DNA from: Defluviitaleaceae bacterium
Lineage (GTDB): Bacteria; Bacillota; Clostridia; Lachnospirales; UBA5962
Length of the DNA: 45,149 bases
Direction: 5' to 3'
NCBI GenBank assembly: GCA_009778165.1
Contig: WRKF01000186.1
Coordinates: forward strand, 1 to 45,149
The position numbers and the translations under genes are program-made. Positions 1-45,149 of this stretch are shown piece after piece. The notes beneath the pieces were generated by a model, which saw nothing but the letters and a program-made list of their open reading frames with translations, was not told the origin of the DNA and did no database searches. Position 1 is the stretch's first letter. Each line of letters begins with the position of its first letter.

Positions 1-1215
1 GCGGTACGGAAAAATGAGCGTGCCGCTGCCCGTTACGGTCAGCATACCTGCCCCTGAGACAATCGGTACCAAGTGGTTATCTCCTAAACGGAGATCGTAA
101 CGCCATGTGTAGTATTCTCCGGGAACATAGATATAGACAAGGTCGTACCAGCAAAACTCGTAACCACCGCCATCAGACCGCCGGCGCTCGACAGGAACTG
201 AAAAGTCAACCACACCGTCAATACGAACATAACGCATACCCGCTTGGGTTCTTGCAATAGCAAGTGCAGCAAACCATTGGTCGGTTACGGTTATTATGTA
301 TGGGTCTTCGCGTGTGCCGCTGCCGAAGGGAGGTGTCATGTCGATGTCATTGTCATAGTCGTCCTCGTTGAAAGCTACCGCTGCCCGAGATATACCTTCA
401 ACAATATGCACATAGCGTGTGTGGAAAAACACCTCTTCGCTGTCCGGGTGGGTAGCAGATAACCAAACACCAAACACAGAACCAACAGAAGATGCGGGGG
501 AAAAGTCACCCCGGTCATATATAGCCACATACAGCTGACGGTCTAGCTCATCTACCGCTACAACACCAGCAAGCACCGCACTGTCAAACACAGGGTAGGG
601 TATATGCTCTCGCCAAGTAAGATAAATTGTAGGGCTAGGCATCAAAAACGTAACCGCGTTGAGGTTTTCGTACTCATAATAATAGCAGTAGTAATAGCAT
701 TCATACTCGTCGTATGGGTATTCGTCGTATGGGTAATCCTCATGTTCGCAGTACGGGTAATATTCGCAACACTCCTCGTACGGGTACTCGTCATAAGGAT
801 AATCCTCATCATCATAGTGCTCGCAGTATGGGTAATATTCGCAGCACTCGCCACCGTCTGCGTCCTCTGGTTCTTCCGGTTCTTTCGGCTCGGTAGGTTC
901 TTCCGGCTCAGTTGGCTCCCCAGGCTCGGTCGGCTCCTCCGGTCCATTCGGTTCCTCTTCGATTGGCTCCTCCGGCGGTTCAATTGGTTCCTCCGGCTCG
1001 ATCGGCTCTTCCGGTTCAGTTGGTTCCCCCGGCTCGGTTGGTTCCTCCGGCTCTTCTTCTTCCGGTTCAACCGGTTCGTCTATTTCTCTGTACTCTGTAT
1101 AGCTGTCCTCTGTTCTTGTGGCCTCTGCCGTCGGAAGATAAAACCCGCCCGCAAACATAACCATTGCCAACAGTACAGCCAACAGCCTTTTGTGTGAAGA
1201 AGTGTAGCTTTTCAT
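1..1215 (-). CDS. Secreted surface protein with Pro/Glu stalk and Tyr/Cys repeat (3' end outside window)
   Basis: The frame is open from an ATG at 1215 to the window edge (405 codons, no stop), so the C-terminus is missing. Residues 1 to about 32 form a signal peptide: a basic start, a hydrophobic core, and a likely cut after TAEA. Residues about 47-117 are almost only Pro, Glu and Thr (EEPTEPGEPTEPEEP type), as in cell-wall-spanning stalks. Residues 123-182 are a repeat rich in Tyr, Cys, Asp and Glu. The rest is beta-rich; a GSGTREDPYIITV segment and a later GAGMLTVTGSGTL segment resemble the starts of right-handed beta-helix surface proteins. The gene is presumably exported and exposed on the cell surface. 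No anchor (LPXTG or SLH) can be judged because the end is missing. Function unknown. The upstream sequence GGGGG lies about 10 bases before the start. Confidence 0.8.
   Translation of the reverse strand, partial: MKSYTSSHKRLLAVLLAMVMFAGGFYLPTAEATRTEDSYTEYREIDEPVEPEEEEPEEPTEPGEPTEPEEPIEPEEPIEPPEEPIEEEPNGPEEPTEPGEPTEPEEPTEPKEPEEPEDADGGECCEYYPYCEHYDDEDYPYDEYPYEECCEYYPYCEHEDYPYDEYPYDEYECYYYCYYYEYENLNAVTFLMPSPTIYLTWREHIPYPVFDSAVLAGVVAVDELDRQLYVAIYDRGDFSPASSVGSVFGVWLSATHPDSEEVFFHTRYVHIVEGISRAAVAFNEDDYDNDIDMTPPFGSGTREDPYIITVTDQWFAALAIARTQAGMRYVRIDGVVDFSVPVERRRSDGGGYEFCWYDLVYIYVPGEYYTWRYDLRLGDNHLVPIVSGAGMLTVTGSGTLIFPYR
670..849 (-). repeat. Tyr/Cys/acidic tandem repeat inside the surface protein gene
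   Basis: Two near-identical units encode ECCEYYPYCEH, then an acidic Tyr-Pro stretch (DEDYPYDEYPYE), at residues 123-147 and 148-170. They are followed by YECYYYCYYYEYE. In about 60 residues there are roughly 23 Tyr and 8 Cys. The DNA shows matching direct repeats, so the units probably arose by duplication. Confidence 0.85.
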
Positions 1216-1245
1216 GCGTTGCACCCCCTTTAACTAAAAACAGCT

Positions 1246-1869
1246 CTACAAAGCCCCTACCACAACAGAGCCGTCCACGTAACCATAGTGCGAGGAAATA
1301 ACGTATTTAACCCCGGCTATTTCAGATAATTTTCTGATGTCTTCTTTTTGCATATCGTCGTTTTTATTAAAAAAGGAGTTAAACAAATATGCTTGCCCGT
1401 CTTTTAGGCTCAAGGCATCACCTGCAAACAGAATTTCGTTGTTTACTAGATATGACACGTGGTTATCTGCGTGACCCGGCGTGTGTATACATTTCACGCT
1501 TAGCCCATGTATATCCAGCACATCACCATCTGCCACTTTTGTGTATGCGGCTGCGGATAGCTCGTCGCTGTCTGTTTCATATGCGTATATATCTGCATCG
1601 AACAGAGCCAACGAAGCTGTGTGGTCGCCATGTGTATGCGTCAGCAACACAGCACATATATCTGCCGGATCTATATTTAGATTTTTCAGTTGGCTAATTG
1701 TCGTTTCGTTATTTGCACCAAAATCTATCGCTACAAATTTGCCGGCTTCGGGTAATTTAATCAGAAAAAAGTTTACAAACTCATTGTTTATCGCAAAAAC
1801 ATTGGGACAAATTTCGCCGGTTGGCAGTGGGTTCATTTTTTTAATTTCTTGTGCTACTTGATCAGACAT
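1246..1869 (-). CDS. Metallo-beta-lactamase-fold hydrolase (glyoxalase II-like)
   Basis: This 207-residue protein carries the family metal-binding motif HTHGDH near residue 79, followed by a later His in the HTPGHADNH segment, an Asp in FAGDAL and a C-terminal SSHYGYVDG. These are the expected dinuclear metal ligands of the metallo-beta-lactamase superfamily. The length fits small glyoxalase II-like or generic MBL hydrolases. It has no signal peptide, so it is probably cytoplasmic. The start has a clear ribosome binding site (AAAGGAG, 7 bases upstream). It lies 30 bases upstream of the surface protein gene on the same strand and could be cotranscribed with it. The substrate cannot be read from the sequence. 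Confidence 0.88.
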   Translation of the reverse strand: MSDQVAQEIKKMNPLPTGEICPNVFAINNEFVNFFLIKLPEAGKFVAIDFGANNETTISQLKNLNIDPADICAVLLTHTHGDHTASLALFDADIYAYETDSDELSAAAYTKVADGDVLDIHGLSVKCIHTPGHADNHVSYLVNNEILFAGDALSLKDGQAYLFNSFFNKNDDMQKEDIRKLSEIAGVKYVISSHYGYVDGSVVVGAL

Positions 1870-2030
1870 TTTCGTTCTCCTTTTTATAGTTTTTATGGTT
1901 TTGACATTTTTGACATTATATTGTATTATTTCAATTATTATATCACATTAGTACAATTATGACAATTCGGGAGTTAAAGTTAAAATAATGTTACAAGTAG
2001 GTTACAAATTTTCGGGAATCTTACCACTGC

Positions 2031-2059
2031 TTGACACTGTGTGCAATAATGTTTATAAT
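2031..2059 (+). promoter_or_regulatory. Consensus sigma-A promoter for the MotA/FliG-like gene
   Basis: TTGACA at 2031-2036, a 17-base spacer and TATAAT at 2054-2059 match the consensus fully. The expected start is near 2066, giving a leader of about 105 bases before the ATG at 2171. The rest of the 1870-2170 gap shows no gene. Confidence 0.85.
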
Positions 2060-2170
2060 TATTATATGATTAACTGTGTTTTACAACAAACAGACAAACA
2101 TTGAAGTAGAAGTAGAATTAAAGTGAATTTCTGTATACGGATTTAGTTTAAGAGCGGAGGCTACATAAAT

Positions 2171-2899
2171 ATGCAAACTTTCATACAAAACCTAAATGCA
2201 CGCTTTACTGCCGAAGAAAAACAAAACTGCCTTCCCACCGCTCACCGAATAATTGATTTATACTTATTTTCAAAAGTGAACGGAATTATCGCTTTAGAAG
2301 ATGAGGTCGCAAAAGACCACGGTTTTCTTAAAATGGGGATAGGCCTACTACTAAGTGATTCGGACGAAACCATTATGGAGAGTGTGTTTTGTAATTCAAT
2401 TTTGGCGGATGGGTTTACCGGCGAAGATTTGTTAAACAGATTGCTCATATCTAAAGGGGTTATAGCCTTACGGAAAGGTTATAATATATTTGCTACTACT
2501 TACACTGTTGGTTCTCTCCTCGGCGAAAAATACGTAGAAAAACTTATTTTGGAGATTAAGGACAAAGTCAATTCAAATCTATTTATGTATGAATACCTTT
2601 TTGATCTTTCGGAAAGTGAAAGTTTTCAAGGGATTTTGTTAAACTTAACTCAAGAGGAGCTTTATCACCTTTTACCATATACGGATACTAAGATTCTTGC
2701 AGAAGCCTTTAGAGGGTGCAACACACCTTTTGTTCAACAAATGAGTGATAGTCTTCCTGTAGTTACTTTTATTGAAATCTGTAGGGAGTTAGCCGGTTCG
2801 AGGCTTGATTTTAATAAGGAGGCAATTTTAAATTGTCAAAGCAAAGTTTTAGATAATTTGAGGCATTTAAGAGAACTAGGTCTAATCGCTAAAGAATAA
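2171..2899 (+). CDS. MotA-cytoplasmic-like / FliG C-terminal-like chimeric protein
   Basis: This is a 242-residue soluble protein with no signal peptide or membrane segment. Residues about 25-120 read like the cytoplasmic and dimer part of MotA: a helix with NGIIALEDEVAKDHGFLK, then GIGLLLSDSDETI and a long helical stretch (MotA has GLLALED, DPFLKKG and a DGTDP segment at the same spacing). Residues about 150-240 read like the FliG C-terminal domain: LTQEELYHLLPYTDTKILAEAF, an amphipathic middle, and an end with LDNLRHLRELGLIAKE (FliG ends with a helix leading to RRLEEAGEI). No MotA transmembrane helices and no FliG N-terminal or middle domain are present. The chemoreceptor 101 bases downstream and on the same strand suggests a link to motility. 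The assignment rests on motif reading only; a generic helical-repeat protein is the alternative. Confidence 0.6.
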   Translation: MQTFIQNLNARFTAEEKQNCLPTAHRIIDLYLFSKVNGIIALEDEVAKDHGFLKMGIGLLLSDSDETIMESVFCNSILADGFTGEDLLNRLLISKGVIALRKGYNIFATTYTVGSLLGEKYVEKLILEIKDKVNSNLFMYEYLFDLSESESFQGILLNLTQEELYHLLPYTDTKILAEAFRGCNTPFVQQMSDSLPVVTFIEICRELAGSRLDFNKEAILNCQSKVLDNLRHLRELGLIAKE

Positions 2900-3000
2900 A
2901 GAGATTTAATTCGAGAATATTTGGACAAGATTTTATATTTTACACTATACCTACTATACCCTGTTATTTGGTATAAACCATGAAAGGAACGGTTATAACT

Positions 3001-5271
3001 ATGAAATTACTCAACAGACTAACATTCGCAAAAAAACTTGTACTATCTTACACCCTAATAATATTAATGTTTGGGGGTTCTTTGTTGTTTTCGTACATAT
3101 CTTTCAGAAACAACGACGAAGCGTATGACCATTTGTTCGACTTTGTAACAATGCGGGCTATACTTATTTTAGAATACCAGCAGCAATTTACAGAAATGCG
3201 TAGATATTTGCGTGCTACCTTTATGGACAACGAATGGCGGGATACGGCAACCCAGGGTGAAATACAAGAAAGTCATGAGTATATACTATACATATACAGC
3301 TACTTACAAGTCCTTCACGCAGGATATGCCGCATCCATTCGGGATGATCCCTACTTGACTGCCGAGGAAAGGACGCTTCGCTCGAACAATATAGATACAA
3401 TAATGACAAGTGCAAGCTCACTTATCGACATATTTTCGCGCAACTTTTTCCCGGGGGGCAATAACAGCCTTGAGCTTGAAAACGCTATTGAACTTACCGA
3501 AATAGTGGACGACCTTGTGGAGCAATCTCGTATTTTATCTACCGAGCTTACTACACAATTGCGTGCTTCACTAGGTGTAGCGTCTAACCAAGTTCAAATC
3601 GTGTTGATAGTTGTGGCTGTTGTTATTGTAACGTTTGCGGTCGTTGTTGCACTTGTTATGATAAGAGGGTTCAAGCGAAAAATAAACAAATTGTTGGCTT
3701 CAGCCAAACATGTACAGGTCGGCAATTTTGACATAGTTTTGCGTACCAACGACACAGACGAGATGGGTACATTATCAAACGCAACTGCCGATATGGTAGA
3801 TACAGTTAAGCTACTTGTAACCCAAATAGACAATATGACAAACGAGCTAGAGCTTGGTGATATAGATGCTCGTATAAATGAAACGGTTTTTGAAGGGAGT
3901 TATCGCACCACCGCCACTGCTATCAATACAGCAATATCTAGCGTTATAAAGGATACGCTCGATGTTTTGGCAATCAATAAATCCTATGCCGAAGGTGATT
4001 TTAAAGTAACATTCCCACAACTGCCCGGCAAAAAAGCTATTGCAACAGAAACATTAAAGCTAATACAATCTAACTTGCAAAATGTCCAAAAAGATATAGA
4101 AGGGCTTGCTAACTCTGCATCGCAAGGGGATCTCACCCAACGAATAAGCCTGGATGGGTACTCCGGCAACTGGCAAGACACAATGAAATCATTAAACAAT
4201 TTTGTAATGAACGTTGCAGAACCTATCAACGAATCTGTTGATGTGCTTAAAAAACTGTCTACAGGCAGTCTAACCGCAACTGTTAACGGCAACTATCAAG
4301 GTAGCTTTTTGGAGATAAAACAAGCGCTTAACGGCACAACCGCCGCCGTTTCTGATTACATACAAGAAATAAGCGATGTGCTTGCCGAAATGTCCCAAAG
4401 AAACTTGGATGTAGCAATAGAAAGAGATTTCCGTGGAGATTTTAACGCAATCAAAGTTTCAATTAACAATATTATAGACGTTTTTAACACAATAATGGAT
4501 GAAATACGTGTTTCTACCGTGCGTATGGCAGACGGTGCAGATTCTATCTCCCAGTCTAGCCAGATGCTGTCCCAAGGGGCAACACGGCAAGCCGAAGCAA
4601 TGCGGGAGATACAAGAAAGTGTTAACAAAATGAGAGAGCAGATTCAATCCAATGCCGAAAAGGCAGACGCAACAAACGAGGTAGCAGAAAAAGCCAAAGA
4701 AAGTGCAAACAAAGGCAATGATAACATGCAAGAAATGCTACGCTCTATGGATGAGATAGGTCAAGCATCTCAAGATATATCAAAAGTTATAAACACAATC
4801 GACGACATTGCTTTCCAAACTAATTTGCTTTCTCTAAACGCATCGGTAGAGGCAGCAAGGGCAGGAGAACACGGCAAGGGTTTTGGTGTTGTAGCAGAAG
4901 AAGTGCGCACACTTGCCCAACACAGCAAAAACGCCGCATCAGAAACAGGCACACTAATAACATCCTCTGCCGCTAAGGTAAAAGAAGGTATCAGCATTGC
5001 AGACAAAACAGCAGAAACATTGCGTGCGATAATAGGGCAGGTAGATGAGATAAGCGGGCTTATTAAAACCGTAGCAGAAGCATCCGACAAACAGACAATG
5101 GTTGTTAAAAATGTAAACGAAGGTATCAGCGAAATATCAAGCGTGACCCAAATAGCAGCATCCACATCCGAAGAAGCTGCCGCAACAAGCCAAGAGTTGT
5201 CCAGCCAATCCGAAGTGTTTAAAGAAATGGTAAGTGGGTTTAAACTTAGACATACAAGCACGTACAAATAA
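3001..5271 (+). CDS. Methyl-accepting chemotaxis protein with 4-helix-bundle-like sensor and HAMP array
   Basis: This is a membrane chemoreceptor of 756 residues. The sequence shows a first transmembrane helix at about 8-30, an extracytoplasmic helical domain at about 31-195 (four-helix-bundle type), a second transmembrane helix at about 196-220, a HAMP domain, then several HAMP-like repeats with GDF/GDL motifs (about 270-500). The signalling domain has the conserved hairpin [20 protein letters not shown] and [18 protein letters not shown] at about 600-650, which contacts CheA and CheW. There is no C-terminal pentapeptide for CheR. The ATG at 3001 is preferred over the one at 2980 because AAAGGA lies about 10 bases upstream of it. 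The ligand is unknown. Confidence 0.95.
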
Positions 5272-5279
5272 GGTTTTTT

Positions 5280-6377
5280 ATGAGAAACATACAGTTAAAC
5301 GAGGAGCTGTTTAGGCAGCTAGTAAGCCAATCGCCGCCACTCAGCCCTGCGGAAATAGATCACGAGCGGGGCGAGTTGTCCCTGATGAACGACCGAGTAT
5401 TTGCGGCGACTTTCGGCGATAACAAGCACAACGAAATAATCACAGGCACAGTAAACGCCGCACGAAAGATTCACGCTGTGCCGCCGATTCCGCCGATTGA
5501 ACACACACAAGTGCAGGACATTGACCTTTTCGACGTTTTCATGCGCGGCATGATTGGCGATCTGACAGGCACAGGCGACTCCGTAAGCATAGCCGTCGAG
5601 TTGCAGAACCAAAAACAGGACGGTTACGCCGTTCGGGGCATTATCACGACCGGAAACGCAATGCGCCGAGATTTCAAAAAGGGTAGCGATTACACGCAAG
5701 CTCCGGACGTGATAACTCTGCACTTTCTGAACTTTAAGTTGCCCGAGTTGGCGGAGCGAAAGATGTTCTGCTCGCGGATAATAAACGCCGAATTTGAAAG
5801 CGGCACACCGTTTTTAGCGGACAAATATTCCACCTATTTTATCGAACTGCCCAAAATGGTAGACTTCAAAAAGGCGGATTTACCGCAGGAATATCACGAT
5901 TTGTGGGATTTGTGCTGTATGTTTAGAAGCCGAGTGAAGAAATTTGAGGAGGAGATAAAAGTGCAAGAGATAACCAACCCAACTGCCCTGGAACTAGCGA
6001 ATGCAGTCCAACAAGCCGTGGCTCCAAGCACCTTTGTCGACGAGGAAGCAAGGTATCGGCGAGCATTTGAGAAATTTCAAGATTATATGGATGAAAAAGA
6101 ACGCCGCAGGGACGAAAAAGAACGCCGAATGATTGAGAAGTTTCAGGATCATATAGAAGAAAAAGAACGCCGCAGAGCCGAAAAAGAACGGCAGATGATT
6201 GAGGAGTTTCAGGAAAGTGAACGCCGCAGAGCCGAAAAAGAACGGCAAAAGAATGAAGAAATACTGACAATTGCCCTAAAAAACAACGCCCCGCAATCGT
6301 TAATTAAAGCAATGTGCGAAATGACAGGAATAACCGAATCTCGCCTTGCTGAGTTGAAACAACTGGCACAAACTTAG
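5280..6377 (+). CDS. Rpn-family PD-(D/E)XK nuclease / putative transposase with coiled-coil tail
   Basis: This 365-residue protein matches the Rpn/PDDEXK_2 family (recombination-promoting nuclease, annotated as putative transposase). Features seen are RVFAATFGDNKH near the N-terminus, DLTG then VELQNQ (the E-x-Q of the nuclease core) near residues 95-112, a PDVITLHFLNF strand, and the family segment DKYSTYFIELPKM. Residues about 260-335 are a highly charged coiled coil of repeated ERRR.EKER units, followed by a short C-terminal helical domain. The gene is clearly richer in G and C than its neighbours, which suggests recent acquisition. It starts 8 bases after the chemoreceptor stop with only a weak TAAGG site. 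Nuclease core looks intact. Confidence 0.88.
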   Translation: MRNIQLNEELFRQLVSQSPPLSPAEIDHERGELSLMNDRVFAATFGDNKHNEIITGTVNAARKIHAVPPIPPIEHTQVQDIDLFDVFMRGMIGDLTGTGDSVSIAVELQNQKQDGYAVRGIITTGNAMRRDFKKGSDYTQAPDVITLHFLNFKLPELAERKMFCSRIINAEFESGTPFLADKYSTYFIELPKMVDFKKADLPQEYHDLWDLCCMFRSRVKKFEEEIKVQEITNPTALELANAVQQAVAPSTFVDEEARYRRAFEKFQDYMDEKERRRDEKERRMIEKFQDHIEEKERRRAEKERQMIEEFQESERRRAEKERQKNEEILTIALKNNAPQSLIKAMCEMTGITESRLAELKQLAQT

Positions 6378-6444
6378 TGATAGAGATAACCAACTCAACT
6401 GCCCAAAAACCAAGCGGTCGGGCAAGTTGCCTATTTTAAAAGCA

Positions 6445-6488
6445 AAAGCAAATTAACTTTTTTGAATTCAAAAAAGTTAATTTGCTTT
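6445..6488. repeat. Perfect 44-bp palindrome centred on GAATTC
   Basis: The two 22-base arms are exactly complementary with no loop, centred at 6466/6467. Each arm contains AAATTAAC followed by six T (or its complement). It lies between the convergent Rpn gene and the pspC-like gene. It may act as a bidirectional terminator, because each strand ends its stem with few U residues only inside the stem, or it may be a mobile-element end. A related imperfect palindrome lies at 38132-38176 next to the second Rpn copy. Confidence 0.9.
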
Positions 6489-6533
6489 ATTAGGGCATCG
6501 GCTTCACAAACCGCAAAGAACGTACATTTCCCT

Positions 6534-6713
6534 TTATTTTGGTGGCATCACAAACGCCATCACAACATACACAACGGCACTTGTACCAAAAGAAACAAAC
6601 AGAGATGCAATCCAAAGCAACCTAATAACTGTTGGATCGATGTTTAAATATTCCGCAATGCCACCGCATACGCCCAAAAGTTTTGCGTCGTCGGAACGAT
6701 AAAGTTTTTTCAT
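6534..6713 (-). CDS. PspC-domain mini-protein (59 aa)
   Basis: This short gene encodes a complete PspC domain: MKKLYRSDDAKLLGVCGGIA, then EYLNIDPTVIRLLWI and a hydrophobic helix of about 20 residues ending in MPPK. PspC-domain proteins are small inner-membrane proteins tied to envelope stress. The N-terminal GVCGGIAEYL and DPTVIRLLW motifs are the family hallmark. A ribosome binding site (AGAGGAA) lies 7 bases before the ATG at 6713. The gene has its own promoter at 6776-6804, so it is probably monocistronic. It converges on the Rpn gene across the palindrome. Confidence 0.9.
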   Translation of the reverse strand: MKKLYRSDDAKLLGVCGGIAEYLNIDPTVIRLLWIASLFVSFGTSAVVYVVMAFVMPPK

Positions 6714-6743
6714 GGTTATATTCCTCTCTTGGAAAGCTATAGT

Positions 6744-6769
6744 CTACATTACTACATTAATCTACATTA
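6744..6769 (-). repeat. Three direct TAATGTAG repeats in the pspC leader
   Basis: On the minus strand TAATGTAG occurs three times (plus-strand CTACATTA at 6744-6751, 6752-6759 and 6762-6769). The block begins at the expected transcription start of the pspC-like gene. It could be a regulator site or an RNA element; no function is shown. Confidence 0.6.
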
Positions 6770-6775
6770 GGGATA

Positions 6776-6804
6776 ATTATAGCACAAACCAATAGCATTT
6801 TCAA
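6776..6804 (-). promoter_or_regulatory. Promoter of the pspC-like gene
   Basis: On the minus strand TTGAAA (6799-6804), a 17-base spacer and TATAAT (6776-6781) form a strong sigma-A promoter. The start would be near 6769, about 55 bases before the ATG. Confidence 0.8.
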
Positions 6805-6921
6805 GTGGTTTATTTTTTCGGGGTTCTGGTATGAAGTCGTTATCTTGCAGTACTGAATCTATCCACCGAATGAAAAACTATGGAAATCCGTATATTTGTA
6901 CCCCAATGGAGGTGATCGACG

Positions 6922-7110
6922 ATGAAAGCTGATTTTGAAAATCAACTTGATGTTATTCGTGTTAATCTGAATGAGCTTACAAAAGGAATGCCAAATAGCG
7001 AAGCTGTTAGATTTACAAACGAGAATGCACGAAAGATTGCAGACCAGTATGGTATCAAGCTCACGAAAAGCACAGTAACATATACCGACGAAAGACTAAT
7101 ACCACAGTAG
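6922..7110 (+). CDS. Small hypothetical protein (62 aa)
   Basis: The product is not recognised. An excellent ribosome binding site (GGAGGTGATC) lies 6 bases before the ATG, and a strong terminator follows, so it is very likely a real single gene. The protein is soluble and polar, with no Cys. The first half is predicted helical (residues 5-45, FENQLDVIRVNLNELTKG), the end is beta-like (LTKSTVTYTDERL). It sits between the pspC-like gene and the exporter of the radical SAM locus, but faces the other way from both. Confidence 0.65.
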   Translation: MKADFENQLDVIRVNLNELTKGMPNSEAVRFTNENARKIADQYGIKLTKSTVTYTDERLIPQ

Positions 7111-7205
7111 TGTAAACGAAAGGCTATATATCAATATCTGAAAACCTATAACTCGGTTAATTAGTGAACAGCTATAATAACCTTCCGTTTTTTCATACCC
7201 ACATA

Positions 7206-7236
7206 ACAATAGCCGCCAACCACCGGCGGCTATTGT
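7206..7236 (+). terminator. Strong hairpin terminator after the 62-aa gene
   Basis: A perfect 12-bp stem (ACAATAGCCGCC / GGCGGCTATTGT) with a 7-base loop is followed on the plus strand by CGTTT and further T-rich sequence. It probably ends the 62-aa gene transcript and may also limit read-through from the exporter gene on the other strand. Confidence 0.75.
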
Positions 7237-7328
7237 CGTTTATAGACGGGTTTTTGTTTGATTTTTTTGACAGTGGCTCAACCTCTATAAAATAGGGGAT
7301 TGTAGCCTTTCATGCACCCTTGTAACAC

Positions 7329-8933
7329 CTACCGAACACTCCCACCAACCAAATTACCGTTTTCGATTTTGTAAACGTGTGTGCAGTATTTCATATTATC
7401 AGAGCTGTGGCTAATTAAGAAGAAAATTTTATCCTTGCAACCCTCAAAAATTTCGGCTAGGATTTCATTTTCAGCATCTTCATCCAACGAGCTTGTGGGC
7501 TCGTCCAAAATTACCACTTGTGCCTCTTCGGTAAATATACGTGCAAGGGCAATCCGCTGCCTTTCCCCCGCAGAGAGATTCGCCCCGTTTTCCAGTATAT
7601 TATCGTCCAAGTTCTTGAACCTTTTTAAAAAGCTCAAATTTTGGTACACACTTTTTTCGATAGGATCTCTCCCAAAATTTAGGTTGTTATAAATGGTGTC
7701 AGTAATAATTGGCGTGCTTTGTGAGTAATAACTCATCAGTTTTAGGTAACTGTCGTTTGTTATTTTTGATATGGGAACTCCGTTTACAGATATTTCATCT
7801 GTTGAGCGGAATTTAATTAGCAACTTGGCTAATGTACTTTTCCCGGAGCCGCTCTCGCCCATTATCCCAACTATGTCGCCTTGAGAAAATTGCAGTTTAA
7901 CATTGCTCAAAATGACGTTATCTTTCATTTCGATTTTATCAATATTAAAATCTATTTTTTCGACTTTGCTTATTGGCACATCGCCGTCGTGTTCAGCATT
8001 TTTAACAAGGTTGTCAATAAAGTCATTTGCGGCTCTGATTGCTGCAACAGATAGGTTCGTGCCAACTATTTGGCCCAGTGCCATAAAAAAGTATGGGAAA
8101 ACCAAAAACACATAAACAACACTACCAAGCAAAGCAGGGTCATTTAACGCCAACATAGAAAGATACACTATTATTACAGCCTGGAGAACCTGCAAAGCAC
8201 CTGCAAGCAGGCCGGATACCCCGTTAGCCACAGAGTTAACTCTTTTCCTAACCCCCATCAATTTGCTTGTGTGTGCGGCAATCATTGGCAGCAGATGGGC
8301 ATTGCCCGGGTTTTGCTTGATAAAGTCAACTTGCGTGGTAATTGCGTTTATATCCCGCAACACAACAGAGTTTGTATCTCGCAGTTTAATCGACATTTTC
8401 GCTAAAACTTTGTTTAACAAAGCAAAGCCGAAAATATTAACTAAAATTATCGTAATCATTACGACAGCAACGATAGGGCTTACAAAAAAGGCAATTACCG
8501 ATGTTGCAATAATCAGCATAACATTTACAACAAAACTGGGCAGTTTAAACAAATAAAACTGACAATATGCTTCTATTGCGTCGTAAGCCAAATCTCGAAC
8601 GGCGGTGGGGCCAATCTCCAAATACTTATCATACCCCAATTTAAAAACATTTCTGAACAATACTTGGCTTGTGCGTTCATAATATTTTTGCATCAATGCA
8701 TTTGAAATAAGAACGTTCAAAAACTGTAGTGTATAGCCTACCAATAGCAATGAAATTACCAATAAAATATCAGCAAAGGTGATTTCCATTGTATCTTGAA
8801 TAATTGCATTTAAAGCAACAGGTGCTAAAATAAAAAAAGCTGCCGCCACGGCCGCTATAAAAAGTAACACAACAAAGGCTCTACGCTTTAGGGGTTTTAG
8901 CATTTCTTTTCTTACGGTTTCCGAAGTTGTCAT
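7329..8933 (-). CDS. ABC exporter with fused membrane and ATPase domains (peptide/RiPP-type)
   Basis: This 534-residue half-transporter has an N-terminal type-1 membrane domain of about six helices (residues 20-300) and a C-terminal ATPase domain. Visible motifs are Walker A GESGSGKST (about 358-366), Q-loop SYYSQ, signature LSAGE, Walker B VVILDEP and H-loop LISH. There is no N-terminal C39 peptidase, so it would not cleave a double-glycine leader itself. Its start overlaps the stop of the radical SAM gene by 4 bases (8930-8933), so the two are translationally coupled. By context it probably exports the peptide modified by that enzyme; this is inference. Confidence 0.93.
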   Translation of the reverse strand: MTTSETVRKEMLKPLKRRAFVVLLFIAAVAAAFFILAPVALNAIIQDTMEITFADILLVISLLLVGYTLQFLNVLISNALMQKYYERTSQVLFRNVFKLGYDKYLEIGPTAVRDLAYDAIEAYCQFYLFKLPSFVVNVMLIIATSVIAFFVSPIVAVVMITIILVNIFGFALLNKVLAKMSIKLRDTNSVVLRDINAITTQVDFIKQNPGNAHLLPMIAAHTSKLMGVRKRVNSVANGVSGLLAGALQVLQAVIIVYLSMLALNDPALLGSVVYVFLVFPYFFMALGQIVGTNLSVAAIRAANDFIDNLVKNAEHDGDVPISKVEKIDFNIDKIEMKDNVILSNVKLQFSQGDIVGIMGESGSGKSTLAKLLIKFRSTDEISVNGVPISKITNDSYLKLMSYYSQSTPIITDTIYNNLNFGRDPIEKSVYQNLSFLKRFKNLDDNILENGANLSAGERQRIALARIFTEEAQVVILDEPTSSLDEDAENEILAEIFEGCKDKIFFLISHSSDNMKYCTHVYKIENGNLVGGSVR

Positions 8934-10123
8934 TTAAATGCCTCCATTCGCTTGATTGAACTTTTTTTATAAAAGTCACACAAAATTTCTGGGCGTGCAT
9001 TAAAGTCATTGTAGATTTTAAAAGATTGCGCCCTGCAAGCACCCATGCAAAGATGTACCATATCACAAGCAACACACCCATCGTCTTCGTATGGGTTAAA
9101 TGTCTTTATTTCTTTATAAACATTGCTGTTATTAAATATTTCAAGCCAGTCAGGCAAAAGCACGTTAGTTATAACCATCCTTGGATCTATCAATACCTGG
9201 CATGGGTAAATATTACCAACGGTGTCTATGGCCATTATGCTTATACCGGCTCCGCATCCCGAACTCATGCATTCAGGATCAAGCAAATTGTATTTATCAT
9301 AGTCCGGCACATAATCAACATCATCCAAGCTGCTGGGAGAACAAGCTCCTGTCATGTGCGGGATGCCAAGGTCTGCAAGTTTTTTCCCCAAAACAATTGC
9401 GTCATCTTCGTAACCTTTCGCCACTACTGTACGCACCTTAATCTTATCCGGGTACTTGTTAAATACATTAACCACATTTTCAAAAACTTGTTTGCTATCA
9501 AGGCCTTTGCGAAAAGAGTCGTCTAAAGTGTCAAGACTGCAAATCACGGTGTCTACATAAGCAAAGACTTCGCTATCAGGCGACATAAGAGTACCGTTTG
9601 TGAGTAAAGAAATATAAAAACCCAACCCTTTTGCGTGTTTAACCACATCAAGCAAGTTTTCATATAAAAATGGCTCACCGCCAGTTACTGTTAGGTTTGT
9701 TGCACCGGCTGATTTTATGGAGTCTAATATTTTTAGCCATTTATCTACCGGCATGGAGGTAGATGTGTTTAAATTTTCTTTTTGGTAACAGTAACCACAG
9801 GACAAATTACAGTCCATTGTTAAATGTATATATACATTACGAAGTTCTTTTTCCGCTTCAAACTCGATTGGATGCCTAAATTTCTTTGAAAGATAAACAT
9901 CATCGTCGTTGATTAAAACACCGGAGTCAAGAAGTGTCGTTATCTGATTCTCCGACAAATCTTCGTATAAATTATCGAAGTTGCCGTTATCTTGACACTG
10001 CGTTAAATATCCAAACACAGCCCTATGCACAACAGAGAGCCTGTGCGTAAACTTGTTATAGATATTAAGGGAAGCAGGGTCAGCTGCGGAGTTTAAAACG
10101 ACTAGGTCAGAACTTACTTTCAT
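8930..10123 (-). CDS. Radical SAM/SPASM peptide-modifying enzyme
   Basis: The 397-residue protein has the radical SAM cluster motif C-x3-C-x2-C (C105, C109, C112 in MDCNLSCGYCY), the TGGEP SAM-binding motif, and a C-terminal SPASM-type Cys set (SSGCGAG, YPCQ, DDGCVACDMVHLCMGAC, ILCDFY) for auxiliary Fe-S clusters. Residues 1-80 form a separate small domain (ends in ITTLLDSGVLINDDDV), resembling the leader-peptide-binding part of ribosomal-peptide maturases. The start at 10123 is chosen because AAGGAGGTGAT lies just upstream; the longer ORF start at 10153 lacks one. It is followed without a gap by an ABC exporter. Likely role: thioether or carbon-carbon crosslinking of a ribosomal peptide. The precursor is not certain. 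Confidence 0.93.
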   Translation of the reverse strand: MKVSSDLVVLNSAADPASLNIYNKFTHRLSVVHRAVFGYLTQCQDNGNFDNLYEDLSENQITTLLDSGVLINDDDVYLSKKFRHPIEFEAEKELRNVYIHLTMDCNLSCGYCYQKENLNTSTSMPVDKWLKILDSIKSAGATNLTVTGGEPFLYENLLDVVKHAKGLGFYISLLTNGTLMSPDSEVFAYVDTVICSLDTLDDSFRKGLDSKQVFENVVNVFNKYPDKIKVRTVVAKGYEDDAIVLGKKLADLGIPHMTGACSPSSLDDVDYVPDYDKYNLLDPECMSSGCGAGISIMAIDTVGNIYPCQVLIDPRMVITNVLLPDWLEIFNNSNVYKEIKTFNPYEDDGCVACDMVHLCMGACRAQSFKIYNDFNARPEILCDFYKKSSIKRMEAFK

Positions 10124-10179
10124 TAAAATCACCTCCTTCTTTATAAGTTTCATACAACTCTAAAGCTGTTAAAGTAACG

Positions 10180-10202
10180 GAATTGAGAGGCCTCTCTAAT
10201 TC
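10180..10202 (-). promoter_or_regulatory. Inverted repeat at the 5' end of the radical SAM transcript
   Basis: GAATTGAGAGG pairs with CCTCTC(T)AATTC, an 11-bp stem with one bulged base and no loop. It begins 3 bases after the predicted transcription start. It may be an operator for a repressor or a 5' stabilising hairpin. Confidence 0.6.
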
Positions 10203-10211
10203 ACAGTCCCC

Positions 10212-10240
10212 ATTATAATCCACTATTTTTCGTTTGTCAA
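10212..10240 (-). promoter_or_regulatory. Consensus promoter of the radical SAM-exporter operon
   Basis: On the minus strand TTGACA (10235-10240), a 17-base spacer and TATAAT (10212-10217) give a full consensus. Start expected near 10205, so the mRNA leader is about 80 bases and contains no peptide gene. Confidence 0.88.
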
Positions 10241-10387
10241 GCGTTTTCCGAAAATTTTATAAAAATCTAGGTTTAGACTATTACTGAAATTGTACATTTT
10301 TCGATGGTTATTTTTCTCAAAAAATGAATATTTTTGGGTTTATTTGAAAAATTTACTAGCATAACAAACGCAAAGGAGTAATTTATT

Positions 10388-10606
10388 GTGCAACTTGCCC
10401 TACAAAAACTAATCGCCACAAAAATGTTAACAAAAATTGGTTTTCCAAAAAAGCCACTCATAAATAAAATTTCCGCAAACTTTTTGCTTTCTTATGTTGA
10501 CGTTAATAAAAACACAATGCGCATAATGTGGAAAGGACAATCTGTACAAAGTTCTAGAACATGTTATATGTTGACACATCTTTGTGAATGTTTACCTTTT
10601 TTTTGA
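10388..10606 (+). CDS. Possible small basic peptide with Cys-rich end (72 aa)
   Basis: A GTG start at 10388 is preceded by AAAGGAG at 9 bases. The peptide is basic in the first half and ends in SSRTCYMLTHLCECLPFF, with three Cys in the last 14 residues. It is divergent from the radical SAM gene and 264 bases from that gene's start. It matches no family I recognise. It could be a precursor peptide for the radical SAM enzyme, or a chance ORF in AT-rich DNA. Confidence 0.35.
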   Translation: MQLALQKLIATKMLTKIGFPKKPLINKISANFLLSYVDVNKNTMRIMWKGQSVQSSRTCYMLTHLCECLPFF

Positions 10607-10887
10607 AAAATTACGTGGTACACTTCCCCCTTGTTTTGTCCAAACATCCGTTGTATAATATTTTTATTATTTTTTATATTTCACAACACAAAAATTTTTT
10701 GCCAGCTCACTCATAAAGTCAGCCATAGAGTCACTCATAGAGTCTTCGTTAGTTCGCATTAGAAACACTCAAATTCGCCCCCAAAACCCCTGCAAACAAG
10801 CCATTCCTCTCCCTAATTCAAGGCTAATTGCGTTACAATATTGAGCTGATTTTTTTAAATTTTTAACCCACTTTTTTCTCCTCAAGC
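10607..10887. other. AT-rich intergenic region
   Basis: No convincing gene is seen. The stretch around 10705-10750 contains short imperfect repeats of ACTCATA(A/G)AGTC. The end of the region borders the terminator of the 94-aa peptide gene. Confidence 0.5.
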
Positions 10888-10928
10888 AAAAAAATAAAGC
10901 CCGGCAAAATCTCCACGATTCCGGGCTT
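10888..10928 (-). terminator. Intrinsic terminator of the 94-aa peptide gene
   Basis: On the minus strand an 8-bp stem AAGCCCGG / CCGGGCTT is followed by TATTTTTTT. It lies about 50 bases after the stop of the 94-aa gene, so that gene is transcribed separately from the radical SAM operon. Confidence 0.8.
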
Positions 10929-10979
10929 ATCAAAAACAACCGTTATTAAACTTATTTTTTTGAAAAAATTCAAAAAAAC

Positions 10980-11264
10980 TTAATCTTTCACATCTACAAC
11001 ATCCACAACATCTACAACTATGTTGCTTTTTTCCTCGGGTTGTGCAACCGCCGCCGAGTTGCTGAGAACCGGTCCGCCGCCAACAATAGCACCACAACCC
11101 GATCCAGCAAAAGCACCGCAATCACAGGTGCGGTTGCGTCTTGCCAACCCAAACTTAGTCTCTTTTACTTGTAATTTTTTAAGATCTCCAGGCAAATTTT
11201 TGAGTGCTGCACTTATTCCTTTTGTGATTTCGTCAGCTATAACTTTTTCCGAAGAATGATTCAT
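10980..11264 (-). CDS. Small Gly/Cys-rich peptide, candidate RiPP precursor (94 aa)
   Basis: The ATG at 11264 has a strong AGGAGG site 8 bases upstream. Residues 1-42 are a helical, charged region (EKVIADEITKGISAALKNLPG) like a leader peptide. Residues about 43-65 contain RNRTCDCGAFAGSGCGAIVG, a Gly/Ala-rich block with three Cys, then GGGP. The tail is acidic and ends with VVDVVDVVDVKD, encoded by a short tandem repeat. The gene lies on the same strand as, and upstream of, the radical SAM operon, but has its own terminator. I do not recognise the family. A precursor role is inferred from composition and neighbourhood. Confidence 0.7.
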   Translation of the reverse strand: MNHSSEKVIADEITKGISAALKNLPGDLKKLQVKETKFGLARRNRTCDCGAFAGSGCGAIVGGGPVLSNSAAVAQPEEKSNIVVDVVDVVDVKD

Positions 11265-11484
11265 AACAAACTCCTCCTACAAACTATTCGTTAAAATATA
11301 AATGTGTATAAACATAGAACTATACAAAAAAACCAACCGTAAACTAAAGTTTCAAGGCCGATTCAAACCCATCTGTCTCAGGTTCGTGTTTAAGCTCGTA
11401 TTATAAAACATTCTTTTTCATATGTCAAGCACGGTAATTTTTAAATTTTGTATTTTTTTTGTGTGTGTGTTGTCAGAAAAAATG
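11265..11484. other. Intergenic region between the peptide gene and the repeat block
   Basis: AT-rich, no convincing gene. It should hold the promoter of the 94-aa peptide gene (possible TATAGT -10 on the minus strand near 11320), but no clear -35 was found. Confidence 0.4.
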
Positions 11485-11590
11485 GGGTCAGCAAGGGGCT
11501 ATAGCCCCTTGAGGGGTGTGGGGCTGGTCGCAATCTGCGATTGCTGCTCGCCCGCCCATGCACCCTCCCGGGCAAAGCACCCCACGGTTT
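11485..11590. repeat. GC-rich dispersed repeat with hairpin
   Basis: This GC-rich block contains the palindrome CAAGGGGCTATAGCCCCTTG (11493-11512) and ends in CCACGGTTTT just before the stop of the chemoreceptor gene. A shorter related block with AAGGGGCTAGGCTCCTT and CCACGGTTTT is at 16976-17021. Together they look like a dispersed non-coding repeat that may help end transcription. Confidence 0.6.
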
Positions 11591-11591
11591 T

Positions 11592-14114
11592 TTATTTCAT
11601 TTTCTTAACCACAAAGAAAGCTATCTGTTCCCTTAAAATTTCCGCTTGGGAATTTAACTGTTGTGCAGCGGATGCAGACTGTTGTGCTGTTGCAGAAACA
11701 TTTGTAACAACGTCCGTTATTTCCGAAACATTAGCGTTAACATTAGATATAGATTCCAGTTGTTCACCAGAAATTTCAGCGATTTCTGAAATAAGTTTAG
11801 AAATTTCCTCTACATTGTTTGCGATTCTGTCAAAAGATTCCACAACAGAAACTGTAGCCTTTAGCCCTTCGTTAACGTGTTCAGAATCTTCTTCAACTAT
11901 TTTCGCTGTTTCGGAAGTGGAATGTTGGCTTTTGCTTGCCAAAGTGCGTACTTCGTCCGCAACAACCGCAAAACCCTTGCCGTGTTCACCGGCACGAGCA
12001 GCTTCTACAGAGGCGTTCAAGGCAAGCAAGTTGGTTTGGAAAGCAACATCGCGAATAACATCGATAATCTTGCTTATACTTTCGCTCGATTCCTTAACCC
12101 TATTCATAGCAGATTCCATAGACTTAACAGCTTCTCCACCGTCAACTACATGGTCGCGTATACGCAAGGAGCTTTTGTTTGCAGTGCTTGCATCATTGCT
12201 TGCCTGCATAGCCTTTTCGTGAATCAATGCAATGGATTGGCTCAAGTTTTCTATAGCACTATTTTGTCTCATGGCCCCCTGTGCAAGATCCATAGCCATA
12301 GAGGAAATTTGTCCCGACCCTTCCGTTACCTGAACAACAGCAGTTTGAATATCTGACAAAGTAGAATTCAGGTTATCCAAAATAGTGTTTATTGCAGTTT
12401 CTACCGGAGCATAAGAGCCAACATAGTTTTGTTTAAGATTTACGGTCAAATCGCCCTTCGCTATTAACTGTAGGGTTTGAGATATTTCTTTTATATAAAT
12501 TTCTGTAATATCATTTACCAAATTACAGGCATCTTTTAAAGCACCAAAAGTTCCGGGGTAATCACCCTCTAAATGCGAAAAGTCCCCTTTTGACATGATT
12601 TCAATATTGTGTCGCACATCAGCAAGAGGTTGTGCGATAGAACTCATCAGATCGTTTAAACCGTTTGCCAAAGCAGCCCAACTTCCCTCAAAATGGCTCG
12701 TATCTATTCGAGATTCAAAATCCCCTTGTGCTGCGTTTCTAACAAGCCCTGCGGTTACATCGTACAATTCATTTAGCTTGGCAGTAACTGCCCTGATTGA
12801 TTGTGGCAATATGATTTTTTTGCCGGGCAAATCGTTTACCGTAATGCTAAAATCACCATTAGCCAACTTGTTTACAGCTTCGATAACAGGCAAAATGTCG
12901 TCAACCTGACAGTCTATTATACCGTTAGCTCCTTCCACAAGCTCTTTAAAAGCGTTATTGTACTTACTTGTGTCTATACGATACTCTATATCACCAACTT
13001 CTGTGAATTCATGTGATAATTTGTTTAGATCGTCGATAAGGTGCTTAATAATATCCACAAGTTCATAAACATCCAGTATCACCGTACCTATCTCATCTTT
13101 CGGAAGGTTGGCTCTGTCCATGTTTATGTGAATGTTGCCGCTCGTTACTTCTTTTGCGGCTACAGAAAGTTTGGAAAGGGGTTTCAGTGACTTAATAACT
13201 ATAAACAAGGACATGCCAATAGCAACCACAAGACCAACAATGCCGATTATAATAATGTTGTTCTGCAAAGCGTCGCTAGCCGCATAGATATACTCCAAAG
13301 CGATCCCCACAAAGAACATGCCGACAATTTCATCGCCCACACCGTGCAAAGGGAAGTAGTAGGCATAGTACGGTATCAGACCAAGCACATCTAACCGCAA
13401 GGTAACATGCTCGCCCCGCCCCAAAACCGCCTCCGAAATGTGTGGTGCGGCCGGCGTACCTACAAGTCGCTGACCGGTTTCTGGATGAACAAGAGTAGTT
13501 GAAACAGATGTGTCTCCATAAAAAGCAGTAAAGTCTACATCGAATGTGTCAGCAAGGTAGTCCAAATATTCATTTGCACCAATGTTAAAGAATGCAGTAA
13601 CACTGCCGATAATATTACCCCCATCCATAATAGGAGATGTTCCCGCCATTACCAACGGCACTGCGGCTGTTGGCGTGTACAGGGTTATCCGCTCCCCGGC
13701 AAGCCCTGCCACAACCGACGAAACATTGCCAACATAATCTCCAAAGGTTTGAGGTAAATTGGAACGTGCAACAGCAATCCCATGCGAATCGGTGACAGTA
13801 ATTGCATCTACCCCAAGCAAGGCTTTTTCCCCGATCAAGTATTGCAATATTACTTCTCTATCACCGCTGTTAAGGTGGTTAATCATGTTTCCACTACTGC
13901 CAATGGCAATCGCAGCCATAAGAGTGTGCTGTTCCATTGCATTAAGATATGCAACCACCGACGTTCTAGCTGCCGATATTCTTTCTTCCGAAAAATCGTC
14001 TACAAGATTTGCGGTAGCTATTGATACAACAGCCACGATTACCAATACCAACACAAACAATAAACTTACCAAGGGTATGATCAGTTTGCTCTTTAAACTA
14101 GTAAATTTAAACAT
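11592..14114 (-). CDS. Methyl-accepting chemotaxis protein with Cache-type sensor domain
   Basis: The 840-residue chemoreceptor has a transmembrane helix at about 8-32, a large periplasmic-side Cache-like domain at about 35-285 (contains [33 protein letters not shown] and [21 protein letters not shown]), a second transmembrane helix at about 288-312, HAMP and HAMP-like repeats with GDF motifs to about 570, and the signalling domain with hairpin [20 protein letters not shown] and [18 protein letters not shown] near residues 700-750. It would bind a small molecule outside and control CheA. It differs from the first receptor in its sensor, so the two probably sense different ligands. No CheR-binding pentapeptide. 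Confidence 0.95.
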
Positions 14115-14259
14115 TGTCTTCTTCCTCTAAACTTAAACGTTATCTTTTTCTCTCTTTTTACAGCAGTTACAGCAGCTCCAACAGTTCCATTTTAAACAAA
14201 CCCTTTATAAAGTAGACTAAAATTACTGAATTGCTAGATTGCTAAATTAGTAGGAAGCC

Positions 14260-14304
14260 ATTCCACTTAATTTTGTTTTAGTGATGGTCAGAACTAAGTG
14301 GAAT
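14260..14304. repeat. Inverted repeat between aldo/keto reductase and chemoreceptor
   Basis: ATTCCACTTA (14260-14269) and TAAGTGGAAT (14295-14304) are perfectly complementary with a 25-base loop. It lies downstream of the aldo/keto reductase and upstream of the chemoreceptor on the minus strand, so it may be a terminator or an operator. No T-run follows it. Confidence 0.6.
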
Positions 14305-14328
14305 AGCTATAGTCCCCAAAAAAGCATT

Positions 14329-15486
14329 TTATTCGTCCCAGCCATCCAAAGCAGCGTGTGCAACTTTTAACTCTTTGGGAATATCAATTTCTTGAGGGCA
14401 TTTTGGTACGCAAACATCGCAACTTGTGCATAGGTTTGCACCTTTTTTTCCTCTGCGAACAAACATGTACGATCTGCGGGGCTGATCAAAATGCCCAAAA
14501 CGGTGACCGTCGTTGTAAAGGGCAAAAGCCTGAGGAATATTTACATTAAAAGGGCACGGCATACAGTACCCGCACTCTGTGCAAGGGATAGATATAACTG
14601 CGTCATAGGCCTTTCGGGCAGACACAATCAAAGATTTTTCTTCCGGTGTTAGGCAGTTTGGCTTCATATCCGGTTGTGCAAAAATTGCCAAATTTTCTTT
14701 TAGCTGTTCCATAGTAGTCATACCGCTCACCATTGTAGCTATTTCCGGATAGTCGGTGAGGTGTCTGAAAGCCCATTCTGTCGGACTGCGTTTTATCGGG
14801 AAGTTGTCGTACAGCTCGGCAACAGATTTGGGTGCATAACAGAGTCCACCGCCACGCAAAGGCTCCATAATAGCAATAGCAAGATTATGCTTGTGGGACA
14901 AATATATAGCCTTTTCTGTTACGATTTTGTCAACATCTATCAAATTTTGCTGTATCAAACACATTTCCCATGGGTAACGTTTCACCACATCTTCAAATGT
15001 AGGGTAAAGCCCATGATATGAAAAACCTATATGCTTAATAAGCCCTTCTGATTTGAATTTTTCAAATTCGGCAAATATTTCCCTTTTTTGTATGTCGCCC
15101 CAGGTAGCCTCCACAATACAATGTACCAAATAAACATCAACATAGTCTGTACGCAGCTTTTTTAGCGTATGCTCAAGGTTGCGGCGTATATCTGCTTGTG
15201 TAGTCATTACGCCAAAAGGCTGTTTGGTAACTATTTTAACTTTTTGCCTTCTGCCATTTTCCTCTAGTGCTTCACCTAAAACAGCCTCGCTGTCTGTGCC
15301 ATGGTAACCATATGCCGTGTCAAAATAGTTTATTCCGTTGTCTACAGCATAACGTATAAGTTCATAGGCTTTTTCTCTGTCAACCCCTTTAAATTTGTCG
15401 TGTTCATCCAAAAACGGGAGACGCATACACCCCATCCCCAATAAAGATACTTCAAAACCTGTGTTGCCAAACGCTCTATATTGCAT
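14329..15486 (-). CDS. Aldo/keto reductase with C-terminal 4Fe-4S ferredoxin domain
   Basis: The 385-residue protein starts with FGNTGFEVSLLGMGCMRLPF and has the reductase core: NYFDTAYGYHGTDSE with catalytic Asp and Tyr, KIVTKQP with the Lys, and the DYVDVYLVHCI segment. Residues about 300-370 add two cysteine clusters, CTECGYCMPCPFNVNIP and CTSCDVCVPKCPQEIDIP, typical of [4Fe-4S] ferredoxin. This fused form is common in anaerobic Clostridia and probably reduces a carbonyl substrate with ferredoxin or NAD(P)H. The start has AAAGGAG 6 bases upstream. It lies 20 bases after floA on the same strand. Confidence 0.92.
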   Translation of the reverse strand: MQYRAFGNTGFEVSLLGMGCMRLPFLDEHDKFKGVDREKAYELIRYAVDNGINYFDTAYGYHGTDSEAVLGEALEENGRRQKVKIVTKQPFGVMTTQADIRRNLEHTLKKLRTDYVDVYLVHCIVEATWGDIQKREIFAEFEKFKSEGLIKHIGFSYHGLYPTFEDVVKRYPWEMCLIQQNLIDVDKIVTEKAIYLSHKHNLAIAIMEPLRGGGLCYAPKSVAELYDNFPIKRSPTEWAFRHLTDYPEIATMVSGMTTMEQLKENLAIFAQPDMKPNCLTPEEKSLIVSARKAYDAVISIPCTECGYCMPCPFNVNIPQAFALYNDGHRFGHFDQPRRSYMFVRRGKKGANLCTSCDVCVPKCPQEIDIPKELKVAHAALDGWDE

Positions 15487-15506
15487 AGCTATCTCCTTTG
15501 TGCCTC

Positions 15507-16523
15507 TTATTTTTGTTTTTTCTCTACAACTACGGCGGCTTTAACGGCATCTACCACTTCTTCGGTTGGGTTTGCACCCAGGTTTTTACGCATTGCCGTG
15601 TCTGCTTGAACATTTAGCAGTTCATAATGTTCTTTTGCGTTTAAACGGGAATTTTGCAGAGCAATAGCAAGGGCAGCAGGCACTTTTGCTTCTTCTTCAA
15701 CAACTTTTGCCCGCATTTCTTCTACATAGGCTTTCATTTCTTGTTCTCTAGCTACAGCCAATGCACGGCGTTCTTCTGCTTTAGCTTGGGCTATCCTCTT
15801 GTCGGCTTCGGCTTGCTCTATTTGTAGCTCTGCACCAATGTTTCTGCCCATATCTATATCTGCAATATCAATAGAAATAATGTTAAAAGCAGTACCCTGA
15901 TCCAACCCTTTCTTTAAAACTATGCTGGATATTTTATCCGGATTTTCGAGTATTTCTTTGTATGACTGTGCGGAACCAATAGAAGAAACAATACCTTCAC
16001 CAACACGCGCCAGCACAGTGTCTTCTCCTGCACCACCCACAAGTTTGGAAATATCTGCTTTAACAGTTATTTTGGCAGTTACTTTTAGCTCAATACCGTC
16101 CAGAGCAACAGCAGAAATGGGCGGAGTTTTGATAACGATAGGGTTAACGCTCATATTAACAGCTTCAAAAACGTCACGCCCCGCAAGGTCAATGGCACAC
16201 GCCAATGTAAAGTCAAGTTCGATATTTGCACGCTCCGCTGCGATTAGTGCATTTATAACATTAGAAATGTTACCGCCGGACAAATGGTGGCTTTCCAGTT
16301 CATTAGACTTAACTTTTAGATTTGCTTTTGTTGATCTTATAAGCTCCGGTACTATTTTGTATGGGTTAACACGTCTAAGACGCATACCAATCAAAGATAG
16401 TATACTAACACTGGTGCCTGCCGATATTGCACTTATCCAAAGCCCAATTGGTACAAAAAAACCAATGGTTCCAACAACAGCAAACACCAAAACCCCTAAA
16501 ATAATTAATGCTATATCCATCAT
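15507..16523 (-). CDS. floA: Flotillin-like membrane scaffold protein FloA
   Basis: The 338-residue protein has an N-terminal hydrophobic hairpin (about 1-45), then the FloA/YqfA family body: [56 protein letters not shown], and the long Ala/Glu-rich coiled coil ([19 protein letters not shown]). FloA organises functional membrane microdomains. In Bacillus it sits next to an NfeD-type gene; here the upstream gene is an NfeD-like OB domain overlapping by 4 bases, which supports the call. The length matches the family. Two adjacent ATG codons exist; either could start translation. Confidence 0.95.
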
Positions 16524-16843
16524 CCACTTCCTTTCTCAACGTAAATCACGTTGCTTTGTATTTTTAGTATTTTTACTCTCTCGCCGACAGAAATCAAAGA
16601 ATTAAAGGCGGTAACATCTATATGCACCCCGGGCAAACAATCAAACTCTGCACTGCCGGCAGGCCTGCAATATTGTATTACTGTACCTTCCAAACCGGAC
16701 AACCAATAATTAACTGTATCTCGCCAAGAAATTACGTACTCCGGGGTCTTTAAATCTTTTGCGACCCTAAGCAACATTTCCACCGGAGAGTTGTGCGGCG
16801 GCAACTTTTCTTTTGTATTGTGTATTAAAGACAATTTTACCAC
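16520..16843 (-). CDS. Short soluble NfeD-like protein, partner of FloA
   Basis: The 107-residue protein lacks the membrane helices and ClpP-like part of full NfeD. Residues about 52-105 match the NfeD C-terminal OB fold: [18 protein letters not shown], then VDVTAF-like and [18 protein letters not shown]. The first 50 residues are polar and unrecognised. The GTG at 16843 is very close to its GGGGG site, so the TTG at 16834, 7 bases from that site, may be the real start. The 4-base overlap with floA shows translational coupling. NfeD proteins are known partners of SPFH/flotillin proteins. Confidence 0.75.
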
Positions 16844-16975
16844 CCCCCTTTTTTGTTATTCTTATTATAGTGTATCACGTTATAAGTTTTTTTGCAAATT
16901 TCTTGATTTATATAACAAACGTCTTTTTAATCCACCTCCTTTCGGTTGTTTGTGTAATTGGGTTAATTTTTGGTG

Positions 16976-17021
16976 TGTCAAGGGGCTAGGCTCCTTGCGG
17001 GCAGAGTCCACGGTTTTATGA
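16976..17021. repeat. Short copy of the GC-rich dispersed repeat
   Basis: It contains CAAGGGGCTAGGCTCCTTG, a hairpin-capable inverted repeat, followed by GAGTCCACGGTTTTAT. It resembles the block at 11485-11590. It lies in the 285-base gap between the NfeD-like gene and the importer ATPase gene; nothing else is seen there. Confidence 0.55.
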
Positions 17022-17114
17022 CGCAACCCAATTTCTAAGGTATCTATGAACTCATTATATTACAAGAGGGTTTGTTTTTCAATAAACTATTAGTTGAGTT
17101 GTAAAGTTGACGAC

Positions 17115-17147
17115 AAAAAAGCTGTATCCTAATTTTGCAGATACAGC
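17115..17147 (-). terminator. Terminator overlapping the end of the importer ATPase gene
   Basis: On the minus strand GCTGTATC and GATACAGC form a perfect 8-bp stem followed directly by TTTTTT. The stem includes the last codons and the stop of the ATPase gene, so it closes the three-gene importer operon. Confidence 0.88.
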
Positions 17148-17686
17148 ACATTGTCACTCATATGATTTATTTCTTTTTCATCGTGGGTTATTAGTATAAC
17201 AACTTTGTTTTCGCTTTCTTTTTTCACCATATCCATTATCGTTTCTTTTGTGTCTTTGTCCAATCCCTTAAAAGGCTCATCCAATATCAGAGTTTGGTAA
17301 TTTGCCACTAACCCGCGGCATATAGCCACTCGTCTTTGCATACCACCGCTCAGTTTTTTTATTTTTTTTTGCATCACATCTCCCAGCTTTGCTTGGGTTA
17401 GCAGTGCTTGTGCTCTTTGTCTGTCTTTTGTTACCAACATCAAATTGGTTATGGAAGATTCCCACTTCAAGAGCCTGTCCTCTTGAAAAACGTAAGAAAC
17501 AACACCTGCATCCATCACATTACCTGTGTCCGGTATAACAAGCTCCGCTATAATGTTTGCCAATGTTGTTTTTCCGCAACCGCTGGGCCCCGCAACGCAA
17601 GTAATGCCGGTCTCAAACTTGTAGCTAAAACCTTGCAAAACTTTTTTCTCTCCATATGCCTTACTAATATTATTAACTATTATCAT
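17129..17686 (-). CDS. ABC importer ATP-binding subunit (SsuB/TauB-like)
   Basis: The 185-residue ATPase has Walker A GPSGCGKTT (about 31-39), Q-loop VFQED, signature LSGGM, Walker B LILDEPFKGLD and H-loop THD. It is shorter than typical family members (about 240), and the C-terminus ends right at the last strand. The ATG at 17686 is chosen because GAAAGG lies 7 bases upstream; the longer start is TTG without a site. It overlaps the permease gene by 14 bases. It powers the importer whose other parts are the next two genes. Confidence 0.9.
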   Translation of the reverse strand: MIIVNNISKAYGEKKVLQGFSYKFETGITCVAGPSGCGKTTLANIIAELVIPDTGNVMDAGVVSYVFQEDRLLKWESSITNLMLVTKDRQRAQALLTQAKLGDVMQKKIKKLSGGMQRRVAICRGLVANYQTLILDEPFKGLDKDTKETIMDMVKKESENKVVILITHDEKEINHMSDNVLYLQN

Positions 17687-18467
17687 GACTAAACCTTTCA
17701 AAGAAATACAAAAATATTTTCTCTATGCAAAAACTAAGAAGAACGATTGTTAATGTCCAAGCAAACAAATCTGCGGTCTGCAAAAATATCCTCGCCATGT
17801 GCAAGTTAAATCCTATTGTGTGTTGAGCAACACCTATAAGCTCCGCCGCTATACCGCTTTTCCAGGCAAAACCAAACCCTGTGCTTGCAGCAGACATAAC
17901 ATATGGCGCAACACAGTAAAAATAAATATGCCTTATTTTTTTGTATGTGCTGACTTTGAACAGTGCAGCCATCTCCAAAAGTTGAGGATCTGTGTTTTGT
18001 ATTCCACTATAAGCATTAAAATAAACAATGGGCAACACCGTAACAAAAGAAATGAAAACAGCCAAATTACTGCCACCAACCCACAATATGGCAAGCACAA
18101 CAAAAGACGCTACAGGTATAGACTTGAGCACATTTAAAGCCGGAAGCATCAGGAGTTTGAAGGCAGGATAAATACTAGCAAAAGCAGCCATAACAATACC
18201 AACAACAAAAGCTAATGTAAAACCAAACAAAATACGCCCTAAAGAAAAGGTGATAGCCTGCCAAAATGCGGCTTCCGATGCCAACTGAAAGAGTCTCTCC
18301 ACAGTAGCAAAAGGGCCAACCATGAGAACACGGTTGGCCACAATACGATTTGCAATCTCCCATATGGCTAACCAAAATAGGAGTATTTTAAGTTTTGTTT
18401 TGATTTTTTTAATCAAGTTTTTGCTTGCACTTCTAATTATATTTCTAATCGAAGTAGAAATCTTCAC
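17673..18467 (-). CDS. ABC importer permease (SsuC/TauC-like)
   Basis: The 264-residue membrane protein has about six helices and the BPD-transport-1 fold of the nitrate/sulfonate/taurine permeases. The conserved loop that binds the ATPase is seen as EMAALFKVSTYKKIRHIYF. A GTG start at 18467 is used, and the gene overlaps the end of the binding-protein gene by 23 bases. This indicates tight coupling. The substrate cannot be read from the permease. Confidence 0.9.
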   Translation of the reverse strand: MKISTSIRNIIRSASKNLIKKIKTKLKILLFWLAIWEIANRIVANRVLMVGPFATVERLFQLASEAAFWQAITFSLGRILFGFTLAFVVGIVMAAFASIYPAFKLLMLPALNVLKSIPVASFVVLAILWVGGSNLAVFISFVTVLPIVYFNAYSGIQNTDPQLLEMAALFKVSTYKKIRHIYFYCVAPYVMSAASTGFGFAWKSGIAAELIGVAQHTIGFNLHMARIFLQTADLFAWTLTIVLLSFCIEKIFLYFFERFSHDNS

Positions 18468-19473
18468 CGGGTAATGATCCTCCTACAGAAACGGGGTTTT
18501 CACCATAAAGCACACCCAAAAAGCCTTGCAGATATTGTTGCATTTGCTCTCCGGATATAAACACAATATTAGAGCCAGGTATGGCATGAGTCGCCACTCC
18601 AACGGAAGGCAAAATCCCAAAATCTACTGCCAACTGTGCCGCTTCAGCCACATTTGCGTTAACAAAGTCTGTGGACTCTTGGTACTGTTCTAAAAACAGA
18701 CGCAACCCCTCTTCGTTTTCGTCTATAAACTCTCTGCGACCAACCATAACACCCATAACAAGGGCATAGTTAGGTTGCACTCTGTTCCATTCTTCCGTTA
18801 AGTCCAAAACAATGTTTAAGTTTTCGTTGTTTAACGAAACGACTGTAACAAATGGTTGGGGCAATAGAGCAATCTCTGCTTCACCGCTCTCCAACAAGGC
18901 GGCTATTTCTGTATGTTCGCTCCTAAACTCCAGGGTAACGTTTTCCCCGGGGGTTAGGCCGTTCATTTCAAGCACATAGTTTAGAGCAAACTGGGGTACA
19001 CCTCCAAGCCCGCTAAGGAATATAGTGCGGTTTTCCAAATCTTGTATTGTCTCTATCTCTCCGGTCGCGTCCACTATATGCAGTACCCCAAGCGTGTTGA
19101 TTGCAAGCACCTGCACAGCACCGTCGGTATTATTGTACAGAACAGATGCCAGATTAGCTGGCACGGCAGCCAAGTCAATATTGCCCTGGATTAGCTGCGG
19201 CACTATCTCGTCCGGTGAGCCAAATATCTCAAAGTTGTAATAACCCTGTTCCATAAGCAACAACGCTCCAAGCCCGGTGGGTCCCATCAACACACCAATG
19301 TTAATGTCTATCGTTTCCTGCACTTCATATTCCTGTTCCGGCAGTTCTGCAATTGGAGCAGGCTGTGTTTGCGGTGGATCCGGCAAATCCACAGTAGGTG
19401 ATACGCCCGGTGTGCCGCAAGCCACGGAAAAAACTAGCACCAGCGTGCATAATGTAACGGCAAATGTTTTCAT
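18445..19473 (-). CDS. Substrate-binding lipoprotein of SsuA/NMT1-like ABC importer
   Basis: The 342-residue protein has a lipoprotein signal peptide with lipobox FSVACG (Cys19) and a Pro-rich linker to about 45. The mature part has the periplasmic-binding fold of the NMT1/sulfonate family: NIGVLMGPTGLGALLL, DEIVPQLIQGNIDLAAVPAN, and ESGEAEIALLPQPFV. It would sit on the outer face of the membrane and deliver the ligand to the permease. A strong AAGGAGG site precedes the ATG at 19473. Its ligand may be a sulfonate, pyrimidine precursor or other small anion; the sequence does not decide. Confidence 0.88.
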   Translation of the reverse strand: MKTFAVTLCTLVLVFSVACGTPGVSPTVDLPDPPQTQPAPIAELPEQEYEVQETIDINIGVLMGPTGLGALLLMEQGYYNFEIFGSPDEIVPQLIQGNIDLAAVPANLASVLYNNTDGAVQVLAINTLGVLHIVDATGEIETIQDLENRTIFLSGLGGVPQFALNYVLEMNGLTPGENVTLEFRSEHTEIAALLESGEAEIALLPQPFVTVVSLNNENLNIVLDLTEEWNRVQPNYALVMGVMVGRREFIDENEEGLRLFLEQYQESTDFVNANVAEAAQLAVDFGILPSVGVATHAIPGSNIVFISGEQMQQYLQGFLGVLYGENPVSVGGSLPGEDFYFD

Positions 19474-19595
19474 GTTGTGTTCCTCCTTATTTTAAAGTTA
19501 CATTTGTAAATTTGTAAATAATTGTAACTCATGTATACCTCGTACAACGTCTATATCGGAAATGTTTTAAAAAAAGTTAATACGTTGCTATAGGG

Positions 19596-19624
19596 TTGAT
19601 TTTTTCTAAGATATAAAGTATAAT
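19596..19624 (+). promoter_or_regulatory. Promoter of dps
   Basis: TTGATT (19596-19601), 17-base spacer and TATAAT (19619-19624). Start expected near 19631, about 70 bases before the dps ATG. No clear PerR box was seen. Confidence 0.8.
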
Positions 19625-19702
19625 GTGATAGTTAAGGCGTAAAGCTGTATACAACAATCATATACTTGCAAATAACTGCAAACAAATAGGAGGAACGAAA
19701 TA

Positions 19703-20134
19703 ATGAATTTAGAAAAAATACTTAACGAACGCATTGCCGATTTTGCTGTGCTTTATTTTAAATTGCACCGCTTTCATTGGTTTGTGCAAGGCCCGGCATT
19801 TTACAATTCCCACAAACTTTACGAAGAGCTGTACGACGAAACAACCGAATTGATAGACCAGTTCGCTGAAAGATTACTGACAATAAAAGGCACACCCGCA
19901 GCCACAATGAAAAGCTATCTAGCTCTTTCCAGTATTTCCGAAGAAGGAGATGAAGTAACACCGGAAGAAATCGGCAAAACCTTAATAAAAGACTTTAGCC
20001 ACGTTGTGGAACGTCTAAAAGCCGGTATAGATGTGGCAGAAGAAAACAGAGACATGGCTACAGCCGACCTGTTTACCGTTACGATAGGGCAATTAGAAAA
20101 GCACCTATGGATGCTAGGCCAAACATTAAAATAG
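19703..20134 (+). CDS. dps: Dps-family ferritin-like DNA/iron protection protein
   Basis: The 143-residue protein has the Dps signature: FKLHRFHWFVQGPAFYNSH followed by ELYDETTELIDQFAERLL, giving the His, Asp and Glu ligands of the inter-subunit ferroxidase site. It should form a 12-subunit shell that oxidises and stores iron and protects from peroxide. The length is slightly short of the usual 150-170 residues because the N-terminal tail that binds DNA is lacking. The ATG has AGGAGG 10 bases upstream and its own promoter. It is an oxidative-stress gene in an otherwise anaerobic-looking genome. Confidence 0.95.
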   Translation: MNLEKILNERIADFAVLYFKLHRFHWFVQGPAFYNSHKLYEELYDETTELIDQFAERLLTIKGTPAATMKSYLALSSISEEGDEVTPEEIGKTLIKDFSHVVERLKAGIDVAEENRDMATADLFTVTIGQLEKHLWMLGQTLK

Positions 20135-20246
20135 TTTTTGTGTGCAAGAGAAACCAATGGCTCCGCTCGTAAAAGCCCGCACTTAGTGGGAGCATAGTTT
20201 AAAAATAGTGCTGTGAGCGTATGTTTCGGAAAGAAAGGAACTCAAA

Positions 20247-20618
20247 TTGAACGATATTATAAAAGAAATTGAGCAAACACAATTGAAGCAAGATATAACC
20301 CCCTTTAATGTAGGTGATACCGTGCGGGTATACGCCAAAGTTGTGGAAGGTGCAAGAGAAAGATTGCAGATGTTTGAAGGCACTGTGATAAAAAGGCAAA
20401 ATGGCGGTATAAGAGAAACATTTACCGTGCGCCGTATAGCATCCGGCATTGGAGTGGAGCGTACATGGCCGCTACATTCTCCAAGGGTAGACCGCATAGA
20501 GGTTGTGCGTCGCGGTATCGTACGCCGTGCCAAACTATACTACCTCCGCGACAGAGTAGGAAAAGCCGCAAAAGTTAAAGAAATCATTATGAACAAAAAG
20601 AACAAAAAAAGCCAATAA
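20247..20618 (+). CDS. rplS: Ribosomal protein L19
   Basis: The 123-residue protein is clearly L19: [40 protein letters not shown] and [13 protein letters not shown]. It bridges the 30S and 50S subunits near the aminoacyl site. The start is TTG at 20247, with GAAAGGAA 6 bases upstream. The 112-base leader after dps has a hairpin (CCCGCAC / GTGGG near 20177) that may correspond to the L19 leader RNA of Bacillota, but this is not certain. The usual partners rpsP, rimM and trmD are not nearby; only the downstream partner rbgA is kept. Confidence 0.97.
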
Positions 20619-20736
20619 ATTGGTTTTTAAATCTTAGGTTTTTAATTTCTAAATAGAATTGATTGCAACAGCTTCCTAAACTCAGCGGTTCCGACATGAA
20701 TCAGGGGGTCAATTCAAAAGGAAGATGCAATAATAA

Positions 20737-20766
20737 AGGAGGGGCTATACTATAGCCCCCTTTTCT
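20737..20766 (+). terminator. Terminator after rplS
   Basis: GGGGCTATA (20741-20749) and TATAGCCCC (20751-20759) form a 9-bp stem followed by CTTTTCT. It lies just before the ribosome binding site of rbgA, so it would separate or attenuate the rplS and rbgA transcripts. Confidence 0.78.
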
Positions 20767-20786
20767 AATTCTTTTTGAGGAGAAAA

Positions 20787-21626
20787 ATGGATCAACAAAT
20801 TCATTGGTATCCCGGGCATATGGCTAAAGCTAAAAAAGCTATATTACGTGATCTCAAACTTGTAGATATTGTAATAGAACTGTTGGATGCACGGATACCC
20901 TACTCCAGCAAAAACAGCGATATAGACCACTGGACCACCAAACCCAAAATAGTTGTATTTAACAAAATAGATATGGCTGATCCAATCGCAACAACATCTT
21001 GGCGGGTTTTTGCGGAGCAAAAGCATCCCGTTATTTTGCTAAATGCAAAGGGTGGCACAGGTTTCAAAGAAATAACGGACGTAGCCACAAAAATAATGTC
21101 AGAAAAAATGGCTCGCCTACGCGAACGGGGACGCATTTTTAAACCCATAAGGGCAGTGATAGTGGGTATACCAAATGTGGGAAAATCTACATTTATAAAC
21201 TCATATGTAAAAAAAACTATTGCAAAGGCAGAAAACAGACCGGGCGTGACTCGCAGCAACCAATGGATAAGAATCAACAAAAATTTTGAACTGCTAGACA
21301 CACCGGGCATGCTGCCACCAAAAATAGAAAATCCGCAAGTTGGGGTTAATCTAGCTTTAACGGGTGCAATCGGTTACAACATGGACAACAACGCATTGGC
21401 TGTAAAACTGTTGGAAACGTTAATGCAAAATTATCCAAACTTGCTAATACAGCGCTACAAACTGGAAAGCATTGATAAAGACAGCCAAAAGCTAATAACA
21501 GACATAGCAAAAAGCCGAGGTTTTGTTTTGAGGGGTGGCCAAGCAGATGTAAACCGTTGCTCCAACATAATATTAGAGGAGTTTCGCAACAATAAAATAG
21601 GTAGAATAACTTTAGAGTTGCCTTAA
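20787..21626 (+). CDS. rbgA: Ribosome biogenesis GTPase RbgA (YlqF)
   Basis: The 279-residue GTPase has the circularly permuted order of the YlqF family. It starts with QIHWYPGHMAKAKK, then G4 motif NKID (about 59-62), G1 GIPNVGKST (about 126-134), G2 PGVTR and G3 DTPG (about 175). The C-terminal ANTAR-like helical domain binds the 50S. RbgA completes late 50S assembly. The ATG at 20787 is used because GAGGAG lies just upstream. The rplS-rbgA neighbourhood is conserved in Bacillota. Confidence 0.96.
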   Translation: MDQQIHWYPGHMAKAKKAILRDLKLVDIVIELLDARIPYSSKNSDIDHWTTKPKIVVFNKIDMADPIATTSWRVFAEQKHPVILLNAKGGTGFKEITDVATKIMSEKMARLRERGRIFKPIRAVIVGIPNVGKSTFINSYVKKTIAKAENRPGVTRSNQWIRINKNFELLDTPGMLPPKIENPQVGVNLALTGAIGYNMDNNALAVKLLETLMQNYPNLLIQRYKLESIDKDSQKLITDIAKSRGFVLRGGQADVNRCSNIILEEFRNNKIGRITLELP

Positions 21627-21953
21627 CAACATACTATATGGCAATGAAATACGGAACTGCTGTAGTTGATTAAGCTAATTTCTCTCTTCAATATTTTTGC
21701 TTGCTTTTTTTCTATACTAATGCTACAATTATTGTATCGTAATATGCGTTGGTCAAACTCCAATATTGTGTTTGGAAAGGGTAGTAAATTTTTTATCCTG
21801 TGTTGGTTTTTGTTAACCCCGCAAATGAGCGTATGTTTATGTACCCACAAGAGCTATTGTGCTTAATTCTATTTAAAAGATTAAAAGAGCCGCACATTGA
21901 GCGTAATAGCTACAGTTGCTTTTATAGAGAAGAAATTAGGAGGCGATTTAACA
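21627..21953. other. Intergenic region upstream of the EAL-like/HDOD gene
   Basis: No convincing gene, RNA or clear promoter was found. The strong ribosome binding site of the downstream gene (AGGAGG) is at its right end. Confidence 0.5.
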
Positions 21954-23186
21954 ATGAAAGTATTTCTTGTACCGGTACCTGTCTTTGATAAAACAATGGC
22001 TGTTGATTCTTATTGCTTTATGTTCAAGAGTAGCGACAACCTTATAATAGGAGATCAGGGTTCCGGAGTGTTAGACGGTGCAGTAAACCCAAAACTGCTG
22101 GAGATTTTAGATGAGATTGGAATTGATACATTTACCTTGGGAGAACCCGGTTTTTTGTCTATTTCAAACGTTGCCCTTTTAGGGGATTTTTATCAGCGCT
22201 TCGAAAATTTACGCGAACATCTGGTAATCACATTAGACCAATTTGTAACACCCGATCCGATTTATATTGATAGGATAAACCTAATAAAAGACCTTGGCTT
22301 CAAATTTGCCTTTAATTTGCCGCAAAATTTCAAAAACTACGATCCAATATTTCAGCTTATGGACTATATTTTGGTGGATCAAACAACAACAAACAAAAAA
22401 GAGGCAATGGCTCTTTTGGAAGAATACCCCAACGCTATCTCTGTGGCTTGTAATGTAAATAGCTACAATGTTTTTGAATTGGCAAAAGCAACAGGTTACA
22501 AACTTTTTGAAGGCAGATTTTACCGCATACCTCTTACTGTTGGTAGATCCCAAGATGTCAGCCCATTAAAAATATTCGCTATACAGCTACTTAACGCCGT
22601 TAGAGAAGACAATTTTGAGCTAGACGAAGTGGCTCGCATAGTAGAAAAAGATATAGTGCTATCCGTGTCTTTGTTACGACACATAAACTCTCAGCGTTTT
22701 GCAAATAAGATAAACAACATACAGCACGCCGCCGCAATGATAGGCCAAAAAGAAATTCGCAAGTGGGTTTCTACAACAGCCTCCGTGCAACTCGGTGCCG
22801 ACAAACCATCAGAAATCAACAAAGTTTCCCTTATTAGAGCTAAGTTTGCAGAAAACTTGGCACCAATGTTTGAGCTTGCAGTACATGCGGACAGTCTTTT
22901 CTTGATGGGATTATTTTCTGTAATAGACGCAATGTTGGATCTTAGCATAGATGAGGCTCTATCTATGGTTGCTGTTGCAGACAACATAAGAGAAGCACTC
23001 GTGAAAAATGCCGGCCCATTTTATCCTGTGTATGAATTTATACAGTTTTATGAGGCAGCGGACTGGGCCAGTGTATCTCGTTTCCTAATTTTATACGAGA
23101 TAGATGCAGAGCAAATTTACACAGCTTATATCGACACAATGAGATGGTACAAAAGTTTAGTTGTTGCTATAGAAAATGAGCAATAA
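21954..23186 (+). CDS. Degenerate EAL / HDOD domain signalling protein
   Basis: The 410-residue protein follows the YuxH-like plan. Residues 1 to about 200 look like a degenerate EAL barrel: VDSYCFMFKSS replaces the usual YELLFR segment, and KATGYKLFEGRFYRIPL matches the last EAL strand, but the catalytic EAL signature and metal ligands are not seen, so c-di-GMP hydrolysis is unlikely. Residues about 205-400 are an HDOD domain (FELDEVARIVEKDIVLSVSL, LLRHINSQRF, and IQHAAAMIGQKEIRKWV). Such proteins act as signalling adaptors in c-di-GMP and motility control. AGGAGG at 9 bases fixes the start at 21954. Confidence 0.85.
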   Translation: MKVFLVPVPVFDKTMAVDSYCFMFKSSDNLIIGDQGSGVLDGAVNPKLLEILDEIGIDTFTLGEPGFLSISNVALLGDFYQRFENLREHLVITLDQFVTPDPIYIDRINLIKDLGFKFAFNLPQNFKNYDPIFQLMDYILVDQTTTNKKEAMALLEEYPNAISVACNVNSYNVFELAKATGYKLFEGRFYRIPLTVGRSQDVSPLKIFAIQLLNAVREDNFELDEVARIVEKDIVLSVSLLRHINSQRFANKINNIQHAAAMIGQKEIRKWVSTTASVQLGADKPSEINKVSLIRAKFAENLAPMFELAVHADSLFLMGLFSVIDAMLDLSIDEALSMVAVADNIREALVKNAGPFYPVYEFIQFYEAADWASVSRFLILYEIDAEQIYTAYIDTMRWYKSLVVAIENEQ

Positions 23187-23223
23187 GCAAAAAAGGGGCG
23201 ACCCGGCTTGGAACAGCTTAGAG

Positions 23224-23243
23224 ACCGAGCTGATCGGTTTTTT
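23224..23243 (+). terminator. Terminator after the EAL-like/HDOD gene
   Basis: A short stem ACCGA / TCGGT is followed by TTTTTT, and a second similar T-rich block (TCGGTTTTTT) follows. It lies 38 bases after the stop codon. Confidence 0.6.
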
Positions 23244-23331
23244 GGTCGGTTTTTTGAATCGTTGATTAGGCGGCTCGCCTTTAGCTTATTTTATTTGTGT
23301 GTTGAAAAGTGTGTATCGAAAAGGAGATTAG

Positions 23332-24729
23332 ATGAACGACGTTTTTATCATAAATTTTGATAGTGAAGAAAATAATGAATTAATGGTGTTGGCTCAAACA
23401 CTGCAAGAACACAGCATCAAAACAGACATGGCTTGGCTTGATTTGGAAGAAAACACAAAAACGCAAGAAGGTTTGCTTTCAAAATTAAAAACATGCTTTG
23501 TGTTGGTTTTGTTAATAACAGAGAGGTTTATTGAGAGCTTTTTGGATATTTTTAGAAATACCGGCAACACGCAACCTGTTTTGCCCATATTACATAACGT
23601 AAATGAAGAAAAAATAACCGAAAAGTACCCCCTGCTTGCTGATTATAATTATTTAACAACAAATGATATAAAGAACGAAGCGGGTGTTTTAGCGAAACAA
23701 ATTTCTAACACGGTAGATTATGCAAAAGCAGCGGAAGCAGGGCAACAGCTCGCACTTTTATCACAAAATTTGTACAAATTCAACCTAAAAGAATTGGATA
23801 ATTTGGCGAATAACCTATACGATACGTCTTTATTGGAAAACTGTGATGACATTATACTGAATATACAAGCGATTACAAAAGGAATTTTGCACGATATAGC
23901 CAAAAAACATAATATATACACAAATGAAGATATGCTTGGCAATATATTAAAGAGTCGTGTTTTAGATGATATGGAATTAACTGTACTACAGATTTTAGGT
24001 AAAGATGATGCTATACAGAAGAATAATCAAATAAATATTGTGCATTTTGTGAGGGGTATAAATACTCTCGCTTTTTGGTATGCACACAATTATTTCAAAA
24101 CTGCAATTTTTCGTTACAAAAATATAGAACCTGCTAGCCAAAACCAGCTTTCCCATGCGGATCTAATTGAGATTTACAACATAGAAACTCTTGTTTTCCC
24201 TAAAGAAATAGCAGGCAAAGAAGATGCTACGTCTATAGTTTTAGAAAGTAATGCTCATTCCATTGCCGCTGCAAGAGATGCAGACACGGGGCAAATTGTT
24301 GCATTTGTTTGTGCTTATCCTATAACCCAAAAATTTTATGATGAAATTGTAACGGGCAAGTTTAACGACACAAACATAACAGACGAAGATGTTGCAAGCT
24401 ACAAGGAACCCGGTTACTATAAACTCTATATCAGCTCTTTTTGCGTACATCCAAAATACACTCGCACAAAGGCGTTTAGCGTGGTTTATACATCATTTTT
24501 GCAAATAGTAGAAGATCTTGCAGACCGGAATATTTTTATATCAGAAATTTTGGCAGACACCGCAACAAAAAAAGGAGCGTTTTTGTGCAGGAGTTTAGGC
24601 ATGAAAAAATATACTGTAACTGACCATGGCACGGTACTTTATAAAATAGAAATAAATAACGACAATATTGGCAAAATGTTTGTGAAAAACAAAAGAGCCC
24701 TAGAGTTGTACAGAGAGCAATATAAGTAA
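23332..24729 (+). CDS. TIR-like domain / GNAT acetyltransferase-like fusion protein
   Basis: The 465-residue protein has an N-terminal TIR-like region (about 2-125). It begins with DVFIINFDSEEN, like the first TIR strand, then LQEHSIKTDMAWLDLEEN, a VLVLLITERF strand-helix and TQPVLPILHNV. A helical linker follows (about 130-265). Residues about 270-445 look like a GNAT acetyltransferase: HADLIEIYNIETLVFP, AARDADTGQIVAFVCAYPI, YKLYISSFCVHPKYTRTKAFS, and KKGAFLCRSLGMKKY. The usual TIR glutamate is not clear: the helix reads ERFIESFLDIF. Function is unknown; NADase activity or acetyl transfer are guesses. A clear AAAGGAG site 8 bases before the ATG supports the start. No obvious toxin or immunity neighbours. 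Confidence 0.7.
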   Translation: MNDVFIINFDSEENNELMVLAQTLQEHSIKTDMAWLDLEENTKTQEGLLSKLKTCFVLVLLITERFIESFLDIFRNTGNTQPVLPILHNVNEEKITEKYPLLADYNYLTTNDIKNEAGVLAKQISNTVDYAKAAEAGQQLALLSQNLYKFNLKELDNLANNLYDTSLLENCDDIILNIQAITKGILHDIAKKHNIYTNEDMLGNILKSRVLDDMELTVLQILGKDDAIQKNNQINIVHFVRGINTLAFWYAHNYFKTAIFRYKNIEPASQNQLSHADLIEIYNIETLVFPKEIAGKEDATSIVLESNAHSIAAARDADTGQIVAFVCAYPITQKFYDEIVTGKFNDTNITDEDVASYKEPGYYKLYISSFCVHPKYTRTKAFSVVYTSFLQIVEDLADRNIFISEILADTATKKGAFLCRSLGMKKYTVTDHGTVLYKIEINNDNIGKMFVKNKRALELYREQYK

Positions 24730-24732
24730 ACG

Positions 24733-24764
24733 AGCAACCCGGGAGGATCACTCTCCGGGTTGCT
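24733..24764. terminator. Bidirectional terminator between convergent genes
   Basis: AGCAACCCGG / CCGGGTTGCT forms a 10-bp stem, with a further GAG/CTC pair inside. It lies between two converging genes and would serve both, although the T-runs are weak. Confidence 0.75.
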
Positions 24765-24786
24765 TGTTCATCCTATTATCATACCT

Positions 24787-25551
24787 TTATTTATATATGT
24801 GCAAACTTACACTATTGTTCTCAACTTCCTTTACCACAATCTTTCCATAACCTCGCACACTAACCGTGTCCCCTTCCTCTATCTTTGCACTATCTTTTGT
24901 TTGAGATGACCAGTTTACTGTAACTTTTTTTGCTTTTATTAGCTTCGTTCCCACATCGCGGCTCACATTAAACCCTTTTGCCACTAAAGAGCTAAGACGC
25001 ATGTTTTCTAGCTTTATTGTGACTTTTTTGTAGTTTTCCAGCGGAACAAAAACCGTACTCATGTCTACCTTTGCCGTTCGTATTTTGCTGTTGCCAATGT
25101 GTGTAAGGTTGTTTAAGGCAAAATTTGCGGCTATTTGGCTGTCCAAAAAAACCACACACCTATCTTCAAAAACTAAAATATCTCCAACTTTGCCACGCTC
25201 AATACCCAGCCCCAAAATAGAGCCCAAAACACTGCGGTGGCTTATCTCCTTTTTAAACTTTCCGAAAATAATTTCTATTGGCTGTATTGGATAATCCTTT
25301 TCTGTTATTTCTGTCTTAGCATGGCAAATGCCGATCTGCACCCTCTGTACTCCTTCTATACCACCAAAAGTAGAAAAGGCTAAGGAATATTTTTTTTGTA
25401 AAATATTTATTATGCCCTCCGCTTTTGGCAGTGGGATAAAATCTGTAAATTTCGGCTTAAAATCTTTTTCGCAAAGAAAGATCTGATCCAAAACCTTATT
25501 AAAAATGAGCCTTTCTTCAAGTTTATGTAGCATAATGTCTTTTTTGCTCAT
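24787..25551 (-). CDS. S4-domain RNA-binding protein, YlmH family
   Basis: The 254-residue protein matches YlmH. The N-terminal part has FTDFIPLPKAEGI and FSTFGGIEGVQRVQIGI; the middle has HRSVLGSILGLGIERGKVGDI; and the C-terminal S4 domain has RLSSLVAKGFNVSRDVGTKLI and the end GDTVSVRGYGKIVV. YlmH proteins bind RNA and act in ribosome quality control. The start codon overlaps the stop of the metal ATPase gene by 4 bases, so it is cotranscribed with it. In many Bacillota ylmH belongs to a cell-division cluster; here it is displaced. Confidence 0.92.
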   Translation of the reverse strand: MSKKDIMLHKLEERLIFNKVLDQIFLCEKDFKPKFTDFIPLPKAEGIINILQKKYSLAFSTFGGIEGVQRVQIGICHAKTEITEKDYPIQPIEIIFGKFKKEISHRSVLGSILGLGIERGKVGDILVFEDRCVVFLDSQIAANFALNNLTHIGNSKIRTAKVDMSTVFVPLENYKKVTIKLENMRLSSLVAKGFNVSRDVGTKLIKAKKVTVNWSSQTKDSAKIEEGDTVSVRGYGKIVVKEVENNSVSLHIYK

Positions 25552-27419
25552 TTTAGCAACCTCAACCCATTTAGTATAACGAGTATTGTGCTACCTTCAT
25601 GAGCAACTACCGCCAGGGGTATTGGCACAATCGTTACAAAGTTTGCCACACTAAACGCAACAATAATAGATATAGCAAAAACAATGTTTTGTCTGGTAAT
25701 GCGTTTTAACCTTTTGGAAAGATCTACAGCTTTTGATAGTGATTCCAGATTGTTTTTCATAAGCACCACGTCGGCTGTTTCCAACGCAACATCGGTGCCT
25801 TCTCCCATTGCTATGCCTATATCTGCTGTTGCAAGGGCTGGTGCGTCGTTTATCCCGTCGCCTACCATCGCGACTGTGAGATATTTTTGTTTTAGGTCTT
25901 TTACCACATCTACTTTTTGTTCAGGCAAGCAGGATGCGTAATAATTTGCCAAACCACTTTCCGCAGAGATACTTTTTGCGGTTTTTTCGTTATCGCCTGT
26001 TATCATAACAGATTCTATGCCCATAGCCCGCAGGCTTGTTATGGCTTTTAGAGCCTCCGGGCGTATTGTGTCTTTTAGAGCAATCAAGCCTACGATACCC
26101 TCGTCGTCGCTTGTGTATACAATGGTCTTTCCTTCCTCTTGCAATTTGCCGGCTATATTGCCGCAAAAGCCTAATGCCGCTTCTCCAACAAACTCTTCTT
26201 TTCCGATTTTGTACACTTTGTTGTTAAAGCTACCCTTCACCCCAAACCCTACAACATTTTCTATAGAAGAGGGAGGGGTTACATTTATACCAAAGGCGTT
26301 TTTGCTATGATTAATTATAGCGTCTGCTAGAGGGTGTGTTGAATGGCTTTCTATAGATGCGGTTATTTTCAAAAACTCCTCTTTTGTTACACCTTCCCTT
26401 GTATATATGTCTGTAACCTGGGGTTTGCCTTTTGTTAAAGTTCCTGTTTTGTCAAATGCAATGCTTTTTAGAGTAGCTAATCGTTCTAGCTGCACACCAC
26501 CTTTAAATAACATACCGTTTCTGGCTCCATTAGAAATAGCTGACAAGGTGGCAGGGGTAACAGATGCCACCAATGCACAGGGAGATGCAACAACAAGCAT
26601 TACCAACCCTCTAAACACAGCGGTAGAAAGCTCCCAACCAATCCCAAAGTAACCAACAACCATTACCCCAATAGAGGTTAGAATAACAACTTTTGCATAG
26701 GGTCCCTCAAACTTTTCTATAAAAAGCTGGGATGGGGATTTTTCGCTTTGAGCATTTTGCACTAAACGTATAATACGCTGAAACAACGTTTGGTCGCTAG
26801 GTTTAGTGATTTTGATTTGTATAGAGCCTCGCAAGTTTACTGTTGATGCAAAAACCTCGTCGCCAATAGCTTTTTCGTTTGGGATAGACTCGCCAGTCAT
26901 TACAGACTCGTCCACATTGGTTTGCCCGAGCGTTACCTCCCCATCGGCAGGTATGCGCTCCCCGGGCTTTACTAAAATAATGTCGTTTATGGACAAATCA
27001 GCAACGGCGACTATTTCCTCCTTTCCATCCGCTAAACGCAGGGCTGTTTCCGGTTGCAAATCCATAAGGGCAGATATTTCCTTGTGGGATTTGTTAAAAG
27101 TGTATGTTTCCATAGCCCCGCTCAAAGAGAATATGAAAATAAGCATCGCTCCCTCTCCCCAGTAGCCTATAACGGCGGCACCGATTGCTGCAAGCATCAT
27201 TAAAATATCCACATTTAGATCCTTGTTTTCTATTGCATCTGCAAAGCCCTCCCTTGCTTTAAAAAAACCACCGGACAAATATGCCAATACATACAAACCG
27301 ATACTGACATTATGATACCCCGCTAGCTCTACCAACCAAGCAAAAAACATAAACACTCCGCAAAGCAGTGCCAATGATAGCTCGTGGTTTGTTCTTAATG
27401 TTTCAAAAAATTTTCTCAT
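25548..27419 (-). CDS. P1B-4 metal-efflux ATPase (Co/Ni/Fe type)
   Basis: The 623-residue ATPase has TGES (175-178), the membrane motif SPC (279-281), the phosphorylation motif DKTGT (D323), the HP motif THPLAD, GDGIND (520-525), and HEGST at 607-611. SPC together with HEG.T in the last membrane helices defines the P1B-4 subgroup (CoaT/PfeT/CtpD type), which export cobalt, nickel or ferrous iron. There is no N-terminal metal-binding domain, as usual for this subgroup. The leader carries a NiCo riboswitch, so cobalt or nickel is the likely cargo. It pumps the metal out of the cytosol. Start from AGGAGG 6 bases upstream. Confidence 0.95.
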   Translation of the reverse strand: MRKFFETLRTNHELSLALLCGVFMFFAWLVELAGYHNVSIGLYVLAYLSGGFFKAREGFADAIENKDLNVDILMMLAAIGAAVIGYWGEGAMLIFIFSLSGAMETYTFNKSHKEISALMDLQPETALRLADGKEEIVAVADLSINDIILVKPGERIPADGEVTLGQTNVDESVMTGESIPNEKAIGDEVFASTVNLRGSIQIKITKPSDQTLFQRIIRLVQNAQSEKSPSQLFIEKFEGPYAKVVILTSIGVMVVGYFGIGWELSTAVFRGLVMLVVASPCALVASVTPATLSAISNGARNGMLFKGGVQLERLATLKSIAFDKTGTLTKGKPQVTDIYTREGVTKEEFLKITASIESHSTHPLADAIINHSKNAFGINVTPPSSIENVVGFGVKGSFNNKVYKIGKEEFVGEAALGFCGNIAGKLQEEGKTIVYTSDDEGIVGLIALKDTIRPEALKAITSLRAMGIESVMITGDNEKTAKSISAESGLANYYASCLPEQKVDVVKDLKQKYLTVAMVGDGINDAPALATADIGIAMGEGTDVALETADVVLMKNNLESLSKAVDLSKRLKRITRQNIVFAISIIVAFSVANFVTIVPIPLAVVAHEGSTILVILNGLRLLK

Positions 27420-27515
27420 TTGTAAAACCTCCTTATAACTTATAATTTGTATGGATCTTATATATCAGGGAAGGACAAGAAATACACTTGCCATTCCCGC
27501 CCACAGTATATAGCC

Positions 27516-27563
27516 AAAAAAAGAGCGAGCCTACTGCGGGAATGTCCCACAGTAGGCTCGCTC
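27516..27563 (-). terminator. Regulated terminator of the NiCo riboswitch
   Basis: GAGCGAGCCTACTG and CAGTAGGCTCGCTC form a perfect 14-bp stem (27523-27536 and 27550-27563), followed on the minus strand by seven U. The 5' strand of the hairpin and loop contains the last aptamer block TGGGACATTCCC. Confidence 0.9.
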
Positions 27564-27656
27564 TCACGAACGTCTGTTGCCAAAAAAGGCCCGGCTGCAC
27601 AAAATACTTTTTTATATGGTAAGAACAACTAAAAAGCAGTTTGCCGCCTGTTCCTC
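27516..27656 (-). promoter_or_regulatory. NiCo (czcD) riboswitch with overlapping terminator
   Basis: On the minus strand, in order, the leader shows GGAACAGGCGGCAA, then a loop, GTGCAGCCGGGCC, TTTTTTGGCAACAGACG, and CTGTGGGACATTCCC. These are the conserved blocks of the NiCo aptamer (GGCAR, GCAGCCGGGC, GGCAACAGA, and TGGGACA pairing back with the first GGAAC). The last block is also the loop side of a terminator hairpin (27516-27563). Cobalt or nickel binding should hold the aptamer and prevent the terminator, switching the ATPase on. Confidence 0.88.
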
Positions 27657-27729
27657 ATAATTGTACCACATGATGTTTAATATGTCAACTTTTTTTGATT
27701 TTTTTTTCGGTTTTTTGTTTTTCGCTAAT

Positions 27730-29613
27730 TTACTCTACTATTTCTACTAGCATAGATGAGGTGAATCGGCTTAGCAATTCATTTCTGTCCTGGTTTCTGT
27801 TGTCGGCTGTGCCTGTGCCTATTGCAACTATATCCCTAAACACCAATGTTTGCGGGTTAATTGCAAGTCTTGTGTTTAAAGTTGTGTTATCTCTGTCTAG
27901 TCTAAAAATGGTTTCCTCTCCGTTAACTTCTACAACGCCTTCTATTGCTTCAAATGTTGTAAATATTTGCTCTGCATTTGCCAGGTGTAATAGGCGGCCA
28001 CCTGCGGACCCCAAATTAAACTGAACACGTTTTGTTAGCTGCTGTTCAATTGCTCTTACAGCGGCGTTGTGGGCAAGATTGGTGCTTAAAAGCAAACGGT
28101 AGTAGCAATAATTTTCTACCAAGTTATCGCGGGAGTTGTGGTAAGCTATTTCAAGATCGTTGTCTGCATCGTCTACCATTATTAAACTTGCGGCATCTAT
28201 CCCCCTGTCTGTGAAAGTGGTGTGATCGGAGCCGCCAAAGTCAAATATTCTTACGTTGTATATACCATGGTCGCCCGGTGTCCATACATCAACAGCGCCG
28301 CCAACCACTAAATATGCCGGCAAATTAAACTGCAATATGTCGTCGTTGCCCATACTGCCCGGTGTAAATATATCCATAGAAACCGCATCTATCGGTACAT
28401 TCGGGTCATTTAAGCTAGGCCCAACCGAAGATATTATGTCCATATTTATGTTAAGTGCAATTGCGTGCTGTTCTGGGGTTAAATTGTCTATTATCCAATT
28501 GGTACCGCTTCTGCCTGCGGCACCTTGCGGGCTTGTAACAGGCTCTCCGTTTTCTACACTAACAAATGTGCCGCCGCCCTCGTGAGCACCCAATGCACCA
28601 AAGCGGAACTCTATATTGCCCCTGTCCTCGTTTACCAGTCGCCTGGCAATTTCCATCAATGCACTTGCACCGGATGCATTGTCTGTTGCCCCCGGTGAAC
28701 CTATTACGCTGTCAAAATGTGACGTGAAAATTATTATTGCATCGGGCGTGTCTGTACTAGCCGGTAATGTAGCCAAAACGGTACGGTCTGTTAGTCGCTG
28801 AAAACGTTCCATATACTGAAAATACGATGCCCGCTCAAGAGTGATTTCTAAAAAATGCAGGCTAAGTCCAATTATGGGACGTGCAATACCGAAGGTGTTA
28901 GCTAGCCTTGGGGCTGCCATGCCGTGGTTTTGACTGTTCATACCGATAGTTAGAGAGTTAACGTTGTCTGTACCTACCGCAGCGATTAATGCCCCTGCTA
29001 TCACTATGTTGTTTATGTTTTCTAAGTCATTAAGAGCGGCTTCCAACTCTGTCATGTAAAAAGCCAGCTCATTGGCGTGAGCATTGCTGTCCGGTTCATC
29101 CATGGGGATTCTAACAGCCGCAATAAAATTGCCGCCGGACCCCTCCGGTATAGCAAGGTTGGGGTAAGTGCCTAGATCAACGATAGGTAGGGTGAGCGGG
29201 TTAGCCCACAACTGCTCATTTTGATGAGCGATAGGCACACCAAAAACGTCCGGCAAATCTTCACCAAAATGCAACCGTCCCACATGCGGCAACCCCGCGC
29301 CCAAAGCATACCGATCAGCCTCATAAAACAAAACGTTTGTTATCCCCATAGATAAAAACTCTTGTTCAATAAAGCGGGCGGCGGCATATTCATTAGCTGT
29401 TCCCCACAATCTGGCTTCCAGTGTGTTTACCAAAAAATACATGCTTTGCTCAAGGGCATCCCTCGGGCCGTCTTCCGGTATCAGGCTAGGTGTCCATTGC
29501 CCCGCCACCGATTCACCCTCTTCCTGCGCAAAGGCGGTTATACTACCTTGTGCAACGAAAGTGAATGCCACCATAAGTGCTAAAATTTTTTTTGCGTAGC
29601 TTTTTATTTTCAT
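27730..29613 (-). CDS. Secreted M28-like metallopeptidase with altered catalytic position
   Basis: The 627-residue protein has a signal peptide (1 to about 29, AFA cleavage). The M28 core is seen as FTSHFDS (His about 298), GATDNASG (bridging Asp), GAHEGGG near 343, NINMDII (Asp about 390) and GSDHTTF (His about 465). These supply the zinc ligands. In M28 peptidases the pair before the Gly is Glu-Glu, where the first Glu is the general base; here it reads His-Glu. The C-terminal 150 residues are an unrecognised beta domain. It is the last gene of the LIV/CoA operon, 25 bases after the binding protein, so it may free amino acids outside the cell. Confidence 0.85.
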   Translation of the reverse strand: MKIKSYAKKILALMVAFTFVAQGSITAFAQEEGESVAGQWTPSLIPEDGPRDALEQSMYFLVNTLEARLWGTANEYAAARFIEQEFLSMGITNVLFYEADRYALGAGLPHVGRLHFGEDLPDVFGVPIAHQNEQLWANPLTLPIVDLGTYPNLAIPEGSGGNFIAAVRIPMDEPDSNAHANELAFYMTELEAALNDLENINNIVIAGALIAAVGTDNVNSLTIGMNSQNHGMAAPRLANTFGIARPIIGLSLHFLEITLERASYFQYMERFQRLTDRTVLATLPASTDTPDAIIIFTSHFDSVIGSPGATDNASGASALMEIARRLVNEDRGNIEFRFGALGAHEGGGTFVSVENGEPVTSPQGAAGRSGTNWIIDNLTPEQHAIALNINMDIISSVGPSLNDPNVPIDAVSMDIFTPGSMGNDDILQFNLPAYLVVGGAVDVWTPGDHGIYNVRIFDFGGSDHTTFTDRGIDAASLIMVDDADNDLEIAYHNSRDNLVENYCYYRLLLSTNLAHNAAVRAIEQQLTKRVQFNLGSAGGRLLHLANAEQIFTTFEAIEGVVEVNGEETIFRLDRDNTTLNTRLAINPQTLVFRDIVAIGTGTADNRNQDRNELLSRFTSSMLVEIVE

Positions 29614-29638
29614 AATATTGTTTTCTCCTTCAATTTTG

Positions 29639-30874
29639 TTAATTTAATATCTCCTGCATAGTCATTATACCGATATACGGTACCCAACCGCCGGAGGCAG
29701 TACCATCCATTAGGGCAAGCGACATTTCTTGCGTGCCTACACGCTGACCATTGGAAAAGTCTATGTAACCGCCAAATGGATTACGGATAGGCGCACTTTC
29801 CATTGCTACTATATAGCTTTCCCAGTTTAGGTCGTCTGTTCCTACCCTGCGTAACCCTTCCACAAAGAAGTGTGCCGCTATCCAACCGGTTATGGCAAAC
29901 GCATTTGCAGAAAAGTCTTCGCTAGATACCCGAGCAACCCAGTACTGGTAATCCAGTATTTCAGGCACATCTAAATCTACCCAAGCTGTTCCAAACAGTT
30001 GGTATTGGCCGCCTATATCTGCCGCAACAAGATCTACCATTGTTCCATCTACATTTACGTACGATGTTAAAGCAGGTACAGTGCTACCTTGGTTAGCCAA
30101 CTCTCTGGCTATTTGCGGAAAAGTGCCTTGTATGCTCGCTATAACGACCATATCAACATCCCCCGCAAGCACCGTGGTAACAGCAGCGCTAACATCTTCG
30201 CTACCCGGAGCCACTTGTGCAGATATTATCTCCATACCGCCAATAACTGCTGCTTCTTGCTCTATACCGCCAATAAGGTCTATACCGGCATCGTCGTTAG
30301 TGAAAATAACTCCCAGGCGGTTTGCGTTAAATACACCACTTGCCCAAGCCGCCATTATTCGACCTTCCATAGGGAAAACGGGCTGCACAGGGAATATATT
30401 GTCGCCTTGCCCGGGTAGTGCTTGCTCCATGTAAACAACCCCGGTGCCTGCGGCAAAATACACCGCCGGTATACCCGCATCTATTATCATTGGTAGTGTT
30501 GCACCAATAACCGGCGTTCCAAAGTGTCCAACTATCGCAAAAACTTGGTCGTCGTTTATTAACCCTTCCAAAATAGCTATTGCATTAACAGGGTCAAAAC
30601 CATCGTCTTGGTGAATGTATTCTATTGTGCGACCGTTAATGCCACCGCCTTCGTTTACCATTAAAAAGTATGCATTCATACCGGCTTGGAAAGGAACACC
30701 AACAGGGGCAAGTGGTCCGCTAACAGCAACACTGTTGCCTACCCTCACCGTTGTGTCTGTAACTCCCTGCACAGCAAACTCGTCCGCTCCGGCACAAGCG
30801 GTCAAAAACACTGTAGCCAAAACAACAGCACCAACTACCTTTTTGCTAAAAAACGTCTTGATTGCCTTGTACAT
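29639..30874 (-). CDS. LIV-type substrate-binding lipoprotein
   Basis: The 411-residue protein has lipobox FLTACAG (Cys27) and the Leu/Ile/Val-binding fold: VRVGNSVAVSGPLAPVGVPF, GMNAYFLMVNEGGGINGRTI, and FGTPVIGATLPMIIDAGIPAVYFAA. It would bind a small amphipathic ligand on the outside and feed the LivHM channel encoded upstream. Proteins of this family also bind aromatic acids, amides or urea, so branched-chain amino acids are only one option. AGGAGG lies 8 bases before the ATG. Gene order places it after livF with an 18-base gap. Confidence 0.92.
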   Translation of the reverse strand: MYKAIKTFFSKKVVGAVVLATVFLTACAGADEFAVQGVTDTTVRVGNSVAVSGPLAPVGVPFQAGMNAYFLMVNEGGGINGRTIEYIHQDDGFDPVNAIAILEGLINDDQVFAIVGHFGTPVIGATLPMIIDAGIPAVYFAAGTGVVYMEQALPGQGDNIFPVQPVFPMEGRIMAAWASGVFNANRLGVIFTNDDAGIDLIGGIEQEAAVIGGMEIISAQVAPGSEDVSAAVTTVLAGDVDMVVIASIQGTFPQIARELANQGSTVPALTSYVNVDGTMVDLVAADIGGQYQLFGTAWVDLDVPEILDYQYWVARVSSEDFSANAFAITGWIAAHFFVEGLRRVGTDDLNWESYIVAMESAPIRNPFGGYIDFSNGQRVGTQEMSLALMDGTASGGWVPYIGIMTMQEILN

Positions 30875-30892
30875 AAATATCCTCCTTATCTA

Positions 30893-31597
30893 CTAGCCAC
30901 CCAAATAGGCTTCTTTTAATTTTTTGTTGTTTATTAGTTCACTTGCCTTACCTTCCATCGCCAACGCTCCCACTTCCAACACATAGGCATAGTGAGCGAT
31001 TTTTAGCGTAGCCAAGGCATTTTGCTCAATAAGCAACACCGTAGTGCCTTCCTCATTTATTTCCTTTATAATTTCAAATATAGCTTTTACAATAAGCGGT
31101 GCAAGCCCAAGGGACGGTTCATCCAATAACAACAGTTTGGGGCTTGCCATAAGTGCCCTGCCAATAGCCAACATTTGCTGTTCGCCGCCGCTTAGGGTTC
31201 CTGCTATTTGCTTTTTTCTTTCGTGCAATATAGGGAAATAGCGGTACACTCTCGCAAAGTTATCGATTATCTCTTTTCTTTTTTTTACGGTAAAAGCACC
31301 TATCTTGAGGTTTTCCTCTACAGCAATATCGGTAAAAACTTGCCGTCCCTCCGGCGATTGGACTATGCCTTGAGCCGTTATTTTTTCTGTGGGCAGTTTT
31401 GTAATATTTTTGTCCAAAAAGTGTATGCTGCCACTTTCTACAGGAACAAGACCGGAAACAGATTTTAGTGTAGTAGTTTTGCCTGCGCCATTTGCCCCAA
31501 GCAATGCCACTATCTTACCTTTTCCAACAGAAATATTTATGCCACGCAGAGCCTTTATGCTACCATAAGATACATGTAGGTCTTTTAGTTCTAACAT
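30893..31597 (-). CDS. livF: LIV-type ABC importer ATPase LivF
   Basis: The 234-residue ATPase has Walker A GANGAGKTT, LivF hallmark SPEGRQVFTDIAVEENLKIG, signature LSGGEQQMLAIGRAL, Walker B LLLLDEPSLGLAP, and EQNA after the H-loop region. It pairs with LivG to drive the LivHM channel. It begins 4 bases after livG ends. Confidence 0.95.
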   Translation of the reverse strand: MLELKDLHVSYGSIKALRGINISVGKGKIVALLGANGAGKTTTLKSVSGLVPVESGSIHFLDKNITKLPTEKITAQGIVQSPEGRQVFTDIAVEENLKIGAFTVKKRKEIIDNFARVYRYFPILHERKKQIAGTLSGGEQQMLAIGRALMASPKLLLLDEPSLGLAPLIVKAIFEIIKEINEEGTTVLLIEQNALATLKIAHYAYVLEVGALAMEGKASELINNKKLKEAYLGG

Positions 31598-31601
31598 AAT
31601 T

Positions 31602-32381
31602 CTAATCCACCTCCGTGTCGTCGCTTATGCCCAAATACGCCTCTTGCACTGCCGTGCTTTGCTGTATTTCCTTTGGTGTGCCTTCTGCCAGTTTTTTGCC
31701 AAAAGATATAGCACATATTCTGTCACAAACATCCATAACCAAACGCATGTCGTGTTCAACCAACAATATACTGCAATTGTATTGGGTTCGTATACTCCTT
31801 ATCAGCGTCGCAAGTTCTATTGTTTCTGTATCGTTTAACCCGGCTGCCGGTTCATCCAAAATTATCATTTTGGGGTTACTCATCAGTGTACGCCCCAGCT
31901 CCACTTTTTTTAGAATACCGTAAGGTTGGCCTCCCGTTAGCTCGTTTTTTTTGTCTAGTAAGCCCAAAAAATCCAGTATGCCCTCTCCCCTTGCCGCTAT
32001 CTCCTTTTCTTCTTTTTTCGCCTTTGGTAATTTAAAAGAATTTGCAAACAAACCGTATTTGTATGAAATGTGTGCCCCCACCAACAAGTTTTCCAACAGG
32101 GTAAGATCTCGTGTCAGCTCTACATTTTGAAATGTTCGTACCAACCCCAACTTAATAATGTTATGAGTGGCTTTTAGCACAAGATCAGTATCGTTAAACA
32201 AAATTTTGCCTTGGTTTGGTTTATAAAATTGGGTTATGCAGTTAAAAACCGTGGTTTTGCCAGCCCCATTTGGGCCAATAAGACCGTATATCTCATCTTG
32301 GTTAACAGAAAAGCTAAGATCATCTACAGCTTTTAGCCCGCCAAAAGCAATAGACAAATTTTCGACTTTTAGTATTGTCAA
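31602..32381 (-). CDS. livG: LIV-type ABC importer ATPase LivG
   Basis: The 259-residue ATPase has Walker A GPNGAGKTT, LivG hallmark LVRTFQNVELTRDLTLLENL, signature-region PYGILKKVELGRTL (a LivG-type variant of LSGGQ), Walker B IILDEPAAGLND and EHDM. Its start overlaps the end of livM by 4 bases. Confidence 0.95.
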   Translation of the reverse strand: MTILKVENLSIAFGGLKAVDDLSFSVNQDEIYGLIGPNGAGKTTVFNCITQFYKPNQGKILFNDTDLVLKATHNIIKLGLVRTFQNVELTRDLTLLENLLVGAHISYKYGLFANSFKLPKAKKEEKEIAARGEGILDFLGLLDKKNELTGGQPYGILKKVELGRTLMSNPKMIILDEPAAGLNDTETIELATLIRSIRTQYNCSILLVEHDMRLVMDVCDRICAISFGKKLAEGTPKEIQQSTAVQEAYLGISDDTEVD

Positions 32382-33385
32382 GCTGTTTCACCCCCTTTTT
32401 GGCTTTTTCGGTTTTTTAGCCACAATCTTTTTATATCGTGACCGAGGTAAATAAGCCCATTTGGGTAAAACAAAATTACTACAATAATCAGCACACCGGT
32501 AAACATAAAAGCAAGCCCGGGTATATCACCAATAATAGGCAGACGGTTCAAAAAAAGCTCCGGCACACCAAACACCACAAAAGCACCAATAATAGGCCCA
32601 AAGATAGTTTTGATCCCGCCAATAACAACCGCCGCAAGTATTTGCAACGAAAGCATTACAGTCCACACCGTTGGGAAAGAAAACTGTATAAAATGCACGT
32701 ACATAACACCACCAATTGCCGCATATGCAGTTGCTAAAGCAAAAGCCATAAGTTTATATTTTAGCAAATTTATACCCATAGCAGAAGCAGCGGTTTCGCT
32801 AACACGCATAGTCAAAAGAGCCCGCCCCACAGATGAATTCACAAAATTATCTGTCAGTATCATTAGCAGTACAAGTATAACAACAAGAAAGATAAATGTA
32901 GTATCTCTGCTTAGACTTATGCCGAAAAAGGATGGGAAACTGGCTCGCATACCGGAGAATCCCCCCGTTATATCTGTGAATTCCGAAAACATTAGGCGAA
33001 AAACCTCTGAAACAGCCAAGGTCGCAATAGCCAAATACATTCCCGAAACTCTAAGCGAAACAAGACCAACCAAACTCCCAATAATAACAGGCACTACAAC
33101 AGATATAGCCAAGGATAGCAAAAAGGGAAGCCCGAGGATTTCCGTTAGATAAGCAGACATATATGCACCGAGTCCCATAAAACCGGCAGTGCCAAGGGAT
33201 ATAAGACCGGAAAACCCAAGCAAGATGTTAAGACCAATTGCCACAACACCGTAAAAAATAACGGCTCCAAGAACTATAACGCTTGCACTGCGTATTAGAC
33301 CTATTCCTGCAAGGGTTGGCATTAGTGATATTATTATGCCGAAAACTATGTATTTTGTGTAGTTGTGTTTCAAAATATTTTGCAT
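32378..33385 (-). CDS. livM: LIV-type ABC importer permease LivM
   Basis: The 335-residue membrane protein has eight or more hydrophobic helices and the LivM signature GLNILLGFSGLISLGTAGFM, GLVSLRVSGMYLAIATLAVS and the ATPase contact AMGINLLKYKLMAFALA. It forms half of the channel with LivH. It begins 1 base after livH ends. Confidence 0.95.
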   Translation of the reverse strand: MQNILKHNYTKYIVFGIIISLMPTLAGIGLIRSASVIVLGAVIFYGVVAIGLNILLGFSGLISLGTAGFMGLGAYMSAYLTEILGLPFLLSLAISVVVPVIIGSLVGLVSLRVSGMYLAIATLAVSEVFRLMFSEFTDITGGFSGMRASFPSFFGISLSRDTTFIFLVVILVLLMILTDNFVNSSVGRALLTMRVSETAASAMGINLLKYKLMAFALATAYAAIGGVMYVHFIQFSFPTVWTVMLSLQILAAVVIGGIKTIFGPIIGAFVVFGVPELFLNRLPIIGDIPGLAFMFTGVLIIVVILFYPNGLIYLGHDIKRLWLKNRKSQKGGETA

Positions 33386-33386
33386 G

Positions 33387-34262
33387 TTATACCTTCTTCA
33401 CTATTTTTTTGCCGATAAGCCCATTGGGACGCAGTACTATGAACAACAAAATGAACATAAACAACAAAGGTTCTCCCCATGTGGAAGAAACATAAAACAA
33501 GAGCAAATTGCGAGAAACCCCTATTATGTAAGCGGCGAGTACGGGGCCATAAAATGTTTGAAAACCGCCAATCACTCCCGCAATAAGAGCATTTATCTGC
33601 ACAGTATCCATCATGCTGACATTTACGCTAATGGCAGGGGCAAGCATAAGTGCAGACAGTGTTCCAAGAGCGGCTGCTACAGCCCAAGCTCCCATAGTAA
33701 CATGAGATGTAGGCACACCCATGAGTTTTGCCGTTGTTTCATTGGATGCGGTAACACGTACTGCCAATCCCCATCTTGTGTATTGCAAAAACAAAAATAA
33801 CAAACCAGCTGCAACAACACCAATAAAAATGTTAAGTAGGGCATTGTGAGATATTGCGGCTCCCATAATACTTGCGTGACCCGTAGGCAAAAAACTGGGA
33901 AAACTAAGGGGTACAACGCCAAACAACATCGGGGCAGCTCCTAAAAATATCATAATAATACCGAATGTAATAATTTGTTTTGCGATTGGGGAGCTTTTTT
34001 TTGCTTGGCGTATTATTAACAGGTCTACCGCTACACCGGTTAAAAAACTTGCGAGCATACCAAATATAGCTGCCATCCAGGGGGTCATGTTCATATGTAT
34101 TAACCCAAATGTGGCAATAAAGGCGTTAAACATACCAATGGTGCCTTGTGCAAAGTTTGTTGTGCGAGATGTTCTGTAAATTATAGCTATACCGAGGGCC
34201 GCCAAAGCGGTTACACTACCTGTTTGTAATCCGCCAAACAGTAATTGAAAAAAAGTTTCCAT
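33387..34262 (-). CDS. livH: LIV-type ABC importer permease LivH
   Basis: The 291-residue membrane protein has the LivH signature LAALGIAIIYRTSRTTNFAQ and the loop MGVPTSHVTMGAWAVAAALG. Six to eight helices are visible. The start has AAAAGGA about 8 bases upstream. A 74-base gap with an imperfect inverted repeat (TATAGCAATTCC / GGAACTGCTATA) separates it from the KASIII-like gene. Confidence 0.94.
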   Translation of the reverse strand: METFFQLLFGGLQTGSVTALAALGIAIIYRTSRTTNFAQGTIGMFNAFIATFGLIHMNMTPWMAAIFGMLASFLTGVAVDLLIIRQAKKSSPIAKQIITFGIIMIFLGAAPMLFGVVPLSFPSFLPTGHASIMGAAISHNALLNIFIGVVAAGLLFLFLQYTRWGLAVRVTASNETTAKLMGVPTSHVTMGAWAVAAALGTLSALMLAPAISVNVSMMDTVQINALIAGVIGGFQTFYGPVLAAYIIGVSRNLLLFYVSSTWGEPLLFMFILLFIVLRPNGLIGKKIVKKV

Positions 34263-34336
34263 ATTTTTTTAATCCTTTTATCTATAGCAATTCCTGTAGC
34301 AATTCCGCTCCGCATAAGGAACTGCTATAATTTTAT

Positions 34337-35365
34337 TTAGGGTTTACCCCATTTTATGACGGCTGCACTCCATACATAACCAATGCCGGCGGCAACCATT
34401 AACACTACCGAACCATCGCCTATTTTGCCTTGTTCAAGCCCGAGTTTTAAAGAAAGTATTTGATCCACCTGTCCCATATGACCGTAGTTTTCCAAATAAA
34501 TGCTTTGAGCATCTGTTAACCCAAGCTCCTGCAACAACACGCTGTGCATAGATCTTTTAAAGTGCAATACAGCCAAATAATCTATATCTTTTCGGGTAAG
34601 GTTAGAACGGTGCAGGGCTTTATCTATGCATTCGTACCAGTTGGGCATAGATACGGCATTAAGTCCGTCTTTCATATGCTTGGGGTTCATCAATTTAAGT
34701 GATTTGTAGCCTTTGTCTACATTCGCTTGTGTGAATGGGTTGTTTATACCACCAATCTCTATACCTGCATCGTGTACAAAAGAACCATCGGCTTTTATAT
34801 GGCTACCTAGCAACAAGTTTTTGTTCAGCCCTTTTTGCAAAATAATTGCACCACCACCGGCAGACAAGTTATACATCATTGACATGTTAGGGTCGGTATA
34901 GTCTACAAAATCGCCGTTTCTGTAGCCGCCTGCAACCATAACCGTATCTATCTCCGGATCGCCCAGCAACATGTCTTTTGCCATTTTTAAGGCAGTTACA
35001 GTTGTGCAACAACGGTTTTGAACATCTATCCCCCAAGCGTTTACTGCCCCTATCTTGTTTTGTATGTACAATGCCGATGTTGTTAAGGGGTACTCTTTCC
35101 ATTCCTCGCCCATACACAAAATAACGTCTATATCTTTTGCGTTTATCCGGGCGTTTTCCAGAGCTTGAGCGGCAGCTTTTGCCCCCATCTCTTGGGTTCC
35201 GTCGTCTTTACCGGGTATGCTTTTTTGCACAATCCCCAGTTTTGCCGCTATATCTTGCTCTGTCCAATTGCCTGCCGTTTTGTCAGCGATTTCTTTTGCT
35301 GTTAGTTTACCTTCGGGTATATATAACCCTATACCGGCTATGCCAATATTTTCTGTATTTGCCAC
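34337..35365 (-). CDS. Divergent KASIII (FabH-like) condensing enzyme
   Basis: The 342-residue protein has the thiolase fold of KASIII: IGIAGIGLYIPEGKLT at the start, IDVQNRCCTTVTALKMAKDM around the catalytic Cys (119/120), YNLSAGGGAIIL, and GLEQGKIGDGSVVLMVAAGIGYVW at the end. The usual HQAN motif reads LHFKRSMHS and the usual catalytic Asn segment reads ENYGHMGQ, with His in place of Asn. So it may be acyl-transferring rather than decarboxylating. A GTG start at 35365 follows AAGGAG. It lies between the CoA-transferase genes and livH in one run of genes. It is not the fatty-acid FabH by context. Confidence 0.85.
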   Translation of the reverse strand: MANTENIGIAGIGLYIPEGKLTAKEIADKTAGNWTEQDIAAKLGIVQKSIPGKDDGTQEMGAKAAAQALENARINAKDIDVILCMGEEWKEYPLTTSALYIQNKIGAVNAWGIDVQNRCCTTVTALKMAKDMLLGDPEIDTVMVAGGYRNGDFVDYTDPNMSMMYNLSAGGGAIILQKGLNKNLLLGSHIKADGSFVHDAGIEIGGINNPFTQANVDKGYKSLKLMNPKHMKDGLNAVSMPNWYECIDKALHRSNLTRKDIDYLAVLHFKRSMHSVLLQELGLTDAQSIYLENYGHMGQVDQILSLKLGLEQGKIGDGSVVLMVAAGIGYVWSAAVIKWGKP

Positions 35366-35383
35366 ATAAATCTCCTTCTCTAA

Positions 35384-36034
35384 TCAACTTTGTTTAAGAT
35401 CGGGTGCTGTGATAAGTTCCGCTTCTGTGGCTTGCTGTACCTGCTCTAATGTGTAATCGTTAAGAATTTCTTCAAGCACAAGGCCTTTGTCTGTAACTCT
35501 TATAACTGCCATTTCGGTAATAATGAGATTCACCGCATTTTTTGCTGTTAGTGGAAGGTTGCATTCTTTTAAAATTTTCGGAGCACCTTTTGCTGTATGC
35601 TCCATAGCTACTATTACTTGTTTTGCACCCGTTAACAAATCCATTGCTCCACCCATGCCGGGTACTAGTTTTCCCGGTATCATATAGTTTGCAATATTAC
35701 CACCTTCATCTACTTGCAGGGAACCCAACACAGTTACGTCTAAATGACCACCGCGTATAATTCCAAAAGAAACAGCACTATCGAAAAATGCCCCCCCCGA
35801 GTTTATTGTTACAGGCACACCACCGGCATTTGTTATTGTGGTATCGGTTACGGGTTCTTGAGCAGGCCCCATACCAACAAAGCCGTTTTCTGAGTGCAGT
35901 GTTACATTAATATTGTTTGGTATAAAGTTAGCCACCCTAGTCGGAAGACCTATACCAAGGTTTACAAGTTGCCCGTCCTTTAGCTCAGCAGCTACTCTTT
36001 TGGCAATGGTGTTTTGTAATTGTTCTTTGTCCAT
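35384..36034 (-). CDS. atoA: 3-oxoacid CoA-transferase, subunit B
   Basis: The 216-residue protein has the subunit B hallmark: LVNLGIGLPTRVANFIP and HSENGFVGMGPA, where the Glu of SENG carries the CoA thioester. GGHLDVTVLGSLQVDEGGNIAN and GMGGAMDLLTGAKQVIV complete the match. With subunit A it moves CoA between a short acid and acetyl- or succinyl-CoA. It starts 14 bases after subunit A ends. The exact acid cannot be read; acetoacetate-type acids are likely. Confidence 0.93.
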   Translation of the reverse strand: MDKEQLQNTIAKRVAAELKDGQLVNLGIGLPTRVANFIPNNINVTLHSENGFVGMGPAQEPVTDTTITNAGGVPVTINSGGAFFDSAVSFGIIRGGHLDVTVLGSLQVDEGGNIANYMIPGKLVPGMGGAMDLLTGAKQVIVAMEHTAKGAPKILKECNLPLTAKNAVNLIITEMAVIRVTDKGLVLEEILNDYTLEQVQQATEAELITAPDLKQS

Positions 36035-36048
36035 TAGACACCCCCTAC

Positions 36049-36687
36049 TTACGATACTATGTGATTAACAAATACACTTGGTGTGTGGACATAATTAGGG
36101 TCTATGCTGTCTACCAAGTTGTTTGTTTCTACAATTGTTGTTTTTGCCGCAGCTGCCATTACACTGTTAAAATTAGCGGCGGAGCCTTTATATAACAAGT
36201 TCCCTTCTTTATCTGCTTGATCTGCATAAATTAGTGCAACATCGGCATGAAGAGGGAGTTCCAACAAATACTCTTTGCCATCTATTGTAAGTTTTTCTTT
36301 CCCCTCTGCCACAAGGGTACCAAGACCGGTAGGTGTTAGCACTCCTCCAAGCCCATAACCGGCGGCCCGTATTTTTTCCACAAGCGAACCCTGGGGAACA
36401 AGAACAACTTCTGTTTCGTTTTCTGTCATTTGGCGGCCTGTTTCTTTGTTTGTGCCAATGTGAGATGCATATATTTTTTTGCATTGCTTGTTTACCACAA
36501 GTTTGCCAACACCCTTGTCAACGAAACCGGTATCGCTTGATATTAAAGTTAGATTTTTTTTGCCCGATGCCACCAAAGCATCCACAAGCCTCTCAGGTGT
36601 ACCATTCGTTAAAAAACCGCCTATCATTATTGTGTCGCCATCTTTAATAAAATCTATTGCTCGGGACACAGATATAATTTTGTTCAT
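36049..36687 (-). CDS. atoD: 3-oxoacid CoA-transferase, subunit A
   Basis: The 212-residue protein has the subunit A signature: DGDTIMIGGFLTNGTPERLV, LVVNKQCKKIYASHIGTN, VLVPQGSLVEKIRAAGYGLG and ALIYADQADKEGNLLYKGSA. It forms the other half of the CoA-transferase. It begins 3 bases after the thiolase stop. Confidence 0.93.
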   Translation of the reverse strand: MNKIISVSRAIDFIKDGDTIMIGGFLTNGTPERLVDALVASGKKNLTLISSDTGFVDKGVGKLVVNKQCKKIYASHIGTNKETGRQMTENETEVVLVPQGSLVEKIRAAGYGLGGVLTPTGLGTLVAEGKEKLTIDGKEYLLELPLHADVALIYADQADKEGNLLYKGSAANFNSVMAAAAKTTIVETNNLVDSIDPNYVHTPSVFVNHIVS

Positions 36688-36690
36688 TTG

Positions 36691-37872
36691 TTATCCTTTC
36701 ACAATCATAGAAATACCCTGCCCACCGCCTATACAAAGGGTTGCAAGACCGTACTTTGCTTTGGTTTTCACCATTTCATTTATCAGTGTTACAAGCACTC
36801 TGGCACCGCTGGCTCCAATGGGATGCCCCAAAGATATTGCCCCGCCATTTACATTTACTTTGTTCTTGTCTAACCCAAGCTCTCTGATAACTGTTAGAGC
36901 TTGTACAGCAAAAGCCTCGTTTGCTTCTATTAAATCTAAATCTGCTACAGTAATGCCTGCTTTTTTTAGAACTTTTTGTGTCGCCGGTATAGGGCCGGTA
37001 CCCATTACAGCGGGCTCAACTCCCGCACTTGCACTAGCTACAATTTCTACCAGTGGTTTAATTCCAAGGCTTTTCGCCTTTTCTTCACTCATTAACACCA
37101 GTGCAGCGGCTCCATCATTTATACCGGAGGCATTTGCCGCAGTTACGCTACCCTCTTTATCAAAAGCAGGCCTAAGTTTACCTAAACTTTCCACTGTAAC
37201 ACCTTTTTTAGGGTATTCATCCGCATCTACTATTATTGGCTCTCCCTTTCTTTGGGGTATAGTTACAGAGGTAATCTCTTCTTTAAACTTTCCAGCCCCA
37301 ATAGCTGCTTCTGCTTTGTTTTGGCTTTCTGTCGCCAGTTCATCTTGTTCTTTTCTGGAAATATTGTATTTCTTTGCTAAATTCTCTGCTGTTATACCCA
37401 TGTGGTAGTTGTTAAATATATCTGTTAAACCATCGTATACCATAGAATCTACTGCCTTGCCATCCCCCATTTTTTGTCCCCAGCGTAGCCCAGGCAAAAT
37501 ATATGGGCTTTGGCTCATGTTTTCTGTGCCGCCAACTACAACTATTTGGGCATCGCCCATTGCTATTGCTTGGGCACCCAACTCTACTGCCTTTAATCCG
37601 GAGCCACAAACCATATTAACAACATAAGAGGGAGTTTCTATTGGTATATTTGCTTTCACAGATATTTGCCGTGCCACATTTTGCCCCAACCCTGTTTGTA
37701 ATACGTTACCAAAAATAACTTGATCTACTTGTTTTGAATCAATGCCGGTACTTTGTAAAACATCGTTTACCACTGTTGCTCCCAAATCTACTGCAGATAC
37801 ATTTTTGTATACTCCACCAAACGACCCGATAGGAGTTCTTTTTGCTGCCACAATTACTGCTTTTATACTCAT
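36691..37872 (-). CDS. Acetyl-CoA acetyltransferase (thiolase)
   Basis: The 393-residue thiolase has the nucleophile Cys in [15 protein letters not shown], the His in [16 protein letters not shown] and the second Cys in TLCIGGGQG. It joins two acetyl-CoA to acetoacetyl-CoA or splits 3-ketoacyl-CoA. The ATG at 37872 is chosen because AGGAGG is 9 bases upstream; the longer reading frame from 37944 has no site. It is the first gene of a ten-gene run with CoA-transferase, KASIII, LIV importer and peptidase. An inverted repeat pairs the region just before the ribosome binding site with a sequence about 100 bases upstream. Confidence 0.94.
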
Positions 37873-37887
37873 TACCATTAACCTCCT

Positions 37888-37993
37888 ATAGCAAACGTAA
37901 TTTGAAATCATTGATGCAGAGGAAAACACATCACCAAAAGGCACAAGGGTACTTCGACCGACGGTATCCCCGGATTGAAAAGTCGTTTGCTAT
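37888..37993 (-). promoter_or_regulatory. Possible structured leader of the thiolase-LIV operon
   Basis: On the minus strand ATAGCAAACG (37984-37993) pairs with CGTTTGCTAT (37888-37897), a 10-bp stem that ends directly at the AGGAGG site. In between, shorter stems such as TGATG / CATCA can form. This is the layout of a leader that could hide or expose the ribosome binding site. No known riboswitch consensus was recognised. Confidence 0.45.
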
Positions 37994-38058
37994 GACATTT
38001 TTTCGAAACATATTTTGAATTCAATATTTCAATACTTAACCAAAATACTAACCTATTA

Positions 38059-38126
38059 TATATATACATGTCAAATATTAATATTTTATAGTAACTATTA
38101 AAAAAAATTATAGCTACTTTCGAGCT
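38059..38126. repeat. Direct repeat, copy 1
   Basis: A 68-base AT-rich sequence starting TATATATACATGTCAAATAT is repeated at 38249-38317 with about 2-3 mismatches at an offset of 190 bases. It contains a TAGCTAC-type hairpin at its end. On the minus strand it holds a TTGACA that could be a -35 box. Confidence 0.85.
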
Positions 38127-38131
38127 ACAGC

Positions 38132-38176
38132 AAATTAATTTTTCGTTAACTTTTTTTAATACGAAAAAATTAATTT
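38132..38176. repeat. Imperfect palindrome related to the one at 6445
   Basis: AAATTAATTTTTCGT and ACGAAAAAATTAATTT pair with one bulge across a 14-base loop that contains GTTAAC-like sequence. The arms and the flanking GCCTATTTTAAAA (minus strand, near 38205-38220) resemble the palindrome next to the first Rpn gene. Confidence 0.65.
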
Positions 38177-38248
38177 ACTTTCTTGATTTAAGTGCGATTT
38201 ATAGTTTTTTTAAAATAGGCGACCATTAGTAAAAGTGCTATAGCAACT

Positions 38249-38317
38249 TATATATACATGTCAAATATTAATATTTTATAGTAACTATTAAAAAAAACTA
38301 TAGCTACTTTCAAGCTA
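38249..38317. repeat. Direct repeat, copy 2
   Basis: Second copy of the 68-base repeat at 38059-38126. It lies upstream of the truncated Rpn gene. On the minus strand TTGACA, a 16-base spacer and TATAGC could act as a weak promoter. Confidence 0.85.
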
Positions 38318-38464
38318 TATAGTAAATTAGCTTTTGTGATTTGAAAGGGAACGATGAAAATTAATTTGCTATATATTGCGTAAACAAAAGAAATATGCTA
38401 TTATGAAGCGAGGGAAGGTGATACCATTATAGTCTACTCCGACTATCATAACAAAGTCGGTTTT

Positions 38465-38911
38465 TTGACGGACAAATATTCTAATTACTATGTAGAGTTA
38501 CCGAAGCTGCCGAAAGACAAGAAAGGGCTACCGGAAAATTATCACGATATATGGGATATAGCAAAAGCCCTTAAAACAAAGTTTAAAGACTACGAGGAGG
38601 TAAAAGGGATGCAGGAACTAAGAAATTCTACAGAATTGGCTATTCTGGACGAATTACACAACGCACTTTCTTCTGATGATGTAGTTTATGAAGCCTTGTT
38701 GAGAAAAGAAGCCCAATCTTTGTATGAAAAACAGTTGTATGAAGAAAAAATACAAGGCATAGAACAAGGCATAGAGCAAGGCTTAGAACGAGGTAAAACT
38801 GAAACAGTTATTGAAATGCTAAGGGAAGGCTTTGAAAGAGATGTTATTGCCAAAATAACAAAAATGCCTATGGACAGGGTTGATGAGATAGCAAGTAAGC
38901 ACGGGGTTTAA
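38465..38911 (+). pseudogene. Truncated Rpn-family nuclease (C-terminal part only)
   Basis: The reading frame encodes FLTDKYSNYYVELPKLPKD, then PENYHDIWDIAKALK, matching the Rpn1 protein segment (FLADKYSTYFIELPKM and PQEYHDLWDL). The nuclease core with the E-x-Q motif is missing: the frame upstream is open only to about 38384 and has no homology there or ATG. After the shared part there are EQGIEQGLERGKTETVIEML and a C-terminal helix typical of the family tail. The TTG at 38465 has no ribosome binding site. It is a remnant of a mobile-type gene, followed by a good terminator. The tail is not related to the Rpn1 tail, so the two copies are from different lineages. Confidence 0.8.
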
Positions 38912-38916
38912 CACTA

Positions 38917-38946
38917 AGCATTCGCCAATTGGCGGATGCTTTTTTT
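38917..38946 (+). terminator. Terminator after the truncated Rpn gene
   Basis: AGCATTCGCC and GGCGGATGCT form a 10-bp stem (one G-T pair) with a 4-base loop, followed by TTTTTT. Confidence 0.9.
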
Positions 38947-39021
38947 CAACGTCTTATAAACGGCACAAGTAATAGGTTCAGGAAAGTTTATGAAACGGCT
39001 GTGATTTAACGGAAAAAAGTC

Positions 39022-39050
39022 TTGACAAAAGTAAATATGTGTTGTACAAT
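39022..39050 (+). promoter_or_regulatory. Promoter of the Mrp operon
   Basis: TTGACA (39022-39027), 17-base spacer and TACAAT (39045-39050). The leader of about 100 bases has a hairpin with GCTAATATCA and TGATACGTAGC (39102-39127), which may be a regulator site. Confidence 0.82.
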
Positions 39051-39159
39051 TTTTGAAGGTTTCAAAAAATCTACATATTATATTACACTTTTTGTTACGC
39101 TGCTAATATCATGTTATGATACGTAGCAATTTGCATTTGCATGTGGAAGTGAGGTTTTT

Positions 39160-39678
39160 GTGGGAAGATATGGTTTTTATATTTTGCTGGCTTTAGCAGG
39201 TTTTTGGATTATTCTGGTAGAGAATATTACGTGGCAGTCTTTGGCTGTTGGTCTTTTGATTGGGGCATTTTGCACCTATCTTGCTGATATGTTCCTTCCC
39301 CCCTTAGAAGAAGCAAAAAAAATAAAATTTTCCAAACTGATTTTTTATCCTTTTTATATTATTGGTCAAGTTTATATTGCCGGCTTTCATATAATAAAGT
39401 TTGTAATCGTGGGGGCTAAATTTGATTTTGTAAATGTAAAAACCAATTTGAAATCCGAAACATTGAAGGTGTTGCTCATGGATTCCATCACATTTGTGCC
39501 CGGTTCTATTTCTGTTGAAATGGAAGAGGATACAATAATGACTTTGTGCATATACGATAAAAGGCTGGATGTAAACAACCCAAAAGACAAAAAGGTAATT
39601 GACAAGTGGATAAAAGCCGATTTGGAAGAGAGGTTATCTGTTGCAGAAGCAGATGATACAAAAAAGGAGGATGTATAG
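39160..39678 (+). CDS. mrpE: Mrp antiporter subunit E
   Basis: The 172-residue protein has two or three N-terminal helices (LALAGFWIILVE, LAVGLLIGAF) and the subunit E segment TLKVLLMDSITFVPGSISVE. It starts with GTG at 39160 after GTGAGG. It is the first gene of a tightly packed antiporter operon; its stop touches the start of mrpF. Part of a membrane complex that exchanges Na+ (or K+) for H+. Confidence 0.93.
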   Translation: MGRYGFYILLALAGFWIILVENITWQSLAVGLLIGAFCTYLADMFLPPLEEAKKIKFSKLIFYPFYIIGQVYIAGFHIIKFVIVGAKFDFVNVKTNLKSETLKVLLMDSITFVPGSISVEMEEDTIMTLCIYDKRLDVNNPKDKKVIDKWIKADLEERLSVAEADDTKKEDV

Positions 39679-40044
39679 GTGGAAAATTTTCTTATGTATG
39701 TTTTATGGATCAAACTTCTCGTTGTTATGATTTATATTTTTTACACAATAAAAGGTCCTAGTATTTGGGACAGGCTTTTGGGTATGAATCTTATAGTTGC
39801 CAAAACTATTATGTTGATAGCGGTGTTTGCATCTATTACCGGTATGACATTTTTGTTGGACTTCGCCATTATATATACCCTTTTCGGCTTTATAGGAACT
39901 ATATTTATCGCTATGTTTTTGTCTAAGCATCGGCTTGGCAAAATACGGAAAGTTAGAACACCGGAAAAAGAAAAAGATGAAACAGAAATTGGATCTATAA
40001 CTCCTGCAACAGAATTGCCCCAAACCGAAGGAGGTGAGCTATAA
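39679..40044 (+). CDS. mrpF: Mrp antiporter subunit F
   Basis: The 121-residue protein has three helices and the subunit F segment KGPSIWDRLLGMNLIVAKTI. The C-terminal tail from about 90 is polar and longer than usual. GTG start with AGGAGG 8 bases upstream; the mrpE stop ends at the base before. Confidence 0.92.
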   Translation: MENFLMYVLWIKLLVVMIYIFYTIKGPSIWDRLLGMNLIVAKTIMLIAVFASITGMTFLLDFAIIYTLFGFIGTIFIAMFLSKHRLGKIRKVRTPEKEKDETEIGSITPATELPQTEGGEL

Positions 40045-40383
40045 ATGGACGCAAGAGAAATTGTTAGCAGTATTGTTATAGGAATGGGAGTTGCTATGAT
40101 GCTCTTTGGCGTTATAGGAATCTTTCGTTTCAAAGACTTTTATCAACGGCTTTTAGTTGCTGCCAAAGTTGATACCGTAAGTATGATAACACTGTTTTTG
40201 GGTTTATCTATACGTCATGGATTTAGCTTTTTTTCCGCTAAACTTATTTTGATTATAATTATTGTTTTAATACTTAATCCTATGGTGGGGCATGTTATGG
40301 TTCACTCTGCTTATAAATCCGGTTACAGGTTGTCAGGTCAGCTGGAGCCGGAAAATGAGGATGAGACAAATATAGTAAGATAG
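40045..40383 (+). CDS. mrpG: Mrp antiporter subunit G
   Basis: The 112-residue protein has three helices and the subunit G motif GVIGIFRFKDFYQRLLVAAK, then VDTVSMITLFLGLSI. The ATG follows the mrpF stop directly. Confidence 0.93.
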   Translation: MDAREIVSSIVIGMGVAMMLFGVIGIFRFKDFYQRLLVAAKVDTVSMITLFLGLSIRHGFSFFSAKLILIIIIVLILNPMVGHVMVHSAYKSGYRLSGQLEPENEDETNIVR

Positions 40384-40442
40384 AAAAAAATAATAGGTTA
40401 GCTCACCAGTTTCTGCACCCCTTAGGATTGGAGGATATACAA

Positions 40443-41399
40443 ATGTATTTGGTGTATACACTATTTTTTATGCTCTTTGTAAGTTCATTTATGATTATGT
40501 TTGAACGCAGGGTTTACCGTATTATTATATACACCTGTGTTTTTTCCCTTCTCATTTCTTTAATATACTTGGTTTTGGGTAGTCCCGATGTGGCAATGGC
40601 GGAAGCGGCTATTGGGACATATGCCATTATATTTTTTATTGTTGTTGCCGAAAGATATTATGGCAGAGAGGCGATAAAAACAACTTTTATACCTTCTTCA
40701 AAAAACAAAAAAAGCGGTTTTTTCATTAAAACTTCCTTGGCTTTTGTATTTGTAAGCATTGTTGCCGGATTGTTTATTGCTTTTTCCCCTAGTATGGATG
40801 CAAATTTGTATCTGAGGGATCAGTTTATCTTGCGTGCTTACGAAGAGGTAGGGGGTCAAAATATAATCGGTAATATTTTGATGGGATATAGGCTTTACGA
40901 CACACTTTTTGAGGCTTTGGCTCTTGTTATAGCTGTTATGGCTGTTGGTAATTTTTCCTGGTTGGACAGAGAACAGGCAACTCCAATAGACTCTAGCGAA
41001 GTTAAAAGAGATCGGGTTGCAGTCTATTCTATCCGCATAATAAGCCCAATCATACTCCTTTTTGGTATATATCTTATTATTAATGGTCATATATCTGCCG
41101 GCGGGGGTTTTCAGGGTGGTGTGGCTGTAGCTTGCTTTTTTATATGCCGCTACATGATACACAACATTCACGATATGCCGGTTAAAAAAGTTTTGAAGCT
41201 AGAGGAGATTATTTTTGTGACTCTTGTTCTTGTTGCGGTTGTTGCCGTATTTTTTGATGTATCAACATTTGTGGAGCATGAGTATTTAACTATATACCAA
41301 AATATTCACCTTGTTGTTGTAAACTCCCTTGTGGGCATAAAAGTTGCTTGTGGTTTTATTGTGTTGTTCTATAGATACATTACTATCGAACGAGCATAG
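40443..41399 (+). CDS. Fused MbhD/MbhE/MrpB-like Mrp subunit
   Basis: The 318-residue protein joins three parts. Residues 1 to about 85 are MbhD-like, equal to the first C-terminal part of MrpA (LGSPDVAMAEAAIGTYAI). Residues about 95-175 are MbhE-like (GGQNIIGNILMGYRLYDTL, FEALALVIAVMAV). Residues about 195-315 are MrpB (SIRIISPIILLFGIYLIING, HISAGGGFQGGVAVA). The ATG at 40443 has GGAGGA 7 bases upstream. In typical Mrp operons MbhD/E are the end of the big MrpA protein; here they are fused to MrpB instead. Confidence 0.88.
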   Translation: MYLVYTLFFMLFVSSFMIMFERRVYRIIIYTCVFSLLISLIYLVLGSPDVAMAEAAIGTYAIIFFIVVAERYYGREAIKTTFIPSSKNKKSGFFIKTSLAFVFVSIVAGLFIAFSPSMDANLYLRDQFILRAYEEVGGQNIIGNILMGYRLYDTLFEALALVIAVMAVGNFSWLDREQATPIDSSEVKRDRVAVYSIRIISPIILLFGIYLIINGHISAGGGFQGGVAVACFFICRYMIHNIHDMPVKKVLKLEEIIFVTLVLVAVVAVFFDVSTFVEHEYLTIYQNIHLVVVNSLVGIKVACGFIVLFYRYITIERA

Positions 41400-41448
41400 C
41401 GAGTATAGGTAAAATTATAGAAATTATAGACGAAAGGATTTGCTTTTT

Positions 41449-41865
41449 ATGGAAATTTTCGGTATAAGATTTTTGGAGTTGCTCCCGATCGCCCTCTTCT
41501 TTATAGCGATTTTTGGGCTTATAACTGCCAACAATGCAATTAAATCTGTAATATACATGATTATGCTTAATGGTGCTGTAATTATTTATTGGATAGCTCT
41601 TGGTAGCCGTGTTGGCACTATACCCCCTATCCTGGAAACGGTATACCATGTTGAACTGCATTTTTATGAATTTGCAGACCCGGTACCCCAGGCTCTAATG
41701 ATTACGACTATTATTATAGGGTTTTGTGTTACTGCGGTAAATATTATTATGCTCAACACTTTGCACAGAAGATACAAAACAACGGACTGGAATACCATGT
41801 TCGACTTGGTTAAAGAGGAAATTAGCGAAAGACAAAATGAAGGGAAAAAGGAGGCGCAAGGTTAG
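41449..41865 (+). CDS. mrpC: Mrp antiporter subunit C (NuoK-like)
   Basis: The 138-residue protein has three helices and the NuoK/MrpC pattern: FGLITANNAIKSVIYMIMLN and DPVPQALMITTIIIGFCVTA. The ATG at 41449 has AAAGGA 9 bases upstream. Subunit C is part of the proton and sodium path. Confidence 0.92.
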   Translation: MEIFGIRFLELLPIALFFIAIFGLITANNAIKSVIYMIMLNGAVIIYWIALGSRVGTIPPILETVYHVELHFYEFADPVPQALMITTIIIGFCVTAVNIIMLNTLHRRYKTTDWNTMFDLVKEEISERQNEGKKEAQG

Positions 41866-41868
41866 GAT

Positions 41869-43482
41869 ATGCTACTATATTTTGTAATAATTCCGGTTTT
41901 GATTGCAATTTTTCTTTTCGTTTTTGCAACAAATGATATAGCTAGAAAAATAGCTATTGCTTTTCAAGCTATTTTTACAGGGTTTGCAGTTTATTTGGTG
42001 TGGCTCACAAGAGGAGAGAGTGTAATAACGTTTGTTGGTGTAGGGTCTTACATCGACTACTTGGGCATTTTGTTGTACGCTTATGATGTGTCCGCTGCTT
42101 TTGTGTTGCTAACAGCTGTTGTTTTTTTGGTTATAAGTATGTACAGCTTTAATGAAAGTAGCCAAAGCAGGTTTTGGTGTATGCTTTTCTTGCTAGAAGG
42201 CGCGTTGGTAGGCCTTTTCCTAACAAGAGATTTATTCAACATGTTTGTGCTTTTGGAAGTAAGCACTTTGGTTATAATTATTTTAATGATGTATTACAGG
42301 GCACGCCGAAATATGTTTACAGGCATGGTATATCTTATGGTAAACATATTTGCGATGCAGCTTTATCTTTTTGGGCTTGCCTATATTTACATGATTGGTG
42401 GCACATTTGATATTTTTCATTTGGCAGATACTTTAGCATATGTGGATCAGTCTGATTTGGTTTTGCCCTATGCACTCATGCTCACAGGCATATCCTTTAA
42501 AGCCGGCATGATTCCCCTTTTTAGCGTTGTGCCAAAAATGAGGCTATACCCCGATGCCCCAACAAGCGTAGTCGCAATCCTCTCCGGGGTGCAGATAAAA
42601 GTAGCTATATTCCTACTCATGCGAATGCAAGAAATGTTTGGTTCTGTAGCTCAATACGACTTCTTTTTGATAATGGGTATCGTTACCGGAGCTACCGGTG
42701 TTGTGATGGCTATTTCCCAATCTAACGCCAAAATGATTTTGGCATACCATACCGTGTCCCAAGCAGGCTTGATTATGATTGGTCTTTCTGCCTCGGATAG
42801 CTATGCCATGGTGGGGGGATTGTACCATATTGTTGGTCATGGGATTTTTAAATCTACCCTGTTTTTGACAGCAGGGATTATTCGCCGTTCCTATGGCACT
42901 ATGGATGTTTATGCAATACGGGGTGTTTTAAAACGAATGCCCATTGTGGGGGTTGCATCCGGTTTTGCGGTTTTGGCAATTATGGGAGCGCCGTTTTTTA
43001 TCGGCAGTATCTCCAAATACTACCTTGGATACACCGTGGATCCTTGGATTGAGTGGTCAATAAATATAATAAGCCTAGGCACTATCATATCTTTTCTAAA
43101 ATACGGCTCTATGCTGTTTGGTAAAGACCCCGGGCTTCAAGGCGACACACCAACACCTGACAAATGGCGGGTTGTACCGTCTGTGTTTATGGGCTTTCTT
43201 TGCTTGGCGGGTGGCCTTTTGGGAGCTCAAACCATAAACTTTTTGTTTTCTGATATAGTTGCCGCAGGAAACTTGAGCATTACCGTTGCCCCTTGGACAT
43301 CCCCCGAAAAGCTACTAGTGTTTTTTGGTTCCACTGCTGTGGGTTTGGTTATTTACAAATATGTGGTTAAAGGCAATAAAACTTTAAAAAAGCTCAGCCA
43401 GCTTGACTTTAGGTTTAAAACAGTTATAGTTTCTACCATCGCCTTTTGGGCTATACTGATGGTAGTTGTTGGTATGTTGTGA
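41869..43482 (+). CDS. mrpD: Mrp antiporter subunit D (NuoN/L-like proton channel)
   Basis: The 537-residue protein has about 14 helices and the proton-pumping fold of NuoL/M/N and MrpD. Key segments are LTRDLFNMFVLLEVSTLVII with the charged Glu, LTGISFKAGMIPLFSVVPKM with Lys, and ILAYHTVSQAGLIMIGL. It is the only large channel subunit in the operon. In standard Mrp a second one, MrpA, is present. It follows mrpC after 3 bases. Confidence 0.94.
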   Translation: MLLYFVIIPVLIAIFLFVFATNDIARKIAIAFQAIFTGFAVYLVWLTRGESVITFVGVGSYIDYLGILLYAYDVSAAFVLLTAVVFLVISMYSFNESSQSRFWCMLFLLEGALVGLFLTRDLFNMFVLLEVSTLVIIILMMYYRARRNMFTGMVYLMVNIFAMQLYLFGLAYIYMIGGTFDIFHLADTLAYVDQSDLVLPYALMLTGISFKAGMIPLFSVVPKMRLYPDAPTSVVAILSGVQIKVAIFLLMRMQEMFGSVAQYDFFLIMGIVTGATGVVMAISQSNAKMILAYHTVSQAGLIMIGLSASDSYAMVGGLYHIVGHGIFKSTLFLTAGIIRRSYGTMDVYAIRGVLKRMPIVGVASGFAVLAIMGAPFFIGSISKYYLGYTVDPWIEWSINIISLGTIISFLKYGSMLFGKDPGLQGDTPTPDKWRVVPSVFMGFLCLAGGLLGAQTINFLFSDIVAAGNLSITVAPWTSPEKLLVFFGSTAVGLVIYKYVVKGNKTLKKLSQLDFRFKTVIVSTIAFWAILMVVVGML

Positions 43483-44110
43483 TAAGGTCAAACCCCTAAT
43501 GAAGGGATATAGATACGTTTATGTTGATAAAAGAATATGATAGTATATTCCAAAAGACGGTCGTAGAGGTGTCGTTACGGATATTTTTAAAAATCCAGAT
43601 GTTTACCTTGCAAAGAAAATATACACCTACCGGCTAAACGCCTGCGTCATATGATGTGGGCGTATTTTATTGCAAAGGAGAGGCATTATGCCATATATCA
43701 CAAATCAAACAACCATACGGATTAACTTAAAGAGGTTGTGCCCGATAGTTTAAGTATGAATTTAGAGTTGATAAGGTAGTAGTTTGCAGCAAAAAAAGGG
43801 GTGTCGAATCTGCTTTTAAGATTTATGGGTTAAGAGTGAAAATGGCGAAAAACCTCGGTTTTGAATTTCAGAAATAGCTTTTAGAGGTACTTTCTAATGC
43901 GAACTTTGAAACACTCTATGTCACACCCTATGTGTGACTCTATGTGATATTTTATATTAGAAAAAACAGGGAAAAATTTAAAAATCCTGTGATTGGAAAG
44001 ATAACCCTATTATACAATATGCTCGGCAATGAAACAAGTGGAAAATGTCCGGGTGGGATGTATCAACTTAAATCATTTATGAAACGACCGTGTAAATTTT
44101 TTATAAACTC
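43483..44110. other. Decayed region after the Mrp operon
   Basis: No intact gene is seen. Short open stretches that read like broken genes occur, for example a GRRGVVTDIFKNPDVYLAKK segment at about 43558-43620 and a 21-codon ORF at 43688 with an AAAGGAG site. A hairpin GTCACAC / GTGTGAC lies at 43920-43938. It probably marks the border between the Mrp operon and an accessory region. Confidence 0.5.
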
Positions 44111-44140
44111 TTCACAAGATGGGGGTAATGATGGTATAAT
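44111..44140 (+). promoter_or_regulatory. Probable promoter of the DUF6883-like gene
   Basis: TTCACA (44111-44116), 18-base spacer and TATAAT (44135-44140). Start near 44147, only about 13 bases before the ATG at 44160. Confidence 0.6.
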
Positions 44141-44159
44141 AGAGGGAGAGGAAAATTCT

Positions 44160-44495
44160 ATGAACACATTACCACGATATGAAGAGGCGGTTATACCACG
44201 AGAAAAATTTACAGAGTATTCGCTCAATCCACAAAGACAAAAAGATAAAGCTAGAGCCTTTGACGTGTATTTAGGTTATAATCTATCTAATGTCGATAAT
44301 TTAATAGAGAATATACGCCAGAACTTACCCAATTATCCTGCTGTCCCTAGGCCTGATATGGGTTATGGTCAACGCTACCAAGTCAATATGAGTCTTTTGG
44401 GACCAAATGGTAAATCCGCAAATGTTTTAACCGCTTGGATAGAGGATAGACGTAATGGTAAAATGCGTTTGACGAGTGCGTATATCGATAAATAA
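44160..44495 (+). CDS. DUF6883-like small protein, possible toxin domain
   Basis: The 111-residue protein has the DUF6883 pattern: LPRYEEAVIPREKFTEYSLN, DKARAFDVYLGYNLSN, and GYGQRYQVNMSLLGPNGKSA with VLTAWIED. The family appears as the C-terminal domain of phage-type and polymorphic toxin proteins, and also as a stand-alone gene. The ATG at 44160 is chosen because GGGAGAGG lies just upstream; the longer frame from 43944 has no homology in its extra part. It lies next to two DUF4926-like genes, which are often found beside it. A toxin-immunity role is inference. Confidence 0.75.
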   Translation: MNTLPRYEEAVIPREKFTEYSLNPQRQKDKARAFDVYLGYNLSNVDNLIENIRQNLPNYPAVPRPDMGYGQRYQVNMSLLGPNGKSANVLTAWIEDRRNGKMRLTSAYIDK

Positions 44496-44516
44496 ACATG
44501 GGAGGCTCTTATAAAT

Positions 44517-44711
44517 ATGGAACTTTATCAAAAAGTAAAATTGTTAACTGGTGAATATGCTCATATTGTTGAAATTTATGAAAATGGTGTTGCTTATGAG
44601 GCTGATATATATTCCAAAAATGACGGGAAAACTAGAACAGATACTATAAAGCACTCCGAAATCGTATCGCTAATAATTGAAGTCGAAAAACCCATAGCAG
44701 AAGTAAGATAA
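44517..44711 (+). CDS. DUF4926-like small protein, likely partner of the DUF6883-like gene
   Basis: The 64-residue protein has the small beta-fold plan of DUF4926: YQKVKLLTGEYAHIVEIYEN, GVAYEADIY and IKHSEIVSLIIEV. The ATG at 44517 has GGGAGG 10 bases upstream and starts 21 bases after the DUF6883 stop, so they are cotranscribed. A second, broken copy follows. It could be an immunity protein or antitoxin. Confidence 0.72.
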   Translation: MELYQKVKLLTGEYAHIVEIYENGVAYEADIYSKNDGKTRTDTIKHSEIVSLIIEVEKPIAEVR

Positions 44712-44751
44712 TTAGGGGTGGCAATATACAATTAGACGATTAGGGGGTATT

Positions 44752-44939
44752 ATGCTAAAAGAATTTGACAAAATACGTCTTAGCACCGGAGAAAGAGGTG
44801 CTGTTCTTGAAATTTTAGATAATGAAACAATTTTAGCGGAGATTTTCAAAAAAATGGTGGATTAAATGTATCCGAAATAAAAATTTCAGATATAAAAGGC
44901 AAAATAATTGAAGTTGAAGAACCATTAACAATAGTATAA
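44752..44939 (+). pseudogene. Frameshifted DUF4926-like paralogue (A7 tract)
   Basis: The frame from the ATG at 44752 reads MLKEFDKIRLSTGERGAVLE and then ILDNETILAEIFKK, paralogous to the preceding protein, but a stop comes at 44863. In the frame one base off, the text continues as KNGGLNVSEIKISDIKGKII and EVEEPLTIV to a stop at 44937-44939. The switch point is an A7 run at 44848-44854; one extra A would restore a 62-codon gene. A GGGGG site precedes the ATG. It is either a recent pseudogene or is rescued by slippage. Confidence 0.8.
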
Positions 44940-44942
44940 CCT

Positions 44943-44979
44943 AAAAAAAGACTGCTCCTAAATCGGTGCAGTCTTTTTT
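44943..44979. terminator. Terminator after the DUF4926-like genes
   Basis: AAAAAAGACTGC and GCAGTCTTTTTT form a 12-bp stem with a 12-base loop, ending in a T-run on the plus strand (and A-run mirrored), so it could work in both directions. Confidence 0.85.
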
Positions 44980-45062
44980 GTTTTCCAAAATTGCAAATTT
45001 ATCATTTGAGCATATTCGCTAAATTTTTTGTTGATTTTTATCAATTTTTGTTAAAAATTTAC

Positions 45063-45092
45063 TTGCGGTTTTTTTTTTTTTTTTGATATAAT
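45063..45092 (+). promoter_or_regulatory. Promoter with a 16-T spacer tract facing out of the window
   Basis: TTGCGG (45063-45068) and TATAAT (45087-45092) are separated by 18 bases, of which 16 are an unbroken T run (45069-45084). Change in tract length would move the spacing away from the optimum, so it may be a phase-variable promoter. The gene it drives is outside the window. Confidence 0.5.
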
Positions 45093-45149
45093 CCCATTTG
45101 TACAGGTTTAGTTTTTTTGTTCATTTTGTTCAAAAAAAATATGTAAATA

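Follow-up and report, generated by a model that had tools for sequence, protein, structure and literature searches.

A soluble fusion of the MotA cytoplasmic domain and the FliG C-terminal domain in a Defluviitaleaceae bacterium

Gene P0001 (positions 2171..2899, + strand) encodes a soluble protein of 242 residues in which the cytoplasmic domain of the flagellar stator protein MotA, without its transmembrane helices, is fused to the C-terminal domain of the rotor protein FliG. This composition is confirmed by family profiles and structural models, and homologues align over most of the length of the protein. The window is the whole 45,149-nucleotide stretch of DNA that was analysed, from a Defluviitaleaceae bacterium (contig WRKF01000186.1), and positions refer to it unless another locus is named. 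The contact between MotA and FliG is the site of flagellar torque and is normally reached only via the membrane-bound stator. In P0001, soluble versions of both sides of this contact occur in one chain, made by nature, in flagellate bacteria.

Domain composition of P0001

The MotA cytoplasmic domain spans residues 19-128 (2225..2554, + strand) and is recognised in the model, the alignment and the family profile. In the model, these residues superpose on MotA (PDB 8ucs, chain C) with a Z of 14.4 and 2.3 Å over 110 residues. In the alignment to the MotA of the same genome, for which we joined the two MotA pieces beforehand, the N-terminal half of P0001 consists of the cytoplasmic hairpin followed directly by the tail (EILVEGMLSIQAGENP...). 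The C-terminal tail is recognised in the pairing of LLISKGVIALRKG... with EILVEGMLSIQAG... in this alignment. Transmembrane helices 1 and 2, which precede the hairpin, and helices 3 and 4, which lie between hairpin and tail, are absent. The structure match repeats this gap, residues 76-259 of the MotA chain being covered by the 110 residues of P0001. The original prediction had assigned only the MotA hairpin to this segment. The hairpin is present, but the restriction to it does not hold, as the C-terminal tail is also there and is directly joined to it.

The four transmembrane helices that form the ion channel with MotB are missing from P0001, and no other transmembrane segment is found. The maximum hydropathy over 19 residues is 0.99, compared with 2.27 in the genome's own MotA, which bears out the claim that the protein has no membrane part.

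The FliG C-terminal domain spans residues 151-242 (2621..2896, + strand). In the model, these residues superpose on FliG (PDB 4fhr, chain B, residues 237-326) with a Z of 10.3 and 2.7 Å over 88 residues. Together with the family profile, this places the segment in the FliG C-terminal domain family (PF01706). The N and M domains of FliG, which bind FliF and FliM, are absent, their position being taken by the MotA domain.

Single-sequence searches with P0001 return faint matches only, to the solved PomA (E=1, residues 12-73), to NCBIfam MotA (0.079) and to Pfam FliG_C (E=0.083, residues 156-239). These are settled by the paralogs and about 20 relatives, which give strong profiles. A family profile built from 21 members, containing neither MotA nor FliG, matches the solved FliG at 1.8e-24 (profile positions 136-245) and the solved MotA at 1.1e-18, the latter in two stretches. 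The Pfam FliG_C cut-off is not passed by P0001 alone but is passed by P0003, P0004 and P0006. The most divergent paralog, P0004, aligns to P0001 over residues 10-234 and matches both NCBIfam MotA (4e-14) and Pfam FliG_C (1.4e-10, above the cut-off).

The AlphaFold2 model of P0001 was built from a four-row alignment and has a pLDDT of 73.8. How the two domains are placed relative to each other is not interpreted, since the models rest on four-row alignments with pLDDT of about 73. A relative modelled in the same way (L070) gives Z of 16.8 and 15.4 in the two-domain comparison. Foldseek with the whole P0001 model yields weak E-values, the best being 0.02, to FliG, whereas the domain-by-domain aligner gives the Z values above. 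The best fold outside MotA and FliG is ExbB (Z 5.4), itself a distant relative of MotA. A chance resemblance or an unrelated helical repeat was rejected, since unrelated folds reach a Z of at most 5.4 compared with 14.4 and 10.3. The profile search and the check for a FliG-C fold that had been proposed with the original prediction both uphold it: MotA and FliG are returned with no unrelated helical repeat family, and the model carries the FliG-C fold, so the C-terminal domain is FliG-C as predicted.

The charged residues of the two faces are conserved to different degrees. MotA Arg90 and Glu98 interact with FliG Asp289 and Arg281, according to PMC7564593. In the alignment to the genome's own MotA, K35 (2273..2275, + strand) is the equivalent of R90, a conservative replacement, and E43 (2297..2299, + strand) is the retained equivalent of E98. 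Most family members have R/E at these two positions and P0001 has K/E, whereas P0002, P0003 and P0007 have lost the pair. On the FliG side, residues K264, R281, D288, D289 and R297 correspond to R, V, R, E and N in P0001, so that a base is kept only at 264 and an acid only at 289, and most charges of the torque helix are lost. They are mostly lost also in the closest relatives of P0001 (P0002, P0003, P0005 and P0007). Six other members (L055, L057, L059, L060, L061 and L063) keep R281 and the acidic pair at 288-289. P0002, P0003 and P0007 may no longer bind the motor because both the FliG-side and the MotA-side charges are gone, and P0001 and P0005 may no longer do so because most of the FliG torque-helix charges are gone. 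Within P0001, the pattern of retained residues suggests that the MotA half, with K35 and E43, is likelier than the FliG half to be the active face.

Gene context, family and distribution

P0001 has a putative sigma-70/sigma-A type promoter (TTGACA-17-TATAAT, 2031..2059, + strand), identified by its consensus match only, which agrees with the consensus at 12 of 12 positions; shuffled upstream controls reach 10 or fewer. A ribosome-binding site, GGAGG, is read in the sequence 10 nt 5' of the ATG (2156..2160, + strand). The gene for a methyl-accepting chemoreceptor with HAMP and MCP signalling domains (2980-5271, + strand; MCPsignal 5.2e-45) starts 80 nt 3' of P0001 on the same strand. Both the perfect consensus promoter and the adjoining chemoreceptor gene had been predicted and are found here. 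No terminator-like site is seen between the two genes (positions 1800-3100 searched). Among the neighbourhoods listed for relatives, no chemoreceptor gene lies beside the chimera gene, and a conserved chemoreceptor operon was rejected on this ground. Directly 3' of the chemoreceptor gene is a gene for a PD-(D/E)XK transposase-family protein (5280-6377, + strand; PF12784, 9.7e-10), whose C-terminal stretch is repetitive and charged.

The chimera genes are dispersed singletons with unrelated neighbours, outside flagellar operons. No sigma-D-type site upstream of them exceeds the shuffled background, and flagellar sigma-D control was rejected for that reason. In two genomes, a small protein with a signal-peptide-like N-terminus is encoded directly 5' of the chimera (L002:867-1247 and L008:1046-1471).

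The genome of the window contains three paralogs of P0001, two at 47-48% identity (6e-63 and 2.8e-62) and one, P0004, at 28% (2e-17). Profile A1 was run against 392 genomes of the same order and finds the family in 17, as the FliG_C fusion in 16 and as a receiver fusion in one (G063). Most genomes of the order, many flagellate ones among them, do not contain the chimera. The larger profiles, run on 398 genomes sampled across the phylum, find the family in the window's own genome and list only ordinary FliG and MotA elsewhere. P0001 as a lone query has no match among the genome contigs. Alignment A3 matches three named contigs (WRKK, WRKG and WRKH) of MAGs labelled Th196, a sample code that is also used in a paper on MAGs from the higher-termite gut (PMC7024585). 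At least these three carriers are therefore probably termite-gut bacteria. In a further chimera (L129; G100:C31, about 26.6-27.3 kb), FliG-C is preceded not by the MotA tail but by a long, charged stretch of coiled-coil-like sequence.

A full-length ordinary FliG is present in all 17 carriers of the order sample. In the genome of the window, the ordinary MotA and FliG genes both lie on G000:C185, near 29.3 kb and 38.5 kb respectively. In family f5, the one sampled best (38 genomes), all 14 carriers have FliG. FliG is absent from seven of the 38, none of which has the chimera (hypergeometric 0.027, with kinship not corrected); one of the FliG-less genomes, G252, has MotA and a completeness of only 70%. 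The dN/dS is about 0.23 for the paralogs P0002 and P0003 and 0.12 for L054 and L056. The family is conserved under purifying selection. A pseudogene or spurious open reading frame was rejected for P0001, which has homologues in other genomes and belongs to a family with dN/dS below 1 in the pairs compared.

The soluble MotA domain also occurs in other settings. It is found alone in L067, L054 (641-1018) and L056 (7743-8105), and in the latter two genomes it lies directly before a MotA-FliG_C chimera (L054:641-1823 and L056:7743-8926), an arrangement that reads as a tandem pair of stator-like domains. In genome G063, it is fused to a CheY-type receiver (L066:6744-7880, - strand; Response_reg 3.9e-27), the only receiver fusion found. 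The Treponema saccharophilum plasmid pTS2 (NZ_AP025290.1, L123) encodes three soluble MotA-domain proteins (5720-6265, 6694-7230 and 7689-8546). Near the C-terminus, these contain the FliM-like motifs ISADEVDEFL, ISADEIDELL or ISQDEIDALLGG, with tails of the EIDALLGG type. These motifs, ISQDEIDALLGG among them, resemble the N-terminus of the FliM of the window's genome, LSQEEIDALLNA. A neighbouring pTS2 gene (995-1804) also encodes LSQDEIDQLLS, and the N-terminal stretch of the 285-residue pTS2 protein resembles the DNA polymerase beta clamp (dnaN 8e-4). At the level of sequence, the soluble MotA domain is shown to be repeatedly paired with predicted rotor or switch modules, namely FliG-C, a CheY-type receiver and a FliM-like CheY-binding peptide. 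In the domain tree, a branch (89/97) separates true MotA from the soluble forms. One origin of the soluble forms is not told apart from several, because the tree is unrooted.

A candidate role at the stator-rotor interface

We favour, with moderate confidence, the reading that the chimera is a motor-directed regulator at the MotA-FliG interface, acting as a clutch, brake or occupancy tuner. The original prediction had proposed a decoy, brake or assembly regulator. Such a role is plausible and preferred because other proteins combine the soluble MotA domain with a CheY-type receiver or a FliM-like peptide and because all carriers are flagellate. The profiles and models also show each half to be a homologue of one side of a known interface between two partners. 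In an engineered Clostridium sporogenes MotA-FliG_C fusion (PDB 8ucs), FliG_C is docked between two MotA domains, according to a preprint (PMC11302681), from which it follows that MotA and FliG_C can bind when tethered. By analogy with this structure, the chimera could work at the stator-rotor contact in one of three ways. Its MotA half would dock on the rotor FliG-C, or its FliG-C half would fit into the cleft formed by adjacent MotA subunits in the stator, or the chimera would self-associate. The contact sites would thus be occupied by a protein that neither passes ions nor makes torque, and the expression level of the chimera would set its effect as clutch, brake or tuner.

Several points argue against this role, beginning with the charge losses in P0001 and its closest relatives described above. 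FliG_C in the engineered complex requires two MotA domains, and such pairing may be beyond a soluble MotA domain that has no membrane part. The genes lie outside flagellar operons, with no sigma-D-type promoter standing out. The family is also missing from the majority of the order's genomes, among them many that are flagellate.

The chimera could instead be a structural accessory: an added component of the rotor or stator ring, or an assembly factor that, for example, holds stators near the C-ring or templates contacts between FliG-C and MotA, and not an inhibitor. The homology and the flagellate distribution fit this equally, a protein with two heads could link one motor part to another, and there are several paralogs per genome. 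It is nevertheless unlikely, given that the FliG N and M domains, which fix FliG in the ring, are absent, and that the genes, unlike those of core parts, are dispersed and confined to a minority of the order's genomes. Another reading is a domesticated protein, in which the motor domains are reused as a self-associating or scaffold pair and for which isolated genes in unrelated surroundings would be expected. Such a protein would have lost its original partners, and the charge loss in the P0001 branch would have that cause. The loss of charges at both faces in P0002, P0003 and P0007 is consistent with domestication. The same holds for the complementary charge pairs between the MotA half and the FliG half of one chain (26 of 44, compared with 22.5 in shuffled halves, p 0.002), although the relatedness of the rows makes this hint weak, and shared ancestry can cause such an excess. 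However, all carriers are flagellate, the fusion partners are rotor or switch modules, and the torque charges are kept in most members outside the P0001 branch, and we consider domestication quite unlikely.

The least probable of the readings weighed here is that of an adaptor for switching or chemotaxis, in which the soluble MotA domain brings a payload (FliG-C, a CheY-type receiver or a FliM-like peptide) to the rotor and changes the switching bias, not the speed. The MotA-receiver fusion, the FliM-like tails in Treponema and the chemoreceptor gene 3' of P0001 would all be in line with it. The receiver fusion is found only once, however, the chemoreceptor neighbour is not kept among the listed neighbourhoods of relatives, and FliG-C itself is not known to bind CheY.

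The favoured role as a regulator at the MotA-FliG interface can be extended, tentatively and with less than even confidence, to a modular family of soluble "stator mimics". In these, a MotA face freed from the membrane would be combined with FliG-C, CheY-type or FliM-N modules, plug into the stator-rotor contact, and control from within the cytoplasm how the motor runs or switches. The variants with a receiver or a FliM-like motif point to a broader toolkit that reaches into spirochaetes. If true, the motor would have a layer of regulation assembled from its own interface domains, for which no known brake or clutch offers a parallel. If the chimeras bind, they would represent motor control built from motor parts and not from second-messenger receptors. 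They would also serve as ready-made probes of how FliG-C is gripped by the MotA face; in structural work, these two had to be tethered artificially.

Comparison with known systems

By profile matching, the nearest named family to P0001 is NCBIfam NF047717 (LIC10244, Leptospira). The match is colinear, with residues 13-197 of P0001 on positions 13-208 of 252 (1.9e-6), and at 27.4 bits it lies far below the family cut-off of 475. NF047717 may be a spirochaete member of the same architecture. LIC10244 is listed as a hypothetical protein without a description of function or domains (PMC8638967). The family is named for an up-regulation linked to PerRA/PerRB. Literature searches that also covered soluble MotA and FliG-like or MotA-like proteins, largely without subscription papers, give no description of a natural MotA-FliG chimera. 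As far as that literature extends, the MotA-FliG_C architecture itself is new.

YcgR, MotI and EpsE are PilZ or glycosyltransferase-like proteins. As small soluble brakes and clutches that act at MotA and/or FliG (PMC10140304, PMC3000366), they resemble the chimera in the proposed way of working only. They have no homology to it, and none of them is built from motor domains.

The cytoplasmic domain of MotA/PomA (PDB 8ucs, 6ysf and 8brd) shares with the chimera the hairpin, the tail, the fold and, in most members, the R90/E98 pair. Unlike MotA/PomA, the chimera has no transmembrane helices, and hence no ion channel, MotB partner or membrane-set pentamer, and it adds FliG-C. With the FliG C-terminal domain (PDB 4fhr and 1lkv) it shares the fold and the sequence family, several members exceeding the Pfam cut-off. 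In contrast to FliG, it lacks the N and M domains, by which FliG is anchored in the C-ring, and in P0001 the torque charges are mostly lost. The engineered 8ucs fusion has the same order of parts as the chimera, with FliG_C placed behind the MotA tail via a linker. That fusion is a laboratory construct that retains the complete membrane MotA and was designed to trap the complex, whereas the natural chimera is soluble.
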